Assembly: GCF_013314975.1 (NCBI RefSeq)
Contig: NZ_JABTYH010000009.1
Coordinates: 62,001 to 126,000 of the forward strand
Length of the DNA: 64,000 nt
Direction of reading: 5' to 3'
Origin: Pseudarthrobacter oxydans
Lineage (GTDB): Bacteria; Actinomycetota; Actinomycetes; Actinomycetales; Micrococcaceae
Shown here: piece after piece, positions 1 through 64,000 of the stretch
Layout: each line of letters starts with the position of its first letter
How positions within the stretch are numbered: position 1 is the first letter of the stretch
Notes under the pieces: generated by a model
What the model was told of the DNA's origin: nothing
Databases searched by the model: none
Seen by the model: only the letters and a program-made list of their open reading frames with translations
Program-made: the position numbers and the translations under genes

Positions 1-2
1 TT

Positions 3-239
3 CCGGGCCGCGTAGCCAAGGCACTCCTGGACCTCGCGGACCGCTTCGGCCGCCCTGCAACGGACGGCGTCCTGGTAGCCCACGAGCTCACCCAGGAAGA
101 GCTGGCCCAGCTGGTTGGCGCCTCCCGCGAAACCGTCAACAAGGCCCTCGCCGAGTTCGTCCAGCGCGGCTGGCTGCGGCTGGAAGCCCGCGCCGTCGTC
201 ATCCTGGACATGCAGCGCCTCCGCCAGCGCTCCCGCTAG
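3..239 (+). CDS. Crp/Fnr-family transcriptional regulator, C-terminal part
   Basis: Only the last 78 codons are in the window; the gene starts to the left. The visible part is the winged-helix DNA-binding domain of a Crp/Fnr protein: a helix ending in LADRFG, then the helix-turn-helix [20 protein letters not shown] and the wing [23 protein letters not shown] is the typical recognition helix of this family. The cyclic-nucleotide-binding domain is not visible, so the effector cannot be judged. In actinobacteria such a gene is often the GlxR/Crp global regulator, which is inference here. A strong intrinsic terminator follows 12 bases after the stop. Confidence 0.85.
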
Positions 240-251
240 CCACCAAACAGG

Positions 252-288
252 AAGGCCGCCCCCGTGAACTGATCACGGGGGCGGCCTT
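252..288 (+). terminator. Intrinsic terminator of the crp-like gene
   Basis: A perfect 16-bp stem (252-267 with 273-288) encloses a 5-base loop and is followed by TTC. The stem is GC-rich in its lower half. It lies just after the Crp/Fnr stop codon. Confidence 0.85.
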
Positions 289-307
289 TCTGCCTTAACG
301 CGGCCCA

Positions 308-480
308 ACGCTCTCTCACTCCCTGCAGCCTTTTCGTAAACCCTCGCTCATCTCCTGCAGCTTTTCTGTAAACCCTCGCTCACCGTGCCAGACCGAGTGA
401 GAGAGCGTCACACCAAAAGCTGTGTTAAGTGAGAGAGCGTCGCGCCAAAACCTGCGTTGAGTGAGAGAGCGTCACAGGTG
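308..480. repeat. Array of 32-bp repeats in two opposed orientations
   Basis: The core AGTGAGAGAGCGTC occurs at 396-409, 428-441 and 460-473, exactly 32 bases apart. Each core is followed by a related tail: ACACCAAAAGCTG in the first unit and GCGCCAAAACCTG in the second. To the left, units starting at 308, 340 and 372 carry the reverse complement (ACGCTCTCTCACT, then diverged ACCCTCGCTCA copies), also at 32-base spacing with CTGCAG at 323 and 355. The block is thus about two and a half reverse units next to about three forward units. It lies between the terminator of the Crp gene and the next small gene and has no coding signal. It is probably a dispersed intergenic element; I cannot count its other copies from here. 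Confidence 0.8.
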
Positions 481-516
481 GGGCGGCGGTAAAATTAAGG
501 CACGAGGTGCATGGCG

Positions 517-699
517 ATGTCAGTGGCTATGGGTGTCCTGTTGATCCTGCTGGGCCTGGCGGGTTTGGCCGCCACAGCCGGCACGGTGGTCCTGGTAATC
601 CGTGACGGCCTGGGCCGGGTTCCGCTGGAACCGCCCACCAAGGACTGGACCGCGGGAACCCTTCCCAGCCGCCCGTACGCAACGCTCAGGAGGATCTAG
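517..699 (+). CDS. Small single-pass membrane protein, function unknown
   Basis: A 60-62 residue protein with one strongly hydrophobic segment (about residues 5-30: VLLILLGLAGLAATAGTVVLVI) followed by a short basic, proline-containing tail ending in LRRI. Two ATGs lie in frame at 511 and 517. The GAGG at 504-507 is only three bases from 511 and nine from 517, so I chose 517. The stop overlaps by a few bases the 3' end of the convergent Nudix gene. I do not recognise a named family; it is probably an inner-membrane protein with its tail in the cytoplasm. Confidence 0.6.
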   Translation: MSVAMGVLLILLGLAGLAATAGTVVLVIRDGLGRVPLEPPTKDWTAGTLPSRPYATLRRI

Positions 700-1607
700 C
701 GTTCGCGCTGGGGGTCGTCGGCGGTAGTCTTGGCGGCCTCTACCTCAAGCATGAGCTTGCCGTCCTCTTCAACCAGGACCGGCTGGTACACATGGGCCTT
801 GCGCTTGTAGCTGAGGTAGGCGATGCAGCCATTGGCCGCGGCCATCTTTTCAAGCATGATCTCCGAGCCGGGAACCAGGAGTTCCCCCAGGGTACGGCCC
901 ACTGTGTTCTCCTGGCCCACTTCGTCGCCCAGAGCTGTGGTGTGGCGTTCGGCGATGACATCAGCGGCATTGACCCACCGGCCCCACACGCCTTTGCCCT
1001 CCAGCAGGGTGGGCTGCTGGTTCAGGGGGACGGTGGCCGCAAAGTAGCGGGTGTCGAACCGGCGGTGGGCGAAATCAGGGCTGCGCCAGTTGACCAGGGA
1101 CTTGAGCAGGTCCGTCCGGACGGACAGCCCACGCTTGGCCAGGATCTCGGGAAACGTCTTTTCCTGCTCGGCAACGGCAACGCGGGCGCGCATCCATTCC
1201 GGGGTTGACGTCGCTTCGACGGTGCCGGCCATGTCAGGTCCGGCCAGCAGCAGGCCGGTTTCCTCGAAGAGTTCGCGGATGGCGCCCAGCAGGTGGCGGC
1301 GCGCCAGCCCGACGTCGTCCGTGCCCATCTGCTCAGCCCAATGCTGTGGTGACGGCCCCAGCCAGGGGACGGGATCGTCGTCGGCCGCGTCCAGCGAGCC
1401 GCCGGGAAACGCCAGGACGCCAAGCGGCGAGGAGCCTGGCCGGTAGGCCAGCCAGGTCTCCAGGCCGGTTGGGGAATCCCGCAGCAGCACCACCGAGGAT
1501 GCAAGGCGTGCTGCCCGCGGCGTCCGTTCGCCGTGTTCGAGCCAGCTCTGGGCCGCCCCTTCAAGGTCCTGGGGAAGGGCGAAGAGCCGTCGGGCGAGGT
1601 GAGGCAA
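696..1607 (-). CDS. Nudix hydrolase with a split Nudix box (NUDT19-like)
   Basis: A 303-residue Nudix protein. The core reads FPGGSLDAADD, then about 35 residues later AIRELFEETGLLLA, so the REUxEExGU helix is separated from the leading glycine by a long insertion. This layout is known from the NUDT19-type branch, some members of which hydrolyse CoA or related diphosphates; the substrate here is not predictable. The ORF opens with TTG at 1607 and I see no well-placed ribosome binding site, so the N-terminus is uncertain. It is the last gene of a minus-strand operon after DUF4177 (2313) and RidA (2156), only 15 bases after the RidA stop. Identification of the family is firm; the role is not. 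Confidence 0.85.
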   Translation of the reverse strand: MPHLARRLFALPQDLEGAAQSWLEHGERTPRAARLASSVVLLRDSPTGLETWLAYRPGSSPLGVLAFPGGSLDAADDDPVPWLGPSPQHWAEQMGTDDVGLARRHLLGAIRELFEETGLLLAGPDMAGTVEATSTPEWMRARVAVAEQEKTFPEILAKRGLSVRTDLLKSLVNWRSPDFAHRRFDTRYFAATVPLNQQPTLLEGKGVWGRWVNAADVIAERHTTALGDEVGQENTVGRTLGELLVPGSEIMLEKMAAANGCIAYLSYKRKAHVYQPVLVEEDGKLMLEVEAAKTTADDPQRER

Positions 1608-1622
1608 GGGAAACGACCGGTC

Positions 1623-2156
1623 CTAGCTAAATTCGGCGATCAGTTCGACCTCGACGGGAGAGTCGAGGGGCAGCACGGAGACGCCGACGGCGGAACGTGC
1701 GTGCTGGCCTGCGTCACCGAGGACACGTCCCAGCAGCTCCGAGGCTCCGTTGATGACGCCGGGCTGGCCTGTGAAGGAAGGATCGGAGGAGACGAATCCC
1801 ACAACCTTGACGATGCGGGTGATCCGGTCAAGATCGCCGATGACGCTCTTGACGGCCGCCAGGGCGTTGACGGCGCAAATGGCTGCGAACCGCTGTGCGT
1901 CCTCGGGTGAAACGGTGGGCTCGTCGGCGTAACCTTCGGTCCCTGCTGATACCTTGCCTGTTGCCGGAAGTTTGCCGTTGACAAAAGGCAGCTGGCCGGA
2001 CGTGTACACGTGGCTGCCGGAAACCACTGCCGGAACGTAGGCGGCTACGGGCGCAGCCACTTCCGGAAGGGTCAGCCCAAGGTCCGCGAGCCGCTTTTCA
2101 ACAGCCGAAACCGGGGCGTCAGCCGCGCCGGGCTGGGCCTGTGCGGAGGTGCTCAT
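1623..2156 (-). CDS. RidA-family protein (reactive imine/enamine deaminase-like)
   Basis: A 177-residue protein starting at MSTSAQAQP. The RidA/YjgF/L-PSP fold is seen in ADLGLTLPEVAAPVAAYVPAV, then YTSGQLPF, and in the last third VVGFVSS and the C-terminal SPVEVELIAEFS. Standard RidA proteins are about 130 residues; here the N-terminus is about 25 residues longer. The arginine that binds the substrate carboxylate in canonical RidA is not evident in its usual position, so this is probably one of the Rid subfamilies (Rid4-7 type) whose activity is less clear. A GGGAG lies 11 bases before the ATG. It starts two bases after the DUF4177 gene stops, so the two are co-transcribed. Confidence 0.85.
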   Translation of the reverse strand: MSTSAQAQPGAADAPVSAVEKRLADLGLTLPEVAAPVAAYVPAVVSGSHVYTSGQLPFVNGKLPATGKVSAGTEGYADEPTVSPEDAQRFAAICAVNALAAVKSVIGDLDRITRIVKVVGFVSSDPSFTGQPGVINGASELLGRVLGDAGQHARSAVGVSVLPLDSPVEVELIAEFS

Positions 2157-2157
2157 G

Positions 2158-2313
2158 CTACTGCTTCTCCCTCTTGAGGTAGGCAACCAGGCCGTTTCCG
2201 TCAGGTCCGGGGACAACTTGGACCAGCTCCCAGCCGTCGTCTCCCCACTGGTCAAGTATCTGCTTTGTGGCGTGAATAATGAGCGGAATCGTGGCGTACT
2301 CCCATTTGGTCAT
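2158..2313 (-). CDS. DUF4177-family small protein
   Basis: A 51-residue protein, MTKWEYATIPLI...WGDDGWELVQV...AYLKREKQ. The W-E-Y start and the GWELV motif are the hallmarks of DUF4177, a small alpha/beta family of unknown function found widely beside RidA in actinobacteria. It is the first gene of the operon DUF4177-RidA-Nudix. A TAGTCT box lies 7 bases before its ATG, so it may be read from a leaderless transcript. Only 37 bases separate it from the divergent penicillin-binding protein gene. Confidence 0.8.
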   Translation of the reverse strand: MTKWEYATIPLIIHATKQILDQWGDDGWELVQVVPGPDGNGLVAYLKREKQ

Positions 2314-2320
2314 GAGAGAA

Positions 2321-2326
2321 AGACTA
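2321..2326 (-). promoter_or_regulatory. Leaderless-type -10 box of the DUF4177 operon
   Basis: TAGTCT on the minus strand, then 7 bases, then the ATG at 2313. No ribosome binding site fits in the 37-base gap to the divergent gene, which favours transcription starting at the A of the ATG. Confidence 0.5.
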
Positions 2327-2337
2327 GTCCTTGCCGG

Positions 2338-2343
2338 TAAAGT
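2338..2343 (+). promoter_or_regulatory. Leaderless-type -10 box of the penicillin-binding protein gene
   Basis: TAAAGT followed by 7 bases and the ATG at 2351. No clear Shine-Dalgarno sequence is present. It faces the minus-strand box at 2321-2326, so the two promoters are interleaved. Confidence 0.45.
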
Positions 2344-2350
2344 GGAAAAC

Positions 2351-4687
2351 ATGGCGACTCGTACGAACCCATTATTCGACACTGCCACCACCCTCGGAAA
2401 AATCCTCGTTTTCCTTGGCGTGAGTGCGATCTGCGGTGTCCTGGTAGCAGGCCTGCTGGTTCCCGCCGCGGCCGTTTCAGGCAGCGCAGCCAGCGGTTCG
2501 ATCGAGTTCTTCGACACCCTCCCCGATGAGCTGAAGGTCGATCCGCCCAACCAGACCACCAGGATCTTGGCTGCGGACGGCAGCGAGATCGCCAGCGTCT
2601 ACAAGGAGAACCGCACCAAGGTTGCCCTGGACCAGATCTCGCCGTTCATGAAGGAAGCCGTCATCGCCGTCGAGGACAGCCGGTTCTACGAGCACGGCGG
2701 CGTGGACACCACCGGTATCCTGCGTGCACTGGTCAGCACGGCCCGCGGCAACAGGCAGGGTGCCTCCACCATCACCCAGCAGTACGTCAACAACGTCCTC
2801 AACTCCAACCTCGCCGCCGAGGGCAGGGACGAGGACATCAAGCTCAACGGCGTGAACAAGGGCGTGGGCGACAAGCTCCGCGAGATGAAGCTCGCCATTG
2901 CCCTGGAAAAGGAGTTCAGCAAGGAGCAGATCCTTGAGGGCTACCTGAACATCGTGTTCTTCAACCGCGACGCCTACGGCATCGAAGCCGCGTCCAGGTT
3001 CTTCTTCAGCACCACCGCCAAGGACCTCACCCTTCCGCAGGCCGCGCTGCTGGCCGGCCTGGTCAACAGCCCGTCCGCATTCGACCCCATCACCAACCCC
3101 GAGAACGCCAAGCAGCGCCGGGACCTGGTGCTGAGCCTGATGCTGAACCAGGGCAAGATCACGCAGGCAGACCATGACGCCGCCGTCGCCACCCCCGTGG
3201 AAACCAATGTCACGCCCGCCCGGCAGAGCTGCGCCTACGCGTCCACCGCCCCGTACTTCTGCGACTACGTGCTGCACCTGCTGGAAAACAACCCGGCATA
3301 CGGTGCGGACCGCGAGGAACGCCTTCGCCTCATCTACGGTGGCGGCCTGACCATCACCACCACGCTGGACCCGAACGCCCAGGCTGTGGCCCAGGAACAG
3401 GTCAATGCCTCGGCCGGCGCCAACCCGGACAAGTGGGGAGCTGCCATGGTGTCCGTGCAGCCCAACTCCGGCAAGATCGTCTCGATGGCCCAGAACACCT
3501 CCTTCCTTCCGGCTGAGGGTGCCTTCGACTCGCAGGTGAACTTCAACGTGGACAAGCTGGACAAGGACGGCAACGACCTCAACGGCCTGGGCGGCGCGCA
3601 GCCCGGCTCCACCATGAAGCCTTTCACGTTCGCCCAGTGGCTTGAGGAGGGCAAGTCCATGAATACCGTGGTCAATGCCGCCCAGCGCCGCTACCCGCTG
3701 AACTTCAAGTGGCGCAACTCCTGCGGTCAGGTCACCGGTGCCTACAACACTGCGGAAAAGTCGCTGGGCGCCGCTGACGACCTGCAGAACGCGGAACCCC
3801 AGTGGTACCGGCCGCTGTCCGTCCTCGAAGGCCTGTACAACTCCATCAACACCGTCACCTTCGCTTCGGCAGCACAGCTGGACTTCTGCGGAATCCAGAA
3901 AATCGTTGACGCAACGGGCCTCCATGGCGGGCTCCCGGCTGACGGCGATCCCAACCCGAAGATCAACATGTCCACGCTCGGCAACCTGTTGGGGTCCACC
4001 CAGACGGCGCCGCTGACCATGGCCAGCGCCTTCGCCACATTCGCGAACGACGGCAAGTACTGCGAGCCCATCGCCATCACCGCGGTTACGGACCAGACCG
4101 GGGCCACCCTGCCGGCCCAGTCGAGCAGCTGCCGGGATGCGGTCAAGCCCGAGGTTGCCCGCGGCGTGAACTACGCCCTCCAGGAAGTCCTGAACCGCGG
4201 CTCCGGCTCCCTGATCCAGCCCCGCATCTCCACCCGGACCAGCTTCCCCATCGGCGCCAAGACCGGAACCTCGAACAACAACGGTTCCACCTGGGTTGTC
4301 GGCCACACCACCGGCCTTGCCACGGCCGCCTGGTTTGGCGACGCACTTGGTGCCCAGGACCGTTCCGGCCAGAACATCACCGTGAACGGAAAGTTCTACC
4401 CGGGCATTGACGGTTACATGATTGCCGGGCCGATGTTCTCGAACTTCATGTCCCGGATCGCGCCCGCCTACGGCACCGAGCCGTTCCCCGCCCCGCCCAG
4501 CTCCATGATCAACGGCGGCGGCAACACACGCACACCCGCCACCACGGCGCCGCGCACAAGCCAGGCACCCCAGGCTCCGGCCACCCAGGCGCCCGCCCCT
4601 GAGCCTTCAGCACCTGCCGCCCCCGAGCCTGCTCCGCAGCCGACCAACAGCGGCAACGGTAATGGCAACGGAAACGGAAACGGCTAG
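2351..4687 (+). CDS. Class A penicillin-binding protein (bifunctional transglycosylase/transpeptidase)
   Basis: A 778-residue cell-wall synthase. One N-terminal membrane helix (about 17-45) anchors it. The GT51 transglycosylase domain follows, with EDSRFYEHGGVD (Glu108 as likely catalytic base), ASTITQQY and ILEGYLNIV. The transpeptidase domain carries the SxxK serine in GSTMKPF (Ser420), SIN in the mid-region and KTGT near residue 637. The tail from about residue 715 is rich in Pro, Ala and Thr and ends in repeated Gly-Asn; it probably spans the wall. No PASTA domains are present. The start at 2351 was chosen because the hydrophobic helix follows soon after and a TANNNT box precedes it. The metallophosphoesterase gene begins 6 bases after the stop and is probably co-transcribed. 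Confidence 0.95.
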   Translation: MATRTNPLFDTATTLGKILVFLGVSAICGVLVAGLLVPAAAVSGSAASGSIEFFDTLPDELKVDPPNQTTRILAADGSEIASVYKENRTKVALDQISPFMKEAVIAVEDSRFYEHGGVDTTGILRALVSTARGNRQGASTITQQYVNNVLNSNLAAEGRDEDIKLNGVNKGVGDKLREMKLAIALEKEFSKEQILEGYLNIVFFNRDAYGIEAASRFFFSTTAKDLTLPQAALLAGLVNSPSAFDPITNPENAKQRRDLVLSLMLNQGKITQADHDAAVATPVETNVTPARQSCAYASTAPYFCDYVLHLLENNPAYGADREERLRLIYGGGLTITTTLDPNAQAVAQEQVNASAGANPDKWGAAMVSVQPNSGKIVSMAQNTSFLPAEGAFDSQVNFNVDKLDKDGNDLNGLGGAQPGSTMKPFTFAQWLEEGKSMNTVVNAAQRRYPLNFKWRNSCGQVTGAYNTAEKSLGAADDLQNAEPQWYRPLSVLEGLYNSINTVTFASAAQLDFCGIQKIVDATGLHGGLPADGDPNPKINMSTLGNLLGSTQTAPLTMASAFATFANDGKYCEPIAITAVTDQTGATLPAQSSSCRDAVKPEVARGVNYALQEVLNRGSGSLIQPRISTRTSFPIGAKTGTSNNNGSTWVVGHTTGLATAAWFGDALGAQDRSGQNITVNGKFYPGIDGYMIAGPMFSNFMSRIAPAYGTEPFPAPPSSMINGGGNTRTPATTAPRTSQAPQAPATQAPAPEPSAPAAPEPAPQPTNSGNGNGNGNGNG

Positions 4688-4693
4688 CCGCCG

Positions 4694-5641
4694 ATGACGT
4701 CCACCACTACGCTGGCAGGCCGCGCCCGGACTATCGGACGCGGCCTTGCCGTCACTGCAGGGGCCGGCGTTGCCGCCGGGGCAGCCGCCTTCGGATATGG
4801 CCTGTGGGAGAAGGACCAGTTCGTCCTCCGCGAGGAAACCCTGGCCATCCTGCCGCCGGGACACGGCCCGTTCCGCATTCTCCACCTGAGCGATATCCAC
4901 TTCATTACCGGACAGAAGAAGAAGGCGGCCTGGCTCCAGTCCCTGGCCGACCTCAAGCCGGACCTGGTGGCCAACACGGGCGACAACCTCAGCCATCCCA
5001 AAGCCGTGGACCCCCTGCTGGCCGCCCTGCGGCCGCTGATGGACTTCCCCGGGGTATTCGTTCCAGGCTCCAACGACTACTTTGCGCCGAGCCCGAAGAA
5101 TCCTGCCCTCTACCTGCTGGGGCCCTCCAAGGTGAAGCCCAAACCCAAGATGCTGGACTGGCCCCGGCTGCGCTCAGGCTTCGGCATGGCCGGCTGGGTG
5201 GACCTGACCAACCGCCACCAGTCCTTGGTGCTGAACGGCATGCGCTTTGACTTCTCCGGGGTTGACGATCCCCACCTGAAGCGCGAAAAATACGCCGGCT
5301 GGCCCCGTGGAACCGTGAACCAGGACGCCGCCGACCACCTCAAAGTAGCCGTCATCCATGCGCCCTACCAGCGGGTGCTGGACCACTTCACCGAGGACGG
5401 CGCCGACCTCCTCCTCGCCGGCCACACGCACGGGGGCCAGATCTGCATCCCGGGCTACGGCGCGCTGGTGGCCAACTGCGACCTTCCCACATGGCGGGCA
5501 AAGGGGCTCAACGACTGGCAGAGCAATGGACGTACGACGCCGGTCAACGTGTCCGGCGGCATCGGCACCTCCCGCTTCGCTCCGGTAAGGATCGCCTGCA
5601 AGCCCGAGGCAGTCCTGCTGACCCTGACCTCACCCAGCTGA
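4694..5641 (+). CDS. Calcineurin-like metallophosphoesterase (YkuE type)
   Basis: A 315-residue protein with an N-terminal hydrophobic stretch (about residues 18-36, rich in Ala and Gly) that may be a membrane anchor or signal. The metal-binding motifs are in order: LSDIHF (DxH), NTGDN (GD), GSNDYF (in place of GNHE), a histidine in VIHAPYQ, and AGHTHGGQ (GHTH). This is the YkuE/YaeI branch of membrane-associated phosphoesterases. The substrate is unknown. Linked to the upstream penicillin-binding protein gene by a 6-base gap; the same pairing is common in actinobacteria, which hints at an envelope role. Confidence 0.9.
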   Translation: MTSTTTLAGRARTIGRGLAVTAGAGVAAGAAAFGYGLWEKDQFVLREETLAILPPGHGPFRILHLSDIHFITGQKKKAAWLQSLADLKPDLVANTGDNLSHPKAVDPLLAALRPLMDFPGVFVPGSNDYFAPSPKNPALYLLGPSKVKPKPKMLDWPRLRSGFGMAGWVDLTNRHQSLVLNGMRFDFSGVDDPHLKREKYAGWPRGTVNQDAADHLKVAVIHAPYQRVLDHFTEDGADLLLAGHTHGGQICIPGYGALVANCDLPTWRAKGLNDWQSNGRTTPVNVSGGIGTSRFAPVRIACKPEAVLLTLTSPS

Positions 5642-5746
5642 TCCCGCTGCGCGTGCAGCATCATGTTGCATTGCACAACGCAATAACTGGCCAAGCTCTT
5701 TATCACGCCGAAATTCCTGTGAACCGCCTCACGTCCATGGCATAGG

Positions 5747-5767
5747 GTAGTTGCTACGGGAAACTAC
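5747..5767. promoter_or_regulatory. Candidate MarR-type operator before the ABC exporter operon
   Basis: GTAGTT (5747-5752), a 9-base spacer and AACTAC (5762-5767) form a perfect 6-bp inverted repeat. The left half reads TAGTTGCTA, which resembles MarR-family sites that I know from other actinobacterial drug exporters. It lies 27 bases before the start of the first ABC gene. A second weaker inverted repeat (ATTGC, 5 bases, GCAAT at 5670-5684) lies further upstream. Confidence 0.4.
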
Positions 5768-5794
5768 ATTCGTTTTAGAGCTTGAGAAGCGGGC

Positions 5795-7615
5795 ATGGCC
5801 AAGCAATCTTCATTCTTTCGATCAATCAGTCGTCTCTACCCCCATGTCCGGCCCATCATTCCGCGGCTGCTGCTGGGACTCGTGTGCGCGCTGCTGGCCA
5901 GCATCGTTGCACTGTCGATCCCCCAGGTCCTGCGGGTGCTGGTCAACGAGTCGCTGCAGCCGGGCGGCGCCAGCGAAGCCATCTGGGTTTCGGCCGGCAT
6001 CATTTTGGTCCTGGGCATAGCTGAGGCGGGACTGGTGGCACTCCGCCGCCAGTTCGTGATCAATCCGGCCACTACGGTGGAAACCCGGATGCGGGTGTCC
6101 CTTTATGACCACCTGCAGGAGCTCACGGTCTCCTTCCACGACCGCTGGGGTTCCGGCCAGCTGCTGTCCCGGGCCATGACGGACCTCAACTTCCTGCGCC
6201 GCTGGATGGCGTTTGGCGCCATCATGCTGGTGGTCACCACGCTCACCGTGATCATTGGCATTGCCGTGATGTTCGCAATGAGCTGGCAGCTCGCCCTGAT
6301 CTTCCTGGCCGCAGCCGTGCCCATCATGGCCTACAGCTTCCGGTTCCGCACCCGGTTCAGCAAGGTGGCCCGCCGCAGCCAGGACCAGGCCGGCGACCTG
6401 GCCACCACGGTGGAGGAGTCGGTGCACGGCATCCGTGTGCTCAAGGCCTTCGGCCGCAGCCGGGAAGCACTCGAAAACTTCGAGGAACAAGCCGAAGAGC
6501 TGCGCCAAACAGAGATCGACAAAGCACGCCACCAGGCCATGTTCACCATGGTGGTCACACTCTTGCCGGAACTCGCACTGGGGGCAGGCCTGGTGGTGGG
6601 CATCATGCTCTGCGCCAGCGGGCAACTGAGCATCGGCGCGCTGGTGGCCTTCTTTGCCACCGCGGCCGTTATTGCCTCACCCGTGGAATTCTCCGGCATG
6701 CTGCTGGCCATGGCACTCACCGCCAAGACCGCCGTCGACCGCCACTACGAAGTCATGGATTCCGCCAACACCATCACCAGTCCCCCGGAACCGCGCCTGC
6801 CCCGCCAGCTCGCGGGCGCCCTCGAATTCCACAACGCCACCTTCGCCTACGAGGATGCCCGGGACAAACCCATCCTAAAGAACGTCAGCCTGGACGTCCG
6901 GCCCGGTGAAACCATGGCCCTGGTGGGAATCACGGGCAGCGGCAAGAGCGCGCTGATCCAGCTGGTGCCCCGGCTGTATGACGTCACCGACGGATTCATC
7001 AGCATCGACGGCGTGGACCTGCGGGACTTCGACGTGGAGGAGCTGCGCCGCATCGTGGCGGTGGCCTTCGAGGACACCACCCTGTTCTCCAACTCCGTCC
7101 GGGACAATGTGCTGCTCGGCGCCCCGGTCCGCAGCGACGCCGTCCTGGAGGAAGCACTGGATGTTGCCCAGGCACACTTCGCGTACTCCCTGCCCCAGGG
7201 CCTGGACACCCTGATCGGCGAGGAAGGCCTGAGCCTGTCCGGCGGGCAGCGCCAGCGGATTGCCCTGGCCCGTGCCATCGCGGCCCGCCCCCGCGTGCTG
7301 GTGCTGGATGACCCGCTCTCCGCCCTTGACGTCCATACGGAGGAACTGGTGGAGACCCGGCTCCGTGCGGTCCTGAAGGACACCACCACCCTGATCGTCG
7401 CGCACAGGCCGTCCACCGTGGCCCTCGCGGACCGGGTGGCGCTGCTTGAAGAGGGCCGGATCACCGCCGTCGGAACCCACACGGAACTCCTGGCGGGCAA
7501 CGACCATTACCGCTACGTCATTGCGAGCCTGGACCAGGAACCCCGGGACCTGGACTCGGAACTCTCGGACCTCAAGGCAGAAGCAGTTATCCAGGAAGCG
7601 GAGGTCACCCGATGA
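5795..7615 (+). CDS. ABC exporter half-transporter with degenerate ATP site
   Basis: A 606-residue fused membrane and ATPase protein: a six-helix exporter domain (about 20-320) and a nucleotide-binding domain (about 340-585). Walker A is GITGSGKS, the signature is LSGGQRQR, and the H-loop is VAHRP. Walker B is [12 protein letters not shown], so the catalytic glutamate is replaced by aspartate. This is typical for the degenerate subunit of heterodimeric exporters. The next gene starts within its stop codon (ATGA overlap at 7612-7615) and supplies the partner with a normal glutamate. Likely substrate class is drugs or lipids. Start at 5795 is supported by GAGAAG upstream. Confidence 0.93.
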
Positions 7616-9438
7616 GCGCCGCCTCCTTCGGCACTGCCAATGAAGACAATGCCCACCTCAGCAAGGATGACAGCAGGGCCGTCCGACGGCGGTCACTGGC
7701 GCTCCTGCGGTCACTGATCCGGCCGGTGCGGCTCCGGTTCTGGCTGACCATCGCCATGGTGGTCCTCTCCCAGGCTGCAAGGGTGGCCGGGCCGGCGCTG
7801 ATCGCCTTTGGCATCGACCGCGCCCTGCCCGCCCTGCAGGCCGGAGACAACGCGCCCCTGGTGTTCACCGGCGCCGCCTACCTCCTTGCCGCCATTGCGA
7901 CGGCGGGGCTCACGGCTTTGTACGTCACGTCCACCGCGAAGCTCAGCCAGGCCATGCTGCTGGACCTGCGCCTGCGGGTCTTCCGCCAGACCCAGGGGCT
8001 GAGCCTCGAGTTCCACGAAAAGTACACGTCCGGACGGATCATCGCCCGGCAGACGTCGGACCTGGAAGCCCTTCGCGAACTCCTGGACTCCGGTGTCAGC
8101 TCGCTGGCGTCAGGCATGCTGTTCATGGTCTTCACTGCCATCACCGTGTTTGCCCTGGACTGGCGGAGCGGGCTGCTGGTGCTGGCCGCCGGCGTGCCCA
8201 TGTTCTTCCTGGCCCGCTGGTACCAGAAGCACTCCCAGATCGCCTTCCGCGAATCCCGGGTGGTGTCCGCCCGGCTCATTGTGCACTTCGTGGAAACCAT
8301 GACCGGCATCCGCGCCGTCAAGGCGTTCCGCAAGGAGCAGGAAAACTCCGGCCGGTACGGCCAGTTGGCCGAGGACTACCGGCGGGTCACCGTACGCTCC
8401 ATCAACCTCAACGGCATCTTCCAGCCGGGGCTGGTCCTGATCGGCAACGTCTGTGTGGCTGTGGTCCTGCTCTTCGGCGGCTTCCGCGTCCTCGGCGGCG
8501 ACCTGGAGGTCGGGGTGTTGCTGGCACTCATCCTTTCCACCAAGCGGTTCTTCCAGCCGGTGGACCAGATGGCCATGTTCTACAACTCCTTCCAGAGCGC
8601 GCAGGCGGCGCTCGAGAAGGTCTCGGGGCTCCTGGAGGAGGTGCCGACGGTCCGCCCGCCCAAGAACCCGGTCGCCCTGAAGCAGGCCAGAGGATCCATC
8701 GACTTCAACGGCGTGGAGTTCCGCTACGGCGACGGACCGCTGATCGTTCCCACCCTGGACCTGCACATTCCCGCAGGCCAGACTGTTGCCCTGGTGGGCC
8801 AGACGGGTGCCGGCAAGTCCACGCTGGCGAAGCTGATAGCACGCTTCTACGACGTCTCCGCCGGATCGCTCACGCTCGACGGGGTCGACGTCCGCAACCT
8901 GGGCACCACGGATCTCCGCCGGAACATCGTGATGGTCACCCAGGAGGCCTTCCTGTTCAGCGGCTCGGTGGCAGACAACATCGCCCTGGGCCGCCCGGAG
9001 GCTTCCCGGGCGGAGATCGAGGAAGCGGCCAAAGCCGTAGGCGCCCACGACTTCATCATGGAACTGCCCGAAGGCTACGACACCGACGTCAACAAGCGCG
9101 GCGGCCGTGTCTCGTCCGGGCAGCGGCAGCTCATCAGTTTTGCCCGGGCGTTCCTGGCCCGACCTGCCGTACTGATCCTGGACGAGGCGACGTCCTCCCT
9201 GGACATCCCCTCCGAGAGGCTGGTGCAGCAGGGCCTTGCGCGGCTCCTGGCGGGCACGGAAGCGGCCCGCAGGACGGCCCTCATCATCGCCCACCGCCTG
9301 TCCACGGTGGAGACCGCTGACAGGGTGCTGGTGGTGCACGACGGCCGGATCGTGGAGGACGGAAGCCCGGCTGAACTCATTGGCGGGGGCGGCCGCTTTG
9401 CGGACCTCCACGGCGCCTGGAAGGATTCGCTGGTCTGA
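7612..9438 (+). CDS. ABC exporter half-transporter, catalytic partner
   Basis: A 608-residue exporter half with a long cytosolic N-terminus (about 35 residues), six membrane helices and a nucleotide-binding domain. Walker A is GQTGAGKST, Walker B is [10 protein letters not shown] with the catalytic glutamate, and the H-loop is IAHRLST. Its signature motif is VSSGQRQ rather than LSGGQ. In the heterodimer this altered signature would face the first subunit's Walker A/B (with Asp instead of Glu), so both faults fall in one ATP site and the other site is fully canonical. That fits the asymmetric exporters of the TM287/288 and LmrCD kind. Translationally coupled to the preceding gene. Confidence 0.93.
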
Positions 9439-9493
9439 TTTCGCATCGGGACCCGGCATCGGCTATCCTTGTAAAGTTGCTTTTGCAGCGGAT

Positions 9494-9570
<77 letters not shown>

Positions 9571-9572
9571 AA

Positions 9573-9608
9573 AAGGAAGAGGGTCTCCATGCGGAGGCCC
9601 TCTTCCTT
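9573..9608 (+). terminator. Intrinsic terminator after tRNA-Pro
   Basis: A 16-bp stem (9573-9588 with 9593-9608, one G-U pair) around a 4-base loop, starting two bases after the tRNA CCA and followed by CTT. Confidence 0.85.
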
Positions 9609-9619
9609 CTTAAAAGGAA

Positions 9620-9647
9620 TGGCCCCGAAGCTTGCGCTCCGGGGCCA
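9620..9647 (-). terminator. Intrinsic terminator of the small peptide gene
   Basis: TGGCCCCG (9620-9627) pairs with CGGGGCCA (9640-9647); the inner bases can extend the stem with one mismatch. On the minus strand it is followed by TTCCTTTT, as expected for the end of the peptide gene at 9675. Confidence 0.65.
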
Positions 9648-9674
9648 TCCTCGCCTCCATGTGTGAGGAAGCTA

Positions 9675-9890
9675 TTACATCGGGTCGGGCCAGTTGCCTA
9701 CGTACGTGGTGTACGAGGTATCCGTGCTCTTGTCCTTGGTCTTCTTGGACATCGGGTCCGGCCAGTTTCCTACGGCTACCGACGTTCCGGCAGAGTCCCC
9801 GAGGGAACCGGCAGACAGGACAGCTGGAGCCGCAGCAGAAAAAGCAAGTGCCCCTGCCAGTACGGCTGCGGTTGCGATCTTCTTCAACAT
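9675..9890 (-). CDS. Small secreted peptide precursor with two VGNWPDPM repeats
   Basis: A 71-residue precursor. Residues 1-27 are a clear Sec signal peptide (MLKKIATAAVLAGALAFS, then AAAPAVLSA as likely cleavage region). The secreted part of about 44 residues holds VGNWPDPM at 40-47 and again at 64-71, where the second copy is the very C-terminus. The linker between them is Lys/Ser/Thr-rich. The two DNA copies differ at two bases and both changes are synonymous, so the peptide itself seems to be under selection. The ATG at 9890 has GAGGA eight bases upstream. The gene is divergent from an XRE-TPR regulator, the arrangement of RRNPP quorum-sensing pairs. I do not recognise the family; the signalling role is inference. 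Confidence 0.75.
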   Translation of the reverse strand: MLKKIATAAVLAGALAFSAAAPAVLSAGSLGDSAGTSVAVGNWPDPMSKKTKDKSTDTSYTTYVGNWPDPM

Positions 9891-9950
9891 AAATAGGTTC
9901 CTCAATACGAGTCGGATTCGTTACAAAGCCAGCACTGTCCTTGTTGACAT

Positions 9951-9964
9951 ACATTGTAAAATGT
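9951..9964. promoter_or_regulatory. Palindrome over the -10 box of the peptide gene
   Basis: ACATT, 4 bases, AATGT at 9951-9964. It overlaps the minus-strand -10 (TACAAT, 9953-9958) of the peptide promoter. A further inverted pair TTGACA (9944-9949) and TGTCAA (9978-9983) flanks it. It is a plausible binding site for the neighbouring XRE regulator. Confidence 0.45.
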
Positions 9965-9983
9965 TTTCCACAGGGACTGTCAA
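9953..9983 (-). promoter_or_regulatory. Sigma-70-type promoter of the peptide gene
   Basis: On the minus strand TTGACA (9983-9978) is a perfect -35 and TACAAT (9958-9953) a near-perfect -10, with a 19-base spacer. Expected start of transcription is near 9946, giving a leader of about 55 bases before the ATG at 9890. Confidence 0.6.
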
Positions 9984-10023
9984 GCATTTTGTACGAAGAC
10001 CGTCCGGAAAAGGAGGAAATCCC

Positions 10024-11289
10024 GTGGGCAACGGATTCGGGGAGAAGCTCCGTGCGGAGCGTCTCGAACGGGGGCTGACACAGGCGGAACTGGGAAAGGA
10101 CCTGTATTCCCCCAGCTATATTTCACTACTTGAGACCGGCCGCAGGGAACCTACGGCGGAGGTGATCGAGGAACTTGCACGCAGGCTGGAACTGGCACCC
10201 AAGGCGCTGGAAGCCTGGAGCCAGCCCATCTCGGTGAGCGACGCCGAATACGTCCTCGCCGGATTGTACGCAAGGCAGGCGTGGGACCTGAGGGACTATC
10301 AGCTCGCGGCAAGCCACGCCGCCACAGCTGCCAAGATAGCCCTCGAAGGCAGGAACACGAGCGCCTGGTGGAACATGACGTACATGCAGGCCGAGTGCCT
10401 CATCAAGCAGGGCAACTGGCAGGAATGCCAGCGCATCATGCAGCACCTGCTGGAGCACCCCATGGCCACGGAATCGGCCGGCCTCGCTGTACGGGCCCGC
10501 CAGATGCTCGCCGGCATCTCCCAGGGCCAGGGCCAGCTGAGCGCGGCGGTGGACCACGCCATGGAGGCCGTGCGGCTGTGTTCCCAGCTGCCGAAGGGTT
10601 CCACGCTCATCATCGGGGCGCACCGGGCACTGATCGGCGCACTTGCCGAAAGCGGCCGGCTCGACGAAGCCTGGAAATACTGCCAGGCGATGATCGACCA
10701 CGTGGATGAGCACTCCATGTCCCAGCTCGCCGGCGAAGTGGCGTGGGTGATCGGCAACGTGGCCTTCATGCGGCACGACTACCAGGAGGGCATCAAGCAC
10801 CACGAACGGGCTGCCCGGCTGCTCTCCCCCGCCAACGACATCGAACTGTGGGCCCGGTTCAACAAAGCCTCGGCTGCCGTTCGCCTGTCCTCCGGGATCG
10901 TTGAGCCGGAGACGCTGTCATCGATCGAACGGGCCGAACTGGCCCTGTCCATCGTGGGTGGCAACAAGTCCGACCAGCTGGAGGTCGCCTTCATCCGCGC
11001 CCGCTGGCTGTACCTGACCGGTGACATCGTTGCCGCCGTCGAGAAGCTCCGCGAAATCCATGCGGAACGCGCCAGCCTGGCAAAGCACACCGCCGGTGAA
11101 GTCTCGCTGCTGCTGGGCAAGTCCCTCAAGGCCGCGGGTGAATCCGAGGAAGCCCTGGTGCACCTCGAGGAAGCCCAGAAAGCCTTCAGTGCGGCAGGAG
11201 CGGCTGACCGCGTCCAGCAGGCGATGGACGCGGTCCTGGAAATAAAACTGGCCCAGCAGCGCGCCGCGGCCGCTGCCAAAGCCAGCTAG
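10024..11289 (+). CDS. XRE-family regulator with C-terminal TPR domain (RRNPP-like)
   Basis: A 421-residue protein. Residues about 5-60 are an XRE helix-turn-helix (FGEKLRAERLERGLTQAELG...SYISLLETGRREPT). The rest is all-helical with TPR-like pairs, for example ARQAWDLRDYQLAASHAATAA, AECLIKQGNWQECQRIMQHLL and AWVIGNVAFMRHDYQEGIKHHERAARLL. HTH followed by TPRs at about 420 residues is the plan of NprR/PlcR/Rap-type peptide receptors. The GTG at 10024 is preferred over upstream in-frame starts because AAGGAGG lies at 10010-10016 and the HTH starts right after it. It is divergent from the small secreted peptide gene. The protein may instead be a stand-alone TPR regulator; peptide binding is not shown by sequence alone. 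Confidence 0.88.
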   Translation: MGNGFGEKLRAERLERGLTQAELGKDLYSPSYISLLETGRREPTAEVIEELARRLELAPKALEAWSQPISVSDAEYVLAGLYARQAWDLRDYQLAASHAATAAKIALEGRNTSAWWNMTYMQAECLIKQGNWQECQRIMQHLLEHPMATESAGLAVRARQMLAGISQGQGQLSAAVDHAMEAVRLCSQLPKGSTLIIGAHRALIGALAESGRLDEAWKYCQAMIDHVDEHSMSQLAGEVAWVIGNVAFMRHDYQEGIKHHERAARLLSPANDIELWARFNKASAAVRLSSGIVEPETLSSIERAELALSIVGGNKSDQLEVAFIRARWLYLTGDIVAAVEKLREIHAERASLAKHTAGEVSLLLGKSLKAAGESEEALVHLEEAQKAFSAAGAADRVQQAMDAVLEIKLAQQRAAAAAKAS

Positions 11290-11324
11290 CAAAGCACCAT
11301 CCGCCGGGAGCAGCTGGGGCTCCG

Positions 11325-12263
11325 TCAGGCGAAGGTTTTCCCCGTCAGTTTCTCGTAGGCCTCGACGTAGCGGCCGCGGGTACGGTCAACAACCTCGTTG
11401 GGCAGCGCCGGTGGCGGCGTATCCGAGGACCTGTCCCAGCCTGATTCGGCAGACATCAGCCAATCGCGCACATACTGTTTGTCGTAGGACGGCTGTGCCT
11501 GGCCCGGCTGGTAGGTGGCGGCATCCCAGAAGCGCGAGGAATCCGGCGTCAGCACCTCATCCCCCAGGGTGATGAGCCCCGTCACCGGGTCATAGCCAAA
11601 TTCGACTTTTGTATCGGCCAGGATGATGCCCCGCTCACGGGTGATTTTCTCGGCGGTGTTGTAGATCTTGAGCGTCAGCTCGCTGAGGCGTCCGGCAATA
11701 TCGTCGCCAACCATCACCACCACGGCGTCGTAGGTGATGTTCTCGTCGTGCTCGCCCACCTCGGCTTTGGCCGATGGCGTGAAGATGGCACGGTCCAGCC
11801 GCGACCCGTCAACCAGGCCCTCCGGCAGCGGAATGCTGCACACAGTCCCCGAGGCTTTGTATTCCTGCAGGCCGGAGCCTGTGAGGTAGCCGCGGGCGAT
11901 GCACTCCACCGGGAACATGTCCAGCTTCTTGCAGATCATGGCCCGGCCTTCCACCTCGGCCGGGACGCCGTCTTCCACCGTGGAGCCCAGGACGTGGTGG
12001 TCCACGTCCAGCTGGTCGAACCACCACAGGCTGAGCTGGGTAAGGATGCGCCCCTTGTCCGGAATCAGGGAGGACAGGACGTGGTCATAGGCGCTGATCC
12101 GGTCGCTGGCCACCACCAGCACGCAGTCCTGGCCCATACGCTGCAGGACGGCCTCGTCAGCCGGCTCGTAGAGGTCCCTGACCTTGCCGGAGTAGACGTG
12201 CGTCCATCCGGGAAGGTCCAGGGTCTTGGTGTTGAAACCGCGGGGTGCTGGATCGTTGCTCAT
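11325..12263 (-). CDS. purC: Phosphoribosylaminoimidazole-succinocarboxamide synthase
   Basis: A 312-residue SAICAR synthase, which joins aspartate to CAIR in the eighth step of IMP synthesis using ATP. Diagnostic parts are YSGKVRDLYE near the N-terminus (nucleotide site), VVASDRISAYDHVL, ECIARGYLTGSG and VDTKVEFGYD-like ADTKVEFGYD. The length fits the longer yeast and actinobacterial form. Its ATG lies directly after the purD stop, so it is the second gene of a purD-purC operon. Confidence 0.97.
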   Translation of the reverse strand: MSNDPAPRGFNTKTLDLPGWTHVYSGKVRDLYEPADEAVLQRMGQDCVLVVASDRISAYDHVLSSLIPDKGRILTQLSLWWFDQLDVDHHVLGSTVEDGVPAEVEGRAMICKKLDMFPVECIARGYLTGSGLQEYKASGTVCSIPLPEGLVDGSRLDRAIFTPSAKAEVGEHDENITYDAVVVMVGDDIAGRLSELTLKIYNTAEKITRERGIILADTKVEFGYDPVTGLITLGDEVLTPDSSRFWDAATYQPGQAQPSYDKQYVRDWLMSAESGWDRSSDTPPPALPNEVVDRTRGRYVEAYEKLTGKTFA

Positions 12264-12264
12264 G

Positions 12265-13605
12265 TCAGGCCTTCGTCTTGGTCCCGTGGAGGGATGCGCT
12301 GGCAGTGGAGGGGACCTTTATTTCCCCGCGGGCGGCTTTTCCGCCAATGTCGGTGCGGAACTGCGAGCCCTCAAGCTGGACCAGCTCCACGCCGTCGTAC
12401 GCTTTTTCCCGCGCGTCCACGAGGTCGCTGCCGAGGGCGACGACGGCGAGCACGCGCCCTCCTGCGGACACCACTTTGCCGTCCTCGTCGAAGGCCGTGC
12501 CGGCGTGGATGACGTGGACGCCTTCGAGCTCCTCCACCTTTTTGAGCCCGCGGATGCGGTCCCCGGTGCGGGGGGTGTCGGGGTAGTTTTCGGACGCGAC
12601 GACGACGGCGACGGCAGTTTCCTTGGCCCACCGCAGCTCTTCCGCCTTGTCCAGTTCGCCCTTGGCGGCTGCCAGCAGCAGGGCACCGAGCGGGGTCTTC
12701 AACCGTGCCAGCACGGCCTGTGTTTCCGGATCGCCGAAGCGGACATTGAACTCGATGACGCGGGTGCCGCGCGAGGTGAGGGCCAGCCCCACGAACAACA
12801 CGCCGACGAACGGGGTGCCGCGGCGGGCCATCTCGTTGACGGTGGGCTGGGCCACGCGCTCAATGACTTCCTGGACAAGGCCTTCCGGTGCCCACTCGAG
12901 CGGAGTGTAGGCACCCATGCCGCCGGTGTTGGGGCCTTCGTCGTTGTCGAAGATCCGCTTGAAGTCCTGGGCGGGTGAAAGCGCCACGGTGTTGTGGCCG
13001 TCGCACAGGACGAACAGCGAAACCTCGGGACCATCCAGGAACTCCTCGATCACCACCGAGCCGCCGGCATCGAAACAGGACTGCGCGTGGGCGAGGGCCT
13101 CCCCGCGGTCCTTGGTGACCACCACGCCCTTGCCTGCGGCGAGGCCGTCATCCTTCACCACGTAGGGTGCACCGAAAGTGTCCAGGGCCGATTCGGCTTC
13201 CCCAGCGTTCGTGGCCACCATGGCCATGGCCGTGGGCACTCCCGCTTCCGCCATGATTTCCTTGGCGAACGCCTTGGACGCTTCCAGCTGGGCTGCAGCC
13301 TTGCTGGGTCCGAACACGGGGATGCCCGCCTCGCGGACGGCGTCGGACACACCCGCGGCCAGCGGCGCCTCGGGGCCAACCACCACTAGGTCCACCGTCA
13401 GCCGAGTGGCCAGGGCGGCGACGGCGTCGGGATCGTTGCCGTCGATTTTGTGGGTGGGGACCAGCTTGCTGATGCCGGCGTTGCCGGGTGCTGCATGGAC
13501 CTCGGACACGTTGGGGTCGGCGAGCAGGGAGCGGACAATGGCGTGTTCGCGGCCTCCGGGGCCAATGACGAGTACCTTCACAGTCTCCAAGGGTACTTTG
13601 TGCAC
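12265..13605 (-). CDS. purD: Phosphoribosylamine-glycine ligase
   Basis: A GAR synthetase of 446 residues with the GTG start at 13605 (AGGAG eight bases upstream), or 438 residues from the GTG at 13581, which gives the usual VKVLVIGPGGREHAIV start. It carries the N-domain motif GPGGREHA, the ATP-grasp domain with VVKDDGLAAGKGVVVT and EEFLDGPEVSLFVLCDG, and NTGGMGAYTP. It makes GAR from phosphoribosylamine and glycine, the second step of purine synthesis. Followed after one base by purC. Confidence 0.97.
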   Translation of the reverse strand: MHKVPLETVKVLVIGPGGREHAIVRSLLADPNVSEVHAAPGNAGISKLVPTHKIDGNDPDAVAALATRLTVDLVVVGPEAPLAAGVSDAVREAGIPVFGPSKAAAQLEASKAFAKEIMAEAGVPTAMAMVATNAGEAESALDTFGAPYVVKDDGLAAGKGVVVTKDRGEALAHAQSCFDAGGSVVIEEFLDGPEVSLFVLCDGHNTVALSPAQDFKRIFDNDEGPNTGGMGAYTPLEWAPEGLVQEVIERVAQPTVNEMARRGTPFVGVLFVGLALTSRGTRVIEFNVRFGDPETQAVLARLKTPLGALLLAAAKGELDKAEELRWAKETAVAVVVASENYPDTPRTGDRIRGLKKVEELEGVHVIHAGTAFDEDGKVVSAGGRVLAVVALGSDLVDAREKAYDGVELVQLEGSQFRTDIGGKAARGEIKVPSTASASLHGTKTKA

Positions 13606-13692
13606 CCTGCGTGCTCCTAAGCTGTGTCACCGCCAATACCGCATCGGCGTCCGGGCGACAATCCCGGACCCTGTCCGCTCCGAATACCCGTC

Positions 13693-15300
13693 ATGGAGAA
13701 GCTGAAGAACTGGTTCCGGGGACCCACTGCAATGGCGGCGCTGGCAGGCGTGGTGGCGGCCGCCGTCGTCCTTGCCGTGGCCGAACTGCTCGGGGCATTC
13801 TTCACCGCCCGCGCCACGCCGCTGATAGCCCTGGGATCAACTTTCATCGACTTCACCCCGTCATGGCTGAAGGACTTCGCCATCGCCACGTTCGGCACCA
13901 ATGACAAGGTTGCCCTCTTCGCGGGCATGGGCGTCACCATCACCCTGCTGGCGTGCGTGCTGGGCGTGGTGGCCTACCGCAGATGGGCGCTGGGCGTCGT
14001 TGGCGTCCTGTTCATGGGTGCCGTCATCGTGGCCAGCGTGGTGACCCGCGCCGGCGTCGGGCCCTTTGAAGCGCTGCCGTCAGTGGCCGGAACCCTGGCC
14101 GGCCTTCTGGTGCTGCGGTTCCTGGTCAAAAAGCTGCCGGCAACCAAGGCGTGGCCGGAAGCGCCGGCCGGCAGCGCCGTCGCTGATTTCCCGGACGTGG
14201 TGGCCGGGCCGGGGCAAGCGTCCCGCGCCGCAACCAGCCGCCGCCGCTTTTTCGCGGCGGCCGGAATCACCGCTGCCGCTGCCGGCCTGGCCGCAACAGG
14301 AGGCCGGCTGCTGGGCGCCGCCCGCAGCAACATCCTCCAGGCGCGGGATTCCCTGCAACTGCCCGCACCCGCCAAGGCAGCGCCGGCCGTTCCCGCCGGC
14401 GTCCAGTCTCCGGTGCCCGGGGTGGCGCCCTGGGTGACGCCAAACGGCGAGTTCTACCGCATCGACACCGCGCTTAGCGTGCCGGAAATTGACGTGGCGG
14501 ACTGGGAACTCCGGGTCCACGGCATGGTTGAGGAGGAAATCCACCTCACGTTCCAGGACCTGCTCGACGCCGACCTGATCGAATCCCATGTGACGCTCAC
14601 CTGTGTGTCCAACCCCGTGGGCGGCAACCTTGCCGGCAACGCCAAATGGCTGGGGTTCCCCCTCCGCGAGGTGCTCAAGCGGGCCCGGCCCAAGGATGGA
14701 GCAGACATGGTGCTCTCCACGTCCATCGACGGTTTCAGCGCCTCAACGCCCCTGGAGGTGCTGCAGGACGACCGGGACGCAATGCTGGCCATCGGCATGA
14801 ACGGCGAGCCGCTCCCGCTGGAGCACGGCTACCCGGTGCGGATGGTGGTCCCCGGCCTGTACGGTTTTGTCTCCGCCACCAAGTGGGTGGTGGACCTGGA
14901 AGTCACCCGGTTCGCCGACAGCAAGGCGTACTGGACGGAGCGGGGCTGGTCCGAACGCGGCCCCATCAAGACCATGGCCCGGGTGGACGTTCCCAAGTCC
15001 TTCGCCAAGGTGCCTGCCGGCAAGGTTGCCGTGGGGGGCACCGCCTGGGCACAGACACGGGGCATCAGCAAAGTGGAAATCCAGGTGGACGACGGCGAGT
15101 GGATGGAAGCCGAGCTTTCCACGGAGGCGTCGCTGGTCACCTGGCGGCAATGGTCCTACCAGTGGGACGCCGCTCCCGGGCCGCACTACATCAAGGTCCG
15201 GGCCACCGACGGCTCCGGCGAGGTGCAGACAGACCAGCGCGCCGACCCTGTTCCCGATGGCGCGTCCGGGTGGCAGTCCGTGATGGTCACCGTGGAATAG
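13693..15300 (+). CDS. Membrane-anchored sulfite-oxidase-type molybdopterin oxidoreductase
   Basis: A 535-residue protein in three parts. Residues 1 to about 150 hold four predicted membrane helices. Then comes SRRRFFAAAGITAAAAG (about 181-197), a twin-arginine-like motif followed by another hydrophobic stretch. The rest is a sulfite-oxidase-fold catalytic domain: WELRVHGMVEEE, the molybdenum-ligand cysteine in LTCVSNPVGGNL (Cys304), GYPVRMVVPGLYG and the C-terminal dimerisation-type domain with WAQTRGISKVEIQVDDGEW. The catalytic domain is expected outside the membrane. Substrate unknown; candidates are sulfite or oxidised methionine by analogy to YedY/MsrP. The start at 13693 begins just before the first helix; there is no strong ribosome binding site. 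Confidence 0.88.
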   Translation: MEKLKNWFRGPTAMAALAGVVAAAVVLAVAELLGAFFTARATPLIALGSTFIDFTPSWLKDFAIATFGTNDKVALFAGMGVTITLLACVLGVVAYRRWALGVVGVLFMGAVIVASVVTRAGVGPFEALPSVAGTLAGLLVLRFLVKKLPATKAWPEAPAGSAVADFPDVVAGPGQASRAATSRRRFFAAAGITAAAAGLAATGGRLLGAARSNILQARDSLQLPAPAKAAPAVPAGVQSPVPGVAPWVTPNGEFYRIDTALSVPEIDVADWELRVHGMVEEEIHLTFQDLLDADLIESHVTLTCVSNPVGGNLAGNAKWLGFPLREVLKRARPKDGADMVLSTSIDGFSASTPLEVLQDDRDAMLAIGMNGEPLPLEHGYPVRMVVPGLYGFVSATKWVVDLEVTRFADSKAYWTERGWSERGPIKTMARVDVPKSFAKVPAGKVAVGGTAWAQTRGISKVEIQVDDGEWMEAELSTEASLVTWRQWSYQWDAAPGPHYIKVRATDGSGEVQTDQRADPVPDGASGWQSVMVTVE

Positions 15301-15324
15301 CGCGGCATTCGGAGGGGCGACCCA

Positions 15325-15330
15325 TAGACT
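15325..15330 (+). promoter_or_regulatory. Leaderless-type -10 box of the asparaginase gene
   Basis: TAGACT, 6 bases, then the ATG at 15337. No ribosome binding site is seen in the correct place. Confidence 0.45.
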
Positions 15331-15336
15331 GGCACC

Positions 15337-16353
15337 ATGCCCCACAACCCCCATGCCACCTTTACCGTGGACTCCGCCGTGGAACTGGCCGTCGTCGAAC
15401 GCAGCGGTTTTGTGGAATCCCGGCACATCGGGTCTGCCGTCCTCCTGGCAGCGGACGGATCCGTGGTCACTGAGCTGGGCGACATCAACACGCCCATCCT
15501 GGCCAGGTCCACGCTCAAGCCGTTCCAGGCTTTGGCGTCCATGCAGTCCGGCGTCCCGCTGCGGGGCGCCCAGGTGGCTGTTGCCTGTGGAAGCCACACC
15601 GGGTCCCTGGACCATATGGACGTGGTGGCGGGGATGCTCAAGGCCGCCGGAGTCCGTGAGGACCAGCTGCAGTGCCCGGAGGCATGGCCGCAGGATGAGA
15701 CGGCCCGGAACTGGCTGGTGCGCTCCGAAAAGGGGAAGTCGCGCCTGGCCTTCAACTGCTCCGGCAAGCACGCCGCGTTCCTGTGGGCCTGCACGGAAAA
15801 CGGGTGGGACACGCACAGCTACCTGGAGCCCAACCATCCGCTCCAGCAGCGGGTCCGCACTGTGGTGGAGGAATACACGGGCGAGAAAATTGCCCACCTG
15901 GGCATCGACGGCTGCGGTGCACCCGTGGCAGCGGTGTCCCTCAAGGGGCTTGCCCGGGGGTACTCGCAGCTGGCAAAAGCACCGGGCGACCAGAGCTTTA
16001 GCGCCCGCGCCGCCACCATCGCCACGTCGATGCTGGACTACCCCTGGGCCGTCCAGGGCATCGGCGAGGCCAACACGCTGGTCATGGATGAGCTGGGGGT
16101 TATTGCCAAAATTGGCGCGGAAGGCGTCCTGGCCATGGCTACGGCCCAGGGTGTCTCGGTGGCAGTCAAAATCCTGGACGGGAACGTGCGTGCCACGTCG
16201 CTGGTGGCCCTGACCCTCCTGGCCGCGGCCGGCGCGGTGGAGATCCCCGGTGTTGCCAGCGTCCTGGAAAGAGTGGTTGATCCGGTGCTGGGCGGCGGCA
16301 GGCCGGTCGGCAAGATCCGGCTCGGCCCGGCGGTCTCCGCGCTTCTGGACTAG
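15337..16353 (+). CDS. L-asparaginase II-family protein (PF06089 type)
   Basis: A 338-residue protein of the Asparaginase_II family that is distinct from the classical AnsA/AnsB enzymes. Typical parts are STLKPFQALA (STxKP), ACGSHTGS(LDH), FNCSGKHAAFL, and GIDGCGAP. The family contains thermolabile asparaginases such as that of Rhizobium etli and related bacteria; conversion of asparagine to aspartate and ammonia is expected but not certain. No signal peptide, so probably cytosolic. It stands alone, with a leaderless-type promoter. Confidence 0.85.
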   Translation: MPHNPHATFTVDSAVELAVVERSGFVESRHIGSAVLLAADGSVVTELGDINTPILARSTLKPFQALASMQSGVPLRGAQVAVACGSHTGSLDHMDVVAGMLKAAGVREDQLQCPEAWPQDETARNWLVRSEKGKSRLAFNCSGKHAAFLWACTENGWDTHSYLEPNHPLQQRVRTVVEEYTGEKIAHLGIDGCGAPVAAVSLKGLARGYSQLAKAPGDQSFSARAATIATSMLDYPWAVQGIGEANTLVMDELGVIAKIGAEGVLAMATAQGVSVAVKILDGNVRATSLVALTLLAAAGAVEIPGVASVLERVVDPVLGGGRPVGKIRLGPAVSALLD

Positions 16354-16401
16354 GTGCTTGTGACTGGGCGCTCTTGGACAGGGCAGGCACGGCTGGACGC
16401 C

Positions 16402-16773
16402 TCACACGTGCTGGTCCACGATAATCGGGTTGCCGTCCGGGTCAACAATAATGAAGCTCGCCGGCCCTGCTGTTCCTTCCTCCGCTTCGCTGGCGAAAGT
16501 GACTCCCTGGCCCCGCAGTTCCCGCTGAAGGTCACGGATATCCGTAAAGGACTCCAGCGGCTGGGCGTCCTGGTCCCAGCCAGGGTTGAAGGTCAGCGCG
16601 TTCCTCTCCAACATCCCCTGGAAAAGTCCCACCACCGCCTGGCCATTTTTCAGGATCAGCCAGTTCTGCCCGATGTCACCGGCAAAACGCGTGAACCCAA
16701 GTTTTTCGTAGAAAGCCGTTGAAGCGGCGATGTCCTTGACGTTGAGGCTTACTGAGAAAGCGCCGAGCTGCAC
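16402..16773 (-). CDS. VOC-superfamily (glyoxalase/bleomycin-resistance-like) protein
   Basis: A 123-residue single VOC module pair: MQLGAFSVSLNVKDIAASTAFYEKLGF at the start and TFASEAEEGTAGPASFIIVDPDGNPIIVDQHV at the end. The second half keeps the DPDGNPI signature. The function of such proteins varies (metal-dependent lyase, dioxygenase or binding protein). The GTG start at 16773 has AAGGA upstream. Convergent with the asparaginase gene. Confidence 0.8.
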   Translation of the reverse strand: MQLGAFSVSLNVKDIAASTAFYEKLGFTRFAGDIGQNWLILKNGQAVVGLFQGMLERNALTFNPGWDQDAQPLESFTDIRDLQRELRGQGVTFASEAEEGTAGPASFIIVDPDGNPIIVDQHV

Positions 16774-16895
16774 GGGCCGTTCCTTTCCCTCTGTGGCGGG
16801 TGCTACCGATCGTACTCCCCCGATTCCTCCCTGTTAGGCATCCGCGGTACTCTGGTTGCCTTTGCCGCTGCATCCCCACGAAAGGGGCCCGAAAC

Positions 16896-17273
16896 ATGGC
16901 TGTAGCCCGTCGCCGGATCGACCCGAAGGAAGGCGCCGCAGCGGTGGAGGCATGGCGCAAAGCCGCCGGACCGTCGTCGGACGTTCCTGTCCCGCGGACC
17001 ATCCTTGCAACGGCGGTGCGCTATACGCTCGAGGAAGTCACTGCGCGGGCGCCGGGAAATTCGGTGGAGGTGCGGGTGCCGCCGTTCGGCGTCACCCAGT
17101 GCGTGGAAGGCCCGCGGCACACGCGCGGCACGCCTCCCAATGTGATTGAGTGCGACGCCGCCACCTGGCTTGCGATGGTGACCGGCCAGTTGGGCTGGGC
17201 GGACGCGGTGGCCGCGCACAAGGTGGCCGCCTCCGGCCTCCGCGCGGACCTCTCCGCGCTGCTCCCCCTCTAG
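16896..17273 (+). CDS. Sterol-carrier-like small protein
   Basis: A 125-residue protein beginning MAVARRRIDPKEGAAAVEAW. The parts AVRYTLEEVTARAPGNSVEVRVPPFGVTQC, followed by GPRHTRGTPPNVIECDAATWLAMVTGQ, are what I know from the actinobacterial sterol-carrier-like family (often placed beside purine genes). The ligand is unknown. The ATG at 16896 has AAAGGGG upstream. Possible promoter TACTCT near 16848. Confidence 0.7.
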   Translation: MAVARRRIDPKEGAAAVEAWRKAAGPSSDVPVPRTILATAVRYTLEEVTARAPGNSVEVRVPPFGVTQCVEGPRHTRGTPPNVIECDAATWLAMVTGQLGWADAVAAHKVAASGLRADLSALLPL

Positions 17274-17301
17274 TACCAGAGTTTTTGGGTCAGCCCGGGG
17301 G

Positions 17302-18063
17302 TCAGCCGCGGCCGATGAACGGCATCCCCGCGGCGGTGATGACCACAGATCCGACGCTGGCCGACGGCGGCATGCCTGCCATCATCAGGACCGCACGGGC
17401 GGCGTCCGCAACCGGGAAGGTCGGCTCCACCCTGCGGCTGCCGTCCGCCTGCAGCGCCCCCGCGCCCACGCCGATGGTGTCCATGATGTCCGTGGCCGTA
17501 TTGCCGATATCGATCTGCCCGCACGTGATCCCATAGCCCCGCCCGTCCAGCTCAATGCTTTTGGTCAGGCCGGACATGGCGTGCTTGGTGACGGCGTAGG
17601 CCACCGTCCGGGGCCGGGGCGAGTGCGCGGAGATGGAGCCGTTGTTGATGATCCGCCCGCCCTTCGGGTCCTGCGCCTTCATGGCCCGGACCGCGGCCGC
17701 GGCGCACAGCATGGAACCCGTCAGGTTGACCGCGAGGGTGGCGTTCCAGTCCTCCAGCGAAATCTCATCCACGCTGGCTGCCGGGCCGAACACGCCGGCG
17801 TTGTTGAACAGCAGGTCCACCCGGCCCCACCGCCGGCGGACGGCGTCGAAAAGATGCTCGACGTCGTCCTGCCGGGTGACGTCGCACGGCACCACCAGCG
17901 CTTCGGGGTGATCGTCCGCCGTCTCTTTCAACTGCGCTTCCCGGCGGCCCGCCAGCGCTACCCGGTATCCGGCGGCCAGCATCTGCCGGGCCACCTCCCG
18001 CCCGATGCCGGAACCTGCTCCGGTAACGACGGCAACCCGCGCGGCGGAAGGGGTAGTGTTCAC
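17302..18063 (-). CDS. Short-chain dehydrogenase/reductase
   Basis: A 253-residue classical SDR. The cofactor loop is TGAGSGIG (14-21), NNAG is at 87-90, and the catalytic set is Ser143 or Ser145, Tyr156 and Lys160 (YAVTK). Arg39-Arg41 after the second strand (LAGRREAQ) suggests NADP(H). It is the third gene of a minus-strand group with the racemase (gap 23 bases) and the NCS1 permease, so a role in the same catabolic pathway is possible. Substrate not predictable. Confidence 0.9.
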   Translation of the reverse strand: MNTTPSAARVAVVTGAGSGIGREVARQMLAAGYRVALAGRREAQLKETADDHPEALVVPCDVTRQDDVEHLFDAVRRRWGRVDLLFNNAGVFGPAASVDEISLEDWNATLAVNLTGSMLCAAAAVRAMKAQDPKGGRIINNGSISAHSPRPRTVAYAVTKHAMSGLTKSIELDGRGYGITCGQIDIGNTATDIMDTIGVGAGALQADGSRRVEPTFPVADAARAVLMMAGMPPSASVGSVVITAAGMPFIGRG

Positions 18064-18086
18064 GCTGTTCTCCTCGGGATCTGCTG

Positions 18087-18830
18087 CTAAAGGGCGGCGG
18101 GCACGCCAGTGCTGTTCAGCGGCCAGCCTATGACGGTCTTGGGCCGCGGCGCAGCGTAGGTCCGCACCTTGGAGGTGGACAGTCGCATGCGGACCAGGGA
18201 TTCAGCGATGGCCACGGCGGAGGCCACGCCGTCCACCACGGGCACTCCGGACCGCAGCCTGATCTGCTCGTCCAGTCCTGCCATTCCGCCGCAACCGAGC
18301 ACAATCACCTCGGCCTTGTCCTGGCTGACGGCCAGCATCGCCTGGTTGATGATGGCTTCGACGGCGCGCTCCGGTTCCTCCTCAAGTTCAAGGACGGCCA
18401 TGCCGCTGGCCCGGACGGAGGCGCAGCGCGCGTCGAGTCCGGCGAGCTTGAGCCGGTCCTCGATGAGCGGAACGGTGCGGTCCAGCGTGGTGACCACCGA
18501 GTACTTGTGCCCCAGGAACATGGCGGTGCTGGCGGCGGCCTCGGTGATGTCCACCACCGGGACATCCAGGAGCTCCTGCAGCCCTTCCCGTCCGTGCTCG
18601 CCGTAGCCGGCCTGCACAACGGCGTCGAACGGCTCCGGGTAGGAGGTGACGGCGTCCATCACGGCAATGGCGGCCAGGTAGCTTTCGAAGTTCCCTTCGC
18701 AGGAGTCGGCCCCGAACCGGGGTGTGATTCCCACGATCTCCGTGCCCGGCGCGGCGATGCTGCGTGCCGAAGCGGCGATGGAATCCGTCATGGACTGGGT
18801 GGTGTTGACGTTCGCAACGAGTATGCGCAT
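18087..18830 (-). CDS. Hydantoin/allantoin racemase-family protein
   Basis: A 247-residue Asp/Glu-racemase superfamily member starting MRILVANVNTTQSMTD. The two catalytic cysteines of the hydantoin-racemase group lie in GADSCEGNF and in VLGCGGMAG. Known members racemise 5-substituted hydantoins or allantoin. Preceded by an NCS1 permease gene (10 bases before), which supports uptake plus racemisation of a hydantoin-like ring such as allantoin. No hydantoinase is next to it. Start chosen at the first ATG giving the conserved RILVANVN beginning; AAGGA precedes it. Confidence 0.82.
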   Translation of the reverse strand: MRILVANVNTTQSMTDSIAASARSIAAPGTEIVGITPRFGADSCEGNFESYLAAIAVMDAVTSYPEPFDAVVQAGYGEHGREGLQELLDVPVVDITEAAASTAMFLGHKYSVVTTLDRTVPLIEDRLKLAGLDARCASVRASGMAVLELEEEPERAVEAIINQAMLAVSQDKAEVIVLGCGGMAGLDEQIRLRSGVPVVDGVASAVAIAESLVRMRLSTSKVRTYAAPRPKTVIGWPLNSTGVPAAL

Positions 18831-18840
18831 CAGGGGATCC

Positions 18841-20361
18841 TTAGTGTTTGCTGGCGACGGCGATGGCCTCGCCGTCGCGGTCTTCGAGCCGCTGTGAGCG
18901 GTCGGCGATGAAGAAGTACACAACGGCTGCGATGCCGGCGGCGAAGAACCAGGCGAAGGGTGCTGCCGCGGCCAGCGCCGGGACGAAGGCGATGAGGAGA
19001 GCAAGGACGGCGGCCGGCACCATGGCGATGATGGCCCTGGGGTTGACGCCGTTCTTGTAGTAGTAGGTGCCCTCCGGCGAGGCTGTGTACAGCTCGGGGA
19101 CGTTGACCTTGCCGCGGCGGATCAGCCAGTAGTCAGCCATGACGACGCCGAACAGCGGGCCGAGGAGGGCTCCGAGGCCGCCGAGGAAGTACACGATGAC
19201 CAGCGGGTTGTTGTAGAGGTTCCAGGGCAGGATGACCAGGCCAATGACGGCGCTGACGATGGCGGCCTTGCGGAAGTCCAGGTGTTTGGGGAACAGGTTG
19301 GTAAGGGCGTAGACCGGAGCCACGAAGTTGGCCATGAGGTTGACCGCGATGGTCAGGATCAGCAGGGCCAGGCATGCCAGGACCAGGAAGAGCGTGTTGG
19401 GGATGGTCTGGACGATGTCCGAGGGGCTCTCGATGATGGTGCCGTTGATTTTGAACTGACCTCCCGCCATCACGACGACGATGGCGCCGAAGACGAGCAT
19501 GTTGATGGGAATCCCCCAGAAGTTTCCGCTGACCACGGCCTTCTTGGAGACGGCGGACCGGGTGAAGTCGCAGAAGTTCAGGACGAACGTGCCGTAGATG
19601 GAGACCCAGAGCGCGCCGCCTGCGAAGATTGTCAGCCACATTTGCGGCCCTTCGAGGGCGTTGTCCGAGGACCAGGCGATGGCGCCGCCGGCTTCCATGA
19701 AGATCCAGACGGCGATGGCGGCCATGGTGACCAGGATGATCGGTCCTGCGAAGGCCTCATACTTGCGGATCATCTCCATGCCGAAGCTCACGATGACCAG
19801 TTGGACAACCCAGAGGATGACGAAGGCGATCCATCCCAGGGTGGACAGCCCCAGGATGGAGTCCTTGTCCAGCGCTCCGAGGCCCGGGAACATGGCCACG
19901 AGCATCACGCGGAAGACGACGGATGCGAGGTAGGTCTGGATGCCGAACCACGCGACGGCGACAGCGCCTCGGAGCAGGCTGGCGATTTGGGCGCCGCGGA
20001 TGCCGAAGCTGATCCTGCTCATTACCGGGAAGGGGACCCCGGTTTTGACGCCCATGAATCCTGAGAGATTCAGGAGGCCGAAGAGCAGGGCAGCTCCGAT
20101 GCCGAGTGCCAGCAGGATCTGCCAGCCGCCCAGTCCCAGGGCGAACAGTCCGATGGCGAAGGCGTAGTTGCCGAGGCTGTGGACATCGTTGGCCCAGAGG
20201 GTGAAGATGCTGTAGCCGGACCAGCTTCGGCCGGCGCGCTTGGTGGGGGCGAGATCGACGTTGTAAAGGGTGGGGCTGATGGCCTGGCCTGAAGCTGCGC
20301 TGGCTGATTCACAAAGAGCTTCGACGCCTGTGGCGGAGTGGGCTGAAGAGTCTGACGGCAT
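18841..20361 (-). CDS. NCS1-family permease (hydantoin/allantoin/purine type)
   Basis: A 506-residue transporter with about 12 membrane helices. It resembles the nucleobase-cation-symport-1 family that includes Mhp1, PucI and cytosine permeases: [51 protein letters not shown], and [17 protein letters not shown]. The adjoining racemase suggests a hydantoin or allantoin substrate. The ATG at 20361 lies four bases from the edge of a truncated aceE, so the usual upstream region of this gene seems to be missing or lies inside that remnant. Confidence 0.85.
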
Positions 20362-20364
20362 TGT

Positions 20365-22206
20365 CAGGTCTGGAGCCTTTTCGACGCCGACCGGAAGGAC
20401 ACCGACGGGTCACTGGTGAAGATCATGAACGAAACCCCCGACGGCGACTACCAGACCTACAAGGCAGAATCCGGCGGGTTCGTCCGCGAACACTTCTTCG
20501 GCAAGGACCCGGCCACCAAGGACCTCGTCGCGGACCTCACCGATGACCAGATCTGGAACCTCAAACGCGGCGGCCACGACTACCGCAAGGTCTACGCCGC
20601 ATACAAGGCCGCCACCGAATTCAAGGGCAAACCCACCGTCATCCTCGCCAAAACCGTCAAAGGCTACGGCCTCGGACCGAGGTTTGAAGGCAGGAATGCC
20701 ACGCACCAGATGAAAAAGCTGACTGTCGAGGACCTCAAGGAGTTTCGGGACTACCTGCGGATCCCCATTACCGATGCGCAACTGGAAGCGGATCCCTATG
20801 CCCCGCCGTACTTCCACCCCGGGCATGATGCACCGGAGATCGCCTACCTCCACGAACGGCGGAAGGCGCTGGGCGGTGCCGTTCCTGAACGCCGGTCGTC
20901 CCATGATGCCGTTGCGTTGCCGGATCCCAAGACGTTTGACGTTGCCAAACGCGGCTCGGGAAAACAGCAGGCCGCCACCACCATGGCCTTTGTCAGGCTC
21001 CTGAAAGACCTCATCCGGGACAAGAACTTCGGGCACCGGATTGTGCCCATCGTCCCGGACGAATCGAGGACGTTCGGCATGGACGCCTTCTTCCCCACCG
21101 CGAAGATCTACAACCCCACGGGCCAGAACTACCTCTCCGTGGACCGCGACCTGGTCCTGGCGTACAAGGAATCCGCCCAGGGCCAGCTGATCCACCCCGG
21201 CATCAACGAAGCCGGCGCCGTGGCAGCCTTCACCGCCGCCGGCACCGCCTACGCCACCCACGGCGTGCCCCTGGTCCCGGTCTACGTGTTCTACTCCATG
21301 TTCGGCTTCCAGCGCACCGGCGACGCCTTCTGGGCCGCAGCAGACCAAATGACCCGCGGCTTCATCATCGGCGCCACCGCAGGACGGACCACCCTCACCG
21401 GCGAAGGCCTCCAGCACGCCGACGGCCACTCCCCCCTCCTGGCCTCCACCAACCCCGCCGTCGTCACCTACGACCCCGCCTACGGCTACGAAATGGGCCA
21501 CATCATCCGCGACGGCCTCGAACGCATGTACGGGGAAAAGTCCGACGGCGGCGCGGCAGGTTCACAGGACCGGAACCTGATGTACTACCTGACCGTCTAC
21601 AACGAGCCGATCACCCAGCCCGCCGAACCGGAGAACCTCGATGTGGAAGGTGTGCTGAAAGGCATCTACCGGGTGTCGGCGTCGGACCTTGCAGGACCGA
21701 AGACCCAGATCCTCGCCTCCGGCGTCTCCGTCCCCTGGGCCCTCGAAGCCCAGCGGATCCTCGCCGAAGACTGGTCAGTCTCCGCGGACGTCTGGTCCGT
21801 GACCTCCTGGAACGAACTGCGCCGCGACGGACTCGCCGCCGAGGAGGAAGCCTTCCTCAACCCCGGCGAACCCGCCCGCGTCCCCTTCGTCACCCAGCAA
21901 TTGGCTGATGCGCAAGGGCCGGTCGTTGCGGTCTCGGACTACATGAAGGCCGTCCCCGACCAGATCCGCCAGTTCCTCCCGAACCAGTTCGCCTCGCTCG
22001 GCGCGGACGGCTTCGGCTTCTCCGACACCCGCGCCGCCGCCCGCCGCTACTTCAAGAACGACACCCACTCCATCGTGGTGAAAGCCTTGCAGATGCTCGC
22101 GGCGAGGGGCGAAGTCGAGGAGGGGGCGCCGTCGTACGCCCTGGACCGCTACAAACTCCTGGACGTGAACGCCGGAACCACAGGAGGGGCCGGCGGCGAC
22201 GCCTGA
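20365..22206 (+). pseudogene. aceE: Pyruvate dehydrogenase E1 component, 5'-truncated copy
   Basis: The reading frame matches the homodimeric E1 of the pyruvate dehydrogenase complex from about residue 295 to the end: [18 protein letters not shown], then [44 protein letters not shown] and [17 protein letters not shown]. Full E1 is about 900-920 residues; here only about 613 codons remain. The missing part holds the thiamine-diphosphate pyrophosphate site (GDG motif), so the product cannot be an active enzyme by itself. In-frame homology stops near 20365, an in-frame TGA lies at 20353, and the divergent permease starts at 20361. A GTG at 20416 or ATG at 20425 could still permit translation of a 590-residue piece. 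I read it as a remnant left by recombination, with the intact gene elsewhere. Confidence 0.85.
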
Positions 22207-22218
22207 GACAACAAGAGT

Positions 22219-22224
22219 TAGGGT
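22219..22224 (+). promoter_or_regulatory. Leaderless-type -10 box of the MobA-like gene
   Basis: TAGGGT, 6 bases, then ATG at 22231. It supports this ATG over the GTG at 22225. Confidence 0.45.
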
Positions 22225-22230
22225 GTGGCT

Positions 22231-22860
22231 ATGCGGAACACGGAGGCGGCGGGCACCACCGGCGTTGTGCTCGCGGCCGGCGGCGGCGCCAGATTGGGAC
22301 GCGGTCCCAAGGCGCTGCTCCCCTACCGTGACCGGCCCCTGGTGGAAGCGGTCGCTGAAGCGCTGCTCGACGGAGGCTGCCGCGAGGTTGTGGTGGTGCT
22401 CGGCGCAGGCGCCCGGGACGTCCTGGCCGCCGCAAGGCTGGACGGCTGCCGCACGGTGGTGAACCATGAGTGGCAGTCAGGGATGGGGAGTTCCCTGCTG
22501 CTGGGCAACGCCGCCGCCGATCCCCGGGATCACGTGATGATTGCGCTCGTGGACCAGCCCGGCCTGTCCTCCCTGGCGGTGGCGCGGCTGCTTTCGTCCC
22601 ACCGTCCGGGCCGGGTCACCGCTGCGGCGTACGACGACGGCGCTGCCGCAGCGCAGGGTGGGGACGGCGGGCTCCGCCGCGGCCACCCCCTGGTGATCGA
22701 TGCTTCCCTGCGCCAGTCAGTGGCTGCAACCGTGATGGGCGATGCCGGGGCGCGCGCCTTCCTGCGCAGCCACCCGGAACTGGTGGACGAGGTGGATTGC
22801 AGTGATCTCTCCAGCGGCCTGGATGTTGACACGCCGGAGCAGCTCTACCTCCTGGACTAG
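22231..22860 (+). CDS. MobA/MocA-like nucleotidyltransferase
   Basis: A 209-residue protein of the NTP-transferase fold: VVLAAGGGARLGRGPKALLPYRDRPLVE is the nucleotide-binding loop (LAAGxxxRxG then K), and IALVDQPGL is the metal-binding strand. Relatives such as MocA make molybdopterin cytosine dinucleotide for xanthine-dehydrogenase-type enzymes. The xanthine dehydrogenase genes 2 kb away make this the likely job, but no MocA-specific test can be done here. The 3' end overlaps by four bases the convergent uracil-DNA-glycosylase-like gene. Confidence 0.8.
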   Translation: MRNTEAAGTTGVVLAAGGGARLGRGPKALLPYRDRPLVEAVAEALLDGGCREVVVVLGAGARDVLAAARLDGCRTVVNHEWQSGMGSSLLLGNAAADPRDHVMIALVDQPGLSSLAVARLLSSHRPGRVTAAAYDDGAAAAQGGDGGLRRGHPLVIDASLRQSVAATVMGDAGARAFLRSHPELVDEVDCSDLSSGLDVDTPEQLYLLD

Positions 22861-23525
22861 CTCTGCCTGTTGGGCTGCGTGGTGATGCTTCCGGCGAGCA
22901 ACTCCTCCAGGCCGCGCTTGAAGCCCGAGCGCCCGCCGTGGGCCGGATGCCGGACCTTGGGCGCATCCACGCCGCTGGCCTGCAGGCTTCGGTGGGCGAT
23001 GTTTCCCACGGCAACCACTGCCTCAATGCTGAACAGCTCCACCAGCGACTGCCAGTAGGGCATGCCCAGCTTTGCTTCCGTGATCCGCGGCGTCCGGTTG
23101 GACTGCGGTTCTCCCGGGACATGGGTGTGCCAGGGGCAGGCACTCCACAGCAAAGGCAGGAAGTCCAGTTCCGCCAGGACCTCCCACATCACCGTCGCCG
23201 TCGGCTCGGCAGCCACTCCCTCCGCCTCGGCGGGCAGGGCGTAGCCTTTGCCCGGCCCGAATAGCCCGAAGATATTGGCCGGTCCCTGGAACATCGTGCG
23301 GTTGGTGAAGGGCACGCCCGTGATCCGCATGCCCCTGAAACCGGGGGCCTCGCCCAGCAGCAGCACCCTCGGCGAACGGTCCAGCATTTCGGAGAGGTAC
23401 AGCTCCAGGTTGCGCCGGCGCACAGCATTGCCGGGGTGGCTGTGGTCAAGGAAGTTGTTGCGGCCCGGCACCGTGGGCACGGCCGCGAGCCCGTCCACAA
23501 AAGAGGCAATGGAACGGTCTGTCAC
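22857..23525 (-). CDS. Uracil-DNA-glycosylase-superfamily protein
   Basis: A 222-residue protein. Motif 1 is GEAPG (58-62) in LLLGEAPGFRGMRITGVPFTN, and motif 2 is HPAHGG near residue 193. A central stretch WSACPWHTH is typical for this actinobacterial group. UDG-superfamily enzymes cut uracil or damaged bases from DNA; the Glu/Ala in motif 1 is unlike the Asp of classical UDG, so base preference is uncertain. Translation starts at GTG 23525 with GGGAG six bases upstream. It follows the aldo-keto reductase gene after a 21-base gap, probably as one transcript. Confidence 0.8.
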   Translation of the reverse strand: MTDRSIASFVDGLAAVPTVPGRNNFLDHSHPGNAVRRRNLELYLSEMLDRSPRVLLLGEAPGFRGMRITGVPFTNRTMFQGPANIFGLFGPGKGYALPAEAEGVAAEPTATVMWEVLAELDFLPLLWSACPWHTHVPGEPQSNRTPRITEAKLGMPYWQSLVELFSIEAVVAVGNIAHRSLQASGVDAPKVRHPAHGGRSGFKRGLEELLAGSITTQPNRQS

Positions 23526-23546
23526 CGGCGTGCTCCCAGCGAACGG

Positions 23547-24527
23547 CTACCAGCGCGGGTGGATGGCTTCGCGGAAGTAGTGGTCGTAGATCCAGCGGAC
23601 GCCGGCCTCGAACTCTTCGTTGACCTGCACGGCAGCAGCCGCGGCGTTGGCCGTTGCCTGGTCCACGTTGCGCGCGCCGGGGATCACCGTGGTGACACCA
23701 TCCTGGGCCGCTATCCAGGCGATGGCCGCCTGGGCGGTGGTGGCTCCGGACGGAACCAGCTGCTCAAACTCGGCCACGGCCTTGAGCCCGAGCTCGTAGT
23801 CCACGCCGGAGAAGGTCTCGCCCACGTCGAACTTGTCACCCTGGCGGTTGTAGTTCCGGTGGTCGTTCTCCGCGAACGTGGTTTCCTTCGAGTACTTGCC
23901 GGACAGGAGGCCGGACGCGAGCGGGACACGGGCGATGATGCCCACGTTGGCCGCCTTGGCTGCGGGAAGGACCTCGTCCAGGGGCTTGAGGCGGAAAGCG
24001 TTCAGGATGATCTGGACGGAGGCGGTGCCAGGGTGCCGGATCGCTTCCAGGGCCTCATCCGTGCGCTCCACGCTGACGCCGTAGTTGCGGATGGCGCCCT
24101 CGGACACCAGGGTATCCAAAGCGTCGTAGACCTCGGCGCTGCTGTACACCGGGGTGGGCGGGCAGTGCAGCTGGACCAGGTCCAGGGTGTCGGTGCCCAG
24201 GTTCTTCCGGGACCGGTCCACCCACTGGCGGAAGTTGGCCAGGGTGTAGTTCTCCGGCTGCTGGTCCATCCGGCGGCCCATCTTGGTGGCAACCGTGATG
24301 TCCAGGCCTGGGTTGTCCGCGAGGAACTTCCCGATGGCCTGCTCGCTCTTGCCGTCGCCGTAGACGTCCGCGGTGTCGAAGAAGTTCACGCCGGCTTCCG
24401 CGGACGCCGCCAGGATGGCCTGCGCCTGCGCCGGGTCAACGTTGCCCCAGTCCGCGCCAAGCTGCCAGGTGCCGAGCCCCACGACGGAGACATTTCGTCC
24501 GGTCTTGCCTAAAATCCGCTGTTCCAT
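23547..24527 (-). CDS. Aldo/keto reductase
   Basis: A 326-residue (beta/alpha)8 oxidoreductase. The catalytic tetrad is visible as Asp51 and Tyr56 in DTADVYG, Lys82 in TKMG and His121 in VQLHCPP. The C-terminal half has the usual NADPH-binding region with IPGARNVDQATANAAAA. The substrate of such enzymes cannot be inferred. A TATAGT box lies 6 bases before its ATG. Confidence 0.92.
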   Translation of the reverse strand: MEQRILGKTGRNVSVVGLGTWQLGADWGNVDPAQAQAILAASAEAGVNFFDTADVYGDGKSEQAIGKFLADNPGLDITVATKMGRRMDQQPENYTLANFRQWVDRSRKNLGTDTLDLVQLHCPPTPVYSSAEVYDALDTLVSEGAIRNYGVSVERTDEALEAIRHPGTASVQIILNAFRLKPLDEVLPAAKAANVGIIARVPLASGLLSGKYSKETTFAENDHRNYNRQGDKFDVGETFSGVDYELGLKAVAEFEQLVPSGATTAQAAIAWIAAQDGVTTVIPGARNVDQATANAAAAAVQVNEEFEAGVRWIYDHYFREAIHPRW

Positions 24528-24533
24528 CCCTCG

Positions 24534-24539
24534 ACTATA
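24534..24539 (-). promoter_or_regulatory. Leaderless-type -10 box of the aldo/keto reductase gene
   Basis: TATAGT on the minus strand, followed by CGAGGG and the ATG at 24527. Confidence 0.5.
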
Positions 24540-24603
24540 TGGGGTGCCCCGTGGGACGCCGGAATTTTACGGGTCGCTGCCCCCGCCGCGCCGCGCCGGA
24601 TCT

Positions 24604-27435
24604 TCAGGTGGCCGAGCGCTGCAGATTGGGAACCAGCCCGGCTTCCTTGAGTCCCAGGTACACCTTGTCGCGGGCTATGGGCAGCGAGGCGAACCGCACT
24701 CCGGTGGCATTGCGGATGGCGTTCGCGAGCGCCGGGGCCACCGGGTTAAACGGGCTTTCACTCATGGATTTTGCGCCCAGGGGCCCCAGTTTGTCGTTGG
24801 TGTCCGCGAAGTACACCTCGCTCCGCGGCACGTCCGCGAAGGTGGGGATGTGGTACTGCCGAAGGATGTCCGTGGTGACCCGGCCGGCGTCGTCCACCAC
24901 CACCTCCTCATACAGCGCCGCGCCGATCGCCTGGGCGATGCCTCCTTCGATCTGGCCGCGGCACTGGCGCGGGTTCACCACCACGCCCGCGTCCGCCGCC
25001 TGCACGCTCTGCAGGATCTTCAGTTCCCCCGTGCCGCGGTTCACCGCCACCCGGAAGCCGTGCACGTTGAAGGCAACGGACCGCGGCGTCCCGCCCCAGC
25101 GCCCCTCTGCGGCCAGTTCGACGCCAGCGTCCGCAGCCGCCTGCGCCAGTTCAGCGAGCGGCACGGACGTTCCGTCGCACACCACGGCGTCCCCGGCGAG
25201 GACGCAGGCGGAGGCCTGGGTCTGGCGGATGCCGGCGGCGAAGGCGCGGATCCGGACGGCGAGTTCCTCGGTTGCCGCAAGCGTGGCCTTTCCGGCAACC
25301 ACCGTTCCCGCGGAGCCGAAGGCGCCGGTATCGTGCTCCACCAGGTCCGTATCGGACTGCCGCACGGCAACTTTTGCGGCCTCCGTGGACAGGGCGGTGG
25401 CGGCCAGCTGGGCGTGGACGGTGGTGGTGCCGTTGCCGAACTCTGCGGTTCCGACGTCGGCCTGGTACGTCCCGTCCGGCAGGAGCCGGAGCCGGGAGTG
25501 GGCAAAGTGCCCGCGCGGGGGCACGGTGTCGATCATGGACAGGGCGGTTCCCTCGCCGGTCAGCCACTCCGGTCCCAGCTCATCCAGGCCGGCGGCGCGG
25601 TAACGCTCCCGGCCGCGGGCAAGGGCATCGCGGACCAGGCCCAGGCACTGGTCCAGGCCGTAGCTGCCGTAGTGGACGTCTTCCTCGGGATCAGGCTGCG
25701 TGGACAGCATCTGGTCGCCTTCGCGCACCATGTTCCGGCGGCGGAACTCAAAGGGGTCCATGCCGATGCCGGCCGCGAGCTCGTCCATGGCGGATTCAAT
25801 GGCGAAGATCATCTGGCTCAGTCCATAGCCCCGGAACGCGCCGGCCGGGACGGTGTTGGTGTACATCGCGTGGGCGTCCACTTTTTTGTTCCCGCACCTG
25901 TAAACCGCCAGGGACTCGCCGCAGCCGTGGAACATCACGCCGGGCCCGTGGTTGCCGTAGGCCCCGGTGTTGGTCAGGACATCAAGTTCCAGGGCTGTCA
26001 GCCTGCCGTCCACGCTGGCGCCGGCCTTGAGCCTGATGGTGAACGGGTGCCGTGTGGTGGTGGCGGTGAACTGCTCCGTGCGTGTCAGTTCCAGCTGGAC
26101 GGGGCGCCCCAGTTTCAGGGCCGCGAGCGCCACGATGTCCTCGGTGAGGACTTCCTGCTTGCCGCCGAAACCGCCGCCCACCCGGCCTGCCAACACGTGC
26201 ACCTGCTCCTCCGGGAGCCCGAAGACCCGGCACAGGGTCCGCCGGACCAGGAAGGGAACCTGGCTGGAGGTCCGGACCTGCAGGCGGCCTTCGCTGTCCA
26301 CGGAGGCGATGGCCGCATGCGTTTCCAGGGCCACGTGCTGCACGCGCTGGGTCTGGTAGGTCTGTTCGTGGATGAAGTCCGCAGCGGCGAACCCCTCGGC
26401 GACGCTCCCCAGCTCGGAATGGAGCTCGGCCACCACGTTCTGCCCGGGCCGCGAGATACGGGACACCGTTCCGTCCTTCTCCCCGTGCACCAGGGGCGCG
26501 CCGGGCTGCAGGGCCTCCTGCGGTGAGAAGACAGCCGGGAGTTCCTGGTACTCAACGTCCAGGGCCCGCACCCCGGCCTCGGCGGCGGCCACCGTCTCAG
26601 CCACCACCGCGGCCACGCGCTGGCCCCGGAACCGGACCACGTCGTCCAGCACCCGGGTATCGTCCGGGTCATCGGTGAACAGTTCATGCTGGGCTGTGGA
26701 GAACAGCTGCTCCGGCGCGTCCTGGTGGGTGAAGACCGCCACGACGCCCGGCACCTCCAGGGCGGCCCCGGTGTTAATGGACAGCACCCGCGCGTGGGCG
26801 TGCGGCGAGCGCAGGAGCTTGAGGTGCAGAAGGCCCTGCAGCTCGTCGGCCGGCACGTCCAGGGTGTAGCGGGCGGTGCCGGTGACCACTGCGCGGCTGG
26901 CGGGGGCCGGGACGTCGTCGCCCAGCCGCCCGGGCTCGGGGTCCGGCTGGCCTGCCCCCGCGATTCCGGAACCCTGGCCCCGGGGGTCGGGGTGCCCGGC
27001 ATGGCCGCAGACGGCGTCGGAGATGGCGCGGTAGCCGGTGCAGCGGCAGAGGTTTCCCTTGAGGTTCCGGGGCAGGTTCTCTTTCTGCGCGTCGTCGAAG
27101 GTGGCTGCCGTCATCACCATGCCCGCCGTGCAGAAACCGCACTGGAACCCCTGCCGCTCCATGAACTGCTGCTGCACCGGATGCAGGTCCGCAGCCCCGC
27201 CGGCAGTTAAGGCCAGCCCTTCGATGGTGGTGACGGCACGGCCCTCCGCGCGGACCGCTGGGTAGATGCAGCTGTGGACCGGGGTTCCGTCCACGTGCAC
27301 CGTGCAGGCACCGCAGTCTCCGCCGTCGCAGCCCTTCTTCACGCCGAAGTTGCCCTGTTCCCGCAGGAAGGTGCGCAAGCACTGCCCCGGACGGGGTGCG
27401 GCGTCCGCCTGTTTTCCGTTGATTTCGATGGCCAC
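24604..27435 (-). CDS. Xanthine dehydrogenase, fused 2Fe-2S and molybdenum subunits
   Basis: A 943-residue fusion. Residues 1 to about 145 are a two-cluster iron-sulfur domain: plant-type ligands Cys36, Cys41, Cys44, Cys56 (GCDGGDCGAC...C) and helical-domain ligands Cys99, Cys102, Cys130, Cys132 (QCGFC...LCRC). From about 170 on comes the molybdopterin subunit with VGGGFGGKQ, GAFRGYGLSQ and GPLGAKSMSESPF, where the glutamate should be the catalytic base. FAD binding is on a separate polypeptide, encoded three bases upstream. Usual bacterial enzymes keep the iron-sulfur part separate or fused to FAD. With guanine deaminase and uricase nearby, the likely reaction is hypoxanthine or xanthine to urate. 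Confidence 0.9.
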   Translation of the reverse strand: MAIEINGKQADAAPRPGQCLRTFLREQGNFGVKKGCDGGDCGACTVHVDGTPVHSCIYPAVRAEGRAVTTIEGLALTAGGAADLHPVQQQFMERQGFQCGFCTAGMVMTAATFDDAQKENLPRNLKGNLCRCTGYRAISDAVCGHAGHPDPRGQGSGIAGAGQPDPEPGRLGDDVPAPASRAVVTGTARYTLDVPADELQGLLHLKLLRSPHAHARVLSINTGAALEVPGVVAVFTHQDAPEQLFSTAQHELFTDDPDDTRVLDDVVRFRGQRVAAVVAETVAAAEAGVRALDVEYQELPAVFSPQEALQPGAPLVHGEKDGTVSRISRPGQNVVAELHSELGSVAEGFAAADFIHEQTYQTQRVQHVALETHAAIASVDSEGRLQVRTSSQVPFLVRRTLCRVFGLPEEQVHVLAGRVGGGFGGKQEVLTEDIVALAALKLGRPVQLELTRTEQFTATTTRHPFTIRLKAGASVDGRLTALELDVLTNTGAYGNHGPGVMFHGCGESLAVYRCGNKKVDAHAMYTNTVPAGAFRGYGLSQMIFAIESAMDELAAGIGMDPFEFRRRNMVREGDQMLSTQPDPEEDVHYGSYGLDQCLGLVRDALARGRERYRAAGLDELGPEWLTGEGTALSMIDTVPPRGHFAHSRLRLLPDGTYQADVGTAEFGNGTTTVHAQLAATALSTEAAKVAVRQSDTDLVEHDTGAFGSAGTVVAGKATLAATEELAVRIRAFAAGIRQTQASACVLAGDAVVCDGTSVPLAELAQAAADAGVELAAEGRWGGTPRSVAFNVHGFRVAVNRGTGELKILQSVQAADAGVVVNPRQCRGQIEGGIAQAIGAALYEEVVVDDAGRVTTDILRQYHIPTFADVPRSEVYFADTNDKLGPLGAKSMSESPFNPVAPALANAIRNATGVRFASLPIARDKVYLGLKEAGLVPNLQRSAT

Positions 27436-27438
27436 GTT

Positions 27439-28359
27439 TCAGGCCCCTTCCTGCTGTGCGTCAAGCCTGCGGTGGTTCGGCGGCCAGAAGTCGCCCGATG
27501 CCCGGAGTCCGGGGGCCCCTTCGGGTGCAGCGAGTTCTGCGCGGATCTCTTCCGCAAGGCGGTAGGTCATGTCCCGGCGCCAGGCCGGCAGGCCGTGGAT
27601 GTCGTTGTGGTAGAGGTCGTCAGGGATGGCCTCCCGGATGGCCGCGGCCAAGTCCCCGGTCTCCGGGACCTCGTCGAAGCGCAGCTGCACAGGTCGCTTG
27701 GTGGCGGCGGTGACGGTGAGGACCAGGCGGTGTCCGCCGTCGAGCCTTCCAACCAGCAGCACCCCCGACCTGCCCAGGTTGCTGAGGGACAGGCGGCGGA
27801 ATGCCACCCTGGATTCAAGGGCCGACGCCGGGAGGAAGACGCTGCGGAGAAGCTCGCCGGGTGCCAGGCAGTTCCGGGCGTCGCCGGTGACGAAGTCCGC
27901 CACCGGCACGCTGCGGCTGGTCCCGCCGGGCGCGAGGACTGTGGCTGTTCCGTCCAAACCGGCGCAGAGCGAAATGACCGGACCGGCGGGCAGGGACGTG
28001 CACAGGTTGCCGCCCACGGTGGACATGTTCCAGACCTTGAAGGATGCCACGAAGGAGTCGCAGCAGGGCCGGACCAGGTCCAGGGCCGGCCAGGCACGGC
28101 CTGCTGCCTCCGCTGAACCGGGGAGTCCATACAGCTCGGCGACGGTGCAGGTGGCGGCGAGTTCGATTCCTGCGTCACTCATGGCCACCGGGGTCCAGCC
28201 TGCGCTGCCGAGGTCGAGCAGCCGCTTCAACGGCTGCGGCCCGAACGCAAGGCTGCCGTAGGAAAACAGCACGGTGCCCCCGGCCAGCCATGCGTCGCCG
28301 TCACGCCATTGTGCGGGGTCGGTGGTGGGGACTACCGCCTCGATGGTGTTCATGTCCAT
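27439..28359 (-). CDS. Xanthine dehydrogenase FAD-binding subunit
   Basis: A 306-residue CoxM-like flavoprotein. LAGGTVLF and STVGGNLCTSLPAG are the two FAD-binding segments, and the C-terminal domain has the usual CO-dehydrogenase flavoprotein fold. Start at 28359 (MDMNTIEAV) is set by AGGAG five bases upstream and is preferred to longer frames. It overlaps the end of the XdhC gene by ten bases and precedes the fused iron-sulfur/molybdenum gene by three, so the three are one operon. Confidence 0.88.
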   Translation of the reverse strand: MDMNTIEAVVPTTDPAQWRDGDAWLAGGTVLFSYGSLAFGPQPLKRLLDLGSAGWTPVAMSDAGIELAATCTVAELYGLPGSAEAAGRAWPALDLVRPCCDSFVASFKVWNMSTVGGNLCTSLPAGPVISLCAGLDGTATVLAPGGTSRSVPVADFVTGDARNCLAPGELLRSVFLPASALESRVAFRRLSLSNLGRSGVLLVGRLDGGHRLVLTVTAATKRPVQLRFDEVPETGDLAAAIREAIPDDLYHNDIHGLPAWRRDMTYRLAEEIRAELAAPEGAPGLRASGDFWPPNHRRLDAQQEGA

Positions 28360-29591
28360 GCGATCTCCTGCTGCAAAACGTTGGTGGGTGCCGGCGCGGT
28401 GGCCGGTGGCGCGGCCGGCTGGTGGATGGGGCCGGAGGTTTCCCTCAACGGCTGGTGGGAGGCCGCCGGGTTCCTGGCGGCGATGACTTCTGCGAGGACG
28501 GACACCGCCACTTCCGCCGGGGTTGCCGCGCCGAGGTCCAGGCCCAGCGGTGAGTGGAGCTGGGCGATCCGGCCGGGGAGTATCCCCCGGTCCAGGAGGG
28601 CGCCCACCCGCTGGGCGTGGCTGCGCCGTGAGCCGAGTGCTCCGATGAACGCGACATCCAGTGTCAGCGCGGCTTCCAGCAGCGGAATGTCGAACTTGGG
28701 GTCGTGGGTGAGGACGCAGATCACGGTCCGGGAATCCACGCGGCCCGCGGCGGCCTCTGCTGCGAGGTACTGGTGCGGCCACGCGGTGACCACCTCGTCC
28801 GCCGCACTGAACCGTGCCTGGGAGGCAAAAGCCGGGCGGGCATCCAACAGGGTGACCAGGTAGCCGAGCGGTTTGGCGGCCGGCAGCAGCGCTGCGCTGA
28901 AGTCATTGGCACCGAAGACGAGCAGGCGCGGCGGTGCGAGCCTGGCTTCCACCAGGACGGCGGCGTCACTGGTGCACAGCCCTGCTCCGCCCAGGTCCAG
29001 GACACCGGTGGTGCCGGCACGGAGCATGGACTCGAGCTGCGCGGCGCTGGCCCGCCAGGTTGGTTCGCTGCCGCCGGTACCGTCGCTGCTTTCAAGCAGC
29101 GTGGCCAGTCCGCGGTGTCCGGCTGCCTTGATGGCGCCGGGGTCCGGAAGAACGACGGCGCCGCTGCCGCCGGCATCAGGGCGGACGTCCAGCCTGCGGA
29201 CAAGCGCCACGGGTTCATCCGGCCCGTACCCCGCCAGCTGCCGGACGGCTTCTCCCAGCGCGCACCCGCGGTTCCTGTTGGCAGGCTCGATATGGACCTC
29301 CAGTTCTCCGCCGCAGGTGAGCCCGGCTGCGAAGGCGTCGTCGGAGCTGAAGCCGAACGCCTCAAGGCGCGTGGCGCCGTCGTCCATTGCTTCCAGCGCT
29401 GCCGCCACGACGGCGCCTTCGACGCAGCCTCCGGAGAGGCTGCCCAGGATTGCACCGTCCGCGGACACCAGCATGGAGGTGCCCACGGGCCGGGGGACGG
29501 AACCGCTGGCGCGCACGATGGTGGCCACTGCGAAGGGCTGTCCGGCCAGGGCCGGCGCCCAGGTTCCCAGTGACGGGATCAAGTCAAGCAT
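28350..29591 (-). CDS. XdhC/CoxI-family molybdoenzyme maturation factor
   Basis: A 413-residue protein. The N-terminal XdhC/CoxI domain has GSVPRPVGTSMLV and LSGGCVEGAV; the Rossmann-like C-terminal domain has LLVFGANDFSAALLPAA and FIGALGSRRSHAQR. XdhC binds molybdenum cofactor, protects its sulfurated form and inserts it into xanthine dehydrogenase. The tail past about residue 375 is Pro/Ala-rich. Start ATG 29591 with GAAGGAG upstream. First gene of the xdhC-FAD-XDH operon. Confidence 0.9.
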   Translation of the reverse strand: MLDLIPSLGTWAPALAGQPFAVATIVRASGSVPRPVGTSMLVSADGAILGSLSGGCVEGAVVAAALEAMDDGATRLEAFGFSSDDAFAAGLTCGGELEVHIEPANRNRGCALGEAVRQLAGYGPDEPVALVRRLDVRPDAGGSGAVVLPDPGAIKAAGHRGLATLLESSDGTGGSEPTWRASAAQLESMLRAGTTGVLDLGGAGLCTSDAAVLVEARLAPPRLLVFGANDFSAALLPAAKPLGYLVTLLDARPAFASQARFSAADEVVTAWPHQYLAAEAAAGRVDSRTVICVLTHDPKFDIPLLEAALTLDVAFIGALGSRRSHAQRVGALLDRGILPGRIAQLHSPLGLDLGAATPAEVAVSVLAEVIAARNPAASHQPLRETSGPIHQPAAPPATAPAPTNVLQQEIAWT

Positions 29592-29702
29592 GGCTGCACT
29601 CCTTCTTCCGCGCTGCGGTGGTGTCCATATTGTCGTTGCTGCGGGCTGGTTCGGAAAGCATGTGGTCCTGGAAGCGTGTGGGTCGGAAAATGCGCTGCAG
29701 TT

Positions 29703-29741
29703 CCGGACATCCGCTCCCGGGTCGCGGGGGCGGATGCCCGG
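29703..29741. terminator. Hairpin between the permease and XdhC genes
   Basis: CATCCGCTCCCG (29708-29719) pairs with CGGGGGCGGATG (29725-29736) with one G-T pair; CCGG on both outer flanks (29703-29706, 29738-29741) extends it past one mismatch. It lies between the AzgA stop (29753) and the XdhC start (29591). There is no T-run on either strand, so it may be a weak terminator or an RNA-stability element separating the two transcripts. Confidence 0.45.
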
Positions 29742-29752
29742 AACCGGTGCGC

Positions 29753-31273
29753 TCAGGCGCCGAGCAGCAGGTTGATGGGTCCGCGGGCGAAGTACACCAG
29801 GAATCCGGCGCTGACCACCCACATCAGCGGATGGACTTTCTTGGCTTTCCCGGACGCCGCGCCGATGATGGCCCAGCTGATGAAGCCCACGCCGATGCCG
29901 TTGGCAATCGAATAGCTCAGCGGCATGGTCACGATGGTGAGGAAGGCGGGCAGGGCCACGGAGAACTTGCTGAATTTGATCTCGCGGATCTGCGCCATCA
30001 TCATGGCGCCAACCACCACCAGGGCGGCAGCGGCGACCTCCAGCGGAACCACGCTGGTCAGCGGGGTGAGGAACATCGAGCCGAGGAACAGCACGCCCGT
30101 GACCACGGAGGCCAGGCCCGTGCGGGCGCCTTCGCCGATGCCGGCGGCGGAGTCGATATATACCGTGTTGGAGGAGCCCGATGTTGCCCCGCCGGCCACG
30201 GCGCCGAAGCCTTCCACGATGAAGGCGGACTTCAGCCGCGGGAACGTGCCGTCCTTGTGGGCGACGCCGGCGCTTTTGGCGAGGCCGGTCATGGTGCCCA
30301 TGGCGTCGAAGAAGTTGGTGAACACCAGGGTGAACACCAGCATGGTGGCGGCAAGCGCGCCGATCCGGCCGAAGGCGCCGAACAGGTCGAACTGGCCCAC
30401 CAGGCCCAGGTCCGGGGCGGACACCAGCTGGCCGGAGAGCACGGGGGTGTTCAGGTGCCAGCCGCCGGGGTTGGCGGCGCTGGCCGGGCCGATCTTCAGG
30501 ACAGCCTCCACAATGGCCGCGAGGACGGTGGTGGCCACGATGCCGATCAGCAGGCCGCCCTGGACCTTGCGGGCCACCAGGATGCCCATGGCCAGCAGGC
30601 CGACCACGAACACCAGGGTGGGGACGGAGGTGATGGAGCCGCCGGTGCCCAGCTGGACGGGCGGGCCGCCCGTCGTCGCCTTGACGAAGCCGGAGTCCAC
30701 GAAGCCGATGAAGGCAATGAACAGGCCGATGCCCACGGTGATGGCGGCCTTCAGTTCCCGGGGGACGGCCCGGAAGATGGCGGTCCGGGCGCCGGTGATG
30801 CCGAACAGGACGATCAGGAAGCCGTTGATCACCACCAGCCCCATGGCTTCTGCCCAGGTGACCTCCTGGATCACCGAGACGGCCAGGAAGGAGTTGATGC
30901 CGAGCCCGGCTGCGAGTCCGAACGGCAGGTTGGCGACGAGTCCGAAGAGGATGGTCATGACGCCGGCTGTCAGTCCGGTGACGGCGCCCACCTGCGCGGC
31001 GGAGAGCCAGCCGCCGGCGACGTCGGTGGGCGCGTTGTCCGCGCTGAAGCCGCCCAGGATCAGGGGGTTGAGGATGACGATGTACGCCATGGTGAAGAAG
31101 GTGACCAGGCCTCCGCGGAACTCCCGCGCAAGCGTGGAGCCGCGCTGGGTGATCTGGAAGAACCGGTCCAGGAAAGAGTCCGGTGCCGGCGGCCTGGGGC
31201 CGCGCGTTGCGGGCTTTGGGGTGCGGGGGCTTGGAGCCGAATGCTCCTCGTGGGAATTGTCCAGGATGGTCAT
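29753..31273 (-). CDS. AzgA-type NCS2 purine permease
   Basis: A 506-residue permease with about 12-14 membrane helices. The opening block FRGGLVTFFTMAYIVILNPLIL and the later GLGINSFLAVSVIQE and SGSSNTVYIDSAAGIGEGARTG are typical for the AzgA branch, which transports hypoxanthine, guanine and adenine with protons. The N-terminal 35 residues are Pro-rich and cytosolic. It follows the guanine deaminase gene by 15 bases, so uptake and deamination of guanine are co-expressed. Confidence 0.9.
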   Translation of the reverse strand: MTILDNSHEEHSAPSPRTPKPATRGPRPPAPDSFLDRFFQITQRGSTLAREFRGGLVTFFTMAYIVILNPLILGGFSADNAPTDVAGGWLSAAQVGAVTGLTAGVMTILFGLVANLPFGLAAGLGINSFLAVSVIQEVTWAEAMGLVVINGFLIVLFGITGARTAIFRAVPRELKAAITVGIGLFIAFIGFVDSGFVKATTGGPPVQLGTGGSITSVPTLVFVVGLLAMGILVARKVQGGLLIGIVATTVLAAIVEAVLKIGPASAANPGGWHLNTPVLSGQLVSAPDLGLVGQFDLFGAFGRIGALAATMLVFTLVFTNFFDAMGTMTGLAKSAGVAHKDGTFPRLKSAFIVEGFGAVAGGATSGSSNTVYIDSAAGIGEGARTGLASVVTGVLFLGSMFLTPLTSVVPLEVAAAALVVVGAMMMAQIREIKFSKFSVALPAFLTIVTMPLSYSIANGIGVGFISWAIIGAASGKAKKVHPLMWVVSAGFLVYFARGPINLLLGA

Positions 31274-31288
31274 GGTGAGCCGCCGGGC

Positions 31289-31783
31289 CTAGTAGTCGAT
31301 CCTGGACTCGAGCGTGTTCCAGGTGGTGAACGGCTCCAGCGGGGCGGGTGCCTGCGGATCGTCCAGCTCCAGCTTCGAGACCGGCATCAGGGAGTTCCTG
31401 TCCTGGTTCTCGAAGTATTCATAGAAGACGGCGTCGTCAAAACCCACGGAGGCGGCGTCGTGCCGGTCTGCGGCGAACACGACCCGCTCCACCCGGGCCC
31501 AGAGCGCGGAGGCCAGGCACATGGGGCACGGCTCGCAGCTGGTGTAGAGGGTGGCGCCGGTGAGGTCGAAGGTGCCGAGTTCGCGGCAGGCCGTGCGGAT
31601 GGCGGTGACCTCGGCGTGGGCGGTGGGATCGTTGTCCGCGGTGACGCGGTTGACGCCGTCGAACGTTTGGCCGTCGGCCGTGACGATCATCGCCCCGAAG
31701 GGTCCGCCGCTGTTGAGGACGTTGGCCGTGGCCAACCTGATGGATCTGGCCAGAAACTGTTCGGCCGTGACGGTGGTACTCAT
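31289..31783 (-). CDS. guaD: Guanine deaminase, CMP/dCMP-deaminase type
   Basis: A 164-residue zinc deaminase. Zinc ligands are His56 with catalytic Glu58 (AHAEVTAI) and Cys86 and Cys89 (CEPCPMC). The EYFENQDRNSLMPV region near the C-terminus is in the style of Bacillus subtilis GuaD, where the C-terminal segment is swapped over the active site. It turns guanine into xanthine, the substrate of the xanthine dehydrogenase encoded downstream. Start ATG 31783 with AAGGA upstream. Confidence 0.85.
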   Translation of the reverse strand: MSTTVTAEQFLARSIRLATANVLNSGGPFGAMIVTADGQTFDGVNRVTADNDPTAHAEVTAIRTACRELGTFDLTGATLYTSCEPCPMCLASALWARVERVVFAADRHDAASVGFDDAVFYEYFENQDRNSLMPVSKLELDDPQAPAPLEPFTTWNTLESRIDY

Positions 31784-32185
31784 GATGCGACTTCCTTTTG
31801 CCGGGAAGCCTGATGCCGCTTGCAGGACCAGTAGAACCAGGTGCGACGGTTACCAGGCTTCAGCATGTGCTGTGAAGGTTAAGTTGCGCCTGGTAGATAG
31901 CTTCCCGGGAACCGGGTGCCCGCCTTTGGCAAGATCGAGGTTAGCACCGGATTGTGGTCCGCGCCATAGTTTTCTGAAAACTTTATTCCGCAATGTGAAA
32001 TCCATGTTTCCTGCAGTTCACAGCCGCCCGGCCGGCGCGTAGTCACAATCCGCCGGCGTTGACGCGTCCCGGGCAGCACCCTACTCTGATCCCACCCGCA
32101 CTCCCCCGGACGGCGGGCCCTGGATCAGCAGACAGGGGTTCACTGAGCTGGATTAATTCCAACTGCGCTCAGGCAAGGACAACCC
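31784..32185. promoter_or_regulatory. Divergent control region of guaD and 8-oxoguanine deaminase genes
   Basis: A 402-base gap with no gene. It holds a perfect 15-base palindrome AGTTTTCTGAAAACT (31968-31982) and, 18 bases on by centre, the operator-like ATTCCGCAATGTGAAAT (31985-32001). The second site resembles those before the small gene at 33738 and before the IclR gene. Two short T/A-rich stretches around these sites are the likely promoter area. Nothing else is recognisable. Confidence 0.55.
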
Positions 32186-33553
32186 ATGAACCCTTCCCCC
32201 GCCCCCGCTCCCCGGCTGTGGATCAGGAACCCGCAGGCCGCCTTCACCGCCAACGGCCTGGATGCCTCCGGCGGCCTGGTGGTCAGTGCCGGGCTCATCG
32301 CGGAAGTACTGGCTGCCGGGCAAAGCCCCTCCGAACCCTGCCAGGAAACCTTCGACGCCGGCAGCCACGTGCTGCTGCCTGGCCTCATCAACACGCACCA
32401 CCACTTCTACCAGACCCTCACCCGGGCATGGGGTCCCGCAGCGAACGTTCCGCTGTTTCCCTGGCTGCAGAACCTGTATCCGGTGTGGGCCCGGCTGACG
32501 CCGCGGGACCTCGAGCTGGCGTCGACCGTGGCACTGGCCGAGCTCCTGCTCTCGGGGTGCACCACGGCGGCCGACCACCACTACCTCTTTCCGGCCGGGC
32601 TGGAGGACGCCATCGACATCCAGGTGGAAACCGTCCGGCGGCTGGGAATGCGGGCCACCCTCACCCGCGGGTCCATGACCCTGGGAGCGGACGACGGCGG
32701 CCTGCCGCCCCAGTCAACGGTGCAGGCGCCGGAGGTGGTCCTGGCGGACAGCGAGCGGCTGGTGCAGCAGTACCACGAGCGCGGCGACGACGCCGTGATC
32801 CAGATAGCACTCGCCCCATGCTCGCCCTTTTCGGTGACCAAGGAGATCATGGCCGGGAGCGCAGCCCTTGCGGAGCGCCTGGACGTGCGCCTCCACACCC
32901 ACCTGGCGGAAACCCTGGATGAGGAGGACTTCTGCCGGGAGATGTTCGGGCTGCGCACCGTGGACTATCTGGACAGCGTGGGCTGGCTGACCGACCGCAC
33001 CTGGCTGGGCCACGGCATCCACTTCAGCGACGCCGAGATCATCCGGCTGGGAGCAGCGGGCATCGCCGTCGCCCACTGCCCCACGTCGAACATGCGCCTG
33101 GCCTCGGGGACCGCCCGAGTGCTGGAACTGGAGGACGCGGGAGTGCCGGTGGGGCTGGGAGTGGACGGATCGGCGTCGAACGATGCCTCGAACATGATCC
33201 TGGAGGCGCGGCAGGCGCTGTATCTCCAGCGGCTTCGGTATGGGGCGGACGTTCCGGTGGAGCGGGCGCTGGGCTGGGCCACCCGGGGATCGGCTGCCGT
33301 GCTGGGCCGCCCCGGACTGGGCCAGCTGGCGCCAGGAATGCAGGCGGACCTGGCCTTGTTCCGGCTGGACGGCCTGCGCTTTTCCGGCAGCCACGATCCC
33401 GTTGCCGCGCTGCTGCTGTGCGCCGCGGACCGGGCGGACCGCGTGATGGTCGGCGGCCGGTGGCGCGTGGTGGACGGCACGATTCCGGGACTCGACGTCG
33501 CCGGCCTTATCGCCGAACACTCAGCGGCAGCCCGCCGGCTGGCGGGGGGCTAG
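32186..33553 (+). CDS. 8-oxoguanine deaminase-like amidohydrolase
   Basis: A 455-residue amidohydrolase of the cytosine-deaminase/chlorohydrolase group. The metal site is visible as THHHFYQTLTRAW, then HTHLAETLDEE, GHGIHFSDAEI and GVDGSASND. The HHHFYQ motif with the GSASND aspartate is characteristic of Pseudomonas Pa0142-like 8-oxoguanine deaminases, which make urate directly from 8-oxoguanine. Its place beside uricase, guanine deaminase and xanthine dehydrogenase supports that. AAGGA precedes the ATG. Confidence 0.88.
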   Translation: MNPSPAPAPRLWIRNPQAAFTANGLDASGGLVVSAGLIAEVLAAGQSPSEPCQETFDAGSHVLLPGLINTHHHFYQTLTRAWGPAANVPLFPWLQNLYPVWARLTPRDLELASTVALAELLLSGCTTAADHHYLFPAGLEDAIDIQVETVRRLGMRATLTRGSMTLGADDGGLPPQSTVQAPEVVLADSERLVQQYHERGDDAVIQIALAPCSPFSVTKEIMAGSAALAERLDVRLHTHLAETLDEEDFCREMFGLRTVDYLDSVGWLTDRTWLGHGIHFSDAEIIRLGAAGIAVAHCPTSNMRLASGTARVLELEDAGVPVGLGVDGSASNDASNMILEARQALYLQRLRYGADVPVERALGWATRGSAAVLGRPGLGQLAPGMQADLALFRLDGLRFSGSHDPVAALLLCAADRADRVMVGGRWRVVDGTIPGLDVAGLIAEHSAAARRLAGG

Positions 33554-33738
33554 GACCGCCGGCCGCCGAAGCCCGGCAGGGCGTGGATCCAGCGGGAAAT
33601 CCTGCCGGGAACGTGTTCCCGGTCGGCCGGAAGGTTGAAATCGGGATCCGTGCCGCCCCCGAGGGGAAGGTAGAACTCCGGAACTGCCGGCGCCGCCGCC
33701 TGTGCCGGTGCAACCGGCGTTGTGTCCTGCTGGTACAT
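33550..33738 (-). CDS. Small proline-rich protein, function unknown
   Basis: A 62-residue protein, MYQQDTTPVAPAQAAAPAVPEF at the start and RISRWIHALPGFGGRRS at the end. No membrane segment or known domain. It has a strong ribosome binding site (GGAGGAGG seven to eight bases before the ATG), and its promoter region holds two operator-like sites (33774-33790 and 33795-33811). It overlaps the end of the deaminase gene by four bases on the opposite strand. The strong translation signal and the shared operator suggest a real, co-regulated gene. Confidence 0.6.
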   Translation of the reverse strand: MYQQDTTPVAPAQAAAPAVPEFYLPLGGGTDPDFNLPADREHVPGRISRWIHALPGFGGRRS

Positions 33739-33773
33739 CTGATCCTCCTCCGAGGTAGTTCGCTAGTACTCTG

Positions 33774-33811
33774 ATTCCGCTTAGCGGAAATAAAGTTTTG
33801 CTATACGGAAT
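33774..33811. promoter_or_regulatory. Two operator-like sites, two helical turns apart
   Basis: ATTCCGCTTAGCGGAAA (33774-33790) is a nearly perfect inverted repeat of 7-3-7 form. GTTTTGCTATACGGAAT (33795-33811) is a degenerate second copy; the centres are 21 bases apart. They lie 36 bases upstream of the small gene at 33738. Confidence 0.55.
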
Positions 33812-33927
33812 ACTCTAGGGTCGGGCTTCGGGGAGGTCAAGAGGCCGCGGCCCCGGCGGTCACAAAACGAATTTTCAACTTGTGATGTACACCACCGGCC
33901 TGGCGGGGGTACGCTGGTTGTCAATTC

Positions 33928-34004
33928 GTGGCGCATGTCACGTAACCTGGGAGCAGCAGGCAGGGTCGTAATGAGCTGGCATCAATGGATGCCGGCTCTT
34001 TTTT
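33928..34004 (+). ncRNA. Structured, terminated leader or small RNA before uricase
   Basis: A small hairpin (CGTGGC with GTCACG around 33928-33943) is followed by an intrinsic-terminator hairpin: GAGCTGGCATC (33973-33983), loop AATG, GATGCCGGCTC (33988-33998, one G-T pair), then six T (33999-34004). No coding sequence on the plus strand upstream needs this terminator, since the previous plus gene ended 400 bases earlier. So it ends either a short RNA or an attenuated leader. It does not match any riboswitch that I know. Confidence 0.4.
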
Positions 34005-34057
34005 GTTGGGTCGGCTCCACCGGAAACGCGCTTGAAATGCGCGCTTAATTTCAGTGA

Positions 34058-34073
34058 TGGAACCTAGGTTCCA
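34058..34073. promoter_or_regulatory. Perfect 16-bp palindrome at the uricase promoter
   Basis: TGGAACCTAGGTTCCA, 25 bases before the uricase ATG. TAGGTT inside it could be the -10. Upstream TGAAAT, 9 bases, ATTTCA (34033-34053) is a second inverted repeat. Both are candidate repressor sites, different in sequence from the 7-3-7 sites elsewhere in the island. Confidence 0.55.
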
Positions 34074-34097
34074 CTTACCGGAAGTTGGGAACAGACC

Positions 34098-35006
34098 ATG
34101 AGCAGCAACATCATCCTCGGCGAGAACCAGTACGGAAAGGCCGAGGTCCGGGTCGTCAAGATCACCCGCGACAGCGACCGCCACGAGATCGAAGACCTCA
34201 ACGTCACCTCGCAGCTGCGGGGGGATTTCGCCGCGGCCCACCTTGAGGGCGACAACGCCCACGTGGTGGCCACGGATACCCAGAAAAACACCATCTACGC
34301 CTTTGCCCGCGACGGCGTGGGGTCCCCCGAAGCCTTCCTGCTGCGCCTCGGCGAGCACTTCACCTCCAGCTTCGACTGGGTGACCGGCGGCCGCTGGGAA
34401 GCCGAGTCCTACAGCTGGAACCGCATCCAGGCCCACGGCGCTGAGCACGACCACTCCTTCGTGCGCAACGGCCAGGAGGTCCGCACCGCGGTCCTGGTCC
34501 GTGACGGCGCCACCACGCACCTCATTTCCGGACTCAAGGACCTCACCGTGCTGAAGTCCACCCAGTCCGGCTTCGTGGGCTACCCGAAGGACAGGTACAC
34601 AACCCTCCAGGAAACCACCGACCGCATCCTGGCCACCGACGTCTCGGCCCGCTGGCGCTTCAAGACCGGAACGGACTTCAGCGCCTTGGACTTCAACAAG
34701 AACTACGACGACGTCAAGGGGCTCCTGCTCGAGGGCTTCACGGAGAAGTACTCCCACGCCCTCCAGCAGACCCTCTTCGATATGGGAACCAAGGTGCTTG
34801 AAGCCCACAGCGAGATCGACGAGATCAAGTTCTCGATGCCCAACAAGCACCACTTCCTCGTGGACCTCTCCCCGTTCGGCCTCGACAACCCCAACGAGGT
34901 CTTCTACGCGGCGGACCGGCCCTACGGCCTGATCGAGGCCACCGTCCAGCGCGAGGACGCCGCCCCGGCGGCCATCGCCTGGTCCGGCATCGCCGGCTTC
35001 TGCTAG
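34098..35006 (+). CDS. Urate oxidase (uricase)
   Basis: A 302-residue cofactor-free urate oxidase made of two T-fold domains. The catalytic residues of the family are visible: Lys14 in NQYGKAEV, Thr59 in ATDTQKNT and the histidine in PNKHHFLVDL. NVTSQLRGDF, YTTLQETTDRILATDVSARWR and the terminal GIAGFC are very close to the well-studied Arthrobacter globiformis enzyme as I recall it. It converts urate to 5-hydroxyisourate with release of peroxide. No 5-hydroxyisourate hydrolase or OHCU decarboxylase is adjacent, unlike in many pathways. Confidence 0.96.
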   Translation: MSSNIILGENQYGKAEVRVVKITRDSDRHEIEDLNVTSQLRGDFAAAHLEGDNAHVVATDTQKNTIYAFARDGVGSPEAFLLRLGEHFTSSFDWVTGGRWEAESYSWNRIQAHGAEHDHSFVRNGQEVRTAVLVRDGATTHLISGLKDLTVLKSTQSGFVGYPKDRYTTLQETTDRILATDVSARWRFKTGTDFSALDFNKNYDDVKGLLLEGFTEKYSHALQQTLFDMGTKVLEAHSEIDEIKFSMPNKHHFLVDLSPFGLDNPNEVFYAADRPYGLIEATVQREDAAPAAIAWSGIAGFC

Positions 35007-35031
35007 GCACGCAGCCCCACTAACACCATCC

Positions 35032-35107
35032 GGTCCGGAGTTTTTGTTCCAGACAAGACGGCTTCTGAGCCTCTGAAGTCCGCATAGGTGGACAAAAACT
35101 CCGGACC
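35032..35107. repeat. Long inverted repeat after uricase
   Basis: GGTCCGGAGTTTTTGT (35032-35047) and its exact complement ACAAAAACTCCGGACC (35092-35107) enclose 44 bases; CCA pairing continues past a single bulged T. The arms contain T5 and A5 runs. It could act as a bidirectional terminator or be a copy of a dispersed intergenic element. Just after it there are two short direct repeats: GTTAGCCAGAC at 35132 and 35146, and GTCTGCCATGAAC at 35163 and 35182. Confidence 0.65.
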
Positions 35108-35188
35108 CGCACCCCTCGCCTTTAGAACCCTGTTAGCCAGACAACGTTAGCCAGACGATGACGTCTGCCATGAACCAGAAAGTCTGCC

Positions 35189-36700
35189 ATGAACATCAAG
35201 AACACCCTCAAAGCCGACGCCAAGAAGCACGGCAAGCGCCCCGCCTCCCACCGGCCGGAGGACGAACGGTTGTCCGTCGGGAGCAGCTTTGCCTACGGGT
35301 TCCAGCACGTCCTCACCATGTACGGCGGCATCATCGCCGTCCCCCTGATTGTGGGCCAGGCCGCGGGCCTCTCCCCTGCCGACATCGGCATCCTCATTGC
35401 CGCGGCGCTCTTCATGGGCGGCCTGGCCACCCTGCTGCAGACCATCGGCGTTCCGTTCTTTGGCTCCCAGCTTCCCCTGGTGCAGGGTGTGTCCTTCGCC
35501 AGTGTCGCCACCATGGTGGCCATCGTCAGCGGCGGAGGCGGATTGCCGGCCGTCTTCGGCGCGGTGATCGTATCCGCGGCCATCGGCCTGCTGATCGCCC
35601 CGGTCTTTTCCAAAATCGTGCGGTTCTTCCCGCCGGTAGTAACCGGGACCGTCATCACCACCATCGGCCTTACGCTGATGCCCGTCGCCGCCAACTGGGC
35701 CATGGGCGGCAACCGGACCGCAGAGAATTACGGCAGTATGGCCAACATCGGCCTCGCCGGCGTAACACTGGCCCTCGTCCTGCTCCTGAGCAAGGTCGGC
35801 AGCGCCACCATTTCCCGCCTGTCCATCCTCCTCGCCATGGTGGGCGGCACCGTCATCGCCGTCGTGACCGGCATGGCGGACTTCTCCAAGGTGGGCCAGG
35901 GACCCATCGCGGCCTTCCCCACCCCGTTCCATCTCGGCGCCCCCACCTTCGAAATCGCCGCCATCATCTCCATGGTGATCGTGGTGCTGGTCATCCTCAC
36001 GGAGACGATGGCAGACATCCTGGCAGTCGGTGAAATCGTCGGGACCAAAGTCGATTCCAAGCGGATCGCCGCAGGACTCCGTGCAGATATGGGATCCAGC
36101 CTGATCGCCCCGATCTTCGGCTCGTTCACCCAGAGCGCGTTCGCACAAAACGTCGGCCTGGTGGCTGTCACCAAAATCAAGAGCCGCTACGTTGTGGCCG
36201 CAGGCGGCGTCATTCTGGTGATTCTCGGCCTGCTGCCCGTCATGGGCCGCGTTGTCGCAGCAGTCCCCACCGCGGTTCTCGGCGGGGCAGGAATTGTCCT
36301 GTTCGGCACGGTGGCCGCCAGCGGCATCCGGACGCTCGCCAAGGTGGAGTACAAGAACAACATGAACCTCATCATCGTGGCGGCGTCCATCGGCTTTGGC
36401 ATGATCCCCATCGCCGCGCCCACCTTCTATGACCAGTTTCCGTCCTGGTTCAGCACCATCTTCCATTCCGGCATCAGCTCGGCCGCCGTCATGGCCATCC
36501 TGCTGAACCTGTTGTTCAACCACCTTCAGGCAGGCAACTCCGAAAACCAGTCTGTCTTCGTGGCCGGCACCGGACGGGTGGTCCGGGAGGAAGACCTCAA
36601 GTGCCTGGCCGACGGCGACCGCTTCGAAGGCGGCAAGCTCATCGACTGCGACGGCAAGGAAGTTCCGGTCCAGTCCTCCGAAAAGGCATCGGACCACTAG
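35189..36700 (+). CDS. NCS2-family urate/xanthine permease
   Basis: A 503-residue transporter of the nucleobase-ascorbate (NCS2/NAT) family with about 14 membrane segments. The family signature is visible in QNVGLVAVTK, and the start YGFQHVLTMYGGIIAVPLI is typical. The substrate is probably urate or xanthine in view of the uricase gene in front. An out-of-frame ATG at 35170 lies in the first copy of a 13-base direct repeat (GTCTGCCATGAAC) whose second copy contains the real start. A good ribosome binding site is missing. Confidence 0.9.
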   Translation: MNIKNTLKADAKKHGKRPASHRPEDERLSVGSSFAYGFQHVLTMYGGIIAVPLIVGQAAGLSPADIGILIAAALFMGGLATLLQTIGVPFFGSQLPLVQGVSFASVATMVAIVSGGGGLPAVFGAVIVSAAIGLLIAPVFSKIVRFFPPVVTGTVITTIGLTLMPVAANWAMGGNRTAENYGSMANIGLAGVTLALVLLLSKVGSATISRLSILLAMVGGTVIAVVTGMADFSKVGQGPIAAFPTPFHLGAPTFEIAAIISMVIVVLVILTETMADILAVGEIVGTKVDSKRIAAGLRADMGSSLIAPIFGSFTQSAFAQNVGLVAVTKIKSRYVVAAGGVILVILGLLPVMGRVVAAVPTAVLGGAGIVLFGTVAASGIRTLAKVEYKNNMNLIIVAASIGFGMIPIAAPTFYDQFPSWFSTIFHSGISSAAVMAILLNLLFNHLQAGNSENQSVFVAGTGRVVREEDLKCLADGDRFEGGKLIDCDGKEVPVQSSEKASDH

Positions 36701-36744
36701 GAACGCCTGAGCACAGGAACGCCTGCGCACCAGGAACACGGCAT

Positions 36745-36787
36745 AAAAAAGCGGCGGCGGCCCGTCCCGGAAAGGGCAGGCCGCCGC
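36745..36787 (-). terminator. Intrinsic terminator of the IclR gene
   Basis: GCGGCGGCCC (from 36754) pairs with GGGCAGGCCGCCGC (36774-36787) with one mismatch, and six A at 36745-36750 give a T-run on the minus strand. It lies between the convergent NCS2 and IclR genes and can serve both. Confidence 0.8.
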
Positions 36788-36808
36788 CGGCGTCGGCGCG
36801 GGGGCGGA

Positions 36809-37564
36809 TCAGGTGCGGTTCATCTCCAGGGAGATGGCTTCCGCAGCCTCGCGGAGGACGGGCACCGCCTTGTCGGCGAAGTGCTCGTCCACGCGGGACA
36901 CGGGGCCGGACACCGAAATGGCGGTGGGGGTGGGGGCGTTGGGCACAGCCATCGCGAAGCAGCGGACGCCCAGTTCCTGCTCCTCCTCGTCGATGGAGTA
37001 GCCGCGTTCCCGGATGAGCTTGAGGTCGGCCAGGAGGTCGTCAATGTCCCCGATGCTCTTGGGCGTGGGGGTGGGCATACCGGCACGGGTGACGATGCCG
37101 CGGACCACGTCGTCGTCCAGCTGGGCCAGGATGGCCTTGCCGACGCCGGTGGCATGGGTATGGGCGCGCCGGCCCACCTCGGTGAACATGCGCATGGCGT
37201 GGAGCGAGGGAACCTGGGCAACGTAGATGACCATGTCCGAATCGAGCACGGCCATGTTGGACGTCTCCCCCAGGCGGTCCACCAGGGTTTTCAGCTGCGG
37301 CCGTGCCACGGCGCCAAGCTGCTTGTTGGCTCCTTCGCCCAGCCGGATCAGCCGCGGGCCCAGGGCGTAGCGCCGGTTGGGCAGCTGGCGGATATAGCCA
37401 AGCGATACCAGGGTGCGCAGCAGGCGGTGGATGGTGGGCAGCGGCAGGTCGGTGGATGACGACAACTCGCTGAGGGTAACGTCGCCGCCGGCATCAGTGA
37501 TCAGTTCGAGCAGTTCGAAGACGCGTTCAACGGACTGCACGCCTCCTGCGGCTTTTTCAGCCAT
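36809..37564 (-). CDS. IclR-family transcriptional regulator
   Basis: A 251-residue regulator. The N-terminal winged helix reads SVERVFELLELITDAGGDVTLSELSSSTDLPLPTIHRLLRTL, and the C-terminal IclR effector domain has GETSNMAVLD and HATGVGKAILAQL. IclR relatives AllR and UclR/KdgR sense glyoxylate, allantoin or sugar acids. Its position between the urate permease and the glyoxylate/ureide operon suggests it controls the island and senses glyoxylate or a ureide, which is inference. Start ATG 37564 with AGGAG upstream is preferred over a longer frame. An operator-like site (37601-37617) lies 37 bases before the start, so it may regulate itself. Confidence 0.92.
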   Translation of the reverse strand: MAEKAAGGVQSVERVFELLELITDAGGDVTLSELSSSTDLPLPTIHRLLRTLVSLGYIRQLPNRRYALGPRLIRLGEGANKQLGAVARPQLKTLVDRLGETSNMAVLDSDMVIYVAQVPSLHAMRMFTEVGRRAHTHATGVGKAILAQLDDDVVRGIVTRAGMPTPTPKSIGDIDDLLADLKLIRERGYSIDEEEQELGVRCFAMAVPNAPTPTAISVSGPVSRVDEHFADKAVPVLREAAEAISLEMNRT

Positions 37565-37600
37565 GGCCAGGCTCCTGTGGACTCGGATTCCGACAAGTCT

Positions 37601-37617
37601 TATCCGCATCGTGAAAA
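37601..37617. promoter_or_regulatory. Operator-like site before the IclR gene
   Basis: TATCCGCATCGTGAAAA, an imperfect inverted repeat of 7-3-7 form. It matches the site at 31985-32001 at most positions (TCCGC, three bases, GTGAAA). A perfect palindrome TCGGATTCCGA lies at 37584-37594. Confidence 0.5.
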
Positions 37618-37708
37618 GAATTGCCCTAGAAGTCCCAAGATACAGCACAACCCCTGCAGGCGCGATGAAGGGCGCTGTGGGCTTGTGTTTCCACAAAGTA
37701 GATAATAA

Positions 37709-37725
37709 TATCCATAATACGAAAA
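37709..37725. promoter_or_regulatory. Operator-like site before the malic enzyme operon
   Basis: TATCCATAATACGAAAA, related to the IclR-gene site (same outer bases TATCC and GAAAA). It lies 49 bases before the malic enzyme ATG in an A/T-rich promoter area. Confidence 0.4.
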
Positions 37726-37774
37726 CATTCGGATATGGAACAGCAGCCCACTGGGCCCAACAGGAGGACATTCA

Positions 37775-39223
<1,449 letters not shown>

Positions 39224-39262
39224 TTCACTGCCTGACTGCAAGCCACAAGGAAAGGACCAGAA

Positions 39263-40861
39263 ATGGCCATCACTGTCACAGATCCCCGGCCGATCGACCG
39301 CGCGGAGGAGATCCTCACCCCCAAGGCGCTGGCATTCATCGAGGAGCTTCACTCCCGCTTCGCCGGCACCCGCAACGAGCTCCTGGCGGCCAGGGCCGCC
39401 AAGCGCCAGCGGGTGGCCGAGACCGGAAAGCTGGACTTCCTGCCGGAGACGCAGGACGTGCGCGACGGCGACTGGAAAGTTGCGCCCGCCCCCGCACCGC
39501 TGCAGGACCGCCGGGTCGAAATGACCGGGCCCGCCTCCCCGGCGAAGATGGCCATCAATGCCCTGAACTCCGGCGCCAAGGTGTGGCTCGCGGACCTCGA
39601 GGATGCCAGCACCCCCACCTGGGGCAACGTCATCGACGCCATCCTCAACCTCCGCGACGCCGCCCAGGGCACCCTGAGCTACACCTCGGACGAGGGCAAA
39701 GAGTACAGGCTCCGCACGGACGCGCCGCTCGCCGTCGTGGTGGCCCGCCCCCGCGGCTGGCACATGCCCGAAAAGCACCTGCTCATCAACGGTGAACCCA
39801 CGGTGGGCGCCCTGGTGGACTTTGGCCTGCACTTCTTCCACGTGGCCAAGCAGCTGGTCCTCAACGGCCAGGGACCGTACTACTACCTGCCCAAGATGGA
39901 AAGCCACCTTGAGGCGCGGCTGTGGAATGACGTCTTTGTCTTCGCGCAGGACTACCTGGGCCTGGGCCAGGGGACCGTCCGCGCCACCGTGCTGATCGAG
40001 ACCATCCCGGCCGCGTTCGAGATGGACGAGATCCTCTACGAACTGCGGGACCACGCTTCCGGCCTGAATGCAGGCCGCTGGGACTACCTGTTCAGCATCA
40101 TCAAGTACTTCCGGGACGCCGGCGAGGAGTTTGTGCTGCCGGACCGCGCCTCGGTGGCCATGACGGCACCGTTCATGCGCGCCTACACCGAACTGCTGGT
40201 CAAGACCTGCCACAAGCGCGGGGCCTTCGCGATGGGCGGCATGGCCGCCGTCATCCCCAACCGCCGCCACCCTGAGGTGACCGAGGCTGCCTTCGCCAAG
40301 GTCCGCGCGGACAAGACGCGTGAGGCCAACGACGGCTTCGACGGCTCCTGGGTTGCCCACCCCGACCTGGTGCCCACCTGCCGCGAGGTCTTCGACTCCG
40401 TCCTGGGCAGCAGGCCCAACCAGCTGGACAAGCAGCGGCCGGAGGTCAACGTCACAGCGGAGCAGCTGCTGGACGTTTCGTCCGCCGAGGGCCAGGTGAC
40501 GGAGTCCGGACTGCGCCTGAACCTGTATGTCGCCGTGGCCTACACCGCGGTATGGCTGTCCGGAAACGGCGCGGTTGCCATCCACAACCTCATGGAGGAT
40601 GCTGCCACGGCGGAAATCTCCCGCTCACAGGTCTGGCAGCAGATCCGCAACAAGTCCGTCCTGGCGGACACGGGCAACACCGTGACCCGTGAGCTGGTGG
40701 AACGGATCCTGGGCGAAGAAACCGAGCGGCTGCGGACCGAATTCGGCGACGAAGCCTTCCGCCGCTACTACCAGCCCGCCAGCGAACTGATCGCCGACAT
40801 CTGCCTCTCGGAGGACTACACGGACTTCCTCACCACCCCGGCCTACGAACTGGTGGGCTGA
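39263..40861 (+). CDS. aceB: Malate synthase A
   Basis: A 532-residue malate synthase of the A isoform: LADLEDASTPTW, RPRGWHMPEKHLLINGEP, VLIETIPAAFEMDEILYELR and MGGMAAVIPNRR. It condenses glyoxylate with acetyl-CoA. There is no isocitrate lyase gene beside it; here it sits between malic enzyme and ureide genes, so it probably uses glyoxylate released from ureides. AAGGAAAGGA precedes the ATG. Confidence 0.95.
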   Translation: MAITVTDPRPIDRAEEILTPKALAFIEELHSRFAGTRNELLAARAAKRQRVAETGKLDFLPETQDVRDGDWKVAPAPAPLQDRRVEMTGPASPAKMAINALNSGAKVWLADLEDASTPTWGNVIDAILNLRDAAQGTLSYTSDEGKEYRLRTDAPLAVVVARPRGWHMPEKHLLINGEPTVGALVDFGLHFFHVAKQLVLNGQGPYYYLPKMESHLEARLWNDVFVFAQDYLGLGQGTVRATVLIETIPAAFEMDEILYELRDHASGLNAGRWDYLFSIIKYFRDAGEEFVLPDRASVAMTAPFMRAYTELLVKTCHKRGAFAMGGMAAVIPNRRHPEVTEAAFAKVRADKTREANDGFDGSWVAHPDLVPTCREVFDSVLGSRPNQLDKQRPEVNVTAEQLLDVSSAEGQVTESGLRLNLYVAVAYTAVWLSGNGAVAIHNLMEDAATAEISRSQVWQQIRNKSVLADTGNTVTRELVERILGEETERLRTEFGDEAFRRYYQPASELIADICLSEDYTDFLTTPAYELVG

Positions 40862-40864
40862 GGC

Positions 40865-42142
40865 ATGGCGGAAACACCCAAACCGTCCTTGTCAGTGGGC
40901 GACCTGGCGGCCATCGACGCGCAGCTCGCCGCGACGGACCGCCTGCTGGAGCGGAACTACCCGGGCGACGACGGCTCCCGCCAGCCCGTCCACACCGTGT
41001 ACGTCCCCGCAGACCGGTTTACGCCGTCGTTCGCAGCTGACTGGGGCGCGCAGGCGATGGCGACGGCGGCCGGCCACGGCGGGCTGGAACGCCTGGGCAC
41101 GCTGCTGGGCCAGGATGACGCGCTGGCTGGGGCCGTCGCGGCCCGCGTGGAAGCGAAGCTGGACAGTGAGCCGGTCGAGGACCTGCGGCTCGATTTCGAG
41201 GACGGGTTCGGGGACAGGGGCGACGACGCCGAGGACGCCGCCGCCGTGGCTGCAGCAGCAGCGGTGGCCGCCGCCGTCGCGGCCGGGTCCGCTCCCCCGT
41301 TCTTCGGCATCCGGTTCAAGTGCTTCGAGGCGCCCACGAGGGCCCGCGGGCTCCGGACGCTGGACCTCTTTGTCTCCGGGCTCGCAGCGGCTGGCGAACT
41401 TCCCGAGGGACTGGTCCTGACCCTGCCCAAGGTCACCACCGTGGCCCAGGTCCAGGCCATGGACTATGCCGTGTCCCGGCTGGAAGAGGTCCACTCCCTC
41501 CCCGCCGGCCGACTCCGCTTCGAGGTCCAGGTGGAAACCCCGCAGCTCATCCTGGGTCCGGACGGCACCTCTCCGGTGGCGCAGTTGCCGCACGCCGTCC
41601 CCGGCCGGATCAGCGGCCTGCACTACGGAACCTACGACTATTCCGCCTCCCTGCAGATCTCTGCCGAGTACCAGTCCATGGAGCACCCGGTGGCGGACTT
41701 CGCCAAGGAAGTCATGCAGCTGGCAGTGGCCGGCACCGGCATCCGTCTCTCGGACGGGTCCACCAACATCATCCCCGTGGGCGACAACGTGGAAAACGCC
41801 TGGCAGCTGCACGGCCGCCTGGTCCGGCGGTCGCTGGAACGCGGCTTCTACCAGGGCTGGGACCTGCACCCGGCCCAGCTGCCCAGCCGGTTCGCCGCCA
41901 CCTATGCCTTCTACCGGCAAGGACTCCCCGCTGCCGCGGCCCGGCTGCGGAACTACGTGGAACAGACCGAAGGCGGCGTCATGGATGAACCCGCCACGGC
42001 CCGCGCCCTGGCCGCCTTCGTCCTCCGCGGCGTCCAGTGCGGCGCCGTCGGTGCCGAGGAAGTCCAGGCGCTGGCCGGCGTCGGAATTCCGCAGCTCACA
42101 GTGCTGGCGCACCCGCGGCTCGCCACCACGTCCAACTCCTAG
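40865..42142 (+). CDS. CitE/HpcH-like protein (DUF6986 type), function unknown
   Basis: A 425-residue protein starting three bases after malate synthase. It has a CitE/HpcH-aldolase-like TIM barrel: LRLDFEDGFGDRGDDAEDA resembles the metal-binding segment (DxEDG), FFGIRFKCFEA the CoA-lyase-type arginine strand, LTLPKVTTVAQVQAM the PKV strand, and RFEVQVETPQLIL the metal glutamate strand. The closest label I know is DUF6986. A lyase or C-C bond enzyme acting on a glyoxylate-related acid is plausible by neighbourhood, but no activity is established to my knowledge. Confidence 0.75.
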   Translation: MAETPKPSLSVGDLAAIDAQLAATDRLLERNYPGDDGSRQPVHTVYVPADRFTPSFAADWGAQAMATAAGHGGLERLGTLLGQDDALAGAVAARVEAKLDSEPVEDLRLDFEDGFGDRGDDAEDAAAVAAAAAVAAAVAAGSAPPFFGIRFKCFEAPTRARGLRTLDLFVSGLAAAGELPEGLVLTLPKVTTVAQVQAMDYAVSRLEEVHSLPAGRLRFEVQVETPQLILGPDGTSPVAQLPHAVPGRISGLHYGTYDYSASLQISAEYQSMEHPVADFAKEVMQLAVAGTGIRLSDGSTNIIPVGDNVENAWQLHGRLVRRSLERGFYQGWDLHPAQLPSRFAATYAFYRQGLPAAAARLRNYVEQTEGGVMDEPATARALAAFVLRGVQCGAVGAEEVQALAGVGIPQLTVLAHPRLATTSNS

Positions 42143-42158
42143 GTAAGGATCAATTTTC

Positions 42159-42971
42159 ATGGGCAAGTACTATTCCCCCACCGGCGGACTGCCGCCGCAG
42201 ACCCACCTGACCACCGAGCGCGCCATCGTGACCGAGGCGTACACGGTAATCCCGAAGGGCGTCATGACGGACATCGTCACGTCCAACCTGCCCGGTTTCT
42301 CGAACACCCGGTCCTGGATCATCGCCCGCCCCATCTCCGGCTTCGCCACCACGTTCTCGCAGCTCATCGTGGAGATCGGCCCGGGCGGCGGCGCCCCCAA
42401 GGCCGAGTTCGAGGCCGGGGTGGAAGGCGTCATCTTCGTGACCCGCGGCAAGGTCAGCCTCACCCTCGACGGTGAACTGCACCAGCTGGAGGAAGGCGGC
42501 TACGCCTACCTGGCGGCCGGTTCGGAGTGGGGCCTGGAGAACGTATCCGACGACGTTGTGTCCTTCCACTGGATCCGCAAGGCCTACGAACGCCTTGAGG
42601 GCTACGAGGCCAAGTCCTTCGTCACCAACGAAAAGGACGTAGAGCCGACGGCGATGCCGGACACCGACGGCGCCTGGAAGACCACCCGCTTCACGGATTC
42701 CAGCGACCTCGCCCACGACATGCAGGTGAACATCGTGACGTTCCAGCCCGGCGGCGTCATCCCGTTCCCCGAAACCCACGTCATGGAACACGGCCTCTAC
42801 GTCCTCGAGGGCAAGGCCATGTACCTGCTGAACAACGACTGGGTGGAGGTGGAGGCAGGCGACTTCATGTGGCTGCGCGCCTTCTGCCCGCAGGCCTGCT
42901 ATGCCGGCGGGCCGGGCGAGTTCCGCTACCTGCTCTACAAGGACATGAACCGGCAGGTCCGCCTCACCTGA
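42159..42971 (+). CDS. allE: (S)-ureidoglycine aminohydrolase
   Basis: A 270-residue bicupin. The sequence follows AllE/UGLYAH: GKYYSPTGGLPPQTHLTTERAIVTEAY, RSWIIARPISGFATTFSQLIVEI, and the C-terminal cupin with PETHVMEHGLYVLEGKAMYLLNNDWVEVEAGDFMWLRAFCPQACYAGG, which holds the manganese ligands (Glu, His, His, Gln in the family). It hydrolyses (S)-ureidoglycine to (S)-ureidoglycolate and ammonia. Last gene of the operon; an inverted repeat follows. Confidence 0.93.
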   Translation: MGKYYSPTGGLPPQTHLTTERAIVTEAYTVIPKGVMTDIVTSNLPGFSNTRSWIIARPISGFATTFSQLIVEIGPGGGAPKAEFEAGVEGVIFVTRGKVSLTLDGELHQLEEGGYAYLAAGSEWGLENVSDDVVSFHWIRKAYERLEGYEAKSFVTNEKDVEPTAMPDTDGAWKTTRFTDSSDLAHDMQVNIVTFQPGGVIPFPETHVMEHGLYVLEGKAMYLLNNDWVEVEAGDFMWLRAFCPQACYAGGPGEFRYLLYKDMNRQVRLT

Positions 42972-42987
42972 CCCTCTTCCCAGCCAC

Positions 42988-43035
42988 GTAGCAGCACATG
43001 CCGTAGTGGGCCACCAAAAGGACATGTGCTGCTGC
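42988..43035. terminator. Hairpin after the ureide operon
   Basis: GTAGCAGCACATG (42988-43000) pairs with CATGTGCTGCTGC (43023-43035) with one G-T pair; the 22-base loop can form a small inner stem (GTGG/CCAC). No T-run, so termination is only likely. Confidence 0.5.
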
Positions 43036-43058
43036 CTGGTTGGGGGAAAAATGGTGGC

Positions 43059-44204
43059 ATGGGCACAATCCGGGTCCGCGGGTGGAAGCGCACGGCGGCA
43101 GCCCTGTGCGTGGCCCTGCTGGCGGGAGCCTCTGCCGGCTGCATCCGGGAACCCGATCCCCCGAAGCCGGAGCCGCCCGCCGCCTTTGCGCTGCTGGAGG
43201 CCTTCAGCGCCCGGATGCTTGCGGAGGGCGCCCCCGCCGTCCTGATCGCCGTCAGGACCGGAACCGGCACCTGGAGCCACGCCGCCGGAGTGCGGAGCCT
43301 GGACTCGGCCGAGCCCGCCACGGTATCCGATACCGTCCGTGTGGGCGGCATTACCGAATCCCTGATCGCCGTCTCGGTGATGAAACTTGCGGCGGAGGGC
43401 AGGCTGGACCTGGACAGCCAGGCCAGCCGCTACCTGCCCGAGTTCGGCAGCGTCCTCCATCCGCCCGGCCCTGTGAGCGTGCGGCAGCTCCTGACCCACG
43501 AATCCGGGATCCCCGATTTTTCCGTCCCCCTGCTGGCGTCCGGAAGCTGGGCAGAAACGATGAACCGGCCGCTCAGCCTCGAACAGCAGCTGGCCCTGGC
43601 GGCCACCGAGCCGTGGGACGGCCGGCTGGCACGGATCTTCGACTACTCCCGTTCGAACTACGCGGCGCTTGCCCTCATTGTTGAACGGCTCCGCGGCCGG
43701 GGTATCGATGAGGTCCTGGCTGAGGACATCGCCCGCCCCCTGCGCCTGGAGGCGACCCGGATGGGCGGCCCCCCGCCCACCGGCATGGTCCACGGGTACA
43801 TCACCCTGGAGGGCAGGCGCACGGATGCCAGCATGCCGGCCTGGCAGGCGGAATCGGCCTCCACCGGGGCCCTCTCAACTGTGGAAGAAGTGAACACGTT
43901 CTACGCCGCGCTGCTGCAGGGCAGGCTGCTGCCCCCGGACAGCGTGACGGCCATGAAGGGCGGCTACTCGCAGTACTACGGCTTTGCCCTGCGGCGCTGG
44001 AACAACACCTGCAACAACCGCTTCTACTACGGCCTGCCCGGTGACACCGACGGATACGGAATGATCGCCATGACCAGCGAGGACGGCAGGATCCAGCTGG
44101 CAATGTCCCTCGCCTACCCTCCGGCACCGCCCACCCTTGAGGCCCACCCGCTGATCCATGAGATGCAGGACGTGGCACAGGAAGCCCTCAACAGCCTGTG
44201 CTGA
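43059..44204 (+). CDS. Beta-lactamase/serine-hydrolase-like protein lacking catalytic motifs
   Basis: A 381-residue exported protein. An N-terminal signal peptide ends in LLAGASAGC, which may be a lipobox (Ser rather than Leu at -3). The fold is that of class C beta-lactamase-related serine hydrolases, for example LLTHESGIPDF and EGRLDLDSQASRYLPEF. But the SxxK motif, which should read like GSVTK, is GGITE: both the serine and the lysine are gone. The YxN motif reads YSR, and the H/KTG box reads PGD. So it is probably a pseudoenzyme or binding protein. Start 43059 sits just before the signal peptide; ribosome binding site is weak. Confidence 0.75.
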   Translation: MGTIRVRGWKRTAAALCVALLAGASAGCIREPDPPKPEPPAAFALLEAFSARMLAEGAPAVLIAVRTGTGTWSHAAGVRSLDSAEPATVSDTVRVGGITESLIAVSVMKLAAEGRLDLDSQASRYLPEFGSVLHPPGPVSVRQLLTHESGIPDFSVPLLASGSWAETMNRPLSLEQQLALAATEPWDGRLARIFDYSRSNYAALALIVERLRGRGIDEVLAEDIARPLRLEATRMGGPPPTGMVHGYITLEGRRTDASMPAWQAESASTGALSTVEEVNTFYAALLQGRLLPPDSVTAMKGGYSQYYGFALRRWNNTCNNRFYYGLPGDTDGYGMIAMTSEDGRIQLAMSLAYPPAPPTLEAHPLIHEMQDVAQEALNSLC

Positions 44205-44215
44205 GGGCTTCCTGT
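44177..44215 (+). terminator. Terminator hairpin embedded in the gene end
   Basis: ACAGGAAGCCCTCA (44177-44190) pairs perfectly with TGAGGGCTTCCTGT (44202-44215). The 5' arm encodes the last residues and the TGA stop (44202-44204) opens the 3' arm. It may serve the two convergent genes. Confidence 0.6.
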
Positions 44216-44231
44216 CGAGCTTCGTGCGGGG

Positions 44232-45413
44232 TCAGGCCCCCGGGTTCAGGACCACCTTGATGCAGCCGTCCTCTTTCTTCTGGAACTTTTCGTACAGGGC
44301 AGGCGCCCCTTCCAGCCCCGAGCGGTGGGTGACCAGGTCCATCACACCCAGCGGATCGGCGTCGTCCTCCACCAGGGGCAGGATGTCATCGGTCCAGCGC
44401 CGGACGTTGCACTGGCCCATCCGGACCTGGATCTGCTTGTCGAACATGGTCAGCAGGGGCATGGGGCTGGCCTGGCCGCCGTACACGCCGCTCAGGGACA
44501 GCGTGCCGCCGCGCCGTACTGCGTCGATCGAGGTGTGGAGCACGGCCAGGCGGTCCACGCCGGCAGTTTCCATCGCCTTCTGGGCGAGCTTGTCGGGCAG
44601 CAGTGCGAGCGCCTGGTGGGCGAAACCCGCAACAGGGGAACCGTGGGCTTCCATCCCGACGGCGTCAATGACCGCGTCCGGTCCCCGCCCGGCGGTCATC
44701 TCCCGCAACTGGTCCGCCACGTCCTTGCCGTAGTCGAGGGTTTCCACGCCGTGCCGCTCCGCCATCGCGCGGCGCTCGGGGACCGGATCCACGCCGACGA
44801 CCCTAAGCCCGCGCTGCACGCCGATACGGCTCGCGAACTGTCCCACGGGCCCGAGCCCAAAGACCGCGAGGGTACCTCCGGGCGGGACGTCCGCGTATTC
44901 GACGCCCTGCCAGGCGGTGGGAAGGATGTCGGAAAGGAACAAGTACCTGTCATCCGGAAGTTCGCTGCCCACCTTCACCGGCCCGTAGTCCGCGTGGGGC
45001 ACACGCAGGTACTCCGCCTGCCCGCCCGGAACCGAGCCGTAAAGTTCGGAGAAGCCGAAAAGCGCGGCGCCGGAACCCTTGCTCCTGACCTGAGTGGTTT
45101 CACACTGCGACTGCAGTCCTTGGGCACACATGAAGCAGTGGCCGCAGGAGATGTTGAAAGGTATCACCACGCGGTCGCCCTTGCGGAGGTTGGTGACGGC
45201 GCTGCCCACCTCCTCGACGATGCCCATCGGCTCATGGCCCATGACGTCGCCCTTGTGCATGTACGCGCCGAGCACCTCGTACAGGTGCAGGTCCGAGCCG
45301 CAGATCGCCGTCGACGTGATCCGCACAATGGCGTCCGTCGGATCCTGGATGACGGGGTCGGGTACTTCTGCCACGCTTACCGAGCGTTTTCCTTGCCAGG
45401 TCAGTGCTTTCAC
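44232..45413 (-). CDS. Zinc-dependent alcohol dehydrogenase (formaldehyde-dehydrogenase-like)
   Basis: A 393-residue medium-chain dehydrogenase. Catalytic zinc ligands are Cys38 (ICGSD), His60 and Glu61 (GHEPMG). The structural zinc lobe is Cys90, Cys93, Cys96 and Cys104. The cofactor motif is FGLGPVGQFA, and an acidic residue after strand two (VGVDPVPERR) suggests NAD. The insert LFGFSELYGSVPGGQAEYLRVP places it with glutathione-independent formaldehyde dehydrogenase-like enzymes. Start is GTG 45413 with AAAGG upstream. It stands alone. Confidence 0.9.
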   Translation of the reverse strand: MKALTWQGKRSVSVAEVPDPVIQDPTDAIVRITSTAICGSDLHLYEVLGAYMHKGDVMGHEPMGIVEEVGSAVTNLRKGDRVVIPFNISCGHCFMCAQGLQSQCETTQVRSKGSGAALFGFSELYGSVPGGQAEYLRVPHADYGPVKVGSELPDDRYLFLSDILPTAWQGVEYADVPPGGTLAVFGLGPVGQFASRIGVQRGLRVVGVDPVPERRAMAERHGVETLDYGKDVADQLREMTAGRGPDAVIDAVGMEAHGSPVAGFAHQALALLPDKLAQKAMETAGVDRLAVLHTSIDAVRRGGTLSLSGVYGGQASPMPLLTMFDKQIQVRMGQCNVRRWTDDILPLVEDDADPLGVMDLVTHRSGLEGAPALYEKFQKKEDGCIKVVLNPGA

Positions 45414-45582
45414 GATTCGCCTTTCCGCAGGTTTTGCCTTCAGTCCGGGCGGAGCCCATCAACCGACGGTATCGGTTCCGGCAGAAAAAAGTAAGTAAGC
45501 TGACTAAAGTCTTGTCGCGGGACCCCGGGGCTTCTAGCGTAGGAAGGGCCAGATCCCAGGACACGCGCGAAAGAGGAACGCC
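45414..45582. promoter_or_regulatory. Divergent promoter region, alcohol dehydrogenase and small gene
   Basis: For the plus-strand gene, TTGTCG, 17 bases and TAGCGT form a promoter ending about 45545. Upstream AAGTAAGTAAG and GACTAAAGTC may be protein sites. A GAGG before the ATG at 45583 is the ribosome binding site. Confidence 0.4.
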
Positions 45583-45831
45583 ATGACGCTCTACCAGCCG
45601 GAACCGGTTGAGATCTCCACCCGCATACGGCCAGGCGAATGGACGGAAGAGAGCCTGGAGGAACTCGTGGGCACCTACCGCACCAGGATCATGGAGATGG
45701 GTGCCAACATGGCGGAAGTGAGCACGGACATCGAGCGGAGCGATGACGGTTCAGTCAGGGTGGCGGTGGTGTGGAACAAACCCGCTAACGCGGGCGACGA
45801 GGATGCCGTCACCGGCGGCCAAAGCGTCTGA
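45583..45831 (+). CDS. Hypothetical protein, 82 residues
   Basis: An acidic protein with no membrane segment. RIRPGEWTEESLEELVGTYRTRIMEMGANMAEVSTDIERSDD is probably helical, then VRVAVVWNKPANAG a strand. I do not recognise the family. A sigma-70-like promoter and a GAGG ribosome binding site support it as a real gene. Confidence 0.6.
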   Translation: MTLYQPEPVEISTRIRPGEWTEESLEELVGTYRTRIMEMGANMAEVSTDIERSDDGSVRVAVVWNKPANAGDEDAVTGGQSV

Positions 45832-45886
45832 ACCGGCTGGCCGGCCGAACGGCAAACGCCCCAGCCAGGCCACCCTGCCACGCGCC

Positions 45887-46606
45887 TCAGCGCGGCCCTT
45901 CCGTACTGGCGAGCAGCCGGCCAAGGACGCTTGAGGACAGGTTCCGCAGGAGGTCCCGCGGCCCTTCGTAGACCTCCACAGCGCCCGCCTCGCGGAGTTC
46001 ACCCGCGCCCGTTCCCCCGCATGTCACGGCAATCGCCGGGATTCCCAGGGCTGCCGCGGCCTTCATGTCCCACACGGCGTCCCCGATGTAGACGGCGTCG
46101 GCGGCCTGGACGCCGATGGCCTCGAGTGCGGCCACGAGGATGTCCGGGGCGGGCTTGCTGTTCTTTGCGTCGTTGGCGCTGGTGGCGCCGTCGATAAAGG
46201 CGTCGGCGTCCAGGATGGACTTCATCACGTCCAGGTCTTTCCTGCGCGCCGAGGAGGCCAGCGCAACGGCCAGGCCTCCGGCATGGCACCGGGCCAGCAG
46301 GTCCCTTGCCCCGTCAAAGGCCCGCAGCGACGGCCAGTGGGAGGCGTACAGCGCCCCGTGGCTGGCCATGACCTCCGGATCGAGGGACCGGTCGCGGCCC
46401 TCGGGCAGGAGGCTGTCCACCAGGCGGTCGCCGCCCATGCCCACATGATGGTGGATGGCGGCCATCGGAATGTCGTAGCCCTGCTGCCGGAAGGCTCCCC
46501 ACCAGGCGACCGTGTGGATGTAGGACGAGTCGATGAGGGTGCCGTCAACGTCAAAAAGAACCCCCCGGCGTCGTCCGCCAGGGGGTACAGGGCCTTGGGG
46601 CGCCAT
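45887..46606 (-). CDS. HAD-superfamily hydrolase (phosphoglycolate-phosphatase-like)
   Basis: A 239-residue HAD hydrolase. Motif I is FDVDGTLID with the nucleophile Asp, motif II ALASSARR, the lysine in NSKPAPDI, and motif IV YIGDAVWDMKAA. The helical cap inserted after motif I puts it in the beta-phosphoglucomutase/phosphoglycolate phosphatase subclass. Substrate open. Start codon shares one base with the stop of the DUF1508 gene, so translation is coupled. Confidence 0.9.
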   Translation of the reverse strand: MAPQGPVPPGGRRRGVLFDVDGTLIDSSYIHTVAWWGAFRQQGYDIPMAAIHHHVGMGGDRLVDSLLPEGRDRSLDPEVMASHGALYASHWPSLRAFDGARDLLARCHAGGLAVALASSARRKDLDVMKSILDADAFIDGATSANDAKNSKPAPDILVAALEAIGVQAADAVYIGDAVWDMKAAAALGIPAIAVTCGGTGAGELREAGAVEVYEGPRDLLRNLSSSVLGRLLASTEGPR

Positions 46607-46896
46607 CAGCTGACCGCTGCCCGCTTTGCAGCCGGCGCCTTCTTCTGGCGGGCCGCGTCTTCCTTGGCAGAACTTACGGGGCGGACGCGTTCCCGGAGGA
46701 CCGTGCCTGCGCCGTCGTGGCTCTTGTCCCTGATCAGCCCGGTCCCTGCAATTTCCCGTGCCATCGCCACGCCGGCAACAGCAGCCCTTTTCGTGGGGAA
46801 GGTGACCGAGATGGCCATGAGGCTCCCGGCTCCATCCAGCATCCGCACCCTGTAGCCGCCGTCAGGCGCATCCACGAGCTCAAAATACCCGGCCAT
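46606..46896 (-). CDS. DUF1508 (YegP)-like small protein
   Basis: A 96-residue protein with one YegP-like module: YFELVDAPDGGYRVRMLDGAGSLMAISVTFPTKRAAVAGVAMARE. The basic Lys/Ala tail is not part of the module. Function of the family is unknown. The ATG at 46896 has GAGGAG upstream. A TATACT -10 box on the minus strand lies inside the palindrome TAAGTATACTTA (46956-46967) at the very end of the GH15 gene, so it has its own promoter. Confidence 0.75.
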   Translation of the reverse strand: MAGYFELVDAPDGGYRVRMLDGAGSLMAISVTFPTKRAAVAGVAMAREIAGTGLIRDKSHDGAGTVLRERVRPVSSAKEDAARQKKAPAAKRAAVS

Positions 46897-46964
46897 TCGT
46901 ATCACTCCTCCATCAGTCACCGCGTTGTGCTTTGTCAGGAGCACTGAGGTGTTAGTAAGTATAC

Positions 46965-48815
46965 TTATCTATTCTGCGAAGGAGAAGCCACCCCTGGCCG
47001 CGCCGCCTCAGCACGTCCCGCCGTCTCCGGCGGAATGGGGGTGTCACTTCGCCGAACCGTATCCTGATGCAGCTCCAGGGCGCTAGTCACAAGCGCGAAG
47101 TGGCTGAAGGCCTGCGGGGTATTGCCCAGCTGCCGGCCGGCCTTCACCGCCCATTCCTCGCTCAGCAGCCCCACGTCGTTCCGCAGTTCCAGCAGCCGCT
47201 CGAAGAGGTCCCGTGATTCCTGGTGCCGGCCCGCACCCAGGAGCGCCTCCACCAGCCAGAAGGAGCAGGCGAGGAAGACGCCCTCGTCCCCCGGCAGGCC
47301 GTCGTCGCTCTCTTCAGGACGGTAGCGGAGGACGAACCCGTCCTCGGTGAGATCGCGCTGGATGGCGTCGATGGTCCCGATCACCCGCGGATCGTCCGGA
47401 GGCAGGAAGCCGACGCGCGGGATCAGGAGGAGGCTGGCATCGAGCTCCGGCCGGCCGTAGGACTGGACGAACGTGTTGCGGGCGGCGTCAAACCCGTTGG
47501 CCATAACGTCCCGGTGGATGGTGTCCCGCAGCCGCTCCCACCGCTCCACCGGTCCCGGCAGCCCGGACTCGCGCACGCCTTTGACCATCCGGTCCGCGGC
47601 TACCCAGGCCATCACCTTCGAGTGCGTGAAATGGCGGCGGGGCCCGCGCATCTCCCACAGCCCGTTGTCCGGCTGGTCCCAGATCTTCTCGAGGTGCTCC
47701 ATCAGGGAAAGCTGGACGTCCCATGATTCATCCGGATGCGTCAGCAGGGAGTTCCGGGTCAGGGCGAGGCAGTCCAGCACCTCGCCCCATACGTCGAGCT
47801 GCAGCTGCTCGGCTGCTCCGTTGCCGATGCGCACCGGGGAAGAGTTCTCGTAGCCCTTCAGCCACGGCAGTTCCATCTCCGGCAGGCGGCGCTCGCCGTG
47901 GATGCCGTACATGATCTGCAGGTCGGCGGGGTCGCCGGCCACCGCGCGGAGCAGCCAGTCCCGCCAGGCCGCCGCCTCGGCCGTGTAGCCGGCTGCCATG
48001 AGGGCCTGCAGCGTCATGGTGGCGTCCCGCAGCCAGCAGTACCGGTAGTCCCAGTTGCGCGGACCGCCCAGCTGCTCGGGAAGGGACGTGGTCACGGCTG
48101 CCACGATGCCGCCGGTGGGGGCGTAGGTCAGTGCCTTCAGGGTCACCAGGGACCGCATCACCGCGTCCTGGTACTTCCCCTTGACGGTGCACTGGGATGC
48201 CCAGCCGCGCCAAAAGGCGGAGGTGGTGCCCAGGACTTCTTCAGCGTCCACGCTGTGCGGCCGGCCCACGTGGCTTGGCGCCCAGGTGAGGACAAACGGG
48301 ACGCGCTCCCCCGCGCTGACGGTGAAGTCGCTGAGGGTGTGCATGTTCTCGCCGCGGAGGGGTGCCGGTGTCACCAGGTAGACGGCGTCGGGGCCGGCGA
48401 TGGCGTGCAGGCCCAGGTTGTCACTGCGGACCCAGGGGATGATGTGGCCATAGTCGAAGCGGAGCACCAGCTCGCTGTGCATCCGCACGGTTCCGCTGAC
48501 GCCCACCACAATGCGGACGATGTCCGCCACGGAGTCGCGGGGCGGCATGAAGTCGATGACGCGCACCGTTCCTTCAGGTGTTTCCCACTCCGTCTCCAGC
48601 ACCAGGGTGCCGTCCCGGTAACCCCGGCGGGTGCAGGGGCCGCCACCCTCCGGCGCCAGCAGCCAGCGCCCCGCGTCAGGACTGTCCAGCAGGGAATTGA
48701 AGCATGCCGGGGAATCGAACCGTGGCAGGCACAGCCAGTCGATGGAGCCTTCCTTGCTGATCAAGGCCCCCGTTTGAAGGTCGCCAACAACTGCATAATC
48801 CTCGATGCGCGCCAT
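46965..48815 (-). CDS. GH15 glycoside hydrolase (trehalase/glucoamylase-like)
   Basis: A 616-residue enzyme. The N-terminal beta-sandwich starts RIEDYAVVGDLQTGALISKEGSIDWLCLPRFDSPACF, and the (alpha/alpha)6 barrel has NWDYRYCWLRDATMTLQALM (general acid region) and DEGVFLACSFWLVEALLGAG. These are hallmarks of the GH15 group that in mycobacteria acts as trehalase; a glucan-hydrolysing role is also possible. No signal peptide. Start at 48815 (MARIEDY) fits family starts. Divergent from the DUF72 gene. Confidence 0.9.
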   Translation of the reverse strand: MARIEDYAVVGDLQTGALISKEGSIDWLCLPRFDSPACFNSLLDSPDAGRWLLAPEGGGPCTRRGYRDGTLVLETEWETPEGTVRVIDFMPPRDSVADIVRIVVGVSGTVRMHSELVLRFDYGHIIPWVRSDNLGLHAIAGPDAVYLVTPAPLRGENMHTLSDFTVSAGERVPFVLTWAPSHVGRPHSVDAEEVLGTTSAFWRGWASQCTVKGKYQDAVMRSLVTLKALTYAPTGGIVAAVTTSLPEQLGGPRNWDYRYCWLRDATMTLQALMAAGYTAEAAAWRDWLLRAVAGDPADLQIMYGIHGERRLPEMELPWLKGYENSSPVRIGNGAAEQLQLDVWGEVLDCLALTRNSLLTHPDESWDVQLSLMEHLEKIWDQPDNGLWEMRGPRRHFTHSKVMAWVAADRMVKGVRESGLPGPVERWERLRDTIHRDVMANGFDAARNTFVQSYGRPELDASLLLIPRVGFLPPDDPRVIGTIDAIQRDLTEDGFVLRYRPEESDDGLPGDEGVFLACSFWLVEALLGAGRHQESRDLFERLLELRNDVGLLSEEWAVKAGRQLGNTPQAFSHFALVTSALELHQDTVRRSDTPIPPETAGRAEAARPGVASPSQNR

Positions 48816-48864
48816 GTGCTTACACTGCCACAGTCCGCCCCGTGGTGATGGGCACGATTCGATG

Positions 48865-48870
48865 TAGCCT
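48865..48870 (+). promoter_or_regulatory. Leaderless-type -10 box of the DUF72 gene
   Basis: TAGCCT, 6 bases, ATG at 48877; no ribosome binding site. Confidence 0.45.
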
Positions 48871-48876
48871 GCAGTC

Positions 48877-49608
48877 ATGGCAGTCCACATCGGCACCTCC
48901 GGCTGGAGCTACGACCATTGGGAGAACGTCCTCTATCCGCCGGGGCTCCCGGCGAGGGACCGGCTCAAGCATTACGTTGCCCGGTTCAGCACCGTTGAGC
49001 TTAATGCCAGCTTCTACCGGTGGCCCCGGGACACCACGTTTGCGGGCTGGAACCGGCGTTTGCCTGCGGGCTTCAGCATGTCGGTCAAGGCTCCCCGCGG
49101 ACTGACCCACGCCCGGAAGCTTTACCAGCCGGAGATATGGGTGGAACGGATTCAGCGGTGCTGGCACGAGCTCGGCGATAAGCGGGCAGTCCTCCTGGTG
49201 CAGCTGCCGCCCGGGATGGAACGCGACGACGCCCGGCTGGACTACTTCCTGGCCAGGATTCCGGGATGGATCCGGGTGGCTGTGGAGTTCCGGCATCCCA
49301 GCTGGGACTGCGACGACGTCTACGCTCTGCTGGAGCGGCACCAGGCCGCCTACTGCATCATGAGCGGCGCCAACCTCCCCTGCATCCTGCGCACTACTGC
49401 ACCGTTCACGTATGTGCGGCTGCACGGCCCCGACCACCAGCACCTCTACGCAGGCTCCTATTCGGACGCCGACCTTCACTGGTGGGCCGACCGGATCCGC
49501 GAGTGGTCGGGCAGCGGCCTGGACGTCTACGCCTATTTCAATAACGACGGCGGCGGCAACGCAGTGCGCAACGCCGAGACCCTGCGCTGGATCCTGGGGG
49601 AAGGGTGA
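48877..49608 (+). CDS. DUF72 (YecE-like) protein
   Basis: A 243-residue TIM-barrel protein: IGTSGWSYDHWENVLYPPGL at the start, STVELNASFYRWP, FSMSVKAPRGLTH, VAVEFRHPSW and YAYFNNDGGGNAVRNA at the end. These are the conserved strands of DUF72. Biochemical role unknown. Likely transcribed from a leaderless promoter divergent from the GH15 gene. Confidence 0.9.
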   Translation: MAVHIGTSGWSYDHWENVLYPPGLPARDRLKHYVARFSTVELNASFYRWPRDTTFAGWNRRLPAGFSMSVKAPRGLTHARKLYQPEIWVERIQRCWHELGDKRAVLLVQLPPGMERDDARLDYFLARIPGWIRVAVEFRHPSWDCDDVYALLERHQAAYCIMSGANLPCILRTTAPFTYVRLHGPDHQHLYAGSYSDADLHWWADRIREWSGSGLDVYAYFNNDGGGNAVRNAETLRWILGEG

Positions 49609-49673
49609 CGTCATGGAGGAACGGCAAGGACCAGGGTAGCTCGGCGCGCTTCAGCCTGTGGCAGAGTGGTCCC

Positions 49674-50774
49674 ATGGACACGGCCCCCCAGACCCCGCCC
49701 CAGAACGCAGCAACACCGCCGGACCCGGACAGGAAGTCCGGCCTTTCGGGCAACACGGTTTTCAAGCTTGCCCACCGGATTTCCGACGGCGTCAACGGTG
49801 TGCGCATCCAGCTGGCCAAGCGCTGGAAGTTCGTGCCGCAGACCATCGCGTACCAGGGCTACGGATCAACCAGCCTGGTGCGCGTCCTGGGACGGGTCCT
49901 GCTGACCCAGAAGCCGATGCCCGGAAGCAAGGCGGAGCACGCAGCGCAGAACGGCAACCAGAACGTGCGCGGCTGGCGGGCCTTCACCAGCGTTCCTTTG
50001 CAGTTCACCGACGTCGAGATCACCATCGGCGATGTTGTCACCCATGTCCGGGCGGACAGGGGCGGGCTGATCGATACGGAAGTCAGCGTCCAGCTGGAGC
50101 CCGGCTGGCATACCGCGGTGCTGCGCGCCGAGGGCACGGAGCCCGTCGAGGCCAGGATCCGGGTCATCGCGCCGGACGTGAAGTTCGGGATCGTGTCAGA
50201 TATCGATGACACCGTCATGGTGACTGCCCTGCCCCGGCCGTTCCTGGCCCTGTGGAACACCTTCGTGTTGAGCGAGCGGGCACGCATGGCAACACCCGGC
50301 ATGGCTGTCCTGCTGGACCGGCTCACGGTGGAGCATCCGGACGCGCCGGTGATCTACCTTTCCACGGGACCCTGGAACGCCGCGCCCACGCTGGCACGCT
50401 TCCTGACCCGCAACATGTATCCGTCCGGGGCGCTGCTGCTGACCGACTGGGGCCTCACGCAGGACCGGTGGTTCCGCAGCGGCCAGGACCACAAACACCG
50501 GAACCTGGAGCGGCTCGCCAAGGAATTCCCGGACATGCAGTGGCTCCTCATCGGTGACAACGGCCAGCATGACGAAGCCATCTATTCCGGCTTCTCGCAG
50601 GAGCACCCGGACAAGGTAGCCGCGATCGCCATCCGCCAGCTGTCCGTCAGCGAATCGGTGTTCGCCGGTGGCCACTCCGAGGACGGGGACCATACCGCGT
50701 CGCAGGTGCCGTGGATCTACTCCCCGGACGGCGCCGGCATCGCCAAGCAGCTCACGGCCCTGGACCTGCTCTAG
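49674..50774 (+). CDS. App1-like phosphatidate phosphatase (DUF2183)
   Basis: A 366-residue protein whose C-terminal domain is HAD-like: FGIVSDIDDTVMVTALP contains DxDDT, then VIYLSTGPWNAAPTLARFL and WLLIGDNGQHDEAIY. Yeast App1 with this domain is an Mg-dependent phosphatidate phosphatase. The N-terminal half (VPQTIAYQGYGSTSLVRVLGRVLL) is the usual beta-rich leader of bacterial members. I chose ATG 49674; a GTG at 49605 overlapping the DUF72 stop is possible. The end overlaps the convergent GH1 gene by four bases. Confidence 0.85.
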   Translation: MDTAPQTPPQNAATPPDPDRKSGLSGNTVFKLAHRISDGVNGVRIQLAKRWKFVPQTIAYQGYGSTSLVRVLGRVLLTQKPMPGSKAEHAAQNGNQNVRGWRAFTSVPLQFTDVEITIGDVVTHVRADRGGLIDTEVSVQLEPGWHTAVLRAEGTEPVEARIRVIAPDVKFGIVSDIDDTVMVTALPRPFLALWNTFVLSERARMATPGMAVLLDRLTVEHPDAPVIYLSTGPWNAAPTLARFLTRNMYPSGALLLTDWGLTQDRWFRSGQDHKHRNLERLAKEFPDMQWLLIGDNGQHDEAIYSGFSQEHPDKVAAIAIRQLSVSESVFAGGHSEDGDHTASQVPWIYSPDGAGIAKQLTALDLL

Positions 50775-52348
50775 GCGCTGGCACCCAGGGCGGGAACGTC
50801 GTCGTCGGGCACATCACTGCCCATCGCCCCGGCGCCCATGACCTCGACGTCCAGGGTGTCACCCGCCATGGCGCCTGCGATGGCTGTGCCTGCCGCGGCA
50901 GCCAGGTCACGCTCCTCGATGAGCTCCTGGAGCCAGAAGTAGGAGGCTTTTGGCGTCCGTTCCAGTGTTTCGAAGTCCACGTGCAGGAGGCCGAAGGGCT
51001 GGTTGTACCCGGCGGACCATTCGAAGTTGTCCAGGAGCGACCACACGTAGTAGCCCCGAAGGTCAACCGATGCGGCATCCCCGCCCGGGGCGGTAGCTTT
51101 CAGGGCGGCCTCGAGGTGGTCCGAGAGGTACTTGAGCCGCCGCTCGTCCGGGATGAACCTGGTGTTGGTGGACTTGTCCCGGACGATGATGTCCTCGAAG
51201 CTGGCACCGCCCTCCGTGAGTATGACCGGCGGAAGGTTGGGGTATCGTTCGCCCATCTCCTTCAGGGCCACGGCCATGTACTCCGGCTTCACCGGCCAGC
51301 CGTAGGCGGTGATGTCCGCCTCGGGCCAGGTCTCGACGTGGAACGGTGTTCCACCGTTACCGGCCGCGCTCAGGTCGCTGCCCATGGCTTCGGCCATGCT
51401 GGCGGGCACTGCTCCGCCGCCCGGCCCTACCGCCACTTTGGTGGGCATGTAGTAGTTGAGCCCGTAGAAGTCCAGCGGCTGGGAGATCAGTTCCATATCC
51501 TCGTCCGGGTGCTCGAAGGAGCTGAAGAACTTGGCCGCCCGGATCAGGTCCGGGTATTTGCCGGTCAGCACGGGGTCCGCATAGAGCCGGTTCTGGGCCA
51601 GGTCCATCAGCCCGGCGCTGATCCTGTCCAGCGGGTTGATGGAATTGGGCACCATGGGCGAGTAGACGTTGGTCATGCCGATCTCCCCCGGCACCTTGGC
51701 GGCGCGCAGGGCCTGGACGGCGAGGCCGTGCCCCAGCAGCTGGTGGTGCACCGTCGGGAATGCCCCCAGCATCAGTTCCTTGCCGGGTGAGTGCAGGCCG
51801 AGCGTGTAGCCGTTGGTGCTGACCGTGGCAGGTTCGTTGATGGTCACCCAGCGCGCCACCCTGTCGCCGAATTCCTCCGCGAGGATGGCAGCGTATTCGC
51901 CCAGCCGGTAGGCGGTGTCCCGGTTCATCCAGCCGCCGGCTTCGTCCAGCGTCAGCGGGGTGTCCCAGTGGTAGATCGTGGCCATGGGGGAAATGCCGTT
52001 GGCCAGCAGCTCGTCCAGGAGCCTATCGTAGAAGGCCAGGCCGGCGCGGTTGGCCGGCCCGCGCCCGGTCGGCTGGATGCGCGGCCACGCGAAGGAGAAA
52101 CGGTAGGAGTCCACGCCGAGTTGCTTCATGAGCGCAACATCCTGCGGCATGCGGTGGTAGTGGTCCGTGGCAATGACGGGGCTGTGGTTTTCCACGATGG
52201 CTCCGTCCTTGGCCGCGAAGACGTCCCAGCCCGCCGGGCCCCGCCCGTCCTCATCCAGCGCGCCCTCAATTTGGAAGGCAGCCGTGGCCACGCCGAGCGT
52301 AAATCCGGACGGGATAAGGGCAGCGAGTTCTTTGGCGGTGATGTGCAT
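50771..52348 (-). CDS. GH1 beta-glucosidase
   Basis: A 525-residue GH1 enzyme: FTLGVATAAFQIEGALDEDGRG at the start, the acid/base Glu172 in VTINEPA, and the nucleophile in VILTEGGASF, where the usual TENG reads TEGG. YYVWSLLDNFEWSAGYNQPFGLLHVDFETLERTPKASY ends the barrel. It should split beta-glucosides or related aryl glycosides in the cytosol. The last 40 residues (VEVMGAGAMGSDVPDDD) are an unusual acidic tail. The start 52348 has AAAGG upstream. AACGGAGCGTT (52365-52375) upstream resembles a LacI-type half-operator pair, weak. Confidence 0.93.
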   Translation of the reverse strand: MHITAKELAALIPSGFTLGVATAAFQIEGALDEDGRGPAGWDVFAAKDGAIVENHSPVIATDHYHRMPQDVALMKQLGVDSYRFSFAWPRIQPTGRGPANRAGLAFYDRLLDELLANGISPMATIYHWDTPLTLDEAGGWMNRDTAYRLGEYAAILAEEFGDRVARWVTINEPATVSTNGYTLGLHSPGKELMLGAFPTVHHQLLGHGLAVQALRAAKVPGEIGMTNVYSPMVPNSINPLDRISAGLMDLAQNRLYADPVLTGKYPDLIRAAKFFSSFEHPDEDMELISQPLDFYGLNYYMPTKVAVGPGGGAVPASMAEAMGSDLSAAGNGGTPFHVETWPEADITAYGWPVKPEYMAVALKEMGERYPNLPPVILTEGGASFEDIIVRDKSTNTRFIPDERRLKYLSDHLEAALKATAPGGDAASVDLRGYYVWSLLDNFEWSAGYNQPFGLLHVDFETLERTPKASYFWLQELIEERDLAAAAGTAIAGAMAGDTLDVEVMGAGAMGSDVPDDDVPALGASA

Positions 52349-52483
52349 CTGCGGGCCTTTTGTAACGGAGCGTTTGTAAGTACGTAACAGGATCGCACAG
52401 CTGTGGGCGCCTGACGAGCACGGCGGTTCCCGGCCGGTGTCCCGGCAGCCCGCCGGGCCGGAGGGCAGCCCGTTGGGCCCTGC

Positions 52484-52489
52484 TAGGGT
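52484..52489 (+). promoter_or_regulatory. Leaderless-type -10 box of the AAA ATPase gene
   Basis: TAGGGT, 6 bases, ATG at 52496. Confidence 0.45.
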
Positions 52490-52495
52490 CTGTGG

Positions 52496-53905
52496 ATGGA
52501 TGAAAAACTGGGGAAGTTCATCGACGATTTCGCTGCACTTGTGCAGCTGGCACAGGCTGGCAACCATAAGGCAACAGCGGGTACGCAACTGCTTGACGCG
52601 CTGACGGAGCATCTGGGCCTGCCGGCCGAAAAACTCGCCGTGGTGGAAGAACAGATTCCGCCGCACCGGTTCGTGGATGCGGACATCGTCCTGGCTGAAC
52701 TCACCGCCACGGATCCCCAAGGCAGGCTGGTGGGCATCGGCGGCGGAGGCCAGCGCCACCATGCATCCCTCAGCGACATGGTGCAGCAGTCGCAGCTTTT
52801 CCCCCAGTTTCCGCTCGCCCAGCCGGACTTCGTGAACATGGCAGTGGGCCCTGGCACGCTGCGCCAGGCCGTGGCATTCGGGTTGCGGCTTTTTTCGTAC
52901 GACGGCGGCAGCCTTGCGGTCCTGCAGCGGGCCGCGGACCCGCGCTCCGGGCGGCAGTCCGCGGTACTTGAGCTGGTGGCTGGAACCGCGGAGACCGGCG
53001 CCGCGTTCCTGGCGGAGTACCGCCGGCGAATGGACAGCCAGAGCGTCCTCCAGGGCCAGGTCATTTCATTGACCATGGGCGAGTACGGACCCAGCAGCGG
53101 CGGGGTGACCTTCCACCACAGGCCCCGGCTCAAGGAACAGGAGGTGGTCCTTCCGTCCGGGCTGCTGCAGAAGGTGGCCGGCCATGTGGTCGGCATTGCC
53201 GGCCACCGGCAGTCACTCAGGGAACATGGGCAGCACCTCAAGCGCGGGGTCCTGCTCTACGGGCCGCCTGGAACGGGCAAGACCCACACCGTCCGTTACC
53301 TCCTGGGCCAGGGCGCGGGCACCACGGCTATCCTGCTCTCGGGCGGTTCACTCGCCCGAATTTCCGAGGCGGCCCGGATAGCCAGGGCACTGCAGCCCTC
53401 CATGGTCGTCCTGGAGGACTGCGACCTCATTGCGGAGGACCGCAGCTTCGGCCACGGCCCCCAGCCGCTGCTGTTCGAGGTACTGGATGCCATGGACGGG
53501 CTGGACGAGGACGCGGATGTCGCCTTTGTGCTCACCACGAACCGGCCGGACCTGCTTGAACGGGCACTGGCCCAGCGTCCCGGCCGCGTGGACCTGGCCG
53601 TGGAGATCCCCCTTCCCGCCCTCGCCGAACGCACCGGCCTTCTCCGGCTTTACAGCAGGCATGCTCGTTTCAGTCCCGAGGCCCTGCAGTCTGCCGCGGA
53701 ACGGACCGCGGGTACCACGGCGTCCTTCGCACGGGAGCTGGTCCGACGCGCGGTGTTGACCGCTGCCGCAGCGGGTGAGGCTGTGGCTGACGCCCACCTG
53801 AATGCCGCAGTGGACGAGCTCATGGCGGACGCCGAGACCCTGACCCGCAGCCTGCTCGGAAGCGCTGCCGGGACGTTGCCGTCCCACAGCCACGGGCCGC
53901 AGTAA
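52496..53905 (+). CDS. AAA+ ATPase with unknown N-terminal domain
   Basis: A 469-residue protein. The AAA core in the second half has Walker A GPPGTGKTHT, Walker B MVVLEDCDLI, sensor-1 LTTNRPD and an arginine in RPGRVDLAVEIPLP. The N-terminal 230 residues match no domain I know. By fold it is close to the FtsH/CDC48/BCS1 type ATPases, but there is neither a protease nor a membrane segment. No partner gene is next to it. Likely transcribed from a leaderless promoter. Confidence 0.82.
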   Translation: MDEKLGKFIDDFAALVQLAQAGNHKATAGTQLLDALTEHLGLPAEKLAVVEEQIPPHRFVDADIVLAELTATDPQGRLVGIGGGGQRHHASLSDMVQQSQLFPQFPLAQPDFVNMAVGPGTLRQAVAFGLRLFSYDGGSLAVLQRAADPRSGRQSAVLELVAGTAETGAAFLAEYRRRMDSQSVLQGQVISLTMGEYGPSSGGVTFHHRPRLKEQEVVLPSGLLQKVAGHVVGIAGHRQSLREHGQHLKRGVLLYGPPGTGKTHTVRYLLGQGAGTTAILLSGGSLARISEAARIARALQPSMVVLEDCDLIAEDRSFGHGPQPLLFEVLDAMDGLDEDADVAFVLTTNRPDLLERALAQRPGRVDLAVEIPLPALAERTGLLRLYSRHARFSPEALQSAAERTAGTTASFARELVRRAVLTAAAAGEAVADAHLNAAVDELMADAETLTRSLLGSAAGTLPSHSHGPQ

Positions 53906-53933
53906 CCCGTGGGCTGCCGGTCCGCCCCTGCGG

Positions 53934-54311
53934 CTACTGGGAGCCGAACAGGAACTCCTTGGCGTGGGCCACCGCCTTCCGGAAGGCATCGTTCCGGAGC
54001 GTCACCAGGTGCTCTGTTTCGCCGTCAGCGGGTTCGAGGTAGCCCGTGTAGCCGGGCCGCAGGACCCAGATGTCGCCCCCGGGCGGAAGGTAGAACACGC
54101 CAAAGGACCGCTGCTGCTTCTCGTCTGCCGTCCACACCGGCACAACGGCCAGCGCTGCGCCCGTGGCAGGGTTGATCCATTGCGCACGGGGCAGCGGCTG
54201 CTCATGCGCTTCAGGGTCCAGGAAGGGAGCAGTTCCGGCTCCCCAGCGCTGTTCAAAGCGCTCGTGGAATGCCGGAATCAGGTGTGAATCGTATCGGCGC
54301 CAGTCGCTCAT
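53934..54311 (-). CDS. Hypothetical protein in the Hsp20-DnaJ group
   Basis: A 125-residue protein: MSDWRRYDSHLIPAFHERFEQRWG at the start, then WINPATGAALAVVPVWTADEKQQRSFGVFYLPPGGDIWVLRPGYTGYLE. It is soluble and I do not recognise a family. It is the third gene of the minus-strand Hsp20-DnaJ group; GAGGAGG precedes the start. A link to stress response is suggested only by position. Confidence 0.65.
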   Translation of the reverse strand: MSDWRRYDSHLIPAFHERFEQRWGAGTAPFLDPEAHEQPLPRAQWINPATGAALAVVPVWTADEKQQRSFGVFYLPPGGDIWVLRPGYTGYLEPADGETEHLVTLRNDAFRKAVAHAKEFLFGSQ

Positions 54312-54405
54312 CCGGTTCTCCGCCTCCTCGCGGTGTTGTTGTTGTGTTCCGTTCCCCGTTCCGTTCCCCGCCGGGTACGTTGCCGGGGCCCTGCCAGGAT
54401 CATCG

Positions 54406-54729
54406 TCAGGCCCAGGGCCCGCTTTCCCACCGCACCGGGGTGACCCTGATGAGGGGGTCCTGGGATCGGCCGGGGCTGCGCACCTTCCGGACGGGAACGG
54501 ACTGTCCGGCAGCGGCGGCCCGCTGCTTGTCATATGCGGCGCGCCGCTCAGGATCCCTGAGGACGTTGTAGGCCTGCATGATCATCAGAAGCACACCTTC
54601 CGGGGAGGTACCGCCGTCGACGTCCGGATGGTGGCTGCGCATCAGGGCCCGGTAGGCGCGCGAAATTTCCTGTTGCGTGGCGTGCGGCTGGACCCGCAGG
54701 GTGTCGTAGTAGTCGGGGCTTGTTGTCAT
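54406..54729 (-). CDS. J-domain protein (short DnaJ-like)
   Basis: A 107-residue protein. The J-domain covers residues about 5-65: DYYDTLRVQPHATQQEISRAYRALMRSHHPDVDGG, with the HPD motif that stimulates Hsp70 ATPase. There is no Gly/Phe-rich, zinc or substrate-binding C-terminal domain, so it is a J-domain-only protein. The C-terminal 35 residues are basic and short. Lies between Hsp20 (109 bases upstream) and the unknown gene. Confidence 0.88.
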   Translation of the reverse strand: MTTSPDYYDTLRVQPHATQQEISRAYRALMRSHHPDVDGGTSPEGVLLMIMQAYNVLRDPERRAAYDKQRAAAAGQSVPVRKVRSPGRSQDPLIRVTPVRWESGPWA

Positions 54730-54838
54730 GGTGGCCCTTTTCCGCTCCGCCGGCGTCCGCGAGCGGCGCGGACGCCGGCGGACAAGAACGCCAGGCGCGG
54801 GCAACCGTGAAGAGGTCCCCCGCGCCTGCCGGCTGTGG

Positions 54839-55267
54839 CTAGGTTCCGATCTGGTGCTTTTCGCTCTGCTGGGTATGGATCTCGATCCTGCGAGGCTTTG
54901 CCTTTTCAGCCACCGGTATCCGCAGGGTCAGGACGCCCTGGTCGTAGCTGGCCTTGATGTTGTCAGTATCCAGCGTGTCACCGAGGATCAGTTGCCGGCT
55001 GAAGACACCGCGGGGACGTTCGGAGGCCACCAGTTCCACATTGGGCTGGGTGGGGTCCTTGCGCTCCGCCCGGACCGTCAGGACGTTGCGTTCAACGTTC
55101 AGGTCCAGGGAATCCATCTTCACGCCAGGCAGGTCGAAGGCCACTACAAACTCGCCGTCTTCCTGCCAGGCGTCCATGGGCATGGCAGCCGGGCGGGCGG
55201 CGGTTCCGAAGACCTGCTGCGTGAGCCGGTCCAGCTCACGGAACGGGTCCGTGCGCATCAACATCAT
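54839..55267 (-). CDS. Hsp20/alpha-crystallin small heat-shock protein
   Basis: A 142-residue chaperone. The N-terminus [18 protein letters not shown] and the alpha-crystallin domain ([31 protein letters not shown] to [18 protein letters not shown]) are typical, with the C-terminal I-x-I/V replaced by RIEIHT. It holds unfolded proteins. Start at 55267 has AAGGAG upstream. Promoter: TTGCTT (55374-55369), 17 bases, TATAAA (55351-55346) on the minus strand. Confidence 0.93.
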
Positions 55268-55307
55268 TTCCCACTCCTTCAGCTTCAGTAGGTGTTCCAC
55301 CTGGGCC

Positions 55308-55343
55308 ATATCCACCGGTTAATCTATGGTGATGGATATAGAT
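55308..55343. promoter_or_regulatory. Inverted repeats just downstream of the Hsp20 promoter
   Basis: ATATCCA (55308-55314) and TGGATAT (55333-55339) form one pair; ATCTAT (55322-55327) and ATAGAT (55338-55343) form a second. Both lie on the start region of the Hsp20 transcript and beside the -10. They differ from the known HAIR element of HspR (CTTGAGT type), so they could be the target of the divergent MerR-type regulator. Confidence 0.5.
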
Positions 55344-55345
55344 TT

Positions 55346-55374
55346 TTTATAGCACCCGTGGGAAACTGAAGCAA
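55346..55374 (-). promoter_or_regulatory. Hsp20 operon promoter
   Basis: On the minus strand TTGCTT and TATAAA with exactly 17 bases between. Strong by consensus. Confidence 0.6.
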
Positions 55375-55400
55375 GACCCCGGACGGATACTGGAGAACTG

Positions 55401-55721
55401 ATGGCGGAACAGGACGCGGGACGGGAGACCGGCCCGAGCAGCAGCCGCGCGCTGTACGCCATCTCGGTGGCAGCGAAGCTGGCTGGAACAGGACAGCAGA
55501 ACATCCGGCTCTACGAGACCAGGGGCCTGCTGACGCCGTCGCGGACGTCCGGCGGCACCCGCCAGTACAGTGATGACGACATCGCCGTGCTGCTGCGGAT
55601 CGGCGAACTCCTGGAACAGGGCCTCAACCTCGCGGGCGTGGCCAAGGTGCTGGAGCTTGAGGCCGCCAACAACAAACTGCACCGCGCCCTCAAGCGGGCC
55701 AGGTCCAGGCCGCCAGGCTGA
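55401..55721 (+). CDS. MerR-family regulator, HspR-like
   Basis: A 106-residue protein: ALYAISVAAKLAGTGQQNIRLYETRGLLTPSRTSGGTRQYSDDDIAVLLRI is a MerR winged helix, and NLAGVAKVLELE the start of the dimer helix. Both resemble HspR, which represses heat-shock genes. No metal-binding cysteines. It is divergent from Hsp20, so a repressor of that operon is likely. TGGAG lies five bases before the start. Confidence 0.85.
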   Translation: MAEQDAGRETGPSSSRALYAISVAAKLAGTGQQNIRLYETRGLLTPSRTSGGTRQYSDDDIAVLLRIGELLEQGLNLAGVAKVLELEAANNKLHRALKRARSRPPG

Positions 55722-55753
55722 GGGGCCGGACAACAGTTCACCCCCCGGACCAG

Positions 55754-56554
55754 TCAGTCGCGGGGCGAATCCGCCTTGGACAGCTCACCGGTGATCCGCT
55801 CCCCGGGAACACGGGCGGTGCGCCATGTATCCAGTGCAATGACCCCGCCCAGGATGACCAGGGAGAGGGACAGCGACGCGAGGGCGTCGCTGAGCCAGTG
55901 GTATCCCAGGTACAACCTGCTCACGGCGGCAAGCACGATGCCAATCCCCGCCCCCACAAAACCAAGAACGGCTGCTTTGGTGTTGCTGTGCCGGGAGAAC
56001 ACCAGGAAGGCTCCAACCAGGAGGAAGTCGCACGCCCCCAGGACATGCCCCGACGGGAACGAAAACGTGTGGTCGATCCCGAACAGCATCTGCTCCACGG
56101 GCGGCCGCGAGCGCTGGACGATCCGCAGGATGATCTGGGAGATGATGACCCCGGTGACCATCGCCGACGCCAGCAGGATGGGGCGCCAGGCATGTTTCGC
56201 GGCGAAGCCCCACCACAGAATAACCACCAGGACGATGATGGGCAGGGCGATCGGGCCAAAGACCACGGCGAGGAAAATCATGAAGGCCGTGCCGGCGTCG
56301 GACCTTATCCCCAGGAGCCAGTCACGGACCGGCACATCTGCGGCAGAGAGGCCATCGGCCTGCAGCACGCTGACCAGTGTGGCGATGAACAGCGCAACCC
56401 CCGTCACCACCAGGATGATGGCCGCCCGGTACAGTCCCCGCCGGTCGGCGGGGTCCATGTAGCGCTCCTCCACCACGAACTTGTCGTGGAAGGCCCGCCA
56501 CCTGCCGCGGCTCCGGCTGGTAGTTGCGGAGCCTGCTGAATCCTGATGTCCCAC
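55754..56554 (-). CDS. PAP2-family membrane phosphatase
   Basis: A 266-residue membrane protein with six helices. The acid-phosphatase motifs are KxxxxxxRP-like QRSRPP (the lysine is not present, the expected arginine-proline is), PSGH in FSFPSGHVLG and SRLYLGYHWLSD. It probably dephosphorylates a lipid such as phosphatidate or undecaprenyl diphosphate. GTG start at 56554 with AGGGA upstream; a start at Met33 (MDPADRRG) is possible. Confidence 0.88.
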   Translation of the reverse strand: MGHQDSAGSATTSRSRGRWRAFHDKFVVEERYMDPADRRGLYRAAIILVVTGVALFIATLVSVLQADGLSAADVPVRDWLLGIRSDAGTAFMIFLAVVFGPIALPIIVLVVILWWGFAAKHAWRPILLASAMVTGVIISQIILRIVQRSRPPVEQMLFGIDHTFSFPSGHVLGACDFLLVGAFLVFSRHSNTKAAVLGFVGAGIGIVLAAVSRLYLGYHWLSDALASLSLSLVILGGVIALDTWRTARVPGERITGELSKADSPRD

Positions 56555-56620
56555 TGTGATGCCCGTCCCTGCGCCGTTGAGATTTTCCTAGGGGAAGAGT
56601 ATCGCGTTCAGCACTGGCGG

Positions 56621-56626
56621 TAGCCT
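56621..56626 (+). promoter_or_regulatory. Leaderless-type -10 box of the HEAT-repeat gene
   Basis: TAGCCT, 6 bases, ATG at 56633. Confidence 0.45.
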
Positions 56627-56632
56627 GACTCC

Positions 56633-57754
56633 ATGGGTGCAATGAATGAACTGATTGACGCTGCCGCCGTTCATTCTGCCGCGGCGGTCCTCACGGAGGC
56701 CGCTCCCGATGTGCAGTGGGCCCGGACCCGCGCCGCCGCCTCCCTGCTGGGCGACCTGAACCTGCGCGCCCGGACAGATCTTGTGGCGCAGGCGCTGCGG
56801 GAGGATGTCCTGAGCGCCTCCGGTGCCGGATATCCGACGGCGGCGGTCAGCTTCCGTGCAGCCCTGCGGTTTCCGGAGTTCACGGGCTGGATCCTGTGGC
56901 CGGTGTCAGAGGCTGCTGCCAGCCTTGCCGTGGATTCCGGCACCGGGGAGGACTTTGACGACGCCTTGGCCCTGCTGGCGGAACTGACGCCCCGGCTCAC
57001 CAGCGAGTTTGCCGTCCGCCGCCTGCTGCGCCACAACCTGGACCGGGCACTGGACGCTGCCCTGGAGTGGACGTCCCACCCGGATGAGCATGTCCGCCGC
57101 CTGGCGAGTGAGGGAACCCGCCCCTACCTGCCGTGGGCGGTGCGCGTGCCCGGCCTCGTGGAGCGGCCCGAAGCCACCCTTCCCGTCCTGGCCGCGCTGT
57201 ATCGGGACTCCTCGGAGTACGTGCGGCGGTCCGTGGCCAATCACCTCAATGACCTTGCCCGGCACGCACCCGGCCCCGTGGTGGCCACGGCAAGGGAGTG
57301 GCTCTCCGCAGCTGACGGCAACACGGGGTGGGTGGTCCGGCACGGGCTCCGCACGCTCATCAAGAAAGGGCATCCGGAGGCACTGGAACTGCTTGGTTTT
57401 TCGCCGGCGCAGGTGGCGGTGGCCGGGCCCCACCTGGACCGGGAGGTCCTGACCCTGCCCGGTGAACTGACGTTCTCCTTCGAGATAGCCAACACCGGCG
57501 CGCACGACGTGCGCCTGGCCGTGGACTACCTCGTCCACTACCGCAAGGCCAATGGGAGCCAGTCCGCCAAGGTTTTCAAGGTGTCAACGCTTACCCTTGC
57601 CCCGGGTGAGAGCAGGAGGCTCTCCAAACGCCATGCCTTCAGGCAGATGACCACCAGGGTGCACCACCCTGGCCTGCACGCCCTGGAGCTGCAGATCAAT
57701 GGTGCGGTGCATGGGCGCGCCGAGTTCCTGCTCGAAACCGGCAACGCCGGCTAG
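56633..57754 (+). CDS. AlkC/AlkD-like DNA-alkylation-repair HEAT protein with C-terminal beta domain
   Basis: A 373-residue protein. Residues to about 255 are HEAT-like helices with WTSHPDEHVRRLASEGTRPYLPWAVRV and DSSEYVRRSVANHLNDLARHAP, as in AlkC/AlkD glycosylases that remove N3- and N7-alkylated bases. From about 265 (REVLTLPGELTFSFEIANTGAHDVRLAVDYLVHY) an immunoglobulin-like beta domain follows, a known extra in AlkC relatives. Leaderless-type promoter. The base specificity is inference. Confidence 0.82.
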   Translation: MGAMNELIDAAAVHSAAAVLTEAAPDVQWARTRAAASLLGDLNLRARTDLVAQALREDVLSASGAGYPTAAVSFRAALRFPEFTGWILWPVSEAAASLAVDSGTGEDFDDALALLAELTPRLTSEFAVRRLLRHNLDRALDAALEWTSHPDEHVRRLASEGTRPYLPWAVRVPGLVERPEATLPVLAALYRDSSEYVRRSVANHLNDLARHAPGPVVATAREWLSAADGNTGWVVRHGLRTLIKKGHPEALELLGFSPAQVAVAGPHLDREVLTLPGELTFSFEIANTGAHDVRLAVDYLVHYRKANGSQSAKVFKVSTLTLAPGESRRLSKRHAFRQMTTRVHHPGLHALELQINGAVHGRAEFLLETGNAG

Positions 57755-57757
57755 CAC

Positions 57758-58630
57758 CTAGCGCGGCGGGCCGCCCGCGGGGTTCTGCCAGTGGTCCCGC
57801 CAGGTGTGCTCAGGCTCAAAGCCCAGCAGCCGGCGCGCCTTGTCGATGGACAGCATGGTTTCGTGTTCGCCCAGCTCCTTGACCACCTTGACGCCGGGGA
57901 ACACTTCCGCGGCCAGGCTGGCACTGGACCGGCTCATGACGGTATCCGCGTTGGCGATGATGAACGCCTCGAATCCCGGCTTCCCGTTGTCGAGGGCGCG
58001 GACCACCGCCTGGGCCCCGTCCCGGCCGTCGATATAGCCCCACAGGTTCCATTTCCGGAGGGTTGCGTCGGAGTCGAAGGAGGGGAACTTTTCGTAGTCC
58101 TCCACGTCCATGACGTTGGAGAACCGCAGCCCGACGATGCTCAGTTCCGGGTCCCAGCGCGTCAGCTCAGCGGCCATCTGCTCTTCCAGGTGCTTCACCA
58201 GGGAGTAGGTGCTTTCGGGCCGGGCGGGGTACTCCTCGTCCACGGGGATGTAGGGCGGGTCGACGTCGAACGGCAGTCCCAGCACCGTCTCGCTGGAGGC
58301 GTACACCACCTTCTTGATGCCCGCGCGGCGCGCCGCCTGGAACACGTTGTAGGTGGACAGCATGTTGTTTTCGAAGGTGGCGGCATCGGGAATGATGCCC
58401 GGGGCCGGGATGGCACCGAGGTGCACCACGGCGTCAAAACCGTCATGCCTGTCGTCCACTCCCAGCAGCACGTCCAGGACCTGGCCGTAGTTCCGCAGGT
58501 CCACCACGACCAGGCCGGGACTGCGGCTGCCTTCGCGGTCCAGGTTGAGGACCTGGTGGCCGTCCTCCGTGAGCCTGCGGACCACGTGCCGTCCAAGTTT
58601 GCCGCTACCGCCGGTGACCGCAATTCTCAT
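57758..58630 (-). CDS. NAD(P)-dependent epimerase/dehydratase (extended SDR)
   Basis: A 290-residue extended SDR. Cofactor loop GGSGKLGR (TGGSGKLG), aspartate after strand two (LNLDREG) suggesting NAD, HLGAIPAPG and the catalytic YSLVK. Closest to uronate dehydrogenases and small sugar-nucleotide epimerases of the family; substrate open. The start ATG at 58630 is the usual MRIAVTGGSG. Confidence 0.87.
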   Translation of the reverse strand: MRIAVTGGSGKLGRHVVRRLTEDGHQVLNLDREGSRSPGLVVVDLRNYGQVLDVLLGVDDRHDGFDAVVHLGAIPAPGIIPDAATFENNMLSTYNVFQAARRAGIKKVVYASSETVLGLPFDVDPPYIPVDEEYPARPESTYSLVKHLEEQMAAELTRWDPELSIVGLRFSNVMDVEDYEKFPSFDSDATLRKWNLWGYIDGRDGAQAVVRALDNGKPGFEAFIIANADTVMSRSSASLAAEVFPGVKVVKELGEHETMLSIDKARRLLGFEPEHTWRDHWQNPAGGPPR

Positions 58631-58664
58631 CAGGTTGTCCTTTACGTTGGTGGCTTGCGCCGGT

Positions 58665-59258
58665 TCAGGCGCCGGGGCGCGGGGAAGCCAGGAACTTTTC
58701 GACGGCGGCGATCGCCTGTCTGGTGATGTCGCCGGGATCTCCGCTGCCGTCCACGGAAACGAGCATTCCACGGCCGGCGTAGACCGAGACTACTTCATGC
58801 GTCTCACGGTGGTAGAGATCCAGGCGGCGCCGGAACACGTCCACCGTGTCATCCGTGCGGCCCTGCTCCGCGGCACGCCGGAGCATCCGCTGCTCCAGGA
58901 CGGAGTCGGGGGCGGTCAGCTCAATGACCGCATCCAGCGCAAACCCCTGGGACACGAGCATGTTGTCCAGCTCCGCCACCTGCGGAGCCGTGCGCGGATA
59001 GCCGTCCAGCAGGAAGCCCGCCTGCAGGTCGCTGTCCTGCAGGCGGTCCTTGACCATCGCGTTGGTGAGGTGGTCCGGGACAAAATCGCCGTCGTCGAGA
59101 TAGCCGGCAGCCTGGTTTCCCAGCTCCGTTTCCTCGTTGACGTTGGTCCGGAAAATTTCTCCGGTGGAAAGCGTGGGAACGCCGAAGTGCCGGGCCAGGT
59201 GTTCCGCCTGCGTTCCCTTGCCGGAGCCCGGCGGACCGATGATGAGCAGCCTGGTCAT
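58665..59258 (-). CDS. Adenylate kinase
   Basis: A 197-residue kinase with the P-loop GPPGSGKGTQ, LSTGEIFR, GFLLDGYPRT and GRTDDTVDVFRRRL. The lid is short and lacks the zinc cysteines, as in mycobacterial Adk. It is not in the ribosomal-protein operon where the principal adk of actinobacteria sits, so it may be a second copy. ATP plus AMP to two ADP. Confidence 0.88.
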   Translation of the reverse strand: MTRLLIIGPPGSGKGTQAEHLARHFGVPTLSTGEIFRTNVNEETELGNQAAGYLDDGDFVPDHLTNAMVKDRLQDSDLQAGFLLDGYPRTAPQVAELDNMLVSQGFALDAVIELTAPDSVLEQRMLRRAAEQGRTDDTVDVFRRRLDLYHRETHEVVSVYAGRGMLVSVDGSGDPGDITRQAIAAVEKFLASPRPGA

Positions 59259-59558
59259 GTCCTGTCCCTCTTCCTGCCCCAGCGGGGCCTGCCAGCCGCC
59301 GGTTCCGGGGGTCTGCCGCCGGGAGCACCGGCGCCTGCTTCATTCTGCCGGTAACTCCCCGGCCGGCGCCAGAGAGCCTGCACCGTATGTGTCAAGGTGA
59401 CCATTTCCCCCGCCGGAGGATGTATATACTTCTGGATATCGGTTTAGCAGCAGGCCGTTGGAAAGTTCCTCGATCCAGCGACCTTCACAGCCTGCCCGCT
59501 CCGCCGGGGGGATGCTGGAAGTCACCGGGTTGTCCTGAGCGAATGGCACCAGAAAACC
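59259..59558. promoter_or_regulatory. Intergenic region before the GAF-ANTAR gene
   Basis: 300 bases with no gene. TATACT at 59425-59430 is a good -10 without a clear -35. TCTGGATATCGG next to it recalls the TGGATAT half-site at the Hsp20 operator. Nothing else seen. Confidence 0.35.
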
Positions 59559-60302
59559 GTGGCCAGCGAGTCAACAGCAAAAACTGATACATCCATTACC
59601 GAGCACCTGCATGAGCTGGTCCTCAACAGCTCTGATGTTGAGGACTTCCTTAACGAGCTGGCACAGGTATCCGCACGCAACCTTTCCGAGCCCGGCGATG
59701 AGATCATGTGCGCCATCACCCTCCTGCGGCAGCGCAAGGCCGCGACCGTGGCGAGCAGCAGCCCGGATGCGAAGGCCATTGCGCACCTTGAGTATGAGTT
59801 CAGCGAGACGCCGAGCCTGACGGCCTCTGCCGCCCAGGAAAGCATCCACGTCCCCGACGCCCGCGACGACGGCCGCTGGCCCGAATACTCCTCGGCCGTG
59901 CTGGCCCAGGGCATCCGCTCCGTCCTCGCGCTGCCCTTCCAGCTGGAGGGCGGGACGAAGGCTGCCCTGCTGCTGTACTCGCGCCGGCCACACCGTTTCG
60001 AGCCGCGCATCCTTGAATTTGCCGAGGACTTCGTGGGCCAGACGTCCCTGGCCCTGCGCCTGGCGGTGCGCTTTGCCCACTACAGCGAGACTGCGGCGAA
60101 CCTCCGCGCCACGTTGGAGTCCCGGACGGTGATCGACATGGCCGTGGGCATCATCATGGCCCAGAACCGGTGCAGCCAGCAGGACGCCTTCGAGATCCTG
60201 AAAACGGCCTCCAGCACCCGCAACTCGAAGCTTCATGACGTTGCCGCGGCCGTGGTGAATTCGCTGGGCCAAGGGCCGGCACGCACGCACTACGACGGCT
60301 AG
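59559..60302 (+). CDS. GAF and ANTAR domain protein (transcription antiterminator type)
   Basis: A 247-residue protein. The GAF domain spans about 30-165 (GDEIMCAITLLRQRKAATVASSS to AALLLYSRRPHRFEPRILEFAEDF). The ANTAR RNA-binding domain is residues about 180-235: LRATLESRTVIDMAVGIIMAQNRCSQQDAFEILKTASSTRNSKLHDVAAAVV. ANTAR proteins bind paired hexaloop hairpins in mRNA and stop termination. Signal and targets unknown. Start is GTG 59559; no strong ribosome binding site. Confidence 0.9.
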   Translation: MASESTAKTDTSITEHLHELVLNSSDVEDFLNELAQVSARNLSEPGDEIMCAITLLRQRKAATVASSSPDAKAIAHLEYEFSETPSLTASAAQESIHVPDARDDGRWPEYSSAVLAQGIRSVLALPFQLEGGTKAALLLYSRRPHRFEPRILEFAEDFVGQTSLALRLAVRFAHYSETAANLRATLESRTVIDMAVGIIMAQNRCSQQDAFEILKTASSTRNSKLHDVAAAVVNSLGQGPARTHYDG

Positions 60303-60366
60303 TTTTCACAGGCCCCTTATATATCCGGTAAATCCCCCTGCCAGCTTGCCTCCCTAGAAATGAGGC

Positions 60367-61350
60367 ATGACTCCGCAACAGACCAGAGAACGTAAACCCG
60401 GCCGCGCCCGGCGGGCCATCATCGCCGGGGCCGTGGCCCTCACCCTTTCCGCCGGGGGCGCCACGGCCTGGGCACTGGACCGGTTCGTGGTCCAGCACGT
60501 CGAGATCGCCGACGTCTCGGCCTACGAAGCCAGCCAGGCAGGAAACTCCACCGGAACGACGGCTGAAACCGCCACCGATTCCACGTCCTCCACCGCCGTC
60601 ACCACGGATACTTCCCACGTCTCCGGCTCGTCCAACATCAGCATCTCCACGGTGACCACCGGCAGCGGCGACGACACCGTCACGTACTACGTTGCCGACG
60701 TCGTGCTCGATGACGCCACCACCCTCCAGTCCGCCTTCGCCAACGACAGCTTCGGCGAGAACATCACCGAAACCACGTCCGCCATTGCCGAGGCCAACAA
60801 CGCAGTGTTCGCCATCAACGGCGACTATTACGGCTTCCGGGACACCGGCATCGTGATCCGCAACGGCGTGGTGTTCCGCGACGAGGGGGCGCGGCAGGGC
60901 CTGGCGTTCTACCGCGACGGCACCGTCAAGGTCTACGACGAAACCACCACCGCGGCCGGGCAGCTGGTGGCCGAGGGCGTCTGGAACACCCTCTCCTTCG
61001 GCCCGTCCCTGCTGGACAACGGCGAAGTGGCCGACGGCATCGAGGACGTGGAAGTGGACACCAACTTTGGCAACCACTCTATCCAGGGCGAACAGCCCCG
61101 CACCGCCGTCGGCATCATCGACGACAACCACCTGGTGTTCGTGGTGGTGGACGGCCGCAGCCCCGGCTACAGCGCCGGGGTCACCATGACCGGCCTGGCG
61201 GACATCATGCAGGGCCTCGGTGCCACCACGGCGTACAACATCGACGGCGGAGGCTCCTCCACCATGTACTTCAACGGTTCTCTGGTGAACAACCCGCTGG
61301 GCGCCAACAAAGAACGCGGCACCTCCGACATCCTCTACATCGGCGGGTAG
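60367..61350 (+). CDS. Phosphodiester glycosidase-family exported protein
   Basis: A 327-residue protein with a basic start and a signal or membrane anchor (RRAIIAGAVALTLSAGGATAWAL, about 16-38). A Ser/Thr-rich linker precedes the NAGPA-type domain: AVFAINGDYYGFRDTGIVIRNGV, LSFGPSLLDNG, PRTAVGIIDDNHLVFVVVDGR and AYNIDGGGSSTMYFNG. The human enzyme of this domain uncovers mannose-6-phosphate; bacterial forms act on cell-envelope phosphodiesters. First of four genes in a probable envelope cluster. Confidence 0.87.
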   Translation: MTPQQTRERKPGRARRAIIAGAVALTLSAGGATAWALDRFVVQHVEIADVSAYEASQAGNSTGTTAETATDSTSSTAVTTDTSHVSGSSNISISTVTTGSGDDTVTYYVADVVLDDATTLQSAFANDSFGENITETTSAIAEANNAVFAINGDYYGFRDTGIVIRNGVVFRDEGARQGLAFYRDGTVKVYDETTTAAGQLVAEGVWNTLSFGPSLLDNGEVADGIEDVEVDTNFGNHSIQGEQPRTAVGIIDDNHLVFVVVDGRSPGYSAGVTMTGLADIMQGLGATTAYNIDGGGSSTMYFNGSLVNNPLGANKERGTSDILYIGG

Positions 61351-61359
61351 GGCCCGGAC

Positions 61360-62472
61360 ATGATCATCCTGATCCCTGCCTATGAGCCGGACCTGCAGCT
61401 TCCCGCCCTGGTCCGCTCCATCCGCCAGGCGGAACCGTGGCTTCCCATCGTGGTGGTGGATGACGGCAGCGGCCCGGAGTACCGGGATGTGTTCGACGCC
61501 GTCAGGGACCTTGGGTGCCATGTGATCAGCTATGGGCGCAACAGGGGAAAGGGCTTCGCCCTCAAGTCCGGGCTGGGCTTCATTGCGGACAACCTGCCCG
61601 GCCACGACGTGGTGTGCGCCGACAGCGACGGCCAGCACCGGACGGCGGACATCCTCAGGGTGGCCGATTCCCTCCGGGAGGAGGACCGGGCGGGGCAGGG
61701 CTGGTCCACGATGGTGCTGGGCAGCCGGAAGTTCACCGGCGACGTCCCGGCGCGCAGCCGGTTTGGCAACACCGCAACGAAGATGCTCTTCACCCTGGCC
61801 ACCGGCGAGCGCATTTCCGATACCCAGACCGGCCTCCGCGGCTACCCCGCCGCTATGATCCCCTGGCTCCGGTCCGTCCGCGGCGACCGGTACGAATACG
61901 AGCTGAACCTGCTGCTGGAAGCGCGGAACGCCGGCTATGCCATCCGTTCGGTGGACATCGCCACGGTGTACCTGGACCACAATTCCGGTTCGCACTTCCG
62001 TCCGCTGGCCGACTCGGTGCGGATCTACGCCCCGCTGCTGAAGTTCCTGGCTTCGTCCTTCACTGCGTTCCTGGTGGACACCGTGCTGTTCGTGCTGCTC
62101 ACGCTGCTGGCCGACTCCCTGCTCCTTGCTGTGCTGGGGGCCAGGGCGGTGAGTTCCGCCGTGAACTTCATGGTGAACCGGCGCATCGTCTTTGACCATG
62201 GCAGGGACAAGCCCGCCGGCACCACCGGAATCCGCTACTTCAGCCTCGCCGCCCTGCTGCTTGCTGCCAACTTCGGCCTCATCTGGGCCCTGGAAGGCGC
62301 CGGGCTGCTGGCGCTTCCGGCCAAGATCCTGGCTGAGGCCATCCTGCTGGGGATCAGTTTTGTGGTGCAGCAACGCTTCCTCTTCACGGCACAGGCACGC
62401 GGAAAAGCAGCCAGCAAATCCTCCCGCACCGGCCCCAGGGAACCGTCAGCCAGCACTCATATACCCGGCTAG
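61360..62472 (+). CDS. Fused GT2 glycosyltransferase and GtrA membrane protein
   Basis: A 370-residue fusion. Residues 1 to about 220 are a family-2 glycosyltransferase: VVVDDGSG, SDGQHRTAD, GERISDTQTGLRGY. From about 225 on the four-helix GtrA domain follows (AFLVDTVLFVLLTLLAD, SSAVNFMVNRRIVF, ALLLAANFGLIWALEG). Such proteins make or flip polyprenyl-phosphate sugars. It begins nine bases after the phosphodiester glycosidase stop. Confidence 0.9.
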   Translation: MIILIPAYEPDLQLPALVRSIRQAEPWLPIVVVDDGSGPEYRDVFDAVRDLGCHVISYGRNRGKGFALKSGLGFIADNLPGHDVVCADSDGQHRTADILRVADSLREEDRAGQGWSTMVLGSRKFTGDVPARSRFGNTATKMLFTLATGERISDTQTGLRGYPAAMIPWLRSVRGDRYEYELNLLLEARNAGYAIRSVDIATVYLDHNSGSHFRPLADSVRIYAPLLKFLASSFTAFLVDTVLFVLLTLLADSLLLAVLGARAVSSAVNFMVNRRIVFDHGRDKPAGTTGIRYFSLAALLLAANFGLIWALEGAGLLALPAKILAEAILLGISFVVQQRFLFTAQARGKAASKSSRTGPREPSASTHIPG

Positions 62473-62547
62473 GTTCCGTCACAGCACCCGCACAGTTTGG
62501 GCGGGCACCGTGAATACCAGCCCACCAAAAACATCCCGGAGAATCCC

Positions 62548-63216
62548 ATGAACCCCCTTATTTTCACCCTCGCCGACCTGGCAGCCATCAGCATCCTGAC
62601 CTTTGTCCTGTACCTCCGCCGCCACCGCCGCCGCGACCTGGTGGTGTCCTACCTGGGCATGAACGTGGGCGTCCTGGCCGTGGCCACAGCGCTCTCGGGT
62701 TCGGCCGCCGGCCTTGGCCTGGGACTGGGCCTGTTCGGGGTCCTGTCCATCATCCGGCTGCGCTCCACCGAGCTGGCCCAGCACGAGGTGGCCTACTACT
62801 TCTCGGCCCTGGCCCTTGGCCTGATCGCCGGCCTGGGGATTGAGCCCCTCTGGCTGACAGGTTCACTGATGGCACTGATCCTGCTGGTGATGTTCGTGGG
62901 AGACCACCCACGGGTCCTGCCGGCCCACCGCCACCAGACCGTCATCCTGGACCGCGCCATTGCCGAGGACGGCGAACTCTACGCCCGGCTGGAGGAGGTC
63001 CTCCACGGCAAGGTCCACTCCGCCACCATCCAGGAACTGGACCTGGTGAACGACAAGACCATCGTGGATGTCCGGTACGCCTACTCCCCCGCAGCTGTCT
63101 CGGCCCTGCCGGCGCCGCGGCACGCGGAACCTGCCCCCATGGAACCTGCCTCCCTTCAACCTGCCGCCGGAGAACCAGCCACCGCCCGCCTGACAACCCC
63201 TGCAGGTGCCGCATGA
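62548..63216 (+). CDS. DUF4956 membrane protein
   Basis: A 222-residue protein with four membrane helices in the first 130 residues ([72 protein letters not shown]). FGVLSIIRLRS is the family signature. The C-terminal tail is Pro/Ala-rich. DUF4956 genes are usually next to VTC-domain genes, as here (ATGA overlap). Start at 62548 has GGAG upstream. Confidence 0.85.
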   Translation: MNPLIFTLADLAAISILTFVLYLRRHRRRDLVVSYLGMNVGVLAVATALSGSAAGLGLGLGLFGVLSIIRLRSTELAQHEVAYYFSALALGLIAGLGIEPLWLTGSLMALILLVMFVGDHPRVLPAHRHQTVILDRAIAEDGELYARLEEVLHGKVHSATIQELDLVNDKTIVDVRYAYSPAAVSALPAPRHAEPAPMEPASLQPAAGEPATARLTTPAGAA

Positions 63217-64000
63217 GCACACCCGCAACAGCCGTCGTCGTCAGCAACCTCGGCTCCCTCCGCCCCGTTGGGCTGGAGGAGCTCAACTCCGAGGCCGCAC
63301 TGCAGACCCGTGTGGACCGCAAGTACGTGGTCCCGGCCCGGTTTGCAGGCCAGCTCCTCGCCACTTTCCGCGCCGACGTCCGCGTCCTGGAGATGGACGG
63401 CTCCCGCAGCTTCGCCTACGACTCCGTCTACTTCGACACCGCCGGCCTGGACAGTTACCTCCTGGCTGCCCGCGGCCGCCGGCGCCGTTATAAGATCCGC
63501 ACCCGGACCTATGTGGACAGCGCGGTGAGCTTCCTGGAGGTGAAAACCGAAGGCGCCCGGGAAGCGACGGTCAAGGAACGCATCCCGTACCTGCCCGAGG
63601 ACCGCGCCCGGCTCACGGCCGAAGGCCTGGAGTACGTCCGCGAAACGCTCACCGCGGCCGTGGGTTCAATACCCCCCGGCCGCCTCCACCCGGTCCTCGA
63701 AACCCGCTACCACCGGACCACGCTCTACCTGCCGGAGTCCGGGAGCCGCGCCACCATCGACACGGACGTGACCTGGCAGCGTCCCGGCCAGGCTGCTTGG
63801 GTGCTCGACGATGCGGTGATCCTGGAGACCAAGTCGGGCTCCACGGCCGGGCCGCTGGACCGGCATTTGTGGGCACACGGCGTCCGCCCCTCCCGGATCT
63901 CGAAATTCGCCACCGGCATGGCCGCCCTGTGCCCGGACCTACCCGCAAACCGCTGGAACCGGACGCTGCGCCGCAGCCTCTCCCTCCGGCCCGTAGCCTG
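63213..64000 (+). CDS. VTC-domain polyphosphate-polymerase-like protein, right end cut
   Basis: 262 full codons are seen and the frame is open to the edge. The tunnel fold of VTC is visible: LQTRVDRKYVVPA, FAYDSVYFDTAGL, RRRYKIRTRTYVDS, SFLEVKTEGA, LETRYHRTTLYL, ILETKSGS and RISKFATGM. In yeast Vtc4 this domain makes polyphosphate from ATP; in bacteria the role of the form next to DUF4956 is unknown. Coupled to DUF4956 by an ATGA overlap. Confidence 0.85.
   Translation, partial: MSTPATAVVVSNLGSLRPVGLEELNSEAALQTRVDRKYVVPARFAGQLLATFRADVRVLEMDGSRSFAYDSVYFDTAGLDSYLLAARGRRRRYKIRTRTYVDSAVSFLEVKTEGAREATVKERIPYLPEDRARLTAEGLEYVRETLTAAVGSIPPGRLHPVLETRYHRTTLYLPESGSRATIDTDVTWQRPGQAAWVLDDAVILETKSGSTAGPLDRHLWAHGVRPSRISKFATGMAALCPDLPANRWNRTLRRSLSLRPVA

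Follow-up and report, generated by a model that had tools for sequence, protein, structure and literature searches.

A 64,000-nucleotide stretch of the Pseudarthrobacter oxydans genome, here called the window, carries a short gene for a repeat-bearing peptide next to a divergent gene for an XRE helix-turn-helix (HTH) protein with TPR repeats, raising the question of whether the two form a signaling pair. Cytoplasmic TPR-receptor peptide signaling has been described for Bacillota; its RRNPP(A) receptors have C-terminal TPR repeats and, except in Rap, an N-terminal XRE-type HTH. The sequence-only reading had described a 71-residue precursor carrying VGNWPDPM twice, once at the extreme C terminus, with DNA copies that differ only by two synonymous changes, divergent from a 421-residue XRE-TPR protein. 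All of this agreed with the open reading frames (ORFs) in Table 1: the two copies differ by GGC/GGA and CCC/CCG, and the 421-residue protein has both HTH and TPR matches.

Table 1. Positions in the window of the features discussed in the text
Feature	Position	Strand	Remarks
tRNA-Pro(CGG)	9494-9570		
Propeptide gene	9890-9675	-	ATG at 9890, 71 aa; signal-peptide-like N terminus, linker, 2x VGNWPDPM
Octapeptide copy 2, VGNWPDPM	9678-9701	-	Last eight residues; DNA pattern match
Octapeptide copy 1, VGNWPDPM	9750-9773	-	DNA pattern match
Operator-like inverted repeat TTGACA-N5-TGTAAA	9944-9960	+	Overlaps presumed -10 of peptide promoter
Palindrome ACATT-N4-AATGT	9951-9964		Right arm not conserved between genera
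Presumed -35 box TTGACA, peptide promoter	9978-9983	-	Fixed span from element
Receptor gene	10024-11289	+	GTG start, 421 aa; XRE helix-turn-helix and TPR superhelix
Receptor codons 127-132	10402-10419	+	Covariation of I127 and W132 with first peptide residue
Receptor codon 167 (Q here)	10522-10524	+	Q where peptide has V or T, H where it has I

The precursor begins with MLKKIATAAVLAGALAFSAAAPAVLSAGS, and signal-peptide character was scored by a simple rule (K/R followed by a 12-residue hydrophobic stretch). Searched across the whole genome, the VGNWPDPM DNA pattern occurred at exactly two sites, both in the propeptide gene (reversed control, 0). The precursor had no Pfam match and two NCBIfam matches far under the cut-off.

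Scanning a single genome from each species yielded 142 receptor relatives. The best 80 of these all came from Arthrobacter, Pseudarthrobacter, or Paenarthrobacter, and 80/80 of their loci had a divergent, signal-peptide-like ORF that carries the motif. With 30 more loci, including the window's own, we assembled an overlapping set of 110 close loci holding 97 distinct receptors (77 to 100% identical) and 98 distinct precursors. At every one of the 110 the precursor gene lay opposite the receptor gene, and the main precursor passed the signal-peptide rule. The octapeptide was mostly [V/I/T]GNWPDP[M/A/V], in one to five copies per precursor (1, 2, 3, 4, and 5 copies at 5, 50, 31, 22, and 2 loci), so that 105/110 loci had at least two. 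Among 295 genomes of the family, 144 had a receptor relative and 37 a tandem WPD...GNWPD DNA pattern, a pattern so strict that it misses the window's own gene; all 37 were receptor positive (P = 2e-13, ignoring kinship), and the reversed control gave 0.

The proposal that the octapeptide is under selection, and that the repeat is conserved in close relatives, held up well. Octapeptides were identical within 88/94 multicopy precursors, and pairwise comparison between copies gave 605 synonymous and 28 nonsynonymous changes (dN/dS proxy, 0.011). Of 262 copies, 155 were preceded by A, and the next position was a stop (89), R (56), S (53), K (20), or others. At five loci (L049, L050, L053, L054, and L056) the last of four copies ends in PDPV and the others in PDPM.

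To look beyond the close clade, we picked 60 regions from the listed receptor matches; they contain 62 sequence-divergent receptor ORFs. A related W-P peptide gene was found on the divergent strand at 32/62, with a [GW]-x-W-P motif at 31 loci and IDDWPH at one. Repeats among these included VGNWPDPS/A/T/F (four copies), VGNWPDA (four to six), PGNWPD (three), VGDWPH (eight), VGNWPDRF (five), and IGDWPN (three), and single-copy peptides ended in IGWWPN, IGNWPL, or GIWPY. A W-P finder combined with the signal-peptide rule scored 28/62 test regions compared to 0/62, 0/61, 0/62, and 4/62 control regions, the four control matches being W-P ORFs in downstream control regions. The proposal was to fail if homologous regulators commonly lacked the peptide gene. 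This was not the case in the close clade (110/110), but farther out the gene was often missing: a search of the divergent strand found no W-P peptide gene at 30/62 receptor ORFs. These 30 belong mainly to a 44 to 50%-identical branch, in which another gene abuts the receptor at several loci, and to several paralogues; one ORF is at a contig end. Possible propeptide-less RRNPPA receptors are discussed as "eavesdroppers" in one paper (PMC9765709). Four receptors at ~30% identity came from another family of the order; W-P peptides lay opposite two of them, with three TVGGSWPTSQD-like repeats in one case. Among 246 genomes of the class outside the order, three had a receptor match, without a convincing peptide.

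Profile searches matched the receptor to HTH_31 (8.9e-12), HTH_3, and TPR, with HTH_31 and TPR_12 over the cut-off; its score against Pfam RNPP_C was 12.9 bits, below the cut-off of 26.5. The predicted structure is a TPR superhelix (mean pLDDT, 77.9) with ten-residue means of 63 to 97 from residue 71 onward and below 50, i.e., low confidence, for the HTH. In fold comparisons, which aligned residues 70 to 418, the best matches were LGN/Pins TPRs (Z score of 26.6, root mean square deviation [RMSD] of 5.6, 339 residues aligned). RapI (Z 19.0, RMSD 7.5, 328 aligned) and NprR (Z 18.1, RMSD 9.5, 327 aligned) were also among the matches, and unrelated TPR proteins fit the fold better than either. A profile of the receptor family matched PlcR among solved structures (profile positions 3 to 207, E value of 3.6e-9). 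Generic HTH and TPR similarity could account for these matches to RRNPP receptors, so RRNPP membership by descent is unproven.

If peptide and receptor recognize each other, their residues may be expected to change together, and receptor-motif covariation had been named beforehand as something to look for. We examined the 97 distinct receptors from the close loci minus L026, a long branch. In 96/96 of the remaining receptors, residue 167 followed the first residue of the octapeptide: V with Q in 35, T with Q in 3, and I with H in 58; L026 obeys the same rule. Residues 127 (I or M) and 132 (W or L) each tracked peptide residue 1 in 95/96. On a FastTree topology, all six changes of the peptide residue shared a branch with a change at residue 167 (P = 1.7e-11, 197 variable columns); an IQ-TREE topology placed 5/5 and a tree built without residues 120 to 190 placed 9/9 changes on shared branches. 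A hold-out set of 43 rows was reduced to 20 distinct places, since 22 rows had receptors of the first set and one pair was the same place. The rule held in all 20, which are closely related to the first set, and the remaining rows agree. By TPR numbering, residues 127 and 167 each fall at helix A position 12 of two neighboring repeats, a usual ligand-facing position. Outside the close clade the rule breaks, as in L116 (V with H, 64% identity). Family-wide covariation of the other peptide positions, searched in 35 receptors, gave nothing convincing (best P = 5.7e-5, 324 columns), and no receptor column tracked both of the groups in the 97-row tree in which the last residue changed from M to A. 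We regard the covariation at residue 1 as the decisive new evidence for what appears, from these alignments, to be a match between peptide and receptor.

One pair of sister loci illustrates such a change. The precursors of L038 and L037 differ at 7 of 74 residues, two of which are V-to-I changes, one in each copy. Receptor codons 121 to 180 (window positions 10384 to 10563) look replaced in L038 relative to L037, the rest being 90 to 98% identical; identity is 90 to 96% over codons 1 to 120, 84% over codons 121 to 150, and 66% over codons 151 to 180. The pattern looks as if specificity had been swapped by recombination.

Of 61 genomes of the genus, 15 also carried the octapeptide at sites unlinked to the pair, 19 such sites in all (L237 to L239 and L271 to L286), as detected by a pattern that misses A-ending and T-type forms. 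Judged by eye, these unlinked ORFs are mostly leaderless, about 20 to 70 residues long, and preceded by a strong ribosome site (e.g., MQDRNRLIGNWPDPMKKGGI). An open frame ending in [FV]DPGS[ST]PD precedes 15 of the 19, and one of the other four (L280) adjoins a run of N. The protein with this ending in L239 had no Pfam or NCBIfam match, and Rfam searches at five of the orphan loci found nothing. Residue 1 of the unlinked peptide was of the resident type in 15/15 genomes (11 I and 4 V; P = 0.0007 when shuffled, a value that ignores kinship among these related genomes).

These observations bear on two other explanations. The covariation might be hitchhiking, with the peptide and the specificity segment moving together as one recombining block and no functional match between them; the two genes are neighbors, and the replaced-looking segment in L038 would suit such a block. 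However, L038 is not one linked block, because codons 1 to 120, which lie between, and most of the precursor stay L037-like, and the unlinked ORFs match the resident type too, although the 15 genomes are related and only four are V type. We consider hitchhiking very improbable. Alternatively, the peptide could be a receptor ligand that acts inside the producing cell, as a feedback ligand or coregulator, with secretion incidental or absent. The leaderless-looking unlinked ORFs of resident type favor this idea, as do two genera (g10 and g32) in which some receptors have nothing opposite them but short leaderless ORFs that end in IGDWPHA or VGDWPD (L141, L143, L147, L183, and L200/L202). Against it stand the signal-peptide character of every main precursor in the close loci and the tandem arrangement, which needs a protease to free the copies, and we judge a purely intracellular ligand unlikely. 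The short ORF that ends in IGDWPHA in L141 is interrupted by a frame change in L142, in the 420 bases that precede the receptor.

Thirteen receptor ORFs had no matched HTH. A W-P peptide gene lay opposite 11 of them, and the remaining two sit at a contig end or are truncated. Since the peptide gene persists opposite receptors that lack an HTH, it appears to be the TPR domain rather than the HTH that is the constant partner of the peptide. Ten of these loci were examined with ~3-kb flanks: a GGDEF-EAL gene followed downstream on the same strand in 8/10, a DUF7793-like match was present in 7/10 (in L168, the longest such match lies at another place in the locus), and 5/10 carried a hybrid histidine kinase on the upstream side. 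No GGDEF-EAL match was found at any of the 130 other loci searched. Examples of the GGDEF-EAL genes are L166:4500-6038, L169:4439-5971, L171:869-2503, and L164:5530-7131; at each of these loci the receptor has a divergent W-P peptide gene of its own, and often a DUF7793 gene intervenes and a hybrid histidine kinase lies upstream. An HTH-less locus is possibly a peptide-to-c-di-GMP module, in which the sister receptor would probably act by protein contact, possibly with the GGDEF-EAL enzyme of the adjoining gene.

The intergenic region contains a TTGACA-N5-TGTAAA element that is conserved between genera. The palindrome ACATT-N4-AATGT, proposed earlier as the receptor's binding site over the peptide -10 box, is indeed present there and overlaps the element, but it is not what is most conserved, as its right arm varies. 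A loose form of the element was found in 110/110 close loci, 21/49 divergent HTH loci, and 0/13 HTH-less loci, and its span to a -35-like box was 39 bases in 121/123 loci that have both. A sigma-70 scan of positions 9400 to 11400 called no promoter, and the peptide promoter is presumed from this conservation. Four peptide-less loci (L126, L128, L130, and L140) keep the element, so it need not serve the peptide. The genome under study has one exact site and three one-mismatch sites (reversed control, three). Across 25 genomes of the genus there were 26 exact sites (two in G289, one elsewhere; control, 1), confirmed at the receptor locus in 19 of the 25. With a single element site in each of 24/25 genomes, no regulon is visible, and searching these genomes with the element found no further targets. 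The position of the element over the presumed peptide -10 box fits autoregulation.

That no clear element occurs except at this gene pair could also mean that the peptide is only an output: the precursor might be an exported effector (an antimicrobial, metal-binding, or surface repeat peptide), with the XRE-TPR protein merely regulating it while sensing something else. Such an effector would not readily explain why TPR residues covary with the peptide or why HTH-less receptors retain the peptide gene, and the database searches with the precursor (no Pfam match, NCBIfam matches far under the cut-off) also speak against it. We hold this explanation to be very unlikely.

The surroundings of the pair include a tRNA-Pro gene, an ABC exporter pair, and purine-synthesis genes; Rfam searches near the pair found the tRNA only. 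The exporter pair had matches in 79/80 close loci, and its second gene in 13/60 divergent loci (64 to 87%). The tRNA lies between, and we do not claim the pair as the exporter of the peptide. The genome has nine genes of the oligopeptide-binding type (SBP_bac_5), whose presence proves nothing about reimport. A mobile-element origin was considered and set aside: phage records gave no match, and four Streptomyces plasmid proteins matched at ~27% identity.

Close-clade pairing, selection on the repeat, and covariation support the original reading of the locus as a peptide-receptor pair, and on these genomic grounds we think it probable that the propeptide and the divergent XRE-TPR protein are an autoregulated signaling pair. 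We propose that the precursor would leave the cell through Sec and be cleaved to give copies of a short peptide of approximately xGNWPDPM, where x is V, I, or T. Once mature, this peptide would reenter the cytoplasm, probably via one of the cell's oligopeptide permeases, and bind the concave groove of the receptor's TPR domain, with residues 127, 132, and 167 in or close to the pocket that receives residue x. This binding would alter the hold of the N-terminal HTH on TTGACA-N5-TGTAAA over the peptide promoter; hence the proposed autoregulation. We lean slightly toward a broader reading, namely, an undescribed actinobacterial signaling class of W-P peptides and TPR receptors in which a three-residue pocket would set V/I/T "pherotypes," HTH members would autoregulate, HTH-less members would lead to c-di-GMP enzymes, and unlinked leaderless ORFs would supply a second, intracellular input.

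By analogy, the arrangement would work like RRNPP signaling, here in Actinomycetota rather than Bacillota. It resembles the RRNPP(A) systems (PlcR-PapR, NprR-NprX, PrgX, Rgg/ComR, AimR, and Rap-Phr) in having a small propeptide gene beside a TPR receptor, and in both the receptors occur with or without an HTH. It differs from them in its W-P core, in having at least two copies as a rule, in HTH-less members beside GGDEF-EAL genes, and in its unlinked leaderless ORFs; the divergent propeptide gene also departs from the usual RRNPP gene order. RRNPPA genes are reported in Firmicutes, nearly all in Bacilli (PMC9765709), and Actinomycetota signals are described as typically enzyme-made small molecules (PMC10075063). 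Several pheromones per precursor are also seen in tandemly duplicated Phr propeptides (Rap3T/Phr3T and Rap105/Phr105; PMC11343458). Propeptide repeats of up to six copies are noted in PMC9765709, where repeats occur in 6.7% of atypically large propeptides, compared to 105/110 close loci here. Pheromone and TPR sensor change together in streptococcal ComR-ComS as well; that coevolution has experimental support (PMC8605241), whereas the system here, in another phylum, offers sequence covariation only. The Alo systems of Paenibacillus polymyxa (Bacillota; PMC7425212) are likewise genome-mined RRNPP-like peptide-receptor pairs. Among the open-licence papers listed by searches for the motif or for such systems in Actinomycetota or Micrococcaceae, there was no report of this one.

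These data point to an undescribed bacterial signaling system in Arthrobacter-type soil bacteria, outside the group with known systems of this kind. If this is right, common soil bacteria would have a pheromone language with words such as VGNWPDPM, IGNWPDPM, VGDWPH, IGWWPN, and others. Both the peptide words and the matching receptor residues could be read from genomes, and therefore specificity, cross-talk, and a possible c-di-GMP output would be directly testable.
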